From a virus, in IMG/VR virus record IMGVR_UViG_3300010885_003731, positions 1 through 43,768 of that record: a stretch of 43,768 nt of DNA, one strand, 5' to 3'. This document shows, piece after piece, positions 1-43,768 of this stretch. The position numbers and the translations under genes were made by a program. Below the pieces are notes generated by a model. The model was not told the origin of the DNA, ran no database searches, and saw nothing but the letters and a program-made list of their open reading frames with translations. Each line of letters opens with the position of its first letter. Within the stretch, counting starts at the first letter, position 1.

Positions 1-1127
1 CCACCAGAACCATTAGCAGCAGCAGTCAAACGGCCTTTAGCGTCAACAGTAATGTTTGCGTTCGTATAAGAACCAGCAGTCACAGCAGTATCAGCCAAAC
101 CAAGTTCAGCCGCTGAGCTAGTCCCCGAGTTTGTTATAGGTCCAGTAACGCTAATAATACCAGAGGTACCATTAGTACCATTAGTTCCATTAGTTCCAGC
201 AGCACCAGTGGCTCCAGTTGCCCCAGTATCACCTTTATCACCCTGAGGACCAGTATCTCCAGTATCACCTTTAGGGCCAGTTGCTCCGGTTGCTCCTGTT
301 GCTCCAGTAGCTCCAGTTGGGCCTTGAATACCCTGAATACCTTGAATACCCTGTGGGCCTTGAGGGCCAGTTGGGCCAACAGCACCAACATTAACAATAA
401 TTAATAGCACATGATGGGTATTAGGAAAATTAGTTGTTCCAGTACCAGCAGAAGTTACCAAAGTTACAGGGAAGTTATCCCAAGTGGAGTTATAGGTTGG
501 TGTGCCAGTGACCTCCCATTTTTGATAACTCGTTGCATCATTAGCATCCTGAATAATAAGAAAATCGCCTTGATTGATTAAGTCAAGAAATAGTGAATCG
601 TCTTGCCCATCACGGTCAATATGGTTCACACGGATAGCAGTTGAATTTATTTGTGTGCTGTTATTCCAACCAAGTTGATTAGTCGTTGGGTCGCCAGAAG
701 TCGTGTTTGTGCGTGTCGTGTAATGGTAATGCGAGCTTGACCCACCTGTCGCGCCTGTCGCCCCGGTATCGCCTTTGACACCTTGTATGCCTTGGATTCC
801 TTGAGGGCCTGTTGCACCTGTAGCTCCAGTATCGCCTTTATCTCCCTTTATACCCTGAGGACCAGTTGCACCTATAGCTCCAGTATCGCCTTTATCTCCT
901 TGAGGCCCAGTGAGTCCAGTATCACCTTTTACGCCCTGAATTCCTTGAGCACCAGTAGGTCCTGCTGGACCTGAAGAGTATGGCAAACTATTCCAATTAT
1001 CAACACCATTACCAGCCTTAAACTTGCCAGTATCAAGTTCTGTACCAAGTTCACCTTCAGCTAGTAATGGATTAGCTGCTGCCCATTGAGCAGCAGTTCC
1101 ACGTCTGATTTGTATTTTAATAGCCAT
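1..1127 (-). CDS. Collagen-like tail fibre, N-terminal part (continues across the circular junction)
   Basis: The gene starts at ATG 1127, sharing one base with the stop of the upstream collagen-like gene (TAATG). Residues about 1-50 (IQIRRGTAAQWAAANPLLAEG...DTGKFKAGNG) match the small N-terminal domain of the major-tropism-determinant (Mtd_N) type found on many phage fibres. Then come Gly-X-Y collagen repeats (GDKGDTGATGATGPQG style), a non-collagen domain (roughly residues 150-245), a second Gly-X-Y block, and an ITVDAKGRLTAAANG segment that runs off base 1. If the sequence is circular the frame continues without interruption into 43768-42058, for 945 aa in all. Role: trimeric receptor-binding or side fibre. 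The family assignment is firm; the receptor is unknown. Confidence 0.88.
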   Translation of the reverse strand, partial: MAIKIQIRRGTAAQWAAANPLLAEGELGTELDTGKFKAGNGVDNWNSLPYSSGPAGPTGAQGIQGVKGDTGLTGPQGDKGDTGAIGATGPQGIKGDKGDTGATGATGPQGIQGIQGVKGDTGATGATGGSSSHYHYTTRTNTTSGDPTTNQLGWNNSTQINSTAIRVNHIDRDGQDDSLFLDLINQGDFLIIQDANDATSYQKWEVTGTPTYNSTWDNFPVTLVTSAGTGTTNFPNTHHVLLIIVNVGAVGPTGPQGPQGIQGIQGIQGPTGATGATGATGATGPKGDTGDTGPQGDKGDTGATGATGAAGTNGTNGTNGTSGIISVTGPITNSGTSSAAELGLADTAVTAGSYTNANITVDAKGRLTAAANGSG

Positions 1128-1822
1128 TAAATTCCACCTGCATCAATTGGGAGTATTCCTCCATAATTTGAATTAGGCAAACCACCATCAATTTGCCCAT
1201 ATATTAATCCTGCTGGACCTTGTGGGCCAGCCGAACCATTTGCTCCATTTAAACCTTGTTTACCATCTTTACCGGGTTTGCCTCGAAGAGATTCAAGCCA
1301 TTGCTTCTCAGAGCCAACAAAACCTTCTTGCACAGCAATGTCATAAGCAGTATCGCCAGTATCTCCCTTTGGACCTGCTATGCCATCTTTACCGTCTTTG
1401 CCAGCCTTACCTGCTGGACCAGTCTTTCCAATAGGACCTTGCTTACCATCTTTGCCAGCTTTACCATCAATGCCATTTTTACCATTGGTTCCGTTAATGC
1501 CGTTGATGCCATTACGACCATCAAACCCATTGAGACCATCTTTGCCATCAATACCGTTAGTACCGTCTAGACCGTCTTTACCATCTTGTCCATTGAGTCC
1601 ATCTTTACCAGCAGGTCCAGCCTCTCCTTGAGGTCCCTGTGGGCCATCCTGACCATCTTTACCTGCAGGTCCCTGTTCACCTTGCGGACCAACATACTCA
1701 GATGGGTCAGGTATAACAATAGAACTGATTCTTTTATCAGCTTTTTTGATTTCAGCCTCAACCTTATCAGTCCAATCCTGAGAATTGTCTGGGAGGTTAG
1801 AGTCTGGGAAGTAAATTGCCAT
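1127..1822 (-). CDS. Collagen-like fibre/adhesin protein, 231 aa
   Basis: The N-terminal about 45 residues are non-repetitive (MAIYFPDSN...), followed by a long Gly-X-Y collagen-like region rich in GKDG/GQDG/GPAG triplets. This is broken once by GDTAYDIAVQEGFVGSEKQW, a segment often embedded in phage collagen stalks. The C-terminus is a short Gly/Asn-rich tail. An upstream in-frame ATG at 1840 would add six residues, but I prefer 1822: an extended -10 (TGGTATAAT) ends six bases before it and there is no Shine-Dalgarno, so the message is probably leaderless. The gene is coupled to the next fibre gene by a TAATG overlap. Likely a stalk or accessory fibre subunit. Confidence 0.85.
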   Translation of the reverse strand: MAIYFPDSNLPDNSQDWTDKVEAEIKKADKRISSIVIPDPSEYVGPQGEQGPAGKDGQDGPQGPQGEAGPAGKDGLNGQDGKDGLDGTNGIDGKDGLNGFDGRNGINGINGTNGKNGIDGKAGKDGKQGPIGKTGPAGKAGKDGKDGIAGPKGDTGDTAYDIAVQEGFVGSEKQWLESLRGKPGKDGKQGLNGANGSAGPQGPAGLIYGQIDGGLPNSNYGGILPIDAGGI

Positions 1823-1828
1823 AGGTAC

Positions 1829-1837
1829 ATTATACCA
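1829..1837 (-). promoter_or_regulatory. Extended -10 promoter for the collagen-like genes
   Basis: On the minus strand TGG-TATAAT ends exactly six bases before ATG 1822. With a start point about seven bases below the -10, transcription would begin on or next to the A of the start codon, giving a leaderless mRNA. No clear -35 is visible, as is common for extended -10 promoters. It lies just beyond the nrdJ-side terminator, so the fibre genes can be transcribed independently. Confidence 0.6.
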
Positions 1838-1844
1838 CATAAAC

Positions 1845-1914
1845 GAAGAAAACCCCCGGAGACATAAGCCTCAACGGGGGTTCTCGCACACAACGGCAAA
1901 GGAGGTAGCCGTAT
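1845..1914 (-). ncRNA. Candidate small RNA with anti-Shine-Dalgarno loop and its own terminator
   Basis: Between the nrdJ stop and the collagen gene, the minus strand holds an extended -10 (TGATATAAT), then a 5-bp hairpin ACGGC/GCCGT (1893-1912) whose 10-base loop is TACCTCCTTT, then a strong GC-rich hairpin with a T-rich tail. Promoter, structured body and terminator make a unit of about 70 nt with no reading frame. The loop contains CCTCCTTT, the anti-Shine-Dalgarno core of 16S rRNA, so it could pair with AAAGGAGG-type ribosome binding sites. Alternatively it is simply the 3' end of nrdJ mRNA. Not a family I recognise. Confidence 0.45.
1851..1882 (-). terminator. Rho-independent terminator after nrdJ
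   Basis: On the minus strand AACCCCCG (1882-1875) pairs with CGGGGGTT (1858-1851), with extra GAG/CTC pairing inside the stem, and is followed by TTTTCTTCGTTT. It insulates nrdJ or the candidate small RNA from the collagen genes. Confidence 0.8.
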
Positions 1915-1918
1915 GTAT

Positions 1919-1927
1919 ATTATATCA
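1919..1927 (-). promoter_or_regulatory. Extended -10 promoter inside the nrdJ 3' flank
   Basis: TGA-TATAAT on the minus strand, immediately after the nrdJ stop codon. It would drive only about 70 nt before the 1851-1882 terminator. TTGTAG lies 19 bases upstream as a weak -35. It belongs to the same extended -10 class as the sites at 1829, 4000 and 6571. Confidence 0.45.
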
Positions 1928-1929
1928 CA

Positions 1930-3966
1930 CTATTTTTGATTTTCTACAATCAACTTGATTTCACAAGCATCTGTTGTGCAGTAAGCATCTCCAATTGCAT
2001 CAGCAGCTAGACCAGCATAAACTCCATCAAAATCAATAGGGAACAACTGGTTGCCATACTCGTGATATTCTTCAGCAGTAATCTGAGTATAAGGCATCTG
2101 TGGATAAACATGATTACCTGAAGGCAAGAATGAAATCGTCTTCAGTTGACCATCATACATATGCAATACTGTTCCAACATCTTTTGATTCAGTTTCTGGG
2201 TCAAATGATACTGTAACTGATACTGAGTTATCTGACCAATACCTCTGTGCAGTAGCTGCAAGGTTAGCCTTCTCAAAGATACTAACATCACGCTCAGCAC
2301 GTTTAGCACCAGACTTCACAGGGAAGAATACTACTGAAGTGCTGTCAGGTGATTCACTGGCAGGTTCTACTGTGTAGTTAGCCATCTTGAATAATGCCAA
2401 CATAGGGTCGTCATTACCAAAGCGGATTGCACGAAGGAAGTATTCACCACCCGGAGTCCAGTGAACACCCGGTGACTCACCAGCAAGAATCGATACAGTA
2501 CCAGATGGCTTGATAGTAGTCATCTTTACAGACTCACGAACACCCAACCACTCAGAGTATGTTTCATCATACTTCTTTACAGTTGCATAGCCCTCATTCA
2601 TCCATTCACGGAGAACTGGTAGACCTTGGTTATCAGCAAAGTTAGCTACACCAGAAATCGAAGTTCCAATACGGCGATTACGTTGCATAATAGCATTTGT
2701 CTCTTCCCAGTGGGTAGGAAGCAAGGTTACAGTCTTTGCGTAAAGGTAAGCAAACTTGAGTGTACGCTTAAAGTCCTCTAGCGACTCGTGACGGTTCAAA
2801 TAAGTCTCTACCAAGGTACACATCTCATATGACTCTAGAGACTGCTCAGCACACGGGTTATAGCCAACCACACGGTGGTCCTTATTATTAATTGGGTCAG
2901 CTAGACGACCATACTTACGAGAAGTATCCATCCAGATAACACCGGGCTCTCCATTGCGGATAATGCCATCAACAATAGGTGAGAAGTCTGTGCCTACAGA
3001 TACCTCAACCGAGTTATTAGACATCCAAGCCCAGCCCGGAGTTTCAGGGTCATAGCTATTACGCTCTGGGAATCGCTCAGCGTTCTTCAGGTTTAGGAAG
3101 TCCTCATCATCAATACGACCAATAAGCAACTCAGCTGAACGGCGAACGTTGCCAGATACTACACATACACCAATAAGGTTTCCAATATCAGCTAGGTCAC
3201 GGCGAGTTACTTGCTCTCCACCACGACCATCAAAGATTAGCTTGATTGCATTGTGCAACTTCATAAGAGGTGCTGGACCTGAAGCGGTTCCACCAAATGA
3301 CTTGATAGGAGTACCATAAGGTCGTACTTGGTCATAGTTGAGGATAACTGTCTTTTGATTAGGCTTTAGGTATGAGTTGATAAGTGCAACCGTTGATTCC
3401 TGCCAGCCCTCACGGGTATCTGGAACTTCATATTCAAAAGTTTCCTCTAGTGGAGTATAGATTTCAAAGCCTTTATCAGCACCCTTATCATCAAAGCCAA
3501 CACCAACACCAAGCATAGATGCTTCCATAAGGAAAGCAAATGGCTTCCCAGGATTAGCCTTAGTCATTTCATTAGTAGATACAAATGCACAATTCTGAAG
3601 GGCTGCCGAGTTCTTTTGACGATTTACAATATCAGTACCCATAACCCATAAGCCACGACCCGGAGGAGTCCACTTTAGATTAAATAGACGGTCATAGGCT
3701 TCTTTAGCTGAGGCTGCTGCTTTAGTATCTGACCAAGGCAATCTTGATTGCTTAGCATGGTCCTTCTGTAGTGAGTACATACCATTAATAACACGCTCAC
3801 AGACCTCGTGCCAAGTTTCCTTTGTACCATCTTCCTTTTTGCGTGAGTATGTGCGTAGGAATGTAATCTCGCCTACTGAGTTGCCAGCTACATCTTGGTA
3901 GCCGAATGGTGCTTTTTTGCTCTGATAACCAGCGATAAAGTCATCGCTAAGTCTAAATGAAAACAT
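1930..3966 (-). CDS. nrdJ: Adenosylcobalamin-dependent (class II) ribonucleotide reductase, 678 aa
   Basis: Reduces ribonucleotides to deoxyribonucleotides using a B12-derived radical, supplying dNTPs for phage DNA synthesis. It resembles the monomeric Lactobacillus-type reductase: KWTPPGRGLWVMGT near residue 100, first redox cysteine in QNCAFVS (Cys126), NPCAEQ with the thiyl-radical Cys372 and Glu374, TTIKPSGTVSILAGE...GVHWTPGG in the barrel, and a C-terminal CTTDAC pair (Cys663/Cys668) that re-reduces the active site. The start is set by AAAGGAG seven bases upstream of ATG 3966. The gene has its own extended -10 promoter and is bracketed by terminators, so it sits as an independent cassette in the late arm. 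I see no cobalamin-riboswitch signature and no phage thioredoxin. Confidence 0.95.
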   Translation of the reverse strand: MFSFRLSDDFIAGYQSKKAPFGYQDVAGNSVGEITFLRTYSRKKEDGTKETWHEVCERVINGMYSLQKDHAKQSRLPWSDTKAAASAKEAYDRLFNLKWTPPGRGLWVMGTDIVNRQKNSAALQNCAFVSTNEMTKANPGKPFAFLMEASMLGVGVGFDDKGADKGFEIYTPLEETFEYEVPDTREGWQESTVALINSYLKPNQKTVILNYDQVRPYGTPIKSFGGTASGPAPLMKLHNAIKLIFDGRGGEQVTRRDLADIGNLIGVCVVSGNVRRSAELLIGRIDDEDFLNLKNAERFPERNSYDPETPGWAWMSNNSVEVSVGTDFSPIVDGIIRNGEPGVIWMDTSRKYGRLADPINNKDHRVVGYNPCAEQSLESYEMCTLVETYLNRHESLEDFKRTLKFAYLYAKTVTLLPTHWEETNAIMQRNRRIGTSISGVANFADNQGLPVLREWMNEGYATVKKYDETYSEWLGVRESVKMTTIKPSGTVSILAGESPGVHWTPGGEYFLRAIRFGNDDPMLALFKMANYTVEPASESPDSTSVVFFPVKSGAKRAERDVSIFEKANLAATAQRYWSDNSVSVTVSFDPETESKDVGTVLHMYDGQLKTISFLPSGNHVYPQMPYTQITAEEYHEYGNQLFPIDFDGVYAGLAADAIGDAYCTTDACEIKLIVENQK

Positions 3967-3999
3967 TAATCTCCTTTGTTAGTTGTTGGGTGGTCTTAC

Positions 4000-4008
4000 A
4001 TTATAGCA
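4000..4008 (-). promoter_or_regulatory. Extended -10 promoter of nrdJ
   Basis: TGC-TATAAT on the minus strand, directly downstream of the capsid-gene terminator. The predicted start near 3993 gives a leader of about 27 nt that includes the AAAGGAG ribosome binding site. Confidence 0.65.
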
Positions 4009-4027
4009 TACTATCTAGACAAAAGAA

Positions 4028-4051
4028 AATCCCCCACCGAAGTGAGGGATT
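4028..4051 (-). terminator. Rho-independent terminator after the major capsid gene
   Basis: On the minus strand AATCCCTCAC pairs with GTGGGGGATT (10 bp, one G-T pair) around a TTCG tetraloop and is followed by TTTTCTTTT. It ends the head-gene transcript before the nrdJ cassette. Confidence 0.88.
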
Positions 4052-4068
4052 CTCTATTTGAAACTGGA

Positions 4069-5175
4069 TTATGCAGCAGCACCAGTCGAGGCAAAGGTTC
4101 CAGCAGGAACCAAGAAACCACCAGTAGCCAAGTGACGAATACGCATCTGGAAGTCATCGTTGTCGAATGAACCATCACGCATTGGGACTTCTCCGCCACC
4201 AAGCAACTGTCCGCCTTCTGACTTAATACGAAGCTCAGGAGTCTCGTATCCACGAAGGAACGAAAGAACAACTGATGGGTTAAGAGTTACCGAAGGAGCA
4301 GGAATCAAGAACCAGTACAACGAAGCACCAGTGTTGATGCGAGTCAACCATGGGTTGACAACTACATCTACACGACCTGCGATTGGGTTGCCGTGGGTCT
4401 GAAGGTCGCTACCAACGGTAGTACGGATTTCAGTAACCGAAAGGATATTGCGAGCAGTCATCTCAAGTGCAGGTGAGACTACGAGAGTCCAACGCTGTAC
4501 TGGAGTGATTGTACGGCCATTGTATGTCTGCTGGTTTACAGCGTTCATTGCAGCCTGTAGGTTATTGATAGTAAGGGTTGGGTTTAGACCAGCACCGTTT
4601 GCAACTGAACCAAGGTTCTGATTCGTAGTGTTGAAGTTGGTGGTGTTTAGACCTGAAGCTGAAACCAACTGCTTGGTTGCTTCACGGTCTTCTAGACCAG
4701 CAGCGTGCAAAGCAAGTTCGTTTGGTAGACGCTCTAGAACACCGAAGTTGTTGTCATTGACAATAGACTCCCATGAAAAGCGGATACGCTCACCAGACTT
4801 CTTGATGCTGATTTCCTTCTCAGAAGCCGAGAATGACAAGGTTGGGTACTCGTCATATTCGCCTACGTTTGGAAGTGAACCATCGATGAAAGTTTCTCCA
4901 CCATTTGAATCAGCAATGTTGTTCTGGTCAAACTTGAACTGGAAGTACTTCTGTGGGCGGAAGTCATCCAAAACAGTCTTAGTTGCAAACATATCCCAAA
5001 CCTTTGGAAGAGCTGCATAGCTCTCAAGGAGGATACGGTTCAAGTAAGGCTGGATTTGAACAGGGAAGTCAGAGGTAGAGATACCTTCCTTGACCTTGAA
5101 TTGGGCTAGTTTGTCGCCACGAAGAGCGTTATCCCAGATTTTCGCAGCTTCGAGCTGACGTGTAGTAATAGACAT
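4069..5175 (-). CDS. Major capsid protein, 368 aa
   Basis: Position (directly after protease/scaffold and cement genes, just before a terminator), length and composition mark this as the main shell protein. The N-terminal helix-rich segment (MSITTRQLEAAKIWDNALRG) is followed by a long sheet-rich body with SASEKEISIKKSGERIRFSWES, LALHAAGLEDREATKQL and WTLVVSPALEMTARNIL, resembling Mu gpT-type HK97-fold capsid proteins of actinophages. The C-terminal RGYETPELRIKSEGGQLLGGGEVPMRDGSFDNDDFQMRIRH pattern is typical of that group. GAAAGG lies 12 bases before the ATG, a long spacing. Known of the family: assembles on scaffold and is matured by the upstream protease. Confidence 0.9.
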   Translation of the reverse strand: MSITTRQLEAAKIWDNALRGDKLAQFKVKEGISTSDFPVQIQPYLNRILLESYAALPKVWDMFATKTVLDDFRPQKYFQFKFDQNNIADSNGGETFIDGSLPNVGEYDEYPTLSFSASEKEISIKKSGERIRFSWESIVNDNNFGVLERLPNELALHAAGLEDREATKQLVSASGLNTTNFNTTNQNLGSVANGAGLNPTLTINNLQAAMNAVNQQTYNGRTITPVQRWTLVVSPALEMTARNILSVTEIRTTVGSDLQTHGNPIAGRVDVVVNPWLTRINTGASLYWFLIPAPSVTLNPSVVLSFLRGYETPELRIKSEGGQLLGGGEVPMRDGSFDNDDFQMRIRHLATGGFLVPAGTFASTGAAA

Positions 5176-5192
5176 AATCTTCTATACCTTTC

Positions 5193-5582
5193 TTAGCAAC
5201 CGAAGATGCGGATAAATGCTTCGTTAGCAGCTACAGCAGTAGTTGCAGACTTTGCACGAAGAGCGTGACCGAATAGGATGTTGCTTGTAGCAGTGGTAGT
5301 CAATACACCAGCAGAAGTGATGTAAACAGCCTGACCAACTGTTAGAGTTTGTCCAGCAAGGGTTACAAGTGGGGTGATTGATGAGCCACCAAGTGACATA
5401 TCAAAACGGAATCCACCGCTGAACTTCACAGTGGTGTAGTAGTTGCCATCTGAGCCAGCAGCTGCGTCAACTAGAGCAACACCGTAAAGTGCTCCAACAG
5501 TGACAGGCCAACCTGACTTGATAGTGCTTGCAACTGGCAGAACGAGAGATTCTGCTTCAGCATAAATTTCATTTGCAGCCAT
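5193..5582 (-). CDS. DUF2190-like capsid cement/decoration protein, 129 aa
   Basis: A small beta-rich, Ala/Gly/Thr-rich protein (VASTIKSGWPVTVGALYGVALVDAA..., TLTVGQAVYITSAGVLTTTA, FGHALRAKSA) with the length and pattern of DUF2190 family proteins, which sit between protease and capsid genes and bind the shell exterior. The start is only two bases below the protease stop, so translation is probably coupled. Seen: order and sequence pattern. Inferred: stabilising decoration role. Confidence 0.75.
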   Translation of the reverse strand: MAANEIYAEAESLVLPVASTIKSGWPVTVGALYGVALVDAAAGSDGNYYTTVKFSGGFRFDMSLGGSSITPLVTLAGQTLTVGQAVYITSAGVLTTTATSNILFGHALRAKSATTAVAANEAFIRIFGC

Positions 5583-5584
5583 GA

Positions 5585-5989
5585 TTAGCCTTTCTTACTA
5601 GCAACGTGACGTGAAACGATTGCATCGAAGTCGTCAAGTAGAGTTGAGGTCTTAGCCTCGTGAACAACACCGCTGTTATCAGCGGCTGGTGCTACTGACT
5701 CGCTGATTGCAGTAACGTATGCACGCTCTTCTGCAATTAGGTCATCAACAGACTTTGCTTCGTCAGCCTTAAGAGCCTCAACCACACGGTCAAGAGCTAA
5801 CTTTGGCAGACCTGATTCGTTGAACTTGGCAGCTAGTTCTACTGCGCTAATGGCTTCGCCATCAACGGCAACAGGCTTAGATGCCTCTGCCAGAATCGAA
5901 ACTGATTCGACTACTGGAGTTAGTGCCTCAACGAAGGCAGTTTTGAGGTCAGCAATAGCTGCATCAAATTCTTCCTTAGTAATTGACAT
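5585..5989 (-). CDS. Nested in-frame scaffold protein, 134 aa
   Basis: Inside the protease gene, and in the same frame, GGAAGG lies seven bases before ATG 5989 (MSITKEEFDAAIADLKTAFVEALTPVV...). The product would be a stand-alone helical, acidic scaffold, comparable in arrangement to the phage lambda C/Nu3 pair. The Ser/Val-rich stretch just upstream (STPVSESVSEGNV) looks like a linker between protease and scaffold, supporting a domain boundary at this start. Inferred from ribosome-site strength and domain layout. Confidence 0.6.
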   Translation of the reverse strand: MSITKEEFDAAIADLKTAFVEALTPVVESVSILAEASKPVAVDGEAISAVELAAKFNESGLPKLALDRVVEALKADEAKSVDDLIAEERAYVTAISESVAPAADNSGVVHEAKTSTLLDDFDAIVSRHVASKKG

Positions 5990-6541
5990 TACATTTCCTT
6001 CCGATACGGATTCTGAAACCGGAGTGGAGTCAGCATCTTTTCTTGTGTAACTTTCTAGGAGGTTGAGAAACTTACCCCCAGCACCAGCTACGGTTACAAC
6101 ATCTACACTTGTTAGTGGGTCTGCCACTAATGCTTCGATGATTGGGCCTTGACGACCCTCTGCTTCACCAACGTTGGCTTCGCCAAGCGCATGGATAGAC
6201 AAACCTACATCTCCTGCCATTTCCTTAATCATAGGAGCATAGAAGGAGTAAAATTCAATATCGGCTACTAAGCCGTTTTCGCTAAATATAGCATCGCTAG
6301 TTAGCTTACCTGCAAGCTGACGTACGTCACGCTCAGGTCTATCTGTTGATTCAGATACTGATGGGTGGTTCATGAAGACCTTAGTTCCCTTAGTAAAAAC
6401 TTTTGGTCCATATTCTGCCAACATCTCAGGCCCGTAATAGCCAGAGGAACCCCATCCAGATTCAATAACTTTTACACGCCACTTATTACCAACAGTAGAA
6501 GGTGCAGACAGATTGAGATTCTCATTTAGTTCAATACTCAT
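5585..6541 (-). CDS. Capsid maturation protease fused to scaffold domain, 318 aa
   Basis: The first about 180 residues (KWRVKVIESGWGSSGYYGPEMLAEYGPKVFTKGTKVFMNHPS..., VGLSIHALGEANVGEAEGRQGPIIEAL, PLTSVDVVTVAGAGGKFLNLLES) follow the prohead-protease pattern of actinophages: the MNHPS histidine and the VGLSIHA serine are candidate catalytic residues. The remaining about 135 residues are Ala/Glu-rich and helical, as in scaffold proteins. I chose ATG 6541 because GGAG lies five bases upstream; an upstream ATG at 6562 has no ribosome binding site. The scaffold half carries its own internal start (see 5585-5989). Confidence 0.8.
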   Translation of the reverse strand: MSIELNENLNLSAPSTVGNKWRVKVIESGWGSSGYYGPEMLAEYGPKVFTKGTKVFMNHPSVSESTDRPERDVRQLAGKLTSDAIFSENGLVADIEFYSFYAPMIKEMAGDVGLSIHALGEANVGEAEGRQGPIIEALVADPLTSVDVVTVAGAGGKFLNLLESYTRKDADSTPVSESVSEGNVMSITKEEFDAAIADLKTAFVEALTPVVESVSILAEASKPVAVDGEAISAVELAAKFNESGLPKLALDRVVEALKADEAKSVDDLIAEERAYVTAISESVAPAADNSGVVHEAKTSTLLDDFDAIVSRHVASKKG

Positions 6542-6570
6542 GCGTTCTCCAAAGTTATCCATTAGATATT

Positions 6571-6579
6571 ATTATAGCA
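6571..6579 (-). promoter_or_regulatory. Extended -10 promoter for the protease-cement-capsid genes
   Basis: TGC-TATAAT on the minus strand between the portal stop and protease start. It gives a leader of about 23 nt carrying GGAG before ATG 6541, and would boost expression of scaffold and capsid over portal and terminase. Confidence 0.6.
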
Positions 6580-6589
6580 TACAATCACA

Positions 6590-8026
6590 TTATGCAGTAG
6601 GTTTATTATCTGCTGCTCTTTGGTCATTACCATTATCTTGCATTGAGCCAACAGCACCTGAGTTACCCTGTGAAGGAATTACTGATTTAGGCTTTGCGCT
6701 CGCAGTAGGTTTTGCTGCTGCCATAGCTGGGTTTTCTGGAACTGTATCATGCAACTTAGCAATATCTAGTGCCTCAATGATTGCATTACGGTATTCATCA
6801 TCCCAAATTGCACCAGACTCTTTAGCAAGTGCTAATGCCTGAGTATAACGCTGAGAAGGTTCTACTTCAATCTTAGGCCAGTTGATTTGTAGCTGCTCTG
6901 ACTTGGCTCCCATAAACTTCATAATGCGGAAGTAGAACTGAGTCCAAACTGCTTGGCGAGCTTCCATAGCCTTCACAGTAGGAACGTCTAGGGTCTGTGC
7001 AGTTCCATAAGCTCCAGAGGTTCCGGGGTCAGATAGCAAAGCAACAACAGATACTTCAAGAGCAGAGGCAACCATTGAGCCAAGTGCACGACCATCATTT
7101 AGGTTTACAGAGTTAGCACGAGGAAGACTTGATAGTTCCATCTCTGAACCAGTCACAGCAGTTGAGCCGATAGCATGGCTTGAGGCAATTGCAGCAGCGG
7201 CATTAGTGCCACCAACTTTAGTCTTTGACTTTAGCTGCCAAGCGAACATAGCCAATGCCTTTAGCATACGGCTACCATCTTTTAGGTATTCATTATAAGC
7301 GTGTGCCCAAGGTAGAGCTGGGAAAGCATCTGGCACACCCCAAATGTGACCTGAGCGGCGATTGACACGAGAGGCAAAGATGCGACCAGATATATCAACT
7401 GGCTGATTCTGAATGTTAGAAGCATAGTTTCCAATTGGCTCATAGGTATCGGTTGGATACCAAACATTCATAATCTGCGTAGTTTCAGAACCGCTGGTAA
7501 AGTTTTGTATATGACGGTTCCAAGTACGGCGGTAGTAGCGGATTTGCTCTTGGTCATCTGGGTCAGTAATAACTCCAGTAATCTCACTGAAGGGAATCCT
7601 CTGGAACTTCTTAGTATTCACAAAGCCAAGTACAAAGAACTGACCATCAGTAAAGTGGCTACGCTCATTTATAACCTGTGCCTCTGAGGAGAATAAGACA
7701 TCTTGGTTCTGTGCATCAAGCATAAATTTCTGAATACGAGGAGGTTGCTCACTGAAGGATACGCCTCTACCAAAGATATAAGAAGTTCTTAGGCTAGAGC
7801 CACGCTTTAGTAGCGGATTACCTTCTGAGATTTCACGGATATGTCTAGCAGCACGTTGCATATGCTGAAGCGAGAACTTTTCCTCATCATTAGTAGCTGA
7901 GATAGGAGCCCAGCCTTTGTCATCAAAGTCTAGGATTGCTTGAGCCATCGAGTTATAAGACTCCGTTAGGAACTCATTCTCACTAAGACTTTCTTGCAAA
8001 CGCTGTGAAAGTTCGGAATTATCCAT
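6590..8026 (-). CDS. Portal protein, 478 aa
   Basis: Forms the dodecameric vertex through which DNA is packaged. It follows terminase and precedes the protease, as expected, with a typical length. Recognisable portal features are KRGSSLRTSYIFGRGVSFSE near the N-terminus, the YRRTWNRHIQNF and IWGVPDAFPALPWAHAYNEYLKDGSRMLKALAMFAWQLKSKTK region (wing and stem), a DVPTVKAMEARQAVWTQFYFRIMKFMG segment, and a flexible Ala/Pro/Lys-rich C-terminus. Start ATG 8026 has TAGGAG about six bases upstream. Family call by pattern and synteny. Confidence 0.88.
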   Translation of the reverse strand: MDNSELSQRLQESLSENEFLTESYNSMAQAILDFDDKGWAPISATNDEEKFSLQHMQRAARHIREISEGNPLLKRGSSLRTSYIFGRGVSFSEQPPRIQKFMLDAQNQDVLFSSEAQVINERSHFTDGQFFVLGFVNTKKFQRIPFSEITGVITDPDDQEQIRYYRRTWNRHIQNFTSGSETTQIMNVWYPTDTYEPIGNYASNIQNQPVDISGRIFASRVNRRSGHIWGVPDAFPALPWAHAYNEYLKDGSRMLKALAMFAWQLKSKTKVGGTNAAAAIASSHAIGSTAVTGSEMELSSLPRANSVNLNDGRALGSMVASALEVSVVALLSDPGTSGAYGTAQTLDVPTVKAMEARQAVWTQFYFRIMKFMGAKSEQLQINWPKIEVEPSQRYTQALALAKESGAIWDDEYRNAIIEALDIAKLHDTVPENPAMAAAKPTASAKPKSVIPSQGNSGAVGSMQDNGNDQRAADNKPTA

Positions 8027-8056
8027 TAAAAAGCTCCTAAAAGTATTGTAAACTCT

Positions 8057-8065
8057 ATTTTACCA
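8057..8065 (-). promoter_or_regulatory. Possible extended -10 promoter before portal gene
   Basis: TGG-TAAAAT on the minus strand overlaps the terminase stop and precedes the portal start by about 30 bases. Weaker match than the TATAAT sites. Confidence 0.35.
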
Positions 8066-9571
8066 TACCCATTTTGAGTAAAAAGGATTAGCTTCATCTA
8101 ATGGATTAAAGTCATAAGCAATAACATCGCCCACTTGCTTATCAGCATAGGGCATATTTAGTATCTTAGATAGGTCAGCAGTAGCATAAACCAAAGCATC
8201 AAGGCTATCTGGGGACTTTACGCCACGACTACGCATATCATCTTTAGACTCCATTAGGATTGCACCCTTTGGAGTAAACTTATATTGAATCATAAGCATC
8301 TCATCAAGTAAGGTCTTATCATCAGGGTCCATATCTATTCTGCTATCTAACATCATCTCACGGAGATTATCATAGTTAGAAGCACGAGCATTATGCCAAC
8401 GGGTATTATCAGGGCTTGCAGCAGAACCCATCATAGAGATAGTTATGTACTTATCTCCTGATAGGCTTACTACAAGGTCCACAATAGGACCACCAAGACC
8501 TGCGCCATCTATACGGACTTCTTTAGCTCCAGTTTCCATAGCGGCTTGGTGGATGCGATTAGCTGACTCAATAGCAGTAGCCTTAGTCCAAGTGGCATAC
8601 TTGCGAACCTTGCCACCACGGTTTATATAGATGACTGAATCATCTTCACCAAAGCGGGCAACGTCACAGCCAAGAACACAATCTATTTCCATATCATCGG
8701 CAACATCAAGGTCAATAGCTTTATCAATAGCAGTTTGTGAAAAGAATGTATTATCAGCTTCATCTGGAAACTCTCCTAGTACCTTTGACTTGAATCGTGC
8801 AGAATCTTCACCCCAAGCAATCTTACGCTTTTCTACCCATTCCTTTTGGATAAGAAGTGGTCTTAGGTTATCAGGAATAACTTCATCTGTAAAGTTAGGG
8901 CTATCATAAGCACTAATCTTAATCTTGTTCCAAGTGGGGTCTTCTCGGAAGATTCTGTGGAACTCAGTTCCTCTTCGGTCTGGATTTCCAATGGCAAGTA
9001 CTCGTGCGTCAGCTGTGTTGGTAACAGCCTCAGTAGCAGTATAAAGGTCTAGTGGAATACCACCAGCTTCATCAAGGATAACCATAACATAGCGTCTGTG
9101 GATACCTTGGAACGCAGATACGATATCGGTATCAGCAGGTCGTCTACCAAAGGCAACTAGAGTGCCGTAAGCATCATCTAGCTTCCACTCCTCAGACTGA
9201 TTGATATGTCCCGGTAGTGGGAAGCCTCGCTCAGCTGCAAGTTTGTGGTTATCCTTCAGCTCACGGAAAAGAACACGAGCAATCTGAGGATAAGTAGGAG
9301 CAGAACAAATCATAGCAGTCTCGTAGACATCATGAACTGCAATCCACCAAGCACCCATCATGCCAGCAAGAGCTGATTTACCAGCACCGTTACAGGAAAC
9401 AACAGCTGTGTGAGAGTTATCTACAACACTCTGTGCAACTTCTCGCTGCTTGCTCCACAGGTGCTTACCTAGCACGTCATTGACCCAAGCCTCTGGGTCT
9501 GTTAGATAAATGCTATTCTTAGACCGCTTACGCAAGTCAGCAATAACACCATCAATGACATTATCAAGCAT
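8060..9571 (-). CDS. Terminase large subunit, 503 aa
   Basis: ATP-driven DNA packaging motor with nuclease domain. Walker A is SCNGAGKS (residues 59-66), Walker B with catalytic Glu is VILDEA (164-169), and the coupling motif is in LAIGNPDRRGTEF. The RNase H-like nuclease half shows CVLGCDVARFGEDDS with the first metal-binding Asp, VRIDGAGLGGPIVD and the late SPDSLDALVYA acidic cluster. The start overlaps the small-subunit gene by eight bases. Complete and of normal length. Confidence 0.95.
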   Translation of the reverse strand: MLDNVIDGVIADLRKRSKNSIYLTDPEAWVNDVLGKHLWSKQREVAQSVVDNSHTAVVSCNGAGKSALAGMMGAWWIAVHDVYETAMICSAPTYPQIARVLFRELKDNHKLAAERGFPLPGHINQSEEWKLDDAYGTLVAFGRRPADTDIVSAFQGIHRRYVMVILDEAGGIPLDLYTATEAVTNTADARVLAIGNPDRRGTEFHRIFREDPTWNKIKISAYDSPNFTDEVIPDNLRPLLIQKEWVEKRKIAWGEDSARFKSKVLGEFPDEADNTFFSQTAIDKAIDLDVADDMEIDCVLGCDVARFGEDDSVIYINRGGKVRKYATWTKATAIESANRIHQAAMETGAKEVRIDGAGLGGPIVDLVVSLSGDKYITISMMGSAASPDNTRWHNARASNYDNLREMMLDSRIDMDPDDKTLLDEMLMIQYKFTPKGAILMESKDDMRSRGVKSPDSLDALVYATADLSKILNMPYADKQVGDVIAYDFNPLDEANPFYSKWVW

Positions 9572-10082
9572 CTAGTTCATCTTCCATAATCTCATACTTA
9601 GCCTGTAGTAGCCCGTCAGCCAAAATACTCTCAAGCTCACTCTTAGTAATCTGTGGGTACTTCTCTGCTAAAGTTTGCTTCGCAAAGTTCAACGCAGAGT
9701 CCATAGCTCTTAGTAACACACGCTCTTGAAAATGAGATAGCTTAATCATATTCTCATCAAGATTCTGTTGCTGGCTATCCAATCTCTTGCCAATAGTCTC
9801 AAGGGACTTGAGCAATAGCCTAGCTGAGTCAATGTCTCCAGCTTTAATAGCCTGTGCGTGTAGGGAATCCTTCAGCTCATGCAGTTCAGTCAGTAGTAGC
9901 TGACGCTGTTCGTGCTCAGTCCAGACATTCCGACTTTGAAGCAACTGCTTTACATGATGCACAGCCTGAGCAGCAGGTATCCCAGTAATCCGCTCCATCT
10001 CGTTGCCAGACTTACCTCCAGCTGCTGCCTTTATTAGAACATCATCTAGAATGCTAGAACCCTTATTAGCAATAGCACTCAT
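9564..10082 (-). CDS. Terminase small subunit, 172 aa
   Basis: Lies immediately before the large terminase and is helix-rich with an N-terminal helix-turn-helix-like part (GGKSGNEMERITGIPAAQAVHHVKQLL) followed by long amphipathic helices (ELHELKDSLHAQAIKAGDIDSARLLLKSLETIGKRLDSQQQNL), matching DNA-recognition small subunits. I favour ATG 10082, which overlaps the stop of the upstream gene as ATGA; an in-frame ATG at 10097 would add five residues and lacks a ribosome binding site. The assignment rests on position and architecture. Confidence 0.75.
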   Translation of the reverse strand: MSAIANKGSSILDDVLIKAAAGGKSGNEMERITGIPAAQAVHHVKQLLQSRNVWTEHEQRQLLLTELHELKDSLHAQAIKAGDIDSARLLLKSLETIGKRLDSQQQNLDENMIKLSHFQERVLLRAMDSALNFAKQTLAEKYPQITKSELESILADGLLQAKYEIMEDELDA

Positions 10083-10291
10083 AAGCCGCGCTTCCACTTT
10101 TTAGTTTTAGTCTCTGGTGCTACCGAACTAGGATTATGCACAAAGGAGTCAACTAGAGCTTCTAGTCTAACAAGTCTATCGTGAAGCATATTATGGCTAA
10201 TGATTAGATTACGCAAAGTCTCATCAAACTCAGTATCTTTGTTCTTATCTTCATGTTCTTCAATAGGGTCTGTTATACCTCGTGTTGCCAT
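10079..10291 (-). CDS. Small acidic/helical protein, 70 aa, unknown
   Basis: Not recognised. The protein has an acidic N-terminus (DPIEEHEDKNKDTEFDE), a central amphipathic helix (LRNLIISHNMLHDRLVRLEALVDSF) that could form a coiled coil, and a basic C-terminal tail (ETKTKKWKRGL). GAGGAAA lies about eight bases before ATG 10291. It ends by ATGA overlap with the terminase small subunit, so it is co-translated with packaging genes. Confidence 0.7.
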   Translation of the reverse strand: MATRGITDPIEEHEDKNKDTEFDETLRNLIISHNMLHDRLVRLEALVDSFVHNPSSVAPETKTKKWKRGL

Positions 10292-10350
10292 TTTGGATTT
10301 CCTCTAGTTGGGATGTTTCAAAAGTTTTAAAAATATGGGCGAAATTTTTT

Positions 10351-10581
10351 TTAGTCTTGGATTTCCTCAAGAAGTATTTCCTGACGATATGTTTGAATGG
10401 CTTCATCAATCAAGTCCCAGACTTCATAGTCATCATTCATCTCAAAGTAGATAACCTCAGAGTCACCACTGGATTCATCGTAGAATATGGCTTTCCATAC
10501 TTCTACTTCCCCACCATCGTGTAAGTCAAGGGAGATTTTATACGAGCCATAGCCCGACATATTTACAATGATATCTGTCAT
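10351..10581 (-). CDS. Acidic small protein, 76 aa, first gene of the late arm
   Basis: Not recognised. Very acidic, with alternating strands and helices (ISLDLHDGGEVEVWKAIFYDES..., DDYEVWDLIDEAIQTYRQEILLEEI). It has no Shine-Dalgarno; an extended -10 (TGTTATGAT) ends six bases before the ATG, so its message is probably leaderless. It heads the leftward operon. Confidence 0.65.
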   Translation of the reverse strand: MTDIIVNMSGYGSYKISLDLHDGGEVEVWKAIFYDESSGDSEVIYFEMNDDYEVWDLIDEAIQTYRQEILLEEIQD

Positions 10582-10587
10582 ATTGCT

Positions 10588-10596
10588 ATCATAACA
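10588..10596 (-). promoter_or_regulatory. Leftward late-arm promoter (extended -10, leaderless)
   Basis: TGT-TATGAT on the minus strand, ending six bases before ATG 10581, the same spacing as the promoter at 1829. No convincing -35. Confidence 0.5.
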
Positions 10597-10669
10597 TATT
10601 GCAGGGATAGTTATTCTAAAAGTTCAGAAGTTGGCTGAAGCGGATGCGAGTGTACCCCACCCGAAAATG

Positions 10670-10683
10670 CGAACATACGTTCG
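10670..10683. promoter_or_regulatory. LexA/SOS-type operator palindrome
   Basis: CGAACATACGTTCG exactly fits the Gram-positive/actinobacterial LexA consensus CGAAC-RNRY-GTTCG. It lies about 75-90 bp upstream of the leftward operon promoter. The same half-site recurs in the inverted repeat at 10714-10740, with wider spacing. Binding by host LexA is inferred. Confidence 0.55.
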
Positions 10684-10713
10684 ATAAAATGGTCTGTTTG
10701 AACCCGTGTTTAT

Positions 10714-10740
10714 TCGAACAAGATACGGCGTGTTGTTCGA
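10714..10740. repeat. Inverted repeat, 8-bp arms
   Basis: TCGAACAA and TTGTTCGA separated by 11 bases, flanked by TTTAT and TAAAA. Likely an operator for a dimeric regulator, or a hairpin. Confidence 0.55.
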
Positions 10741-10899
10741 TAAAAGCCGACTTTAGATGAACAATCGATGAATAAATCCGCCATTTTCCCCGATTCTTGG
10801 CAAACCGGTCATAAAATCTAAGTAGTAGCAAGGGATTGGCGGTTTCGACCTGACCCCCTTCGCCTATTCGACAAGTTGATAACTACAAAGTGGACGCGA

Positions 10900-10972
10900 G
10901 CCTAGCCCCTAGCAGGGGTTTATTCAGGGGCAGAACCTGACTAGGCACGACTTAGGGCACGAGCCCCTAGGC
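10900..10972 (+). ncRNA. Structured leader element, copy A
   Basis: Seen: outer stem GCCTAG (10900-10905)/CTAGGC (10941-10946); inner hairpin CCCC/GGGG (10906-10918); second hairpin TCAGG/CCTGA with 7-base loop (10924-10940), the geometry of a tRNA T-arm; then ACGA and a third hairpin CTTAGGG/CCCTAGG with loop CACGAGC (10951-10971). AAAGGA and ATG 10990 follow. The same architecture, with different stem bases, recurs at 11212 and 11666. Probably a cis-regulatory RNA; I do not recognise the family. Confidence 0.6.
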
Positions 10973-10989
10973 AAAACAAAGGATGAACC

Positions 10990-11205
10990 ATGAGCAACTA
11001 CTCAAACGACTACGGAACTAAGGCACTAAAGGCAATCAACCGACTACAGGCAAAGCGTGAACTATGGCTAAAGTTTCATGTTTTGGACTTGCCATGTTGG
11101 GCAGGGGATTCGAACAAAATAGTCATTGAGTGCCCTTGTTCTCAATGTAAGGAAATAGTCAAATCTTGCGCAAACACGGGCAAGTATCCCGTCTGGATGG
11201 AATAA
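10990..11205 (+). CDS. Small cysteine-containing protein, 71 aa
   Basis: First gene of the rightward arm, not recognised. The N-terminal half is basic and helical (TKALKAINRLQAKRELWLKF). The C-terminal half has CPCSQC-x6-SC, suggestive of a small metal-binding knuckle. ATG 10990 follows AAAGGA by seven bases; a nearer ATG at 10983 opens only an 11-codon frame. Expression is probably governed by the structured leader just upstream. Confidence 0.65.
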   Translation: MSNYSNDYGTKALKAINRLQAKRELWLKFHVLDLPCWAGDSNKIVIECPCSQCKEIVKSCANTGKYPVWME

Positions 11206-11211
11206 GGATTC

Positions 11212-11277
11212 GCCTAGCAACCCTTGGGGGTTATTCGGGTTCATTACCCGACTAGGCACGCATGGCACAAGCCACGC
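11212..11277 (+). ncRNA. Structured leader element, copy B
   Basis: Outer stem GCCTAG (11212-11217)/CTAGGC (11252-11257); hairpin AACCC/GGGTT (11219-11232); T-arm-like hairpin TCGGG/CCCGA with 7-base loop TTCATTA (11235-11251); then ACGC and a third hairpin TGGC-ACAA-GCCA (11263-11274) containing the shared CACAAGC loop. AAAGGA precedes GTG 11303. Stem sequences differ from copy A but stay paired. Confidence 0.6.
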
Positions 11278-11302
11278 AACACAACTAACAAAGGAATAAA
11301 AA

Positions 11303-11554
11303 GTGATTAGTCTACAAGATGCAAAATACAATCTAAAAATCCGTTCTTCATTCAATGCAGGAAACCTAACCGCAAATGTTGAGTCGGGCGAAAAAAACGG
11401 TGAGGAGGTTCCCGTTTATGTTGTTCGCTCTTATGGTGTAGCCATTGCTAAGTGTTCACCATTCGCCAATGTTGATGTTTGGATAACTGATACTAAATAC
11501 AGCCAAACAACCAGCAAGCACACTAACCTAGTAAAAAAAGCGTGGGCTAACTAG
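11303..11554 (+). CDS. Small beta-rich protein, 83 aa, unknown
   Basis: Not recognised. Starts with GTG after AAAGGA (spacing seven). Sequence alternates short strands (NLTANVESGEKNGEEVPVYVVRSYGVAIAKC) and ends with a basic tail. The stop overlaps the next start as TAGTG. Led by copy B of the structured element. Confidence 0.65.
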   Translation: MISLQDAKYNLKIRSSFNAGNLTANVESGEKNGEEVPVYVVRSYGVAIAKCSPFANVDVWITDTKYSQTTSKHTNLVKKAWAN

Positions 11555-11658
11555 TGGCAAAGCATGCAGACAGTAAGCGCACCATCCAAGCCAAAGCCAA
11601 GACGCTAGTCTTGCGACAGGCACGCAAAGACAAGGCACAACTAAGGGCTATCAAGTAG
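11554..11658 (+). CDS. Very basic 34-aa peptide
   Basis: GTG start overlaps the previous stop (TAGTG), so translation would be coupled. The peptide is almost entirely Lys/Arg/Ala/Gln (MAKHADSKRTIQAKAKTLVL...RAIK) and helical, resembling small nucleic-acid-binding peptides. Short length limits confidence. Confidence 0.45.
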   Translation: MAKHADSKRTIQAKAKTLVLRQARKDKAQLRAIK

Positions 11659-11665
11659 CCTAAAC

Positions 11666-11734
11666 GCCTAGCCCGTTAGGGGTTTACCAAGTGCAAATCT
11701 TGGCTAGGCACGAACTAACCCAAAAGCGGTTAGT
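11666..11734 (+). ncRNA. Structured leader element, copy C
   Basis: Outer stem GCCTAG (11666-11671)/CTAGGC (11704-11709); hairpin CCC/GGG; T-arm-like hairpin CCAAG/CTTGG with 7-base loop (11687-11703); then ACGA and a 7-bp hairpin ACTAACC/GGTTAGT with loop CAAAAGC (11714-11734). AAAGG follows, before ATG 11753. Stem bases co-vary relative to copies A and B while joining bases and the third loop are conserved. Confidence 0.6.
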
Positions 11735-11752
11735 CATAAGAAAGGTAAAAAA

Positions 11753-11911
11753 ATGGTAAAGTTTCAAATAATCGCAAGAAGCCCCGAAGGTTGGCACCGT
11801 GTCTATTGGGCTCCAATGTTTGACACAGAAGCAGAAGCCAACGCATGGCTAGAAGAGGACCACGATTGGGACTGCCAAATAGACATCCTAGAAGTGGAGT
11901 TAGACGCATGA
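11753..11911 (+). CDS. Small protein, 52 aa, unknown
   Basis: Not recognised. MVKFQIIARSPEGWHRVYWAPMF then EAEANAWLEEDHDWDCQIDILEVEL: a beta-alpha-beta-like small fold, a pattern common among short phage proteins that modify or bind host factors. Expression from copy C of the leader element. Ends by ATGA overlap with the next gene. Confidence 0.6.
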   Translation: MVKFQIIARSPEGWHRVYWAPMFDTEAEANAWLEEDHDWDCQIDILEVELDA

Positions 11912-12024
11912 AACTTTGGAAACTAGCCCTAGGGTTTATCCTATTTTTCATCCTGATGAACACAGCATGGCACGCACAGGGACTAGAGACAATCCCTTTC
12001 ATCCCGATTATAACAATGCCATAA
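11908..12024 (+). CDS. Small membrane protein, 38 aa
   Basis: Overlaps the previous stop (ATGA). One hydrophobic segment after two lysines (MKLWKLALGFILFFILMNTAWHAQG) makes a single-pass membrane protein or signal anchor. No known family. Coupled translation supports it being real. Confidence 0.5.
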   Translation: MKLWKLALGFILFFILMNTAWHAQGLETIPFIPIITMP

Positions 12025-12030
12025 CGCAAC

Positions 12031-12058
12031 TTGACAAGTCCTAGGCTATGACTATAAA
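12031..12058 (+). promoter_or_regulatory. Sigma70-type promoter
   Basis: TTGACA, 16-base spacer, TATAAA. It reads into the gene-free repeat region, so its transcript may be non-coding or serve replication. Confidence 0.55.
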
Positions 12059-12266
12059 CTAGCCTTACAACTAAATAGAGTGAACTAATACAAGGTGGCG
12101 CATAATACCTTAGCAATCCGTGTCAAAATCCACCCTGCCCGATTTATTCGGGGATAAAGGCAAACGTTCGATTATAACGATTTGGTAACAAGCCAACAAA
12201 GGGCAAGTTTTTATGATAGACTTAGTTTGATGCCCGTTTATCTTTATAACGATTTGGTAACAAGCC

Positions 12267-12295
12267 TTGACATTCTCAAGAATCTATGCTAAGAA
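12267..12295 (+). promoter_or_regulatory. Promoter after repeat 2
   Basis: TTGACA, 17 bases, TAAGAA with TGC just before the -10. The -35 begins six bases after the repeat's last base. Confidence 0.55.
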
Positions 12296-12397
12296 AATCT
12301 GATTATAACGATTTGGTAACATGACCTCGGCGAGCGCAGTTTTCTGCTATGCTAGATTTGATACCCGTTTCGCTTTATAACGATTGCGTAACGCCTA

Positions 12398-12426
12398 TTG
12401 ACATTATGCACAAGAGGTGCTATGCG
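12398..12426 (+). promoter_or_regulatory. Promoter after repeat 4
   Basis: TTGACA, 17 bases, TATGCG with TGC just before the -10, at the same offset from its repeat as the promoters at 12267 and 12457. Confidence 0.55.
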
Positions 12427-12456
12427 ATTCGGTTTATAACGATTCGATAACATGGC

Positions 12457-12485
12457 TTGACAATACCCTGCCCATAGTGTAATGC
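12457..12485 (+). promoter_or_regulatory. Promoter after repeat 5
   Basis: TTGACA, 17 bases, TAATGC. Last of the repeat-linked series; it reads toward 12735. Confidence 0.5.
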
Positions 12486-12662
12486 GATTGCAGGAGACCG
12501 CTAGAGACACTTTCAGGGTATCCCCTTAGTGATAGTTCCATAAGAGGGCTAAGCCCGCCTACGGGTCGCTGGTGGCTTCCTAGGGCATAATGGCTTGTTC
12601 GGTGTGATTGGGATTGTTTTGATTCCGTTATGAAAACGTTATAAAAAAAGTGGCATTTCAAC

Positions 12663-12691
12663 TTGACAAGCGGTTCAGAGTGTGTTTAGAT
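12663..12691 (+). promoter_or_regulatory. Promoter of the 44-aa zinc-finger gene
   Basis: TTGACA, 17 bases, TTAGAT, about 45 bases upstream of ATG 12735. Confidence 0.55.
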
Positions 12692-12734
12692 AGATACATC
12701 AGCGGGAAATGCCCAAAGATAGATAGGTTCAAAA

Positions 12735-12869
12735 ATGGCACAGGTTACAACTTGCAATGATTGCGGATTCAGAGTGTATAACTATAGCGAAACAGCGCAA
12801 GCCGATTGGGATAACCATCCTTGCTCTACAGGCGACACCTTGAGCGAAGATGAAGAGGAAGAGGAGTAA
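12735..12869 (+). CDS. 44-aa zinc-finger-like acidic protein
   Basis: Not recognised as a named family. CNDC at residues 7-10 and HPC at residues 28-30 suggest one small zinc site; the C-terminus is almost all acidic (SEDEEEEE). Preceded by a consensus promoter and followed at once by a DnaA box. The ribosome binding site is weak (AGATAGG). Confidence 0.6.
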   Translation: MAQVTTCNDCGFRVYNYSETAQADWDNHPCSTGDTLSEDEEEEE

Positions 12870-13190
12870 CCTGTGGATAACTTTTAGTGCCTTACCCTGC
12901 CCATTCCGTTATGTTTTATTATATTATAATAAAATATAATACTTACTACTAGTAAAACATAAAATAACCCTGTTTTGGGTAGGGTTTGGCACGATTTCAC
13001 ATGATTATAACCATAATCGACAACTCAATAAAGCATAATGTTATGTTATTGTGTTATGAAACATAGTAGATAACATAACAGTAAATCATAATAGATAACA
13101 ACATAACATTATTATAACGACACTTGACAACTGCTAAATAGTGTTATAAGGTTATTACAACATCACAACAGAGAGGAAGTTATCCACATG
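12870..13190. other. Candidate replication origin
   Basis: About 300 bases of very AT-rich sequence lie between two perfect, oppositely oriented DnaA boxes: TGTGGATAA at 12872-12880 and TTATCCACA at 13180-13188. Inside are two long inverted repeats: TTATGTTTTA/TAAAACATAA (12909-12918/12953-12962) and TGTTATGTTAT/ATAACATAACA (13039-13049/13070-13080), plus repeated TAGATAACA. No genes. It abuts the repeat/promoter array. Host DnaA would be the natural initiator, as no phage initiator or DNA polymerase is evident. Confidence 0.6.
13124..13152 (+). promoter_or_regulatory. Promoter of the 13188 operon
   Basis: TTGACA, 17 bases, TAAGGT. TTATAACGA, the first half of the 18-bp repeat, lies three bases upstream of the -35. 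The context ACACTTGACAACT is shared with the promoter at 13926. Confidence 0.6.
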
Positions 13191-13304
13191 GCAGATTATA
13201 ACGAAAGCATAACGACTTTAGAAATACGCAACGAAATAGAAAGAATCATGATAGCCTTGGAAACACACAACCAGAAGACAACGAAAGCAGAGGTAAATAA
13301 ATGA
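13188..13304 (+). CDS. 38-aa helical peptide, unknown
   Basis: ATG 13188 shares its first base with the DnaA box and follows GAGAGGAAG. The peptide is charged and helical (TTLEIRNEIERIMIALETHNQK). It overlaps the next gene by ATGA. Overlap with an origin element suggests replication could affect its expression, but this is speculation. Confidence 0.5.
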   Translation: MADYNESITTLEIRNEIERIMIALETHNQKTTKAEVNK

Positions 13305-13450
13305 ACGCCTATGTCATTAGACTGAAACATGATAAGGGATACATCAACATCACAGTAAACGCAACATCAGAAGATGACGCTAGGGCTATGGTGCTACGCT
13401 CAGAACGTGCACCAGAATCAGCGATTGTATCAATCACTAGGTTAGCGTAG
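13301..13450 (+). CDS. Small protein, 49 aa, unknown
   Basis: Coupled to the preceding gene by ATGA. MNAYVIRLKHDKGYINITVNATSEDDARAMVLRSERAPESAIVSI has a compact beta-alpha-beta pattern seen in many small phage proteins. No specific function recognised. Confidence 0.6.
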   Translation: MNAYVIRLKHDKGYINITVNATSEDDARAMVLRSERAPESAIVSITRLA

Positions 13451-13455
13451 ACAAC

Positions 13456-13578
13456 ATGGCGATTACCTGCTATGCTTGTCTATGGAAGTCCGAAACAGTA
13501 ATCGCAATAACCTTTTGCCCGACTTGTGGCAGAGATTCAGAACTACACACACAACACACACAACCAAAGGAGCAATAA
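13456..13578 (+). CDS. 40-aa zinc-ribbon peptide
   Basis: CYAC near the N-terminus and CPTCG at residues 21-25 form a two-knuckle zinc ribbon; the tail is His/Gln-rich. No strong ribosome binding site, but the start is five bases after the previous stop. Followed by AAAGGAG for the next gene. Function unknown. Confidence 0.55.
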   Translation: MAITCYACLWKSETVIAITFCPTCGRDSELHTQHTQPKEQ

Positions 13579-13580
13579 AA

Positions 13581-13901
13581 ATGGCTATACAACTAATCAC
13601 CGAAGAGCGAGCATTAGAGATGTTCGATGACTTACTAGATGAAACTAACGAAGTTGTAAAGATTGCAGGATTGACTTTTTACCCTAGTAGAATCCTGAAG
13701 GATTGCGACCCGATTGCTTATGGCTTATACGCTACAGAATACTACGATAGCCTAGTCGATGATGGTATCTATGTCGAAGGCTACACAGAACAGAACTACG
13801 ATGTCAGACTATGCCCTGAATGTGAAGAGTATGCAGTAGACTTTCGTGATACCATCTGTGAGGATTGCGACATTCAACTAACGACCTTCAACAATGCATA
13901 A
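13581..13901 (+). CDS. Acidic protein with C-terminal zinc ribbon, 106 aa
   Basis: ATG 13581 has AAAGGAG upstream. I did not use the longer open frame that starts at 13476, because it overlaps the 40-aa gene. The N-terminal about 75 residues are acidic (ERALEMFDDLLDETNEVVKIAGLTFYPS, YATEYYDSLVDDGIYVEGYTEQ); the C-terminus has CPEC-x12-CEDC, a zinc ribbon. No named family recognised. Confidence 0.7.
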   Translation: MAIQLITEERALEMFDDLLDETNEVVKIAGLTFYPSRILKDCDPIAYGLYATEYYDSLVDDGIYVEGYTEQNYDVRLCPECEEYAVDFRDTICEDCDIQLTTFNNA

Positions 13902-13925
13902 AGAATAACAACTTGATAACAACAC

Positions 13926-13954
13926 TTGACAACTAGCAAAATCTGTATTACATT
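13926..13954 (+). promoter_or_regulatory. Promoter of the 13982 operon
   Basis: TTGACA, 17 bases, TACATT; leader of about 20 nt with AAAGGAG. It probably drives the long coupled cluster of small genes up to the helicase. Confidence 0.6.
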
Positions 13955-13981
13955 TATTACAAGACAACCAAAGGAGATAAC

Positions 13982-14914
13982 ATGGATAAGACACTAGAAG
14001 AACGCTACAAAGACGCTATGCGAGCAATAACTAAGATAGGCGTAAAGACTTATCGCAACGTGCAGGGATGTTGCCGTTCTTGCATAGGTAATGTAAAGTT
14101 TGACGAACCGACAAGCCCTATTCTATGGAACTATGGTGGACAAGGTAATCGTATAAAGTTTCACGGCAACTACGCTATGGATGTAGACGGCTATTTCGTT
14201 GACAAGATTTACCTATACCATTCGCTGATTACACCACTATTGGCACAATCGGTAATGGCTATCTTTCAGAATCATGGCATAGTTGCAGAATGGGATGGGA
14301 GCGAACATTCGGCTATCATTATCAGACCGAAACTATCTGTTCCGAACCGTGATAAGTTTGACCAAGCGACCTTAGTCAATAACCTGCTGAATAAGTATTC
14401 ACTAACTTATGAGCAGATGTTTGATTCTTATCAAGGCAAAAGAATCTTTGAAAAACTTTGGGATAAGGGATTTCAGGATGACCAAGTAGAAGCGGTATTC
14501 GAGGATGTGAAAGACTCTGTTGATAAGAAAATCGCTAGTGAGATACGATGGAAAGCCGAGAGAGCAGAGCGTGAAGAGCAGAAGGCACTTACTGAAACGC
14601 TACTTGAGAACCTAAGCGGATACGCTGAACTTGACCGCTTGAAAGCATGGCTAAATACTACTAACCAGCAACTAAGCGAGTTTGACGTGAAGAATCCTGA
14701 TACACTTATTATCATGGAAGCGCAAGCCTACCAAGGTCTATTCGAAGGTCGTATTGACTTTGCTAAATACGAGATGAGGGATAGTATTGACAGTTTGCCA
14801 GATTGGGCTAAGATTTCTATGGATTGGATTGAAGTCTGGCGCAGAGAACTAGAACAAGATTACACTTATGCAAATGCAGATTATCACAACATCTATGTAT
14901 GGAAGCGAGGATAA
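13982..14914 (+). CDS. Unknown protein, 310 aa (DUF6891-like N-terminus)
   Basis: The N-terminal half contains GCCRSC, an NYGGQG-like turn, YLYHS and HGIVAEWDGSEHSAIIIRP, a pattern I associate loosely with DUF6891-type proteins of actinobacteria and their phages. The C-terminal half is helical and charged (ERAEREEQKALTETLLENLSGYAELDRL). AAAGGAG precedes the ATG. First gene of a long run of translationally coupled small genes. No enzymatic motif is visible; family call tentative. Confidence 0.6.
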   Translation: MDKTLEERYKDAMRAITKIGVKTYRNVQGCCRSCIGNVKFDEPTSPILWNYGGQGNRIKFHGNYAMDVDGYFVDKIYLYHSLITPLLAQSVMAIFQNHGIVAEWDGSEHSAIIIRPKLSVPNRDKFDQATLVNNLLNKYSLTYEQMFDSYQGKRIFEKLWDKGFQDDQVEAVFEDVKDSVDKKIASEIRWKAERAEREEQKALTETLLENLSGYAELDRLKAWLNTTNQQLSEFDVKNPDTLIIMEAQAYQGLFEGRIDFAKYEMRDSIDSLPDWAKISMDWIEVWRRELEQDYTYANADYHNIYVWKRG

Positions 14915-14918
14915 CAAG

Positions 14919-15014
14919 ATGATAACAATCACACTAGAATCATGGGATGACTTGACACCAGCGTTCGCAGGTGCTATCGTAAAACTACTAACCGAAGCAA
15001 AGGAGAATAACTAA
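14919..15014 (+). CDS. 31-aa peptide
   Basis: Starts four bases after the previous stop and overlaps the next start as TAATG. MITITLESWDDLTPAFAGAIVKLLTEAKENN: one strand plus an amphipathic helix. The chain of overlaps supports translation; function unknown. Confidence 0.5.
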   Translation: MITITLESWDDLTPAFAGAIVKLLTEAKENN

Positions 15015-15196
15015 TGGGTAAATACTATTTCGCACAAGACGGCTCATGGGGAGACGCTACAGACCTAGTGTTTGTAGACGAGGACTTGACCGAGGACTTT
15101 ACAGATGAGATGTGGGAAGACATTAGCAACGCTAATGATTATGACCGCTTGGCACTTGTAGAGCGACTACTAGAGCAGATTGAGGAGCAGGACTAA
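15014..15196 (+). CDS. Acidic protein, 60 aa, unknown
   Basis: Strongly acidic (DEDLTEDFTDEMWEDISNANDYDRLALVERLLEQIEEQD). TAATG overlaps at both ends. The charge pattern could mimic nucleic acid, as some phage inhibitors do, but nothing specific is recognised. AAAGGAGAA upstream. Confidence 0.65.
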   Translation: MGKYYFAQDGSWGDATDLVFVDEDLTEDFTDEMWEDISNANDYDRLALVERLLEQIEEQD

Positions 15197-15384
15197 TGGC
15201 TAAGTATGTAGTTGAGCAAATGGCAACAGTATGGTATCGTGTAAATGTAGAAGCAGATACAGAAGAGCAAGCCAAAGAACTAGGCTATGAACTATTGAAC
15301 AAAGGTGAAGGTATAGAGACATCTTATAGTTTTGAATGGCAAGATGAGTTTTGGGTTGAACTAGAAGAAGGAGAGAACAACTAA
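15196..15384 (+). CDS. Acidic protein, 62 aa, unknown
   Basis: MAKYVVEQMATVWYRVNVEADTEEQAKELGYELLNKGE: a beta-alpha-beta pattern with an acidic C-terminus (DEFWVELEEGENN). Resembles short single-domain proteins frequent in actinophages; no named function. TAATG overlaps on both sides. Confidence 0.65.
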   Translation: MAKYVVEQMATVWYRVNVEADTEEQAKELGYELLNKGEGIETSYSFEWQDEFWVELEEGENN

Positions 15385-15701
15385 TGGGTAATCGAGTATT
15401 TATTGAGATGAGTAGTAAAGGTAGTAGAGAAGAGAAACAACCTATTGTCTTTTATGGACATTGGGCTGGTGGAACGGCTGAGGAGGTCGTGAAGGAGGTA
15501 TTAGATTCTTCACAGAGGATAGGCGACTTTGGCTATCTATGCGCTCAGATGTTCTATCACTTTGCCGTTAGTTATAATGGCTACGAGGGTAGAGATGGCT
15601 TTGGGATTTATTCTGGCGATGTTGGTCAAGATGAGCCAAATGACAACCCTACTATTTATGTTGACTGCGATAATGGCACTTACACGATTGGAGATAACTA
15701 A
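15384..15701 (+). CDS. Unknown protein, 105 aa
   Basis: Mixed alpha/beta protein with FIEMSSKGSREEKQPIVFYGHWAGGTAEEVVKEVLDSSQRIGDFGYLCAQMFYHF and an acidic tail (SGDVGQDEPNDNPTIYVDCDNG). A clean start follows GGAGAG, with TAATG overlaps on both sides. No family recognised. Confidence 0.65.
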   Translation: MGNRVFIEMSSKGSREEKQPIVFYGHWAGGTAEEVVKEVLDSSQRIGDFGYLCAQMFYHFAVSYNGYEGRDGFGIYSGDVGQDEPNDNPTIYVDCDNGTYTIGDN

Positions 15702-15790
15702 TGAATCAAACCTGCTCAGAGTGTGCTGAAGCAACTTGGTATGTGAACTATGAAGGACTATGCGAAACCTGTGAAAGTTGGAAATACTAA
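15701..15790 (+). CDS. 29-aa zinc-ribbon mini-protein
   Basis: MNQTCSECAEATWYVNYEGLCETCESWKY: two CxxC knuckles 14 residues apart make a complete minimal zinc ribbon. TAATG overlaps at both ends place it firmly in the coupled series. Likely a protein- or nucleic-acid-binding accessory; function unknown. Confidence 0.6.
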   Translation: MNQTCSECAEATWYVNYEGLCETCESWKY

Positions 15791-16128
15791 TGGATTATGA
15801 TTACGACATAAACATCTACTATGATGAGGTTGGTCAAATGCTTAGGCTTATCCCTGTGCCACTTATCCAGAGTGAACCAGAAGACGGATTCTTGACACCA
15901 GACCATACTAATAGTCTGTATGAGCAAGCCCTGTGCTTGCCACTATGGGCTAGTGATGAGATTGATGATGCTATCTCTTATGCCATTGACAATGAAACTT
16001 GGCATGAAGCACCACTAGATACCCTAGAAGGCATGGATGAATGGAATGTTATCCAATACCTAACTGAAGGCAATCCACCTGCTATAATCACAGAGTGGCT
16101 CAAGACCATTCCAGAACATTACGCATAA
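15790..16128 (+). CDS. Acidic protein, 112 aa, unknown
   Basis: I chose ATG 15790 (TAATG overlap) over an upstream ATG at 15778 inside the previous gene. MDYDYDINIYYDEVGQMLRLIPVPLIQSEPEDGF, then CLPLWASDEIDDAISYAIDNETWHEAPLDTLEGMDEW: very acidic, Trp-rich. No domain recognised. Confidence 0.65.
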   Translation: MDYDYDINIYYDEVGQMLRLIPVPLIQSEPEDGFLTPDHTNSLYEQALCLPLWASDEIDDAISYAIDNETWHEAPLDTLEGMDEWNVIQYLTEGNPPAIITEWLKTIPEHYA

Positions 16129-16137
16129 GGAGAAGAA

Positions 16138-16614
16138 ATGAAAACCCTTTACCAGAGTATTAGATACAAGGATACAGATGACCTCACAGTTTATGATGTT
16201 CTATTTGGCATCTTAGAATCCAGAGAAGAAGCCGAAGCCCTTGAAAATAATGGTGAGTGGCTAGAGATTGATAATGACATCTTTTTCTGGGTTCATACTT
16301 ATCTAGGTGAGAGCATTGAGACTATTGATAGTCCAGATTTTGAGATTGTAAATAAAGAAACCCTAGACTTGAAAAGCCTTTGTGTCTGGTGCTTGGGTGA
16401 TACTGCCCTAGGTAGTGGTAAGTTTATAAACCGTATCTCAGTAGATACTGAAGCCGAGGCAGTAGAGTGGCTAAAGAGTGGCTCACGCTTTGACAGGGTA
16501 AGGGGCTACGGCTGTGAAGCGTGCTATGAGGATGAAGAAGAGATGAGTCCAGAGGATTCTCGCTATTGGAGTCAGTATGACGCATTTGAAAGCGAGAAAG
16601 GTGGCATGAACTAA
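16138..16614 (+). CDS. Acidic cysteine-containing protein, 158 aa, unknown
   Basis: AAGGAGAAG precedes the ATG. Late residues hold CVWCLGD and GCEACYEDEEE, two CxxC pairs about 45 residues apart that may bind one zinc. Otherwise acidic, helical and strand-mixed. The stop overlaps the next start (TAATG). Unknown function. Confidence 0.65.
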   Translation: MKTLYQSIRYKDTDDLTVYDVLFGILESREEAEALENNGEWLEIDNDIFFWVHTYLGESIETIDSPDFEIVNKETLDLKSLCVWCLGDTALGSGKFINRISVDTEAEAVEWLKSGSRFDRVRGYGCEACYEDEEEMSPEDSRYWSQYDAFESEKGGMN

Positions 16615-17114
16615 TGGGTAGAACGGTAAATAAAGATGATGTTCTACTTGATGCTATTAGAGTTGCTAGGGTTAGAGAGCGTGAAGCGGTGCAGATAGCC
16701 CGTAAAGAGTTGCAGTCTATGATAGATAAGGCAACTAGCCATGCTCACGCAGAAGTAATCGCTACCATTCGTTCAGCGGTCATTGGTGGTCAATCAGCCC
16801 GTCAGATTGGCGTGGCTTATGGCTCTAGCGACCCACATACCATTAGGCGATTGATTGATGAAGCGAGTGCCGATTTGAATACTGCTAACAGTAGTAATCA
16901 TCCAGATTGGATTCTAACTAAACTAAGTAATCTTACCTTTGAGATTCAAGCAATCTCACTAGGCAATACCGGACTAAGCGGTAAGGCAATCTTCAAGATT
17001 GATGATGACCAAGAAAACTTTACGGCTATTGATGGAGACACATGGATTCAAGTCCAACTATATAAGTTAGGATATAATGAGAAAGTTATTGAGGAGTTTT
17101 ATAATGACAAGTGA
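16614..17114 (+). CDS. Putative helix-turn-helix DNA-binding protein, 166 aa
   Basis: The N-terminus is a long basic helix (DAIRVARVREREAVQIARKELQSMIDKATSHAHAEVIATIRSAVIGG). It leads into QSARQIGVAYGSSDPHTIRRLIDEA, which reads as a recruiting-type helix-turn-helix (residues about 65-90). The C-terminal half is beta-rich. Possibly a regulator or replication accessory. Overlaps its downstream neighbour by 11 bases. Confidence 0.6.
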   Translation: MGRTVNKDDVLLDAIRVARVREREAVQIARKELQSMIDKATSHAHAEVIATIRSAVIGGQSARQIGVAYGSSDPHTIRRLIDEASADLNTANSSNHPDWILTKLSNLTFEIQAISLGNTGLSGKAIFKIDDDQENFTAIDGDTWIQVQLYKLGYNEKVIEEFYNDK

Positions 17115-17346
17115 GGATTATGATGAAATACAGGAAAGTGTTTCAAATATTGCAGATTATTATTCTGACATTAGTGGCAAGTTTATTAGTGCTGGCGTTT
17201 CTGGCGATGACGACATTTGGGTATCTTCTTCTAGGACCAACGGTAGAGAATACTTTGACTCTGTGCAAGAGTTAGAACGCAGACTTGAGATTATCTATGC
17301 TGACTACTTGATTGATAATAATCAACCAGATAACTTGGAGTATTGA
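17104..17346 (+). CDS. Acidic protein, 80 aa, unknown
   Basis: ATG 17104 (MTSEDYDEIQESVSNIADYYSDISGKF) is preferred over a TTG-type extension inside the preceding gene; GAGGAG lies about nine bases upstream. Acidic and helical with a SSSRTNGREYFDSVQELERRLEIIYADYL segment. Not recognised. Confidence 0.6.
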   Translation: MTSEDYDEIQESVSNIADYYSDISGKFISAGVSGDDDIWVSSSRTNGREYFDSVQELERRLEIIYADYLIDNNQPDNLEY

Positions 17347-17477
17347 TTGGCATCTTGTCCATCATTATATTTATCATTTGGTTTCGCAAACATGGACACG
17401 AAATAAACACGCCAGCCAATGATAAAGACCAGAACCAAGAGGACTATCAAGCCCATTACAACTACCGAGAGGACTAA
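17343..17477 (+). CDS. Small membrane protein, 44 aa
   Basis: A TTG start overlaps the stop of the preceding gene (TTGA) with TTGGAG just before it. LIGILSIIIFIIWFRKHGHE is one hydrophobic helix followed by a positive patch and a hydrophilic Asn/Gln/Asp-rich tail. A single-pass membrane protein of unknown role. Fills an otherwise empty 134-base gap. Confidence 0.5.
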   Translation: MIGILSIIIFIIWFRKHGHEINTPANDKDQNQEDYQAHYNYRED

Positions 17478-17480
17478 TGA

Positions 17481-18833
17481 ATGATTCCAGATGACCGCCA
17501 AGAAAAAGCAATCAAGAAAATGGTTTCAGAGCCAACTCGTTCTGCTCTAAATGCATCTCTAATGGGTGTTGGTAAGACTCTAATGGCAGTTGAAACTGCT
17601 ATTAGGCTGAATGTAAAAACGATATTAGTTATAGCCCCTCTTGGCACATTTTATGGCTGGTTAGATACTATTGCTGAACAGACTAATGGTAAATCAGTAA
17701 TGGTTAGGATTGATTCAAGTAAAGATGGAAAGCAAGCAATGATAAATCTTGCAAAGGGTATTGATGGATTCTACTTTATTGGTCGTGAATATTTCAAGAC
17801 TAAGGATTGGTCAAAGATTATTCCAGACATGGCTATTATTGATGAGTGCCACGCTTTTCAGAATCGTAATAGTAAAGGATTCAAAGTCCTTATGAAACTA
17901 AAGGCTGGTTATAAACTATCCTTATCTGGAACACCATTTGGAAATAAGTTTGAAGGTGCATGGGCTATTAGTCGCTGGCTTTGGGCTGATAAGATACCTC
18001 GCTCATATTGGAAATGGGTTGAACAATGGTGTGAAACAGCGTATTCACCATTTAGTCAGATTGAGATTCTTGGTGAGCGTAAGAGTGGTGAATATGTAAA
18101 AACATTACCTTGCTATATTAGACTCATGCCACCTGAGAATATTGAGTTAGTTCATGAAACTAGATTTGTAGATTTAGTTCCTGCACAAAGGAAAATCTAT
18201 GATAAGTTTCAGAGGGACTTAGTAGTTTGGCTTGAGGGTAATCCTATGATTGCTGAAGTTCCTATTGCTGCAAGGATTCGATTACGGCAAATGACATTGG
18301 CTGTGCCTAGCATTGATTCAGATGATAAAGTTTATTTTGAAGATGATTCTGTATCAACTAAGTATAAAGCACTAAAAGAAATCATTGATGATAATGCAGA
18401 TGATAAGATTTTTATCTTGACAGATAGCCAGAAATATGCTAGAATCGTCACTAATAGACTAAATCATTCACACACAGAACCTATTGCGTTTGAATGGAGT
18501 GGTCAAGCAAATCAAATAGACCGCCACAATGCAAAGCAAAAGTTTAGAGACCCAAAGTCTAAACTAAAATATATTGTCGCTGTGATTCCAGCGATTGCTG
18601 AAGGTGTTGATGGCTTGCAGGATGTATGTTCAACAGTAGTATGGCTTAGTCATTCGGATAACAACTTGCTAAACCAGCAAGTCTTAGATAGAATCCGTAG
18701 GCGTGGACAGAAAGAAGTAGTAAAAGTGTATGATATTCTAGCCCGTGATACTTATGACCAAGGTCAGTTATCTGCCCTTGTGCAACGACAACTTGATATG
18801 AATAATAGCCTAAGAAAAGGAGGAAGCAAATGA
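17481..18833 (+). CDS. SF2 DNA helicase/translocase (SNF2-like), 450 aa
   Basis: Motif I MGVGKT (residues 28-33), motif II DECH (121-124), motif III LSLSGTPFGN, and C-terminal motifs V-VI (VIPAIAEGVDGLQ, then QVLDRIRRRGQ near residue 400) give a full superfamily II helicase core of the SNF2-like type common in phages. It likely remodels or unwinds DNA in replication or recombination. It sits at the head of the replication module and is coupled (ATGA) to the following small gene. Confidence 0.92.
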   Translation: MIPDDRQEKAIKKMVSEPTRSALNASLMGVGKTLMAVETAIRLNVKTILVIAPLGTFYGWLDTIAEQTNGKSVMVRIDSSKDGKQAMINLAKGIDGFYFIGREYFKTKDWSKIIPDMAIIDECHAFQNRNSKGFKVLMKLKAGYKLSLSGTPFGNKFEGAWAISRWLWADKIPRSYWKWVEQWCETAYSPFSQIEILGERKSGEYVKTLPCYIRLMPPENIELVHETRFVDLVPAQRKIYDKFQRDLVVWLEGNPMIAEVPIAARIRLRQMTLAVPSIDSDDKVYFEDDSVSTKYKALKEIIDDNADDKIFILTDSQKYARIVTNRLNHSHTEPIAFEWSGQANQIDRHNAKQKFRDPKSKLKYIVAVIPAIAEGVDGLQDVCSTVVWLSHSDNNLLNQQVLDRIRRRGQKEVVKVYDILARDTYDQGQLSALVQRQLDMNNSLRKGGSK

Positions 18834-19066
18834 TTGATGCAGAAGAAGTAAATAAATATCTAGCATGGAAACGAGATAAGGAACTATATCCACCACGATG
18901 GCAACCGGAGGATTATATCCAGCACTTGATTGCACAAGATTCGATAAAGAGAATGACTTTGATTGCAGATTATATAGCAGTAGAAGTTGATGACCCATAT
19001 GAGGCACTTGGCACTATTCATGGATTAGTATTTGACCCACTAGAAGAAGAGGTAGAAAATGAGTGA
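18830..19066 (+). CDS. Acidic protein, 78 aa, unknown
   Basis: Overlaps the helicase stop as ATGA, with AAAGGAGG upstream. MIDAEEVNKYLAWKRDKELYPPRWQPEDYIQHLIAQDSIKRM... is helical, with an acidic tail (DPLEEEVENE). No family recognised; possibly a helicase partner because of coupling. Confidence 0.6.
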   Translation: MIDAEEVNKYLAWKRDKELYPPRWQPEDYIQHLIAQDSIKRMTLIADYIAVEVDDPYEALGTIHGLVFDPLEEEVENE

Positions 19067-19598
19067 TGTTTTTTATAATGATGTATCAGATTATTTCAAG
19101 TCAACTACTCCCATTCCAGTAGTTGATGATAATAAAGAAGAGGAGCAACCTATCCTACCTGTGAAGAAGTCAAATAGAATCAATCCTGATGCCATCCCTG
19201 TTCTTGCTATTGCAGTTGCTTTAGTAACGATTCTTATGATATCATCTTTTGCAGTATCATTTAGTGGAATCTATGATGTATCTGCTTGGACTGGTCTACC
19301 AAAACCACTTCAATGGTTGCCAGCATTATTTATTGACGCTGCAATCCTTGCTTATACCATTTCACTTGTAGTATTTAAGGCTCGTAAAGAATCAGTTTGG
19401 AGAACGCTTGTTGGGCTATCAGCATTTGCTAGTATTTCTGTCATTGCTAATATCTCTCATACTCTAAGTTATTGGGATGGTTCTCTGGTGGACTTCAGGG
19501 CTTGGGTTGGTGTTCTTATTACTGCATCTGCTCCAGTTGCTGTGCTACTTGCTTCTGAGGAAATCGCAAGACTAGCATTTGAAGGAACTGATGGCTAA
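19059..19598 (+). CDS. DUF2637 membrane protein, 179 aa
   Basis: A charged, cytoplasmic N-terminus of about 45 residues, then four predicted membrane helices (IPVLAIAVALVTILMISSFAVSF; WLPALFIDAAILAYTISLVVF; TLVGLSAFASISVIANISHTL; WVGVLITASAPVAVLLASEEIARL). The pattern, including the conserved LPALFIDAAILAYT, matches DUF2637, a family typical of actinobacteria, their plasmids and phages. The biochemical role is unknown. Overlaps both neighbours. Confidence 0.8.
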   Translation: MSDVFYNDVSDYFKSTTPIPVVDDNKEEEQPILPVKKSNRINPDAIPVLAIAVALVTILMISSFAVSFSGIYDVSAWTGLPKPLQWLPALFIDAAILAYTISLVVFKARKESVWRTLVGLSAFASISVIANISHTLSYWDGSLVDFRAWVGVLITASAPVAVLLASEEIARLAFEGTDG

Positions 19599-20085
19599 AT
19601 ATAACTGGAATAGAAATAAACCAAAGAGTAGCCATTGCCCTAAAGGTCATGAGTTTACACCAGAAAATACATTTATTCGAGTTTATGATAATGCTCGCGT
19701 TTGTCGTGAGTGCCGTAAAGAATATGCTAGAGAAAAGTATCAGCAGAATAAAATCAAAAATGGTGGCATTGCTAGACCAAAGAAAGATAAGCAACCAATG
19801 TTTGAGTTATCAGAATCTGCATACATACTTGACAAAGCACTTTCTTTATGGTACACTTTACAAGAAGACCTGCAAGACGTACAAACACCTTGTAAGATTG
19901 CTGGTCCAGAGTTCTTTACTGACAGAGCAGATGAAGTTAGTATAGATAAGTCAGAAGAGATGTGCTATGGTTGCCCACTACTGAAGCAGTGCTATGATTT
20001 TGCAATAGCAAATGATGAGAAGTGGGGAATCTGGGGTGGAATCTCATTCTGTGAGGAGGATAGTGAACTTGATTTTATCGAATAA
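19591..20085 (+). CDS. WhiB-like Fe-S protein with extra N-terminal zinc-finger, 164 aa
   Basis: The C-terminal half has the four WhiB cysteines (Cys101, Cys125-x2-Cys128, Cys134) and GIWGG at 146-150, which in actinobacterial WhiB proteins bind a [4Fe-4S] cluster and sigma factor. The N-terminal half carries a separate site, Cys16-PKG-His20 ... Cys38-x2-Cys41, like the zinc knuckle preceding HNH domains in actinophages, joined by a basic linker. I use ATG 19591 (GAAGGA upstream), overlapping DUF2637. Likely a transcription regulator of host or phage promoters; the fusion is unusual. Confidence 0.82.
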   Translation: MAKYNWNRNKPKSSHCPKGHEFTPENTFIRVYDNARVCRECRKEYAREKYQQNKIKNGGIARPKKDKQPMFELSESAYILDKALSLWYTLQEDLQDVQTPCKIAGPEFFTDRADEVSIDKSEEMCYGCPLLKQCYDFAIANDEKWGIWGGISFCEEDSELDFIE

Positions 20086-20770
20086 TGATGTAAAGGGTAT
20101 GACAGTTAGATTGTTCAATCAACAATCTGAACGTGATAAGCAACATAAGGTTGGGGCTAGTAATATCTCTGACCCTTGTACTAGGCATCTTGCACACGCA
20201 TTGATGGGAACACCAGAAGCAGAGTTCAAATACTGGATGGGAGGTAAGATTGGAACGGCTATTCATAGTTTTCTTGAATATGCTATTAGTAATAGTAGCG
20301 ATATTCTTTTTCAGCAATCTCAAGTGGAACAGAAAATCACGCTTGGTGATATATCAGGGTATGGCACTATTAGTTCTAAGCCTGATTTGGTACTACCTGA
20401 GAGTAAACACCTAATCGATTGGAAGACATCTAGCAGAGCTAAGATTAAGAAACTACAAAATGTAGTTGATGGTTTAAAGTCTGATGCTAGTTCTGAATAT
20501 ACTCTGAAAAAGTATATTGGACAGGTTCAACTTTATATGTGGGGTTTGAATAACTCTGGCATAGAGATTCATAATGCTAGTCTAGTATTTATCAATCGAG
20601 ATGGAACATATGAAAATGATATCTGGGTCTACTCTGTGCCATATGACGAGAGCATTGCATTAGCCCTCTGGAGACGTGTAGAGAGCCTTTGGCAAGAACT
20701 TGAGGCAGGTGCTCATCCAGAGAGTTATCCAGCCACAGAAGAGTGTTTCAAATGTGCGATAGGAATCTAG
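20063..20770 (+). CDS. PD-(D/E)XK (Cas4/RecB-like) exonuclease, about 235 aa
   Basis: GGKIGTAIHSFLEY (motif I with His), SSKPDLVL then HLIDWKTSS (the PD...DxK catalytic core), and YIGQVQLYMWGL (motif QxxxY) define a RecB-family nuclease. SDPCTRHLAHALMG near the start and CFKC near the end resemble the Cas4 cysteine layout, though one expected C-terminal cysteine is missing. Start uncertain: GTG 20063 (used), TTG 20069 nine bases after GGAGG, or ATG 20099. It pairs functionally with the Sak4-like ATPase just downstream. Confidence 0.85.
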   Translation: MNLILSNNDVKGMTVRLFNQQSERDKQHKVGASNISDPCTRHLAHALMGTPEAEFKYWMGGKIGTAIHSFLEYAISNSSDILFQQSQVEQKITLGDISGYGTISSKPDLVLPESKHLIDWKTSSRAKIKKLQNVVDGLKSDASSEYTLKKYIGQVQLYMWGLNNSGIEIHNASLVFINRDGTYENDIWVYSVPYDESIALALWRRVESLWQELEAGAHPESYPATEECFKCAIGI

Positions 20771-20793
20771 CGACACACCGATAAAAGACATAT

Positions 20794-20824
20794 TTGACTA
20801 CAAGAATCAAATGTGTGCTATAAT
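20794..20824 (+). promoter_or_regulatory. Promoter of the recombination/primase genes
   Basis: TTGACT, 19-base spacer, extended -10 TGC-TATAAT. About 32 bases above ATG 20857, with TAGGAGG in the leader. Confidence 0.65.
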
Positions 20825-20856
20825 GTAGTTCCACAACAAGAATCTAGGAGGATTTT

Positions 20857-21582
20857 ATGAGTTCCAATTTCCCAGAGTTAGCATTTGCTAAACTCATTCA
20901 CAAGGCAGAAGCCCTGAACGCACCTAAGAGTATTTTGCTCTATGGCGATGCAGGTAGAGGTAAGACTTGGCTTGCTGCATCAATTTCAGAAGTATCAGAA
21001 TATGAACCTGTGCTTTTGATTGACGTAGAAGGTGGGGCATCTGCTATTGCTCGTGACTGGAAGAATGTTGATGTTATCAATATCAAAACACATGAACAGT
21101 TCCAGAGTGTTATTGATACGCTAATCACGACTGAGCACAAATACAAAGCCGTAATCATTGATACCATTGGTGTCGTAATGGATAGGGCTGAGAAGTTCTT
21201 TGGTGAGAAGCCAGAGAATAAGAGCAATAAGTTTGGTCGATGGGGCGACCTAAAGAACTGGGCAAATGAAATATTCCGAGCACTGCACTCAGCAGGGTTT
21301 GTAAGTATTTTGATTGCTCATGCTCTAGATGACAAAGATGAGAATAGCGGTGCTGTGAAAACAACTGCTATGCTTCCGGGGTCATTCAAGAGTACACTAC
21401 CATCTATTCCAGATATCGTAGGCTACCTAGGTATTGAGAATACAGAAGATGGACCTCAGCGTGTGTTGGTTGTTGGTCAGTCAGAGCGTCTTGTAACTAA
21501 GAATCGCTTTGGATTGCCTAGCAAGATTTACCAGCCCACAATGAAAAAAATTATAGATACTATTAACGCAGGAGGTAAATAA
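20857..21582 (+). CDS. Sak4-like RecA-fold ATPase (recombination), 241 aa
   Basis: Walker A GDAGRGKT (residues 30-37), Walker B KAVIIDTIGVV (about 98-108) and a following HALDD/TTAMLPGSF segment fit the AAA_24/Sak4 group: RecA-core proteins that promote single-strand annealing in phages. It lies between a Cas4/RecB-like nuclease and an ssDNA-binding protein, the expected recombination trio. Strong start (TAGGAGGAT). Confidence 0.88.
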   Translation: MSSNFPELAFAKLIHKAEALNAPKSILLYGDAGRGKTWLAASISEVSEYEPVLLIDVEGGASAIARDWKNVDVINIKTHEQFQSVIDTLITTEHKYKAVIIDTIGVVMDRAEKFFGEKPENKSNKFGRWGDLKNWANEIFRALHSAGFVSILIAHALDDKDENSGAVKTTAMLPGSFKSTLPSIPDIVGYLGIENTEDGPQRVLVVGQSERLVTKNRFGLPSKIYQPTMKKIIDTINAGGK

Positions 21583-22062
21583 TTGAGTAACATTTCTTTA
21601 AACTTCACACAGGAAGACCTAGCGTCAACCTCTGGTGGAGCGTATGCCGTTGTTCCAGCTGGCAGTTATAATGCTGTCATCTTTGACGTAAAGCAGGAGT
21701 CTGTAAAGTCGGGACCAAATGAGGGTAAGCCTCGTTTCAATATTCAGTTCAAACTAACTAGTGAAGGTGTAGACAACCGCCGAGTATTCGCCTACGTTGC
21801 TCTCTATAAGGCAGGAGATTACTGGAAGACACAGAGTTTCTTCAGTGCTCTTGGCTACGACCTTTCATCTGGTAAGTTCGAGGTTCCAACTCCAAATGAA
21901 CTTATGGGCAAGCCGATTGGTGTGCGTGTAAAGGTGGGGAAAGACCAAAACGGTGAAGACCGTAATGAGGTTGCTGGCTTTGATAAGCCAACCGAAACTG
22001 CAACATCAGCACTTGGTTCGATTGGTGCAACTGCTGTGAACTCAGCAGACCTTTGGGCATAA
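21583..22062 (+). CDS. Single-stranded DNA-binding protein (DUF669-like), 159 aa
   Basis: TTG start one codon after the previous stop, with GGAGG upstream. YAVVPAGSYNAVIFDVKQESVKSGPNEGKPRFNIQFKLTSEGVDNRRVFAYVAL matches the OB-like pattern of phage DUF669/SSB proteins. The C-terminus ends with Asp-Leu-Trp-Ala, an aromatic tip often used by SSBs for partner binding. Located directly after the Sak4-like ATPase. Confidence 0.75.
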   Translation: MSNISLNFTQEDLASTSGGAYAVVPAGSYNAVIFDVKQESVKSGPNEGKPRFNIQFKLTSEGVDNRRVFAYVALYKAGDYWKTQSFFSALGYDLSSGKFEVPTPNELMGKPIGVRVKVGKDQNGEDRNEVAGFDKPTETATSALGSIGATAVNSADLWA

Positions 22063-22108
22063 TAACCTAATGGGCAGTCCTGAGATATGACTTAAAACTA
22101 TCTCGCAA

Positions 22109-22181
22109 GCCTCTACTGGTGTTATGCGTTTTTCTCCTCCTTTGTACGCATAGTATGAGTTCGATTCTCATCCGAGGCACG
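22109..22181 (+). ncRNA. tRNA-like element with anti-Shine-Dalgarno loop (or degenerate tRNA)
   Basis: GCCTC (22109-22113) pairs with GAGGC (22174-22178). ATGAG/CTCAT with the canonical T-loop TTCGATT (22155-22171) is a true-looking T-arm. Between them is a hairpin ATGCGT/ACGCAT (22124-22151) whose 16-base loop contains TCCTCCTTTGT (22135-22145). There is no D-stem and no ordinary anticodon loop. The 3' end GGCACGA resembles the three leader elements at 10900, 11212 and 11666. The loop is an 11-base perfect complement of the primase-gene ribosome binding region (22372-22382). Confidence 0.5.
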
Positions 22182-22279
22182 AACACCAAGACGTCTTAGC
22201 AATAAGGTGGCTTTAGCAGGAATACTAGTAAAACCTGCTACAGATGTTGTCCCTATCTGGGTTATGACAAGGGGCGTTA

Positions 22280-22352
22280 TGACCATTAGCTCAATTGGTA
22301 GAGCAAGGTGCTGTTAACACCGAGGTTTCAGGTTCGAGTCCTGAATGGTCAG
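22280..22352 (+). tRNA. tRNA-Asn (GTT)
   Basis: All arms are present: acceptor TGACCAT/ATGGTCA, D-arm GCTC/GAGC with GGTA in its loop, anticodon loop CTGTTAA (anticodon GTT), T-arm TCAGG/CCTGA with loop TTCGAGT, and discriminator G. The anticodon stem has one end mismatch (A-G). CCA is not encoded. Lies in the 5' leader of the primase-helicase gene. Confidence 0.92.
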
Positions 22353-22385
22353 CAAGGAGAAAACGTAACTAACAAAGGAGGATAT

Positions 22386-24575
22386 ATGAAGACAGGAGAT
22401 TTTCTAGGAGCAATCTACGGGAAAGCAAGTGGTCTAGCCACAGTTGTAATCCGTGGAGCAACTGGGGAACTCACTGAGCAAAAGTTTTTTGAATACCCAG
22501 AGCAAAAAGATTCTATGGTTGCCTATGCAACTTCAAAAGCTAGTGAAGATATTTACTACTCACCAATCCTTTTTAACGCTCCACGCCGTATTAAAGAAAA
22601 TGCTAAGACTGTATCTGTAATATATGCAGATGCTGATACTTGTGCTCCTGAGAACTTTCTAGTAGAACCATCCATATCTGTGCAGACCTCTGAGGGGCAC
22701 TGGCACACTTACTGGGTTCTCGATACGGAGATTGACCCACAAGTTGCTGCACTTCTGTCAAAGAAGATTGCCTATGCACATTCACACCAAGGCTGTGATA
22801 AATCTGGCTGGAATACTACCAAGCTATTGCGTATCCCTAACTCAATGAATCGCAAAGAAGGTAAGGACTCTCCTGTAACTGCAAGTACTAATAACAAGGT
22901 ATATAACATTCAAGAACTTGAAGAAGTATATGGTGATGTTGAGGTAGAGCCAATCAGGGAACTATCTTTAGATGCATTACCTGCAAACTTTCCAACTGTT
23001 ATGGAAGTTATGGGTAAACTTCAAAGCAGTCCTGAGATTATTGGTCTTTATATGGATGAGCCTTCAGCGAGCGCAGACCTATCTAAACTACTTTGGAAAC
23101 TAGAGATTATGCTTTTCAAGCAGGGTCTAACTAAAGAAGAAGTATTTGTTATCTGTCGTAATGCTAAGTGCAATAAGTATCACTCACCTTTGCGAGCAAA
23201 GCGTTCAGATGCAGATGGTGACTTATGGCGTGAAGTACAACGAGCATCAGTATCGTTCAATAGTGATGAGGTAGTAGTTCTACCAATTGACATTTCAGAT
23301 ATTGAAGTATCAGAAGAATACTCTAAGCCATCATTCCTAACTGATGAAGAGAAACTTATTGTTGATGAGCGTAGAAGTTTTATTGATGACTATCGCCAGT
23401 GGGCTTTGTCAAAGACCGATGGTGCTGTCTCATATCAAGATGCAAGTGCTTTTACTTTGCTATCCTGTGTATTCTCAGATATCGGTTATGCCGTTCCCAA
23501 GTTTGGCAAGATGGGCTTGAACCTTTGGTTTATGTTGCTAGGTGAAACTACACTTACTCGTAAATCTACTAGTCGTAATCTTATGCTTCGTGCCGTAAGG
23601 CACTTTGAGAAGGTCTCTGGGTATCAGATTGATATTGGTTCTGATGCAACACCAGAAGGTCTTACATCAATTCTTTCAGAGCGTGATGGTCAAACATCAC
23701 TACTGCACAGAGATGAAGTACAGGGTATGTTCAAGGACTTTATCAATAAGACTTATATGGCATCAGCAGCAGAGCGTTTTACTGAGTTGTATGATGGACA
23801 CGTTCCCGTAACTATCCGTTCATCAAAAGGTAAGACTCAGACAGAGAGAGCAGATACTAACTTTGTAATGTACCTAATGGGTATTACAAGTAAGACTGCT
23901 GACATTCTAACAACTGAGTATTTCCGCTCTGGATTCTTAGCACGTTTTATTTATGTTACAGCACCAACTCCACTTCGCACTAAAGAATCTGAGGATATCC
24001 AACAGGCTGACGAGTATGAAGTAGCAGTTCGTGATGATGTGCTTGAGTCAATGATGAAGAAACTTTCTGATGCAGTTGCTTTTTGGCAGAAGAAGGGTGG
24101 TCCAAGTCCAAGACCTATTCGCCTAAGTCCTGAAACAATCAAGCGTTTCAATGATTATAAGTGGGAGATGGGTAACTGGTCAGAGAATCACCCACAGCGT
24201 GAATCAATTGAGCCATCACGTCAGCGTCTTGCTTTATCAGTTTGGAAGTGTGCAGTTCTACTTGCAATGTCAGAGAAGTCTGAGGAAGTTCAGGTAAGGC
24301 ACTTGCTTATTGCTATTCATTACTCAGAGGATTGGTTCTGGAATCTAGTTCAGATGGCTGGAGCAATCTCTGCTTCAGAATGGCAACGAGATGTTGATAA
24401 TCTTGAAGCACTTATTGCTGATAAAGGTGGTAGGATTCGCTATGAGGATGCTTATAAGAAGTTTAGTCATAAGCGCAAGCGAGAGTTTGATGAAATGGTT
24501 GAAGCACTATTCTCTCAGGCTCGTGTGCAAAAGCTAGTTGAAAATCAAAAGACATATTTGGAGGTGGTTGCATAA
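22386..24575 (+). CDS. Primase-helicase (RepB-type primase + DUF3987 helicase), 729 aa
   Basis: The N-terminus has archaeo-eukaryotic-type primase motifs: ADAD metal site (Asp82/Asp84), GHWHTYWVL around 105-113 and LLRIPNSMNRK further on. The C-terminal half is a DUF3987-type ATPase: a P-loop-like GETTLTRKST near residue 390, DATPEGLTSIL, LLHRDEVQGMF and FVMYLMGITSKTADILT...FLARFIYV. It likely primes and unwinds phage DNA for host polymerase. ATG 22386 has a perfect AAAGGAGG five bases upstream; a longer frame from 22308 runs through the tRNA and is rejected. Confidence 0.88.
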   Translation: MKTGDFLGAIYGKASGLATVVIRGATGELTEQKFFEYPEQKDSMVAYATSKASEDIYYSPILFNAPRRIKENAKTVSVIYADADTCAPENFLVEPSISVQTSEGHWHTYWVLDTEIDPQVAALLSKKIAYAHSHQGCDKSGWNTTKLLRIPNSMNRKEGKDSPVTASTNNKVYNIQELEEVYGDVEVEPIRELSLDALPANFPTVMEVMGKLQSSPEIIGLYMDEPSASADLSKLLWKLEIMLFKQGLTKEEVFVICRNAKCNKYHSPLRAKRSDADGDLWREVQRASVSFNSDEVVVLPIDISDIEVSEEYSKPSFLTDEEKLIVDERRSFIDDYRQWALSKTDGAVSYQDASAFTLLSCVFSDIGYAVPKFGKMGLNLWFMLLGETTLTRKSTSRNLMLRAVRHFEKVSGYQIDIGSDATPEGLTSILSERDGQTSLLHRDEVQGMFKDFINKTYMASAAERFTELYDGHVPVTIRSSKGKTQTERADTNFVMYLMGITSKTADILTTEYFRSGFLARFIYVTAPTPLRTKESEDIQQADEYEVAVRDDVLESMMKKLSDAVAFWQKKGGPSPRPIRLSPETIKRFNDYKWEMGNWSENHPQRESIEPSRQRLALSVWKCAVLLAMSEKSEEVQVRHLLIAIHYSEDWFWNLVQMAGAISASEWQRDVDNLEALIADKGGRIRYEDAYKKFSHKRKREFDEMVEALFSQARVQKLVENQKTYLEVVA

Positions 24576-24973
24576 TGAATAGAGCTAGAGAAATGGAAGT
24601 TGCTGAAGCCTTGAATGAAGCAATCTGGCTGAGAGATAATATCTATAATATAACTAGGCAAGAAGCATATATTGAAATAGATAAGATTGGAAAACTAAAT
24701 GTCTTTTCAAGTAGGCAACTATCTGCTATTACAAATGGAGTAATAGACCATAATGCAATTAGCAGAAGAATACACAAGACTAACAAGACTGGTGGAAAGC
24801 TAAATATTGGAACACTAGACATCTTAAAAGCAATACTTATATCTAGAGCTGATGAGAGAACTGATTTCAAACTCATAGCAGAAGCAGTGGGTCTAGGTAC
24901 TTCACAGGGAATGGTATCAAAACTAACTGGTGTTAGCCAGTCTAGTATCAGCAGAAGATTGGAGAAAAAATGA
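24575..24973 (+). CDS. Helix-turn-helix DNA-binding protein, 132 aa
   Basis: Overlaps the primase stop (TAATG). A basic helical N-terminus, a central SSRQLSAITNGVIDHNAISRRIHKTNKTGG and a C-terminal GTSQGMVSKLTGVSQSSISRRLEKK look like two helix-turn-helix units; the second is the clearer. Could regulate the module or bind an origin or primosome. Confidence 0.65.
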   Translation: MNRAREMEVAEALNEAIWLRDNIYNITRQEAYIEIDKIGKLNVFSSRQLSAITNGVIDHNAISRRIHKTNKTGGKLNIGTLDILKAILISRADERTDFKLIAEAVGLGTSQGMVSKLTGVSQSSISRRLEKK

Positions 24974-25188
24974 ATCAAAGTGAATGGATGGATTACGGTA
25001 TTCAAAATGGCTATTGTGGACCAATTGTATGCTATACTCATGATGGGCTACCAACAACTATTGATGAAGATGAGGAGTTTGAGGAAGGTGAACCATGTAT
25101 TCACATTATTAGACCATATATAGATATATCTGATAAACTTGCAGTTGAATATAATCACTCACCATCAGAATGGAGAAAAAATGGGTAG
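24970..25188 (+). CDS. Conserved small phage protein, 72 aa
   Basis: ATGA overlap with the preceding gene. NGYCGPIVCYTHDGLPTT...EDEEFEEGEPCIHIIRPY is a motif I recall from many actinophage and other phage small proteins of unknown function. Acidic, with three cysteines and a histidine that could bind metal. Function unknown. Confidence 0.65.
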   Translation: MNQSEWMDYGIQNGYCGPIVCYTHDGLPTTIDEDEEFEEGEPCIHIIRPYIDISDKLAVEYNHSPSEWRKNG

Positions 25189-25402
25189 TAACTACAGTAA
25201 GAAAGCAAAGTTTGAAGATGTAAAGTTTGACCCAGATGCTGTAAAGTTTCATGCGGAAAACTTTATGCAAGGTCAGGTTTATCCACTAGCAAAACATTGT
25301 TATGGATTTATCCAGCAGTATAAAACTAGAAGTGCATATCAAGTTTACTTAAATTCACTAGAGGAAAAGGAAATTAAATATGACACTGATACTATCGCTT
25401 GA
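25181..25402 (+). CDS. Small basic protein, 73 aa, unknown
   Basis: ATG 25181 overlaps the preceding gene by eight bases and has GGAGAA just upstream; a longer frame from 25139 is not needed. MGSNYSKKAKFEDVKFDPDAVKFHAENFMQGQVYPLAKHCYGFIQQYKTRSAYQVYL is helical. Not recognised. Confidence 0.6.
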   Translation: MGSNYSKKAKFEDVKFDPDAVKFHAENFMQGQVYPLAKHCYGFIQQYKTRSAYQVYLNSLEEKEIKYDTDTIA

Positions 25403-25820
25403 CCCCGGAGGGACTACCGGAGCAGCATTAGTCCAAGTAACAAAGAATTCACCACCAGCTGTTATCTGGACTAGGCAAATTCCAAATGGTCTAAAAGGAT
25501 TTCTTGATTGGCATTGGGATGAGTTAGAAGATATTGACATAGACCTAATCGTGTGTGAAGATTTTACATTGCGAGAAGGAGTTCATGGAGTAGACCTATC
25601 ACCAGTATCTATTATTGGTGCACTAGAGGCTCTATATGTGCTGACACCTATAGTTTATCAAGCACCAAAGATAAAGCCCCTATGTGACGATACAAGGCTA
25701 AAGAAGATGGGTTTTCACACTCCGGGTAAGCAACACGCAAATGATGCAGTAAGACACGCATTAATTTATTTGAGAAACAATAAACATATGCCAACCCTAG
25801 AGGCTGGCTGGAAAGATTGA
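25380..25820 (+). CDS. RuvC-like Holliday-junction resolvase, 146 aa
   Basis: LSLDPGGTTGAA (Asp8), LIVCEDF (acidic residue near 61), and HANDAVRHALIYL (late Asp) give the RNase H-fold, metal-dependent resolvase pattern typical of phage RuvC-like endonucleases. It resolves branched DNA before packaging. The start overlaps the previous gene by 23 bases with AAAAGGAAA upstream. Confidence 0.85.
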   Translation: MTLILSLDPGGTTGAALVQVTKNSPPAVIWTRQIPNGLKGFLDWHWDELEDIDIDLIVCEDFTLREGVHGVDLSPVSIIGALEALYVLTPIVYQAPKIKPLCDDTRLKKMGFHTPGKQHANDAVRHALIYLRNNKHMPTLEAGWKD

Positions 25821-25826
25821 GGTATA

Positions 25827-26561
25827 ATGAAAATTCTATTTCTAGACCTTGAAACATCACCAGTATTGGCACACGTCTGGGGACTATGGCAACAGAATGT
25901 ATCTATTGGACAAATTGAGAAATCAACTGAAGTTATTTGCTTTGGTGCAAGATGGTATGGACAGAAGAATGTAATCTTCAAGTCTAGTTTTCATCATGGT
26001 AAAGAAGCAATGCTTGCAGAGATGCACAAATTGTTAGATGAAGCAGATGTCTTAGTTGGCTGGAACTCTCAGTCATTTGATAGCAAGCATCTAAAGCGTG
26101 AACTTCTTCAGGCTGGACTGCTACCACCATCACCATATAAAGAACTAGACCTTATGCGTGTAGTAAAGTCTCAGTTCAAGTTCCCATCAAATAAACTAGA
26201 TTATGTATCACAAACTCTAGGTGTTGGGTCTAAGGTAAAGCACTCAGGATTTGACCTTTGGCTAGGCTGTATGGCTGGAGATAAGAAGTCTTGGGTTGAA
26301 ATGAAGGAATATCAGATTCAAGATGTAAATCTTTTGATTGACCTTTATGAAAAATTAAAGCCTTGGATTAAGAATCATCCACACGCTGCACTTGCTGAAG
26401 GGCTTGAAGATGGTTGCCCTAACTGTGCATCAACCGACCTACAACGCAGAGGATATGCAAGAACCACTACATCTACTTATCAGAGGTTCCAGTGTAACTC
26501 CTGTGGTAAATGGATGCGAGGTAAGAGTGCAGTTCAAAATACTAATACAAGGGCTATTTAA
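25827..26561 (+). CDS. DnaQ-like 3'-5' exonuclease with C-terminal zinc ribbon, 244 aa
   Basis: DEDD-family residues: DLET (Asp7, Glu9), VGWNSQSFDSKHL (Asp in the second motif) and EYQIQDVNLLIDLY (third motif). After the nuclease fold there is a zinc ribbon, CPNC-x18-CNSC, with an RWMR-like basic end. Length and architecture fit predicted RNase H-like exonucleases of actinophages. May proofread or trim DNA ends for the host polymerase. Confidence 0.87.
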   Translation: MKILFLDLETSPVLAHVWGLWQQNVSIGQIEKSTEVICFGARWYGQKNVIFKSSFHHGKEAMLAEMHKLLDEADVLVGWNSQSFDSKHLKRELLQAGLLPPSPYKELDLMRVVKSQFKFPSNKLDYVSQTLGVGSKVKHSGFDLWLGCMAGDKKSWVEMKEYQIQDVNLLIDLYEKLKPWIKNHPHAALAEGLEDGCPNCASTDLQRRGYARTTTSTYQRFQCNSCGKWMRGKSAVQNTNTRAI

Positions 26562-26850
26562 AAAGAAACCCAAAGCCGTAATCCTCAAAATAGAGGATTG
26601 CGGTGCAGGGGCTTTTTATGGTCAAAAGAAAATATTTCTTATCCCATATACAGACTTCTATTATGATGAAGAAGATGGTTATGAAGTTAAGATTCAATAT
26701 ATGTGTAACTGTGGATTAGAAGTATTTAGACTTCGTGATGAGCATTTTGGGTGTACTCATTGTGATGCAGTTTGCGTAATGAGTGATATGCAAAATAAAT
26801 GTGAAATTTGCTTTAGATTATTTACTATAAATGATAATGAGGAGGAATAG
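26527..26850 (+). CDS. Cysteine-rich zinc-binding protein, about 107 aa
   Basis: C-terminal CNCG, CTHC, and CEIC plus further cysteines make one or two zinc sites; the N-terminal part is beta-rich (KAVILKIEDCGAGAFYGQKKIFLIPYTDFYYDEEDGYEVKIQY). Start uncertain: GTG 26527 (GAGGTAAGA upstream, overlapping the exonuclease by 35 bases) is the only good option before ATG 26701. A terminator-like hairpin lies inside its 5' part. Not a named family. Confidence 0.55.
   Translation: MQFKILIQGLFKKKPKAVILKIEDCGAGAFYGQKKIFLIPYTDFYYDEEDGYEVKIQYMCNCGLEVFRLRDEHFGCTHCDAVCVMSDMQNKCEICFRLFTINDNEEE
26572..26617 (+). terminator. Terminator/attenuator-like hairpin within coding sequence
   Basis: CCGTAATCCTC (26576-26586) pairs over 11 bp with GAGGATTGCGG (26593-26603) around AAAATA. 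AAAG and CTTTTT add an outer arm and a T-run. It lies 15 bases after the exonuclease stop, the place for a terminator, yet the next open frame reads through it. Confidence 0.5.
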
Positions 26851-27050
26851 TGCCAACATATGAATATCGTTGTAATACCTGTAAAATGCAAGTAGTTGAG
26901 CATAGAAGGATAACTGAGAATCGTAAAGATAATCACTGTCCAGTATCTAACTGCACAGGAGAACTGCTTCAGGTGTATAATAGCATTGGAGTTTCATTCA
27001 ACGGTTCTGGATTCTACTCAAATGACAAGAAAATTATGAAAGGGGATTAA
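26850..27050 (+). CDS. FmdB-family zinc-ribbon protein, 66 aa
   Basis: MPTYEYRCNTC ... HCPVSNC ... GVSFNGSGFYSND is the FmdB/CxxC_CxxC_SSSS signature, a putative regulatory zinc ribbon widespread in actinobacteria and their phages. GTG start overlaps the preceding TAG, with GGAGGA upstream. Function unproven in phages. Confidence 0.85.
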   Translation: MPTYEYRCNTCKMQVVEHRRITENRKDNHCPVSNCTGELLQVYNSIGVSFNGSGFYSNDKKIMKGD

Positions 27051-27572
27051 ATGCCTTATTATATTACAAACAAACATCCTGATTGCTCAGGCTGGGCTAC
27101 AGTAAATAGCAAGTATGAAGTAAAGGGATGTCATAAAACTAAGCAAGGCTCTATTGACCAAATGGTTGCAATCTCACAAGCAGAGAAAATGGCTCCGGGT
27201 GGAACTCACCCTCGTGATAAGAAGAAAGAGTCAATCTTTGCTGAAGCTGCTGATTCAACCTATAACCCACCACAAGGTGTCCAGAACGCTGCTAAACGTG
27301 CATTGGCTTGGATTGCTGATGGTAAGGCTGGAAGTGGATTTACTGATGTAGGTCGTAAGCGGGCATCACAGCTTGCCTCTGGTTCATCTATAAGTCGAGA
27401 TACAGTTGCAAGGATGAAATCCTACTTTGCACGTCACGCTGTAGATAGAAAAGCTACTGGCTTTAACTCAGGTCAAGAGGGCTACCCATCTCCGGGTCGA
27501 GTTGCTTGGGATGCTTGGGGTGGCACTGCTGGACAAGCATGGGTAAACCGTATTAATCTGGAGAAGAAATAA
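27051..27572 (+). CDS. Conserved actinophage protein, 173 aa
   Basis: Two recognisable blocks: an N-terminal PYYITNKHPDCSGWATVN...GCHKTKQGSIDQMVAISQAEKM domain, and a C-terminal ...NAAKRALAWIADGKAGSGFTDVGRKRAS...ARMKSYFARH...GYPSPGRVAWDAWGG domain. I recall both from actinophage proteins, the first often attached to protease or portal proteins. Here they form a stand-alone gene in the replication arm. Function unknown; the conserved Trp/His/Cys residues suggest a folded domain rather than filler. Confidence 0.65.
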   Translation: MPYYITNKHPDCSGWATVNSKYEVKGCHKTKQGSIDQMVAISQAEKMAPGGTHPRDKKKESIFAEAADSTYNPPQGVQNAAKRALAWIADGKAGSGFTDVGRKRASQLASGSSISRDTVARMKSYFARHAVDRKATGFNSGQEGYPSPGRVAWDAWGGTAGQAWVNRINLEKK

Positions 27573-27958
27573 TGGAAGGTTATGACCTCCAAGATACTCT
27601 AGTAAATATCAACTATGCTGCTTCATTTGGCCTCAGTCAACTTGTAAATAATATCAAAGATGCTAAGGTCCTACATAGACCAACTGGTGAGTTTGTAATT
27701 ATTACTGCACAGATAAATAATACTGGAGTACATACCGCAATCAAAGAAATGGTTGATGAGAAGTTTCCTAACTGTGCAGGAGTTTTCTTTGTATCAGGTG
27801 GACAGAATGATATTATCCAAAAGAAGGCAGCTAGTATAAAACGTCTTAAGCTAACAAGTTTCACAGATAATAACGTGAAGATTTTGGCTGGTATAAGAGA
27901 GCTTCTCCCAGAAGTTACACTATATCACATGACAGGGAATGGTCGTAAAAAGTATTAA
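27572..27958 (+). CDS. Unknown protein, 128 aa (weak HAD-like C-terminus)
   Basis: Overlaps the preceding stop (TAATG). The C-terminal IKRLKLTSFTDNNVKILAGIRELLPEVTLYHMTGNGRKKY resembles the last motifs of HAD-type phosphatases, and KVLHRPTGEFVIITAQINNTG could hold a middle strand. I do not see the DxD nucleophile motif, so an active phosphatase is doubtful. Confidence 0.55.
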   Translation: MEGYDLQDTLVNINYAASFGLSQLVNNIKDAKVLHRPTGEFVIITAQINNTGVHTAIKEMVDEKFPNCAGVFFVSGGQNDIIQKKAASIKRLKLTSFTDNNVKILAGIRELLPEVTLYHMTGNGRKKY

Positions 27959-27967
27959 GGAGGAATA

Positions 27968-28531
27968 ATGGAGTTACCAGATAAAAAGTATAAAGTTATT
28001 TATGCAGACCCACCTTGGACATATAATGATATGAAAAATAAAGACCCTAAAATGGGTGGAATAACATATCCCACAATGTCTTTGAAAGATATAAAAGAAT
28101 TGCCAATCCAAGACCTAGCTGATAAAGACTGTGCATTATTCTTATGGGCTACAATGCCATTACTACAAGAAGCCTTAGATGTTATCGAGGCTTGGGGATT
28201 TACCTATACTACCTGTGCATTTACTTGGGTGAAGCTAAACCCATTAGGTGTTGGTATTTATTCAGGTATGGGTCACTGGACAAATGGAAATGCTGAACTA
28301 TGTTTATTTGCTAAAAAAGGTAAACCTAAACGTGAAGCAAAGAATGTAAAACAAATTGTTATGTCCCCTCGTGGTCGTCACTCTGCTAAACCAATTGAAG
28401 TTCGTGATAGGATAGTTTCCCTTATTGGAGATGTTCCACGGATTGAGTTATTTGCTCGTGAGATAGCTGACGGTTGGGATAGTTGGGGTAATGACCCAGC
28501 ACTTATAGAAAATGATATAGTAAAATTATGA
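27968..28531 (+). CDS. MT-A70-family adenine-N6 DNA methyltransferase, 187 aa
   Basis: DPPW at residues 14-17 (catalytic), followed by LFLWATMPLLQEALDVIEAWGFTYTTCAFTWVKLN and NAELCLFAKKG, the SAM-binding fold of MT-A70/Ime4-type enzymes. Ends with IELFAREIADGWDSWGND, typical of the family. AAGGAGGAA upstream. Likely methylates phage DNA to resist restriction; no partner endonuclease is present. Confidence 0.92.
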   Translation: MELPDKKYKVIYADPPWTYNDMKNKDPKMGGITYPTMSLKDIKELPIQDLADKDCALFLWATMPLLQEALDVIEAWGFTYTTCAFTWVKLNPLGVGIYSGMGHWTNGNAELCLFAKKGKPKREAKNVKQIVMSPRGRHSAKPIEVRDRIVSLIGDVPRIELFAREIADGWDSWGNDPALIENDIVKL

Positions 28532-28737
28532 ATAATGACCAAGTAAATCACCCAGTGCATTATACAAGCGACCCAAGTGGTGTTGAGTGCATTGAGATAA
28601 CAAGACATAGAACATTTAATATTGGTAATGCAATAAAATATCTTTGGAGAGCGGGACTCAAAGAAGATGCACAGATACAAGACCTGAAGAAAGCAATCTT
28701 CTATATTGAAGATGAAATAAAACGATTATCAGAGTAA
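28528..28737 (+). CDS. DUF3310 protein, 69 aa
   Basis: VNHPVHYTSDPSGVECIEITRHRTFNIGNAIKYLWRAGLKEDAQIQDLKKAIFYIEDEI is a clear DUF3310 signature (sometimes called nucleotide-kinase-like). Overlaps the methyltransferase stop (ATGA). Last gene of the rightward arm. Function not established. Confidence 0.85.
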   Translation: MNNDQVNHPVHYTSDPSGVECIEITRHRTFNIGNAIKYLWRAGLKEDAQIQDLKKAIFYIEDEIKRLSE

Positions 28738-28740
28738 AAG

Positions 28741-28776
28741 AAAACCCCTCATCCACTTACGGTGAGAGGTTCTCTA
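28741..28776. terminator. Bidirectional terminator between convergent arms
   Basis: AACC-C-CTCATC pairs with GGTGAG-A-GGTT (one mismatch) with a TTAC-containing loop. AAAA lies on one side and TTCTCTATT on the other, serving both the rightward transcript and, read in reverse with TTTTC, the leftward one. Confidence 0.75.
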
Positions 28777-28794
28777 TTGTCGGGTATTTCCGAA

Positions 28795-29058
28795 CTACGG
28801 TAATAGCAAGTTTACAATAGTAGCAAGTACAGCAAGTAAAGAAATCAATAGTGCTACATTACTTTTATTTGAATTACGCTGAGTTTTTAGTTCATTAACA
28901 TCAAGTTCAATCTTGTGGATATCTACCTTGACGCTATCGACTTCTTGTTTTTGGTTTTGAATGTCATTTTTCAAACCATTCATATCTTCACGCAAGTAGC
29001 GAATCCCCTCTTCAATGCGCCCTATTGCAACTAAAACCTCAGTGTAATCGTCAGGCAT
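28795..29058 (-). CDS. Coiled-coil membrane protein (XhlA/holin-like), 87 aa
   Basis: A long heptad-patterned helix (IGRIEEGIRYLREDMNGLKNDIQNQKQEVDSVKVDIHKIELDVNELKTQ) then one C-terminal membrane helix (NVALLISLLAVLATIVNLLLP). This is the layout of XhlA-type lysis accessories. It is directly coupled to the holin gene. Likely a second holin, antiholin or membrane anchor for lysis. Confidence 0.7.
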   Translation of the reverse strand: MPDDYTEVLVAIGRIEEGIRYLREDMNGLKNDIQNQKQEVDSVKVDIHKIELDVNELKTQRNSNKSNVALLISLLAVLATIVNLLLP

Positions 29059-29259
29059 TTACTTTGCTCGCCTCTTAGCATTCAAAATAGAAGTAAGCAC
29101 AGATACAACAGCTGCTCCAGCAGAACTTACTGCTAAACCAGCTAGGTCCATCTGGAATAATCCAAGACCATTACCAGCAATCATACCCAGAGCTGTCTGT
29201 GCAAAAGTGTAAACGGCTCTCTCAAGTGAATCAAGCCAGAAATTAGTTGTATAAATCAT
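29059..29259 (-). CDS. Holin (r1t type), 66 aa
   Basis: NFWLDSLERAVYTFAQTALGMIAGNGLGLFQMDLAGLAVSSAGAAVVSVLTSILNAKRR: the Asp-x-x-Glu-Arg-Ala start, two membrane helices and a basic tail are the r1t holin pattern common in actinophages. Overlaps the endolysin stop by one base. Makes the pore that releases endolysin. Confidence 0.85.
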   Translation of the reverse strand: MIYTTNFWLDSLERAVYTFAQTALGMIAGNGLGLFQMDLAGLAVSSAGAAVVSVLTSILNAKRRAK

Positions 29260-29687
29260 TATGCCTTTGCCTTAATCTTCTTTTGAATGTATTCATATCC
29301 ACTAGCAAGTTTGCCAGAGAATACAGCAGTCTTGGTCCAGCCCATTGAGAAATGCAAATGCACACCGCTAGAGGCAGAGCCTGTATTACCAGCATGACCA
29401 ATTACATCACCCATTGAAACAACTTCCCCAACTTTACGAGTTGAGGGCTTGCTCATATGGCAGTAGCCAAAATAAAGTAATCCTACACGAAGTACAACTA
29501 CATTGCCAAGAATATCTGACCACTTATTCAATACTACCTTACCATTATGAACTGCCAAAAGGTTCTCACCTTCTTTGAATCCATTGTAGTCATCTCCACG
29601 GTGCCCCGGAGCAGCATGATATTTATCAATAACCCCAAATCTTGAACCAAGGTGAACTTCTTTTACTGGATGAATCCATGTTCCCAT
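29259..29687 (-). CDS. M23-type peptidase endolysin, 142 aa
   Basis: LysM/M23 peptidase core: HRGDDY with zinc ligands His29 and Asp33, YCHMSKP, GNTGSASSGVHLHF with His110 and ligand His112. No cell-wall-binding domain or signal peptide, so it is a minimal endolysin that depends on the holin, or a tail-tip enzyme; the adjacent holin favours lysis. Cuts peptide cross-bridges. Confidence 0.88.
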   Translation of the reverse strand: MGTWIHPVKEVHLGSRFGVIDKYHAAPGHRGDDYNGFKEGENLLAVHNGKVVLNKWSDILGNVVVLRVGLLYFGYCHMSKPSTRKVGEVVSMGDVIGHAGNTGSASSGVHLHFSMGWTKTAVFSGKLASGYEYIQKKIKAKA

Positions 29688-29702
29688 ATTATTTCCTATC
29701 TA

Positions 29703-30365
29703 TTAGATTATTGCATAAGAGAATGAAAACCAAATAACATCGCCAACAGCCCAAGCCTCAGTAAGTGGGTTTCCAGTTGTCTGTGCAAGAGATGTGTGTA
29801 AACCATTTGTACCTAAATATTTTGCATCAACTGTAGTAGAAGAAGCCCATTTAGATGCACCAGTATGCGCTTGGCTTATTGAGTTATTGAAAAGTTCTAA
29901 TGTTCCTATAATTGGCTGAAAACTTCCATTATAGTTTGCATAAGCAAATGGTACTGACATTGTTGGAACTGCTGCAAATAATCCCGTTAAGCTGGCAACA
30001 GAAAATCTTACATCAACCGTACAAATGCCAGCATTAACTGAGTAGTTAGAATAAAATACAGATGGGCTGGTTCCCCAGTTTGTAAATGTTGGGGTATAGT
30101 TAGTACGACCCTTATACCAGAGCTTCCAACTAACTGCTGTACTATCATAAATCCAGTATTCCTTTGGAGTGCTTAGGTAGGCAAGCTGACCATTAGACAT
30201 TCCAGTAATAGCAGCTAGTGCTGTGCTATCTGCTACGTTATATGGAGTATAAGCAATAGCAGTATTTACACTTGAGGTAACAGAGTTAATTGTAGTAGCA
30301 AAACTACTAATAACATCAGCACTTGCTAAAGTAGTAAGACCTCTACTTGTTGGTGTTCCCGGCAT
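29703..30365 (-). CDS. Minor tail/receptor-binding protein, 220 aa
   Basis: The N-terminal helix (VISSFATTINSVTSSVNTAIAYTPY) is followed by beta-rich repeats with many Ser/Thr/Tyr/Asn (NYTPTFTNWGTSPSVFYSNYSVNAGICTVDVRFSVASLTG), the style of phage distal tail adhesins. The start overlaps the stop of a small gene (TAATG). Possible tip or receptor-binding subunit. Confidence 0.6.
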   Translation of the reverse strand: MPGTPTSRGLTTLASADVISSFATTINSVTSSVNTAIAYTPYNVADSTALAAITGMSNGQLAYLSTPKEYWIYDSTAVSWKLWYKGRTNYTPTFTNWGTSPSVFYSNYSVNAGICTVDVRFSVASLTGLFAAVPTMSVPFAYANYNGSFQPIIGTLELFNNSISQAHTGASKWASSTTVDAKYLGTNGLHTSLAQTTGNPLTEAWAVGDVIWFSFSYAII

Positions 30366-30508
30366 TATGATAGCCTTTCAATATTAGTTATTTCTAAAGT
30401 ACAAGTTCCACAGAAAAATGAAGTTATTTCTGTTTCTGATGAAAATTCATAGATTCTTTCAAAAGTTGAGCAACTTTCATTATTACAAAATACATTATAA
30501 TTATACAT
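30365..30508 (-). CDS. 47-aa zinc-ribbon mini-protein in the tail operon
   Basis: ATG 30508 overlaps the upstream stop and its own stop overlaps the downstream start, both as TAATG. MYNYNVFCNNESCSTF...FFCGTCTLEITN has CNNESC and CGTC, a compact zinc ribbon. The two exact overlaps argue that it is translated. Its role among tail genes is unknown; perhaps a structural metal-binding clamp. Confidence 0.65.
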   Translation of the reverse strand: MYNYNVFCNNESCSTFERIYEFSSETEITSFFCGTCTLEITNIERLS

Positions 30509-30990
30509 TAATTTCCCATCGCCATCCAGTTGAAAGTTACAGTTGCTGCTGCTACTCTATATGTTGATATTGTTGCTGAAGTTTGATTGGCTCCAGATAC
30601 TGTAAGTGGAGTGTTATTAGCAGAGCTACCAACTGTTAGTTGAGTAAAAATAACTGGAGTATTGGTAAAACCACTAAGCGTAATACCAGTTGAAAATGAA
30701 CCAGCACCAGTACAAGTAATTGTAGCAGTTGACCAAGTTATATTAGCTGGATAATTTGCCAATTTTGTAGCAGCTGCATTAGCAGTTGCAGTAGTTGTTT
30801 CTAGAGTTGCATTAGTTGTTTCTAGATTAGTTTTTAAATTCACAGAACGTCTATTTAGAGTAGCATTACTTACTACTTCAGTATTTACATTATCATAAAG
30901 ACTTGCATCATGCTGCTTAAGGATTGACTCAACATCTCTAATCCAAGGTTGCATATTAGCAGGTGCATTATTTACTGGTAATTGTTTCAT
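30508..30990 (-). CDS. Tail protein, 160 aa
   Basis: N-terminal helix (NMQPWIRDVESILKQHDASLYDN), a Thr/Asn/Ala-rich helical linker (LETTNATLETTTATANAAATKLAN), then a beta domain (FSTGITLSGFTNTPVIFTQLTVG...). Typical of baseplate or fibre-base proteins in the distal-tail block. No catalytic motif. Confidence 0.55.
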   Translation of the reverse strand: MKQLPVNNAPANMQPWIRDVESILKQHDASLYDNVNTEVVSNATLNRRSVNLKTNLETTNATLETTTATANAAATKLANYPANITWSTATITCTGAGSFSTGITLSGFTNTPVIFTQLTVGSSANNTPLTVSGANQTSATISTYRVAAATVTFNWMAMGN

Positions 30991-30991
30991 C

Positions 30992-32554
30992 TTAACTCAC
31001 TAACGGAATAGCAGACCAGTCACCAATGGTGAACTTACCTATTATAGCATCTAGTTGTGCAATAGACTTATTTGACCATATTAAGTCTAAATCCATAATG
31101 GTAGTAGCAGGTTCAGCATTTATCTGCACAGAATCATATGTTACTGTAGCAGATGAAACTTTATATTTATTAAAGTTTTTTATAAATCTTATATTATCAA
31201 TATTAGTAAATTGCTGACTAGTTAGTGGGGCTGATGTAGTAGCACTAATATCATTTTTACCATAATATGAACTAGCATAATATGTTGCATTTGCAAGTGT
31301 AATATTATCATAAATAAATGGTGAAACTATCTCAGCAGCTACATCTTGTGCAGATATAGTACCTAATGCCACATTTGTAATTGTTGATGATTTAGAAAGT
31401 CCAGAGCCAACTAATACTATAGCTGGAACTACAGCTTCATTTCCAGCTTCATCATAATCATTGAAACCAATAGTATATGGCCCCGGAATATTATTTCTAC
31501 CAGCAGAACCAATTTTAGGTGGAGTTATACATAGATAAGCACCACCAGAAGCCCATTCAACTATTGAAGCAGAACCACCAGCAGCAGTCCATGCAGCATC
31601 AGAAATTTCATAACCATCAGCATCAAGTAATCCAATTACACTAGTAGTCGGAACTGTTTCATTCATATAAGTAAACATATCAGTACCGCTTGCTATAACT
31701 ACGCTTCTTACTGTAACTATATCCATATTAGGAGTTTCAATAAAAGTATTTAGTCTTTTAGTTGTAGTATCATATTCTTCATTTACTGTATAAGTTTCAG
31801 TTGCCTTAAATAGTACAGCAGCATTAGACCCAGCACCAATATAAGTAGTATTATTATTAGTTATATTTATTGTTTTACCATTAGCATTAGAGGTAGAGGT
31901 GATGGATACATCTATCCCACTTGCATCAATAATATTTTCGCTTATGTCAGCAAAATAATAGGTATTTTCAGTAGCCCAGAAACGCATACGATAAATAGCA
32001 CACATTTCTTTTATGTGAGCAAGTAGATTACCTGACCAAGCTGGTATGTTTACAGTCTGAGTGGAAGTAAGATTGCTATAGTTTACTGATACACCAAGAG
32101 TACTTGTAACACTATAAAGATAATAGTCAATAGCATTTTTTAGTGTATATGCTGGATAGCCTCCAGCATAAGTCGTTCTAGGCATAGGGTCAGATGCTTT
32201 ATAGTTTCCACCAACAGGTTTCATACTAACATCAATATCTAAATAGTTGATAAGACTATCACCAGAGATTGATACCGTATCATTACTATTGAAAGTAATA
32301 CTTTTAACATTTCCAGAAAATGAACCACGGTCAGTATCAGTAATGGTAACTAGATTATCAATCATGGTTTGCGAGTTTAGAATACTAGCACTTGTATTTG
32401 CTCTAGCAGTTGCTGATATGCTAGATGAGCCACCTGTGTAGTCACCTAGCAAAAGTGGGCTGGCATCAATGCTAACGCTATAATCAATTACATTATCAGT
32501 AGAAGCACCATCATAAAATGTACCAGTACCAATACTAGTAAGTTTTACTGACAT
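30992..32554 (-). CDS. Distal tail/hub protein, 520 aa
   Basis: The second large protein after the tape measure, the usual place of the tail hub or tail-associated protein. Beta-rich throughout; the N-terminal half (YSVSIDASPLLLGDYTGGSSSISATAR..., GNVKSITFNSNDTVSISGDSLINYLDIDVSM) resembles minor tail proteins of actinophages. Overlaps its upstream neighbour as TAATG. Confidence 0.65.
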   Translation of the reverse strand: MSVKLTSIGTGTFYDGASTDNVIDYSVSIDASPLLLGDYTGGSSSISATARANTSASILNSQTMIDNLVTITDTDRGSFSGNVKSITFNSNDTVSISGDSLINYLDIDVSMKPVGGNYKASDPMPRTTYAGGYPAYTLKNAIDYYLYSVTSTLGVSVNYSNLTSTQTVNIPAWSGNLLAHIKEMCAIYRMRFWATENTYYFADISENIIDASGIDVSITSTSNANGKTINITNNNTTYIGAGSNAAVLFKATETYTVNEEYDTTTKRLNTFIETPNMDIVTVRSVVIASGTDMFTYMNETVPTTSVIGLLDADGYEISDAAWTAAGGSASIVEWASGGAYLCITPPKIGSAGRNNIPGPYTIGFNDYDEAGNEAVVPAIVLVGSGLSKSSTITNVALGTISAQDVAAEIVSPFIYDNITLANATYYASSYYGKNDISATTSAPLTSQQFTNIDNIRFIKNFNKYKVSSATVTYDSVQINAEPATTIMDLDLIWSNKSIAQLDAIIGKFTIGDWSAIPLVS

Positions 32555-33942
32555 TAATCTACCTCAGTTAGCTTCACAGATAAGCCAGCTTGTCCATTAT
32601 TTACTGCCGATGAGTAGTATTGGATAGAAGAGAATGATGAGAACTCAAGACCCTCAGTTCCCTTGCCTTGACTAAATCCACCAGAAGATACAGAGCCACC
32701 AGTAGTATCAATAAGCTGGGCAATTGCAGCATGGACCGTCTGTGCAGTTAGGTTAGTATTCTTATTTACATAAATATAAATATCTACAAACTTATAAGTC
32801 GCACCACTTATGCCAGCAATCGTATTAGCAGCATCTACAAATGTAAACTTGCCAGTTCCAAATGTAGGAACATTTATGCTATTGGGATTAAAGATTACTG
32901 GAGTTGCAGTTGCGCTTGTATAAGCAGCTATTCTATACCCAACACCAGTTGATGCATTTGTTACACCACCATTGGCAGACCAGCCAAACTTTAGTGTTTT
33001 TGTTGGTGGAATAATAATTCTAACTTTACTACCTTCAAGGTCAACGTTTGGAACAAGAGTCATAGCCCTTATAGGCCAGTCATATCCATTATCACTAGCT
33101 GAAGTAAATGCAGTTGTAACATAAGACTCAATTAATGTAACATCATCAAAATAAGTTTGAAATCCTGCTGATGGAGTTGCTACTGAGCGTATTCCGATTA
33201 GAACACTAGCAGCATTAGCTGGTGCAGTATCTGTCATATTAACATCGCTAAATGATGCTGTTGTTGCTAGTCTGCTAGTTCCAGTAGTATTGCTAATATT
33301 TGTACCAGTAGAATCATAGTATTTCATTACAGCTGTAAAACTAGCATTAGATGCTATCGTTCTAACTTTAAAGTTAAGCGAGTATGATACTCCACCAATG
33401 ATAGGAATATTAGCATTTGCATCAATTCCAAAAGTGGAAGAACCATTGGCAGTTGCCAATAGAGAGCCCGGAGAGCTAGAGAAAGCTGCTGTAGAATATA
33501 CAGTAGCAGAAGTAAACCAGCCAGTCCAGCCAGTAATGTTGCCATTCATATCACCATTGATTACAGTAGGTGCAGTATTAGGTGTAGCTTTGAAGTGTAA
33601 AGGCCAGTCCTTTTCAGTAAGTGCTGGCATAGCAAAGTGTGGTGGAAGTATATTTTGCTCAGAGGCATATGGGTCAGTCCAGTAGAACGGACCATCACCA
33701 TAAACACCATCTTGAAAGTTCTTTACAACCTGCAATCCATTAGCAAGAGTTGGGTTATTCATTGAGCCTAACCAAGATGGATTAAACACACGGTGAGAGG
33801 CTCTAGAACGCTTCACAAAGGCACGACCATTTAGGAATGGTACTTCGCTTACATAACCTTCTGCGCCAGCCTCCATGCCCGTCTGAGGGCTTGGTATAAA
33901 GGTCTGGTAGTTGGTATTACCGAAGTAAACTTGCCCTGCCAT
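32554..33942 (-). CDS. Distal tail protein (Dit-like) with carbohydrate-binding-like domain, 462 aa
   Basis: First gene after the tape measure, where the distal tail protein is expected. The N-terminus (GRAFVKRSRASHRVFNPSWLGSMNNPTLANGLQVVKNFQDG) fits. The middle (NGDMNGNITGWTGWFTSATVYSTAAFSSSPGSLLATANGSSTFGI...YFDDVTLIE) looks like a galactose-binding/carbohydrate-binding beta-sandwich. It may contact surface glycans during adsorption. TAATG overlaps at both ends. Confidence 0.65.
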   Translation of the reverse strand: MAGQVYFGNTNYQTFIPSPQTGMEAGAEGYVSEVPFLNGRAFVKRSRASHRVFNPSWLGSMNNPTLANGLQVVKNFQDGVYGDGPFYWTDPYASEQNILPPHFAMPALTEKDWPLHFKATPNTAPTVINGDMNGNITGWTGWFTSATVYSTAAFSSSPGSLLATANGSSTFGIDANANIPIIGGVSYSLNFKVRTIASNASFTAVMKYYDSTGTNISNTTGTSRLATTASFSDVNMTDTAPANAASVLIGIRSVATPSAGFQTYFDDVTLIESYVTTAFTSASDNGYDWPIRAMTLVPNVDLEGSKVRIIIPPTKTLKFGWSANGGVTNASTGVGYRIAAYTSATATPVIFNPNSINVPTFGTGKFTFVDAANTIAGISGATYKFVDIYIYVNKNTNLTAQTVHAAIAQLIDTTGGSVSSGGFSQGKGTEGLEFSSFSSIQYYSSAVNNGQAGLSVKLTEVD

Positions 33943-36900
33943 TAGTTGCTTCCTCTTCTTGCAAGTTCCTTATTACCGCTATTTGCTGACTGTGCAATAA
34001 CTCGGTCAGTAGTCTGAAGTGTAATAGGTCTATTGATTGCTGCTTCAAGTAGGCTACGGTCCTGTGGAGATAGATAGACCACCTGTGAGCCTGATGACCC
34101 ACTACTCATTATACCAGATGATACTGGCATTGACCTAGATACTTGCTGCTGATTTAATGCGTTCATAAAGTCTGGGCCATAAGACTTCACAGAAGCAGCG
34201 TTCATTACAAACTCACCATTTGAAAGACGAGCAGGTATGCTATCTGAAGTTGAGCCGCCAGTACCGCTTACAAAACCACCAGTAGAGTAACCTTTTCCAT
34301 AAGCACTTTCAAATCCTTTAATTTCTCTTTTCCAAATTGCAATAGAATCATCATGCATTTGTGCAAAAGCAGGAAATAGTTTTTCTATCCAGCTTGGGTT
34401 TCTTTTAGCTGCTTGTTCTTTTTTAAGCTCTGACTTCCAATAGTGATATCCATCAATAAATGCCTTTGTTGGTTTAGATTTACCAGACTTAGTTATATTA
34501 ACAAGTCCACTACCATCCGATGTTGGAGCGGTACCTTCGCCCTTGAAGGGTGCTACTGGTGAAACGTTAGGAGTAACTGGCTTAACACCCTTTAGTGATT
34601 TATTAGCTTTAGCAACAAATTCTTCAATTGCAGCAAGTGCTGGGTCTGAATTTACCTTTAGTGTAATGCCAGTTGCTTTACCCATTTCTGTAACAATTTT
34701 CTTAGTATCAGATGAAAACTTTTTACCATATTTTTCTAGTTCAATTCTAGAAAAACCAGAGGCTTCACCATTCGCATAAAGTTCACTAGTAAGACGACTA
34801 ATTTCTGAGCGAATAAACTTTGCTGGTTTACCGGCAGCAACAAGACTTTCAATATATGAAGTATTATCTTGAATAACACCACGAATTGTAGACCTATTCT
34901 TAATAGCATCAGCACCATCACCAACAAGAGTTTTGTTTACTTGCTTATTAGCCTCATCAAGAGTCTTTTGCTTAGCTGCAATTTGTGCATCAATATCAGC
35001 TAAATCAGCAAGAGCATTTTCAGTAGCTGCCCCACCTCTACTAGATGTTCTTGATACCTTAATAGCTGCTTTTTCTCGTTCTCTTTGAAGTTTTGGCATA
35101 GCGGTATTAGCTTCAAGAATAGATGCCTTTGCAGCATCTACAGAGTTCTTGATATCATCCCAAGCAGAGGTTATTGTATCTCTAGCAATTTCAACACCAT
35201 AACGTTTATTAAAAGCTGAACTTAATACTCCAGATAGTTCCGCTACATAATCTGTAATAGTTTTAACTGCAATAGCAGCTAATGGACCAGCATTTGTAAT
35301 ACCTTCAAGCAGTGCTTTTATATCAACCTGAGCACCAGCTACAGCAGTAAAGCCTTGACTGGCAAGTCCCTCTAGCTGTGTATTCAAATAAGATATAACT
35401 CCAGCAGTTCCCTTGCCTGATTTAATAAGTGCAGTTTCAAAAGCATAAAGATTATCAGCAAGAGTTTGTTGATTTCCATCTGATAGTGTATTCATAGCTG
35501 AAACAACAGATGCAAGTGTAGCTATGTTATCTCTACCAGCTTGAGTTGCCTGTCCAAAGTAATTTCCGTTATTTTGAATTGCTTGTCCCATAGCATAAAG
35601 TGAGTTTTCAAATCCAGTAAGATTTGTAGAGCCTTTATTAATAGTATCAAGATAAGCCTGTGTATCTGATATGCTATTGGCAATGACTGCATTTGTTTCT
35701 TTTATAGCAGTATTTACAGCATCTAATTCTTGAGCAGCAGTTGGGGCAGCTTGGCTTAGACCTATTAGCCACTCTACTAAATAACCAAGACCAACTACTA
35801 GTGCACCAATACCAGTAGTTACCATTGCAGCTTTGAATACATTGATTCCAGTAGTTGCCACTTTTGCTGAGTTCCCAGCTAATCCAGTGGCAACAGCAAA
35901 ACCCTCAGTAGCAACAGTTGCTTCATTAGTTACTACTTTAAGTCCAGTCATTTTTAATAGTAAACCAGTAATACCTTTATCAAAAGCAAATCCAGAAGCT
36001 ACGGCTGTCCCTAGTGCAGTTCTAAGTGCTAAGAAACCAGCACCACCAGCAGCTAATGCTGCTACTAATGCTAACATTCCACCAACTGTAGCAACTAAAG
36101 CAATTCCAAAGCCAGTAATCATTGAAATAATATCATTCTTAGCAAGAAGGTCAGCAAAGAATCTATTGATTTCTTTAATAGTATCAAGCCAACCACCAAG
36201 AGCTTGCAGCAATACTGGGTTACTAGCAGCAGCTGCATTTACAGCATCAAAAGAGTTTTGAAGTTCTTTAAGTTTATTAGAAATAGTACCAACCTGTGTA
36301 GCAAATGCTTTATCAAGGAACGTACCAGCAGCACCTTCTCTACCAGCAATTGCCATCTGTGCAAATACTTTTTGAGCATTATTTCCAAGCGAGGTAAGTG
36401 CCTTAGATGCAAATACTGTATCAAGCCCAAGTTTAGCAAGTACAGAAGCAGTATTTGATTTACCTAAACCTGCAATAAATGATTTAAATACAGAGCTGGC
36501 TCCACCAGTCTTATCTCCCCATGCTTTAGCAAACTCAGTAGATGACATGGTAGAGTACTTAGTCCATTTATCAATCTCTACTTGACTTTCACCAGCATTA
36601 ATAGCAATATCTTTTAGGCTCTTTGCGCCAGCCTGTGATACGCTAGAGAATACCTTAAGGCGGTCAGCACCTTTACCTACACTTGAAGTAGCAGACTGCA
36701 CAGAAGCATCTAGTTCACGGAATAGTGCCTGCATAGAACCACGGGCTTCATATGGTGAAATCTTATATGATGCTAAAGCAGAAGATAGACCGATAATCTC
36801 AGAGGCTGTAAGTCCAGCATTTTTTCCAATTGCAGCAATCTGACCAGCAGTATTTAGAATCTGTTGCTCTGTTGCAGCAGACTTCACACCAACACCAGCA

Positions 36901-37739
36901 ATAGCAGAACCAAGTGACATATATTGAGTAGCATTTAAATTTAGTAGGTTTGCAAGTTTACCAAAACCAAGAGCAGTTTCATCTACTCCAACACCAGTAA
37001 TAGTAGAGAACTCAGAGATTACTTTTGTAAAAGAAGCAATATCTTTAGTTTGGATACCAAGTTGTGCACCAAGTGTACCAATCTTAGATAGCTCTTCAAA
37101 TGTGATTGGAGTTGCAATGCTTAAGTCAATAAGTTGTTGCTTTAAATCTTTTAATGCTTGAGAATTATTTTTAATACCAACTTGAGTTTTTTCAATACTA
37201 GCAAATGCTTGCTGTTGTGCAATCTGAGCCTTAATTGTTGCTCCAGCAAAACCAAGAAATACCTGTGAAGCACTACGAGCCATTGATGATACATCGTATA
37301 AAGCATAACGTTGAGTAATTAATTGACGATTATGTAACTGAGAGGCTCTAGCTGCAGCATTTACTGCAGCCTCTGCTGCCTTCTGCTGTCTAACATATTC
37401 TTTATTTGCAGCATCTTCAATAGCTGATGGTCTAGCAGCTTTATATGCTGCTTTAGTTTCTAAAATTCTAGCATCAATATTAGTAGCTTGTGCAGGTGTA
37501 ACTTGACTAAGATTTGTTTTACCAGCATCTTTTAACTTTTTAAGAGTTTCTAAAAGTGCAAGTGCTTTAGAGTTAGCATCTTGAAGCTGTGGGCTCATCT
37601 TATTACCAGAGCCCGGTCCAGTCATAGAAGTTCTTATTGATTTAGAAAGAGCATCTATATTACCTTTAGCAGCTGTAACACCTTTTGTAAGTTTAGTAAT
37701 ATTAACATCAATTACAAAATCTAAATTAACCTGAGTCAA
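33942..37739 (-). CDS. Tape measure protein, 1265 aa
   Basis: The largest gene in the late arm, directly after the frameshifted chaperones. Long helical stretches and Ala/Gly-rich hydrophobic segments (for example IISMITGFGIALVATVGGMLALVAALAAGGAGFLALRT near residues 540-580; GIGALVVGLGYLVEWLIGL later) and the common C-terminal signature PARLSNGEFVMNAASVKSYG. A TTG start at 37739 with GGTGG upstream; the frame is closed just before it. Sets tail length and enters the host during injection. Confidence 0.93.
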   Translation of the reverse strand: MTQVNLDFVIDVNITKLTKGVTAAKGNIDALSKSIRTSMTGPGSGNKMSPQLQDANSKALALLETLKKLKDAGKTNLSQVTPAQATNIDARILETKAAYKAARPSAIEDAANKEYVRQQKAAEAAVNAAARASQLHNRQLITQRYALYDVSSMARSASQVFLGFAGATIKAQIAQQQAFASIEKTQVGIKNNSQALKDLKQQLIDLSIATPITFEELSKIGTLGAQLGIQTKDIASFTKVISEFSTITGVGVDETALGFGKLANLLNLNATQYMSLGSAIAGVGVKSAATEQQILNTAGQIAAIGKNAGLTASEIIGLSSALASYKISPYEARGSMQALFRELDASVQSATSSVGKGADRLKVFSSVSQAGAKSLKDIAINAGESQVEIDKWTKYSTMSSTEFAKAWGDKTGGASSVFKSFIAGLGKSNTASVLAKLGLDTVFASKALTSLGNNAQKVFAQMAIAGREGAAGTFLDKAFATQVGTISNKLKELQNSFDAVNAAAASNPVLLQALGGWLDTIKEINRFFADLLAKNDIISMITGFGIALVATVGGMLALVAALAAGGAGFLALRTALGTAVASGFAFDKGITGLLLKMTGLKVVTNEATVATEGFAVATGLAGNSAKVATTGINVFKAAMVTTGIGALVVGLGYLVEWLIGLSQAAPTAAQELDAVNTAIKETNAVIANSISDTQAYLDTINKGSTNLTGFENSLYAMGQAIQNNGNYFGQATQAGRDNIATLASVVSAMNTLSDGNQQTLADNLYAFETALIKSGKGTAGVISYLNTQLEGLASQGFTAVAGAQVDIKALLEGITNAGPLAAIAVKTITDYVAELSGVLSSAFNKRYGVEIARDTITSAWDDIKNSVDAAKASILEANTAMPKLQREREKAAIKVSRTSSRGGAATENALADLADIDAQIAAKQKTLDEANKQVNKTLVGDGADAIKNRSTIRGVIQDNTSYIESLVAAGKPAKFIRSEISRLTSELYANGEASGFSRIELEKYGKKFSSDTKKIVTEMGKATGITLKVNSDPALAAIEEFVAKANKSLKGVKPVTPNVSPVAPFKGEGTAPTSDGSGLVNITKSGKSKPTKAFIDGYHYWKSELKKEQAAKRNPSWIEKLFPAFAQMHDDSIAIWKREIKGFESAYGKGYSTGGFVSGTGGSTSDSIPARLSNGEFVMNAASVKSYGPDFMNALNQQQVSRSMPVSSGIMSSGSSGSQVVYLSPQDRSLLEAAINRPITLQTTDRVIAQSANSGNKELARRGSN

Positions 37740-37772
37740 AAGTTAGCCACCATATCTATTAATCCTTTTATT

Positions 37773-38192
37773 TTATTCTATCTTATCTGATAGCCCTTGG
37801 TAGTAAGATTCCCTTGTGGGGAAAGGACTTTCATCATAAGTATATGCAACTATATAAGGAGTTTCACCATACTTTTTTTTATTACTATTACTTTTCTCTT
37901 CAGACTCACGCCATTTATCAAGTTCAGCTTTAGCAAAACATTTACTAACTTTTATTCTAAATCCAACATTACTTGCATCTTCATTTCTACAAATCCAAAT
38001 TGGATTGCCACACTCTGTACAGGTTTCATCTTCTAACATTTGCATTGCTTCAATCAGCATAAAATCAAATGGAGTCCAAGGCTCACTTGGCTGCTCATGA
38101 AAGAGCATTGCTACTGGTCTTATATTTGCCCGTATTGCAGCTTTGATTTTAATTATGTATTGCCGATTGTGTGCCCATGTTAGAACTTCTGT
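37773..38192 (-). CDS. Tail assembly chaperone, -1 frameshift extension (GT)
   Basis: Open without a stop from the slippery site at 38192 to 37773. After the shift the protein reads TEVLTWAHNRQYIIKIKAAIRANIRPVAMLFHEQPSEPWTPFDFMLIEA..., with CTECGNPIWIC as a zinc pair. Read alone it would begin at ATG 38108 without a good ribosome site, so the fusion (about 321 aa with the upstream 182 residues) is the likely product. Known of the family: G and GT proteins load the tape measure. Confidence 0.82.
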   Translation of the reverse strand, partial: TEVLTWAHNRQYIIKIKAAIRANIRPVAMLFHEQPSEPWTPFDFMLIEAMQMLEDETCTECGNPIWICRNEDASNVGFRIKVSKCFAKAELDKWRESEEKSNSNKKKYGETPYIVAYTYDESPFPTRESYYQGLSDKIE

Positions 38193-38737
38193 AAAAAACC
38201 TGCATCAGTAAGTCCTTTGAAATAACCTGTAGCAAGAGTTAGTTTCTGCATTGTAGCAATAAGTAGGTTCCAAGATTCAGCAGGAATTGAATCACGCAAG
38301 TTAGCAACTTCTTCAGAAGTAAACTCATGGTCATCTTCATTACCATTAGCATCTACAACTTTTACAATATTAGCTGCAACTAATGCACAGAAGTATATAG
38401 TTACCCACTCATCGGTTTCATCATCTTTAATAATTGAGGCTTCAATTTCCTCAATGCGCTTCTGGTCAATACCCCGCATATAAAAAGTAAGTTTAGATTT
38501 TAATATTTTAGCAGATAGTTCAGCAGTCTCAGCTTCTAGTTTTTCTGCATCTTCATCTGTAAGTGCATCAATAACTATATCTTGTATTTTGGAAAGTTTA
38601 TATGCACTTTCAATATCTAAATAAATATCAACGGTATCTTCTGGGAAAACCCTACCCTTGATTGCATCAGCAAGATTAAACTTATTAATGCTTTGTGCTT
38701 CTTTTACAATTTCAAGCACTTCATTTTGTTCACTCAT
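38180..38737 (-). CDS. Tail assembly chaperone (G), 185 aa
   Basis: Position between major tail protein and tape measure, acidic helical character (ALTDEDAEKLEAETAELSAKILKSKLTFYMRGIDQKRIEEIEASI) and an adjacent -1 frameshift site are diagnostic of the lambda G-like chaperone. AGAAGGG lies ten bases before ATG 38737. The last four codons follow the slippery site. Confidence 0.85.
   Translation of the reverse strand: MSEQNEVLEIVKEAQSINKFNLADAIKGRVFPEDTVDIYLDIESAYKLSKIQDIVIDALTDEDAEKLEAETAELSAKILKSKLTFYMRGIDQKRIEEIEASIIKDDETDEWVTIYFCALVAANIVKVVDANGNEDDHEFTSEEVANLRDSIPAESWNLLIATMQKLTLATGYFKGLTDAGFLQKF
38192..38198 (-). promoter_or_regulatory. Programmed -1 frameshift site T TTT TTA
   Basis: In the frame of the 185-aa chaperone the bases read ggT TTT TTA cag aag ttc taa: a canonical X-XXY-YYZ slippery heptamer four codons before the stop. 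Slipping back one base opens the 140-codon frame ending at 37773. Confidence 0.85.
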
Positions 38738-38775
38738 TTTACTACGCCCTTCTTACAAGCCCATTAAGGTAATAA

Positions 38776-38813
38776 GGTTGGAGAGGGAAAATGGGCGCAA
38801 ACCCTCTCCAACC
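38776..38813 (-). terminator. Hairpin terminator/attenuator after major tail gene
   Basis: A perfect 12-bp inverted repeat, GGTTGGAGAGGG with CCCTCTCCAACC, 14-base loop. The T-run after it is weak (TTATTACC on the minus strand), so it may only partly stop transcription and set the ratio of tail tube to downstream proteins, or protect the mRNA 3' end. Confidence 0.7.
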
Positions 38814-38819
38814 AGTTTA

Positions 38820-39920
38820 TTAAGCTACTACGGCTTGGTTAATACCTAGAACACCCTGTGGCTGGAACATAACGCCAAACTTAACGCTATCTTCACCAAC
38901 AGTATTGTCCATTACTGCATCGGCAATAAATTTGTAGACGCTAACCTTATCAGTGCTTACGGTGACAGTTGCACTTGGAGTTTGTCCAACACGGACAACT
39001 AGCCAACCGCTTACACGACCATCAGTAGGTGCCTTGAACGCAGTATAAGCATTGTAGTAAGCACCAGTTGACTCAGAGGTAATTCCACGGAAGAAGTTTA
39101 GCTTTCCAGTAAACTGAGCAAAGCCACGAGTCTGTGCATTTGACTTGTCAACGATTCCCTTGTCAGCAATCTTGTTTGAGTCACCTGCACCAAGTTCAAA
39201 ACCATCCCAAGCAATTGCATCGGTTAGTCGAATAGATGAAGCGTTCTCAATAAGAGCCTTGCTTGGAGCGGTTGCAAAAGTATCAGCAGTTGCAACAGAT
39301 GATGGAACCCACCATACATCCATATTTCCGTTAGACTGAATCTTAGTTCCAGTAGTTGCTGCAAGAGCAGGACCTGCGCCAGCAGTACCAGCACCAACTG
39401 CAACGTTAACTGCAACTTCACCAGTGGTCAAGAAGCGACCTGCATAGCGAATCATTTCGCCATCACCAATGATGTCGTGAGCATAGTCAGTAGTTACACC
39501 ATAAACGCTGATTTCATCGCCTACAGCAAAAGCAGCAGTGTGCGCCTTACCGATACGCTTGATTAGGTAATACTTAGTTCCAACAGCAGCAGTTGCAAAC
39601 AAGTCACGGAACTTGTTATAAACAGAAGTTGCAGAAGTACTTGCATCACGGAAGCCATCAAGAGATGCTTCGTAGTTGAATAGTGTTGGTGTGTTAACCT
39701 GAGCAGCATCAGTCATTGATAATGAGCTATCAATGTCAGAGTCAGTCATGTTAAGGGTATAGTCATCAGTGATGGCTGGTGAGATATTGAAAACTTTGGT
39801 AGCATCTGTAACCTGTGCAAGCGTTGGAGACCAAGTAGATAGTGTAATATCTACACCACCAAAGGCATCGCTTGAGGCAACATAAATACCAACGTTAGGT
39901 CGAAGCATTTTGGTAGGCAT
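38820..39920 (-). CDS. Major tail (tube) protein, 366 aa
   Basis: Follows the tail terminator and precedes the chaperones, as in siphoviruses. Beta-rich, Ala/Thr/Val-rich sequence with an N-terminal tube-fold region (NVGIYVASSDAFGGVDITLSTWSPTLAQVTDATKVFNIS) and an added C-terminal domain (GRVSGWLVVRVGQTPSATVTVSTDKVSVYKFIADAV). AAGGAA precedes the ATG. Polymerises into the tail tube around the tape measure. Confidence 0.85.
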   Translation of the reverse strand: MPTKMLRPNVGIYVASSDAFGGVDITLSTWSPTLAQVTDATKVFNISPAITDDYTLNMTDSDIDSSLSMTDAAQVNTPTLFNYEASLDGFRDASTSATSVYNKFRDLFATAAVGTKYYLIKRIGKAHTAAFAVGDEISVYGVTTDYAHDIIGDGEMIRYAGRFLTTGEVAVNVAVGAGTAGAGPALAATTGTKIQSNGNMDVWWVPSSVATADTFATAPSKALIENASSIRLTDAIAWDGFELGAGDSNKIADKGIVDKSNAQTRGFAQFTGKLNFFRGITSESTGAYYNAYTAFKAPTDGRVSGWLVVRVGQTPSATVTVSTDKVSVYKFIADAVMDNTVGEDSVKFGVMFQPQGVLGINQAVVA

Positions 39921-39923
39921 ATG

Positions 39924-40112
39924 CTATTCCTTATTCTTAGTAGTGTTGTCTGGAGCGGGCTGCTCCTTGATTAGTTTTGTTTCTTTATTTGGCGCAGCCA
40001 TAACTTCTTCCTCAACCGGAATAAGGTCAATGCCAAAAACTGGGTGTCCGATGTAATGTCTCGGAACTTCAAACTCGACATCAGAGCCAAATTTAGTTAC
40101 TTTTACAGCCAT
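39924..40112 (-). CDS. Small protein, 62 aa, unknown
   Basis: GGAAGGA ribosome site before ATG 40112. The first half is a short beta segment (VKVTKFGSDVEFEVPRHYIGHPVFGIDLIPV); the C-terminal half is disordered, with Lys/Pro/Asn/Thr. Lies between tail terminator and tail tube genes, so possibly a minor tail accessory. Not recognised. Confidence 0.6.
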   Translation of the reverse strand: MAVKVTKFGSDVEFEVPRHYIGHPVFGIDLIPVEEEVMAAPNKETKLIKEQPAPDNTTKNKE

Positions 40113-40139
40113 TATAATCCTTCCATAACTATTTCTATT

Positions 40140-40562
40140 TTACCATATGGTGTTTACTGGAAACGTAAATCCCAGTTCAGATATATATCGATTTGTTTTT
40201 AATTCAGATACAGTATATGATGTTCCGCCAGATAGTGTTAGCTCTCCAGCGTCTACTGGAGTAAATCCAGCTAACTTATCTCTAACTAATCCAGCAACTT
40301 GCCTAGCAGCTCTCTGTGTAGGGGCAATACAAGATACTACAATAAAAGAACTCTTAACGTCATATTTACTAGATGTAATGCCACCAATGTAAGCACCATC
40401 GTACATATCTGAAAATTCAATAACAATGTAAGGAAGTAGTATTCCACTAGAGCTAAACTTTAGTTTAGAATCCTCTGGAGGTGAGGTCTCATAAACATCT
40501 TGAGATAATTCATTTAGTTTTGCAGTTATTTCATCCTGCACAGATATTAGGTTTAGGCTCAT
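40140..40562 (-). CDS. Tail terminator protein, 140 aa
   Basis: Correct place (after neck protein, before the tube protein) and size. ISVQDEITAKLNELSQDVYET...PYIVIEFSD...TQRAARQVAGLVRDKLAGFTPVDAGELTLSGG...YISELGFTFPV follows the alpha/beta pattern of lambda gpU-like terminators. Overlaps its upstream neighbour as TAATG. Caps the tail tube and joins it to the head. Confidence 0.75.
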   Translation of the reverse strand: MSLNLISVQDEITAKLNELSQDVYETSPPEDSKLKFSSSGILLPYIVIEFSDMYDGAYIGGITSSKYDVKSSFIVVSCIAPTQRAARQVAGLVRDKLAGFTPVDAGELTLSGGTSYTVSELKTNRYISELGFTFPVNTIW

Positions 40563-41164
40563 TAGTAGTCCACCTTATTGTTATTACTACCAGCTTTATA
40601 ACTCATCATAAAGCGAAGTACATAATTATTAACTTTAGGAAGTATTGTCAAGTAAGTATGCATAACTGAGTGCATTGGCTTTATATGTTTAGTTCCATCT
40701 TCTTGAAATCCAAAGTATTTATACCATAGTTCAGTCCAACCAATATTAATAACAAACTTAGTATTATTATTACGTTTACGAGTTTGATAACGAACTGAAG
40801 ATTTCATTCTACCAGTTTGGACTCTATCAATATAATTAGACATTACATCTTTTCCATCTTGACCAATAGCTATCATCGCTGGTTCAAGAGTTCGCTGTAA
40901 TGTAATACCATCTGGGATAAGGTTGAAGTTATATTTAGCTTGAGTTATAGCACTTCTTTTATTAATTAGTTTTACAGTTTTTGAATCAAAACTAGTCATA
41001 AATGATATTAGTTCATTTTGTAGTTGTTTTTCAGTTTTTAATAATTTACTATAATTAAATGAGATTTGAATTCCAGAAGTAAAGCTATCTTTGTTAGAAG
41101 TCTCATAAGCAAGTTGTGAGCCACCAATTCTAGGAAATCTATCACTTTTCTTTTTAGCACTCAT
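40562..41164 (-). CDS. Neck/tail-completion protein (HK97 gp10-like), 200 aa
   Basis: Basic protein with a long N-terminal extension, then LQRTLEPAMIAIGQDGKDVMSNYIDRVQTGRMKSSVRYQTRKRN...INIGWTELWYKYFGFQEDGTKHIKPMHSVMHTY. The TGxMxSSVRY...YxxFQExGTxHIxP pattern is that of HK97 gp10-like minor capsid/neck proteins. Overlaps both neighbours by a base. Some AT-rich codon runs, but within local range. Confidence 0.82.
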   Translation of the reverse strand: MSAKKKSDRFPRIGGSQLAYETSNKDSFTSGIQISFNYSKLLKTEKQLQNELISFMTSFDSKTVKLINKRSAITQAKYNFNLIPDGITLQRTLEPAMIAIGQDGKDVMSNYIDRVQTGRMKSSVRYQTRKRNNNTKFVINIGWTELWYKYFGFQEDGTKHIKPMHSVMHTYLTILPKVNNYVLRFMMSYKAGSNNNKVDY

Positions 41165-41643
41165 TAGCTAGTCACCGTAGGATTCAGTTCAATATCAACC
41201 TTACAAGCAAATGTTCTTTCCCAAGGGTTAGAACTATTTAGAACATTAGTGATAATATAAATAAACTTAGTAAGTTGTCCGTCAACTGGTGAAGAGGTAA
41301 CACGCATACGTTGATTAGGTCTGATATCTGGAACGTTAGTATTTCCAGCAACTTGATTCCTACCAAATGATATCTGCACAGTAAGGTGTTGTTCAGTAGT
41401 TGGATTATATTCTTGACCCACTACTGTAGAGGTAGTTGAACTAATACCACTTGGCTGAATACGAGCCTTGCCCTTCCAGATAGTAGTTGTACTTCCTGAC
41501 CAAGAGTTAGTTGTGGGATTATAGGTATCTGCATCACCTAAAGCAGTATAGATTTCAATCTGGGCAAGCTGAAGACCATAAACGACTCCTCGGTTATGGT
41601 AAGGCCATCTTGGGTCTATAGGACCTCTAGCATTTAGTCCCAA
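41164..41643 (-). CDS. Head-closure protein (DUF6093-like), 159 aa
   Basis: The pattern ...YGLQLAQIEIYT...TTTIWKGKARIQPSG...VVGQEYNPTTEQHLTVQISFGR...DIRPNQRMRVTSSPVDGQLTKFIYIITNVLNSSNPWERTFACKVDIEL matches actinophage head-closure proteins of the DUF6093 type. Position in the connector block agrees. Stops DNA leaking and mates head to tail. Confidence 0.75.
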   Translation of the reverse strand: MGLNARGPIDPRWPYHNRGVVYGLQLAQIEIYTALGDADTYNPTTNSWSGSTTTIWKGKARIQPSGISSTTSTVVGQEYNPTTEQHLTVQISFGRNQVAGNTNVPDIRPNQRMRVTSSPVDGQLTKFIYIITNVLNSSNPWERTFACKVDIELNPTVTS

Positions 41644-42029
41644 TTAAAACCACTATAGCAAGTAGGATTGACAATAGTAAAGGAGTCATAAGCATCATAT
41701 AGAGCGTCTTCTTTTGCTTCTTGTTGAAGAGATGCTGCCTGTGCACGAAGCTCAGCACCTAGCTTAGCACCATCAGTAGAATAGTCAGAAGTCTTGATAA
41801 CTTTATTGATAAGAGCCTCAGAGGTAGCTAGGACTAGCTTAGCCTGTGCTGCTGCTAACTTTACATTATTAGAGTAAAGGGTAGCAAATGCTTGTATCTG
41901 TGCATCATTAAAAATATAGGTTGAAGCAGCAGTTAGGTCTTGTAGGTTCTCTAGCTGTTCAACATCTGGAATAAGTAAACGTATTTGCCCAATAACTGTT
42001 GCATAGTCTGGGGGGGTGATATCTGCCAT
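41634..42029 (-). CDS. Head-tail connector protein, 131 aa
   Basis: A helical protein (IGQIRLLIPDVEQLE, DAQIQAFATLYSNNVKLAAAQAKLVLATSEALINKVIKTSDYSTDGAKLGAELRAQAASLQQEAKEDALYDAY) of the size and pattern of gp6-like head-tail adaptors. No ribosome binding site; TAGAAT ends six bases before ATG 42029, suggesting another leaderless message. First gene of the connector-tail block after the fibre genes. Confidence 0.75.
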   Translation of the reverse strand: MADITPPDYATVIGQIRLLIPDVEQLENLQDLTAASTYIFNDAQIQAFATLYSNNVKLAAAQAKLVLATSEALINKVIKTSDYSTDGAKLGAELRAQAASLQQEAKEDALYDAYDSFTIVNPTCYSGFNWD

Positions 42030-42035
42030 GTCTTT

Positions 42036-42041
42036 ATTCTA
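42036..42041 (-). promoter_or_regulatory. Possible -10 element of the connector-tail operon
   Basis: TAGAAT on the minus strand, ending six bases before ATG 42029, the same spacing as the leaderless candidates at 1829 and 10588. Lacks the TGn extension and a clear -35. Confidence 0.35.
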
Positions 42042-42057
42042 CCTTATAGCCTATCTA

Positions 42058-43768
42058 TTAGCCCCAGAAGCCAGTTGATGCTGTGGTTGCCGAGTTTGAG
42101 ATTGGTGTGATTTGTAAATAGTTATCGGCGTATAGCGTAGAGGATGTTGCGCCTGTCAATGTAGCAGAGTAACGGTAAGCCGGTATGAGCGTTCCGGCTG
42201 TTGTAACACGCAAAATACCAGTCGCGTTTACTATGTATTGTCTAGGGTTAGCAGTAGATGATGGACTAATAATTTGGCGTGTTCCCAAAGCAGTCTTATC
42301 TTCAAAATATGATGTGCTAGTGCCAAGTGATGACGTGGCAACTTGAGCGTTGATAGTAAACGTTCCAACGGCTGTGCCAGCACCACGAATGTTAAAACCA
42401 ACCTGTGATGATGTTGTTGAGCCAGCGACATCCAAACGCCAAGTCATGTCAACTTTGTAAGTCCCAATAGGTAAATTGATTGTGTCGTTCGCAGATGGAA
42501 ATAAGGCATAGTCTGTTGAGGCCGCATATGAACCAGTTGTTCCGATACCAGAAGTAAATATTATAGTAGAAATTGGAATTCTACCAATAGAAGTATTTGG
42601 TGTTAAACTGAGAACTTGACCATTGAACTCAATATTTCCTTCTTCTTGATAATTAGAATTTGGTCCAGAAGTAAGTTTAATAGGTGCATAATTTACAGTT
42701 CCAGCATTAGGCTTCAGATACTTAAAATTACCACCACCACTAGTATCAACGCTTGCAAGTAAAGTTCCACTGCCGTTATACCAACCCTGAGTTATGCCAG
42801 ATGCACTTCCACCATAAACTGCAAGTGGTTCAACATCACCATCATAATATTTAGTAAAACGCCAAGCACCCAGAAAACCTTCTGAAGAAATTGCCTTACT
42901 ACCGCTACCGTTACTAAGAAAACCAATATAGTTTGTTGTTGCTGTTGCTGTTCCACCCGATGTGCCATCACCATCAGAACTAGCAACTCTAAATGAAGTA
43001 GTGGAACCAATATATGTAATCAGACGGCTACCATTTTGAGAAGCAGAGTTTCCACTTATAGTAACTTTTTGTCCAACCTGAAAACCATGGGCAACAGAAG
43101 TATTGAACTCAATATATGAACCATAATCTGTAGTTGTTGTTGTAATTGTTCTTGTTGTATAGTTATTTGGAACATCTATATTTAGACCATTAGTAGTATT
43201 ATTAGTTTGTTTAAATGTTGCACCAGCGTTTGAGTCTATTTTAAATGCCGCTGTACCAGCGGAGTTTTGCACTTGCAAAATGTCAGCAACCTGGCCTGAC
43301 GCACCACGAATAATCTCGCCCACTACGTTAGCGTTGCGAGCCACTATTGAAGATTGTGAAGCCAAGCTCACAGTTCCAGCAACTGTTTGTGCACCAGTTG
43401 TTGTGTTCAAATACGACACAGTGAACGGGGTTGTGTTTGTGACAGCAGTGACAACGAATGTGCCGTTGTAGCCTGTTGGTGTGATACCAGCAACTGTAAT
43501 CAAATCGCCAACAGCGGCGTTTGTAGCAGTGGTTGTCGTGATTGTGGCTGTTGTTCCAGTGCCTGATGTTGCTGTTGTTGCACCGCCGACAGTGTAAGTA
43601 ATCGGTTTTGTTGTGCCTGTGAAAGTTTGACCGACAGCGTTCACACCGTTGACGATTGTGCCACCCGAAATCTGGGTTTGAATCAAGTCGCCGTTTTGGT
43701 TTGCGTTGCCTCTAGTGATTGCACCAACAGTTGTTGTGGCACTAGGTGTCACGTTGACTCGTGCAACA
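42058..43768 (-). CDS. Collagen-like tail fibre, C-terminal part (continues from base 1-1127)
   Basis: Open to the window edge: codons upstream of GTG 43752 read VARVN and are in register with the frame leaving base 1, so this is the rest of the fibre rather than a gene starting at 43752. The segment is beta-rich with Thr/Gly/Ser repeats (TTVGAITRGNANQNGDLIQTQISGG, ATTATSGTGTTATITTTTATNAAVGDLITVAGITPTGYNGTFVVTAV, GSRLITYIGSTTSFRVASSDGDGTSGG) and ends with a probable receptor-contact domain (IGTTGSYAASTDYALFPSANDTINLPIGTYKVDMTWRLDVAGSTTSSQVGFNIRGAG...). Base composition changes along it, suggesting module exchange. Confidence 0.85.
   Translation of the reverse strand, partial: VARVNVTPSATTTVGAITRGNANQNGDLIQTQISGGTIVNGVNAVGQTFTGTTKPITYTVGGATTATSGTGTTATITTTTATNAAVGDLITVAGITPTGYNGTFVVTAVTNTTPFTVSYLNTTTGAQTVAGTVSLASQSSIVARNANVVGEIIRGASGQVADILQVQNSAGTAAFKIDSNAGATFKQTNNTTNGLNIDVPNNYTTRTITTTTTDYGSYIEFNTSVAHGFQVGQKVTISGNSASQNGSRLITYIGSTTSFRVASSDGDGTSGGTATATTNYIGFLSNGSGSKAISSEGFLGAWRFTKYYDGDVEPLAVYGGSASGITQGWYNGSGTLLASVDTSGGGNFKYLKPNAGTVNYAPIKLTSGPNSNYQEEGNIEFNGQVLSLTPNTSIGRIPISTIIFTSGIGTTGSYAASTDYALFPSANDTINLPIGTYKVDMTWRLDVAGSTTSSQVGFNIRGAGTAVGTFTINAQVATSSLGTSTSYFEDKTALGTRQIISPSSTANPRQYIVNATGILRVTTAGTLIPAYRYSATLTGATSSTLYADNYLQITPISNSATTASTGFWG

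Follow-up and report, generated by a model that had tools for sequence, protein, structure and literature searches.

Three repeated RNA elements between positions 10900 and 11712 of the viral contig analysed here (43,768 nucleotides, hereafter "the window") are tRNA mimics, in which an acceptor-like closing stem carries a T-arm and ends in the tail ACG. Our best explanation is that these minimal, D-armless mimics act as intercistronic signals for RNase P and tRNA 3′-end processing ("tRNA punctuation"); we regard it as evenly poised, the cleavage itself being inferred. A little short of that, and tentative, stands the broader proposal of a mitochondria-like scheme in which the operons of DNA phages from several actinobacteria-infecting lineages are punctuated by such mimics, cut by host tRNA maturation enzymes and forming an undescribed RNA family. 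The terminase of the window is 43–45% identical to those of Arthrobacter phages, and its virus probably infects actinobacteria.

Three tRNA-like elements and their surroundings

A first-pass annotation had placed three copies of a structured RNA with paired stems at 10900, 11212 and 11666, each ahead of a small gene. These positions are exact (10900–10949, 11212–11260 and 11666–11712, all on the + strand), the listed stems are present in all three copies, and short ORFs follow at 10990–11205, 11303–11554 and 11753–11911:

10900–10949, + strand: tRNA-like element copy 1; acceptor-like stem 10900–10905/10941–10946, hairpin 10906–10918
10924–10940, + strand: T-arm of copy 1, loop GGCAGAA; tail ACG at 10947–10949
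10951–10971, + strand: second hairpin, 1 nt past the copy 1 tail (−9.3 kcal/mol; 2% of shuffles equally good)
10990–11205, + strand: small ORF (71 aa) 3′ of copy 1, without family match
11212–11260, + strand: tRNA-like element copy 2, 6 nt past the stop codon of ORF 10990–11205
11235–11251, + strand: T-arm of copy 2, loop TTCATTA; tail ACG at 11258–11260
11263–11274, + strand: second hairpin 3′ of copy 2 (−4.8 kcal/mol; 3.7% of shuffles equally good)
11303–11554, + strand: small ORF (83 aa) of the KYSxTTS protein family, common to other actinophages
11666–11712, + strand: tRNA-like element copy 3, 7 nt past the stop codon of a 34-aa ORF
11687–11703, + strand: T-arm of copy 3, loop TGCAAAT; tail ACG at 11710–11712
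11714–11734, + strand: second hairpin 3′ of copy 3 (−7.6 kcal/mol, z −5.3)
11753–11911, + strand: small ORF (52 aa) 3′ of copy 3, without family match

Every copy is closed by the 6-bp stem GCCTAG/CTAGGC and has a short hairpin, with stems CCCC/GGGG, AACCC/GGGTT and CCC/GGG in copies 1, 2 and 3. The 5-bp stem with 7-nt loop, which the annotation had likened to a T-arm for its geometry, is joined directly to the closing stem and is a T-arm by sequence as well. Each copy, folded in isolation by energy alone, adopts the expected structure, with MFEs of −32.6, −27.4 and −25.6 kcal/mol and z-scores of −2.4, −4.2 and −2.7. Copies 2 and 3 start 6–7 nt past the stop codon of the preceding ORF and are therefore intercistronic; copy 1 is the only one in the window without an upstream ORF.

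The protein encoded at 11303–11554 has the C-terminus KYSxTTSxxxNxxxxAW, lacks a Pfam match, and belongs to a family found in freshwater-type phages and, weakly, in Streptomyces and Gordonia phages. Several of its homologues adjoin tRNA-like elements; since none was seen by eye before the homologues in L238, L240 and L246, the element is not tied to this gene. Elsewhere in the window, collagen-like repeats with a 9-base period occupy the minus strand of 142–1690, probably a tail fibre.

The structure had not been recognised in the first-pass annotation, and Rfam 15 holds no family for it either: nothing at the copies reached the gathering score, and nothing credible appeared at E up to 10 (10600–12100), the only sub-threshold matches being unrelated and elsewhere. 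This check did not refute the claim of a structured RNA. Compared with tRNA (RF00005), the elements share an acceptor stem with a stacked 5-bp T-stem, a 7-nt T-loop, G53–C61 and C56, but their acceptor has 6 bp rather than 7, and one short-loop hairpin stands in place of the D-arm and the 7-nt anticodon loop. They match tRNA neither at the Rfam gathering score nor by ARAGORN, whose sole call on the window is a tRNA-Asn at 22280–22353. Could they nevertheless be functional D-armless tRNAs that decode codons? Their acceptor, T-arm and N73–C74 are as in phage tRNAs, but the middle hairpin has a loop of 3–6 nt in most copies and not a 7-nt anticodon loop; we rejected a decoding role on this ground and give it almost no credence.

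Covariation and tRNA identity

Across an alignment of 21 elements from the window and other phages, pairing holds in 99.6% of cells, and both partners vary in 10 of the 11 pairs. The covariation score of 0.770 compares with 0.176 for shuffles and with no more than 0.135 after sliding. The alignment (A8) contains only stem, T-loop and tail letters, the variable middle being excluded because MAFFT misaligned the different acceptor types. The earlier claim of a selected RNA with compensatory change is thereby borne out in elements from unrelated phages, and the check for covariation in related phages, which might have refuted it, did not. Selection bias has to be considered: 12 of the 21 elements came from descriptors or scores that favour pairing, and the T-arm-blind and tail-blind tests described below therefore carry the main weight.

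G53–C61, C56, A73 and C74 (tRNA numbering) are invariant in all 21 elements. The most strongly covarying loop columns are positions 54 and 58 (MI 0.88, p about 1.5e-4 in a shuffling test that takes no account of relatedness). In tRNAs, these two T-loop positions (T54–A58) form a reverse-Hoogsteen pair. The combinations seen in the elements are T-A, A-A, C-C, G-G and T-T, all of which suit a trans Watson-Crick/Hoogsteen pair, and the odd T-loops of copies 1 and 2 are explained by this covariation of 54 and 58 as a T-loop pair. The tail agrees too: true actinophage tRNAs have an almost invariant C74 and seldom C75, with a tail of the same kind, A-C-(G/T/A), as that of the mimics. The tRNA genes of the actinophages L113, L114, L249 and L250 nearly always encode C74 and seldom C75-A76.

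Forms intermediate between tRNA and mimic were found in the window, in L051, where ARAGORN calls a tRNA-Thr with tail ACGCAACAACAC, and in Gordonia phage OneUp, whose middle hairpin retains a 5-bp stem and 7-nt loop. The window example has a true tRNA as its neighbour:

22109–22181, + strand: fourth, more tRNA-like element, a degenerate tRNA without D-arm, tail ACG; acceptor GCCTC/GAGGC, stem TATGCG/CGCATA with an 18-nt loop, T-arm ATGAG-TTCGATT-CTCAT
22280–22353, + strand: true tRNA-Asn (GTT) with tail GCA, likewise intergenic

The fourth element rests on a weak covariance-model match (E 2.6) to its 3′ part, the whole being read by eye; it sits just before the tRNA-Asn and was missed by ARAGORN and Rfam. 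Annotated "undetermined" phage tRNAs, such as L114 38158–38230 and L249 4110–4258, may include such elements. Phages often carry tRNAs, and with 22109–22181 and L051 looking intermediate one might see in the mimics no more than functionless, decaying tRNA genes. We disfavour this as very improbable: compensatory change in 10 of 11 pairs needs selection, and so do several copies per operon with different stems and strict placement.

Placement at gene borders and blind searches

Elements start 5–17 nt past the stop codon of the upstream ORF in copies 2 and 3 and in most relatives, and they lie on the coding strand, so that the criterion of a tRNA-like domain at gene borders, as for tRNA punctuation and t-elements, is met. 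In the cultured Gordonia phages, the element of BrutonGaster occupies 89631–89687 on the minus strand, just past the stop codon of gene 170 (89699), and that of OneUp lies just past the stop codon of gene 169 (91369). A Shine-Dalgarno and start codon lie downstream of the window copies and of several relatives. At 0–3 nt past the tail, a second hairpin begins in 13 of the 14 ACG elements inspected, most of these hairpins being significant against shuffles. It is absent after three elements with tail ACT (L074, L044 and the second L005 copy), which lie 3′ of a gene and run directly into a TTGACA promoter, as the L299 element also does; the ACT elements of L314 and L357 do precede genes. The word "leader" in the first-pass annotation is thus only partly apt, for genes follow the window copies, but most copies are directly 3′ of a stop codon, and for some the next feature is a promoter.

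This placement invites a reading in which the mimics are barriers that mark or protect mRNA 3′ ends, possibly CCA-added like the tRNA-like ends of plant viruses, with the separation of transcripts not primary. The distance of 5–17 nt from stop codons and the run of L074, L044, the second L005 copy and L299 into promoters speak for it; copy 1, which has no upstream gene, and the Shine-Dalgarno and gene downstream of many elements speak against it. We consider 3′-end protection rather unlikely, but it remains a live rival.

A cis regulator of transcription, an antiterminator or attenuator of, for example, the put type, would also be a repeated structured RNA with at least two stem-loops per gene. 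Such a role would leave the post-stop positions and the tRNA invariants unexplained, and no terminator-like T-run lies downstream on the + strand; it is a very unlikely explanation. An intrinsic terminator was itself rejected, no stem with T-run being found on the + strand of 10500–12800. An array of TTATAACGATTTGGTAACA units with 59/72-bp spacing occupies 12171–12462 (and 13902–13931) of the window, several units being followed by TTGACA promoter-like sequence, with similar units in L036, L044 and L074; the array may consist of operators and promoters or be a replication origin.

The link between T-arm, tail and position was examined in searches blind to one of them. A scan of viral contigs for closing stem and tail only, which ignored the T-arm, returned 32 stretches; with the tail ACG, a full T-arm was present in 8 of 31 distinct non-window viral matches, all eight having G53–C61 and C56 and a stop codon 3–22 nt upstream. 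With the scrambled tail GAC, the count was 0 of 32, and with ACT 6 of 108; among 84,980 bacterial and archaeal genomes, it was 1 of 108, on a Propionibacteriaceae MAG contig. From these counts, the T-arm goes with the ACG tail and with viruses. Conversely, in a tail-blind search, AC follows every acceptor-plus-T-arm match 3–20 nt past a stop codon (18/18); at other distances, each bin has 3–5 matches, and their tails are mixed. About half of the loci in this test had originally been fetched with ACG in the pattern; the L044, L074, L077, L162 and OneUp elements were not fetched via their own tail.

Two other approaches were less useful. A covariance model of the CTAG-type copies (R1) found its own members again and added a few others, among them the second L005 copy (E 0.003) and L162 (E 0.04); as it is biased to one acceptor sequence, we preferred a descriptor search accompanied by controls. 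When context was disregarded, a loose scan by score returned almost as many matches from reversed as from real sequence, and we relied on it solely in combination with context filters.

Related elements are also found in unrelated actinophages, the acceptor sequences differing widely. By descriptor search, L036, which its terminase places close to the window, has the closing stems CCCGTG/CACGGG and GGCGTG/CACGCC, L162 has TCCCTA/TAGGGG and three further candidates in nearby gaps of one operon, OneUp has GCGATG/CATCGC, and L242 has GCCAG/CTGGC with the T-arm CTAGGGTTCAAGTCCCTAG. The elements accompany at least four different terminase types (window, L012, L162/L314/L357 and Oneupvirus); the L012-type terminase is 48% identical to those of Streptomyces phages, and an element with GCCCCGC/GCGGGGT is present in OX376641, a relative of this type. 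In L019 and L033, the second copies overlap promoter-like sequence and are of lower confidence. No convincing element was found in the Arthrobacter phages Amigo and Molivia, the nearest by terminase, or in Streptomyces phage Immanuel3. The known hosts are all actinobacterial (Gordonia and the Propionibacteriaceae MAG).

A possible processing signal

The first-pass annotation had left open a cis-regulator, a processing site or a binding site for a phage protein. Processing is the best supported of these, though cleavage has not been shown. In each copy, the 6-bp acceptor-like stem and T-arm are stacked as an 11-bp helix, a single short hairpin is all that is left of D-arm and anticodon arm, and the end is A73-C74-G75. 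Such a mimic typically has the stop codon of the preceding gene on one side and the Shine-Dalgarno of the following gene on the other. If tRNA punctuation is correct, host RNase P would read the acceptor/T-arm domain together with the 3′ R73-C74 and cut on the 5′ side, and a tRNA 3′-processing enzyme of the RNase Z type would cut at or just past the discriminator A73. The polycistronic early transcript would thereby be split, the upstream mRNA ending a few nucleotides past its stop codon and the downstream mRNA beginning with the second hairpin, which might shield the new 5′ end. The sequences establish the structure with its covariation, tail and second hairpin, the tRNA identity and the position; cleavage and its benefit, the enzymes and the effect on mRNA stability are all inferred.

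For RNase P, the acceptor stem forms a single recognition domain with the T-stem and T-loop (PMC11143913), and U294-G293-G292 of its RNA pairs with R73-C74-C75, the RCC motif (PMC12710915). In the elements, which keep this domain, A73 and C74 are invariant and C75 is G or T; C75 is mostly missing from true actinophage tRNAs as well. Its replacement should weaken RNase P binding. Further points against punctuation are the lack of transcript or cleavage data, the stacked helix of 11 bp in comparison with 12 bp in tRNA, and the positions: with copy 1 lacking an upstream gene and L074 and L044 lying before a promoter, a single role would have to account for elements at 5′, middle and 3′ positions alike.

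The same observations leave room for a mimic that is bound and not cut, with a phage or host protein that recognises tRNA acceptor/T-arms, be it EF-Tu, a tRNA-modifying enzyme or a phage protein, controlling translation or stability of the neighbouring genes. The structure is strongly conserved and the spacing to stop codon and Shine-Dalgarno similar in many elements, as a binding site would have it. About half of the elements lack U55, however, so the usual T-loop pseudouridylation is impossible there, the acceptor sequences vary, and no partner protein has been identified. Binding without cleavage is a live rival, in our judgement an unlikely one.

tRNA-like processing signals are already known from mitochondria and plant RNA viruses. 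In plant mitochondria, t-elements, which resemble tRNAs and lie at the borders of mRNAs, bring in RNase P and RNase Z. In the tRNA punctuation model, tRNAs at mRNA borders recruit these two enzymes to process polycistronic RNA (PMC8601606). The phage elements likewise are tRNA-like structures at gene borders, but are much smaller, lie in bacteriophage operons and are repeated beside tiny genes, and their cleavage is not shown. With RNase P model substrates (acceptor stem plus T-arm) they share the recognised domain and R73-C74 (PMC11143913, PMC12710915), except that those are synthetic and end in RCC(A), whereas the phage elements are natural, end in ACG or ACT and have an extra hairpin. The tRNA-like structures of the plant RNA viruses TYMV and TMV are RNase P substrates (PMC12710915) and also are viral RNA mimicking tRNA; they contain pseudoknots and lie at the genome 3′ end with CCA, whereas no pseudoknot is evident in the phage elements, several of which are found in the intergenic gaps of a DNA phage genome. 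The SAS/ESAS of cluster K mycobacteriophages, finally, resemble them in recurring ahead of many small actinophage genes and in being able to pair, but ESAS are 17-bp imperfect inverted repeats beside a 13-bp SAS, with no T-arm described (PMC3203893). No copy of the SAS 13-bp GGGATAGGAGCCC, a motif placed beside start codons, was found near the elements at up to 3 mismatches, and with no SAS at the window copies this identity was rejected. Repeated intercistronic tRNA-like elements in bacteriophages were not described in the open-access literature searched.

If the punctuation reading is true, the elements would be natural minimal substrates for bacterial RNase P and may lie behind some of the phage tRNA calls that are "undetermined" or score low. 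With two cultured Gordonia phages carrying them, the proposal is directly testable. Phages with dense arrays of tiny genes may, in that case, control each gene post-transcriptionally by means of the tRNA enzymes of their hosts.
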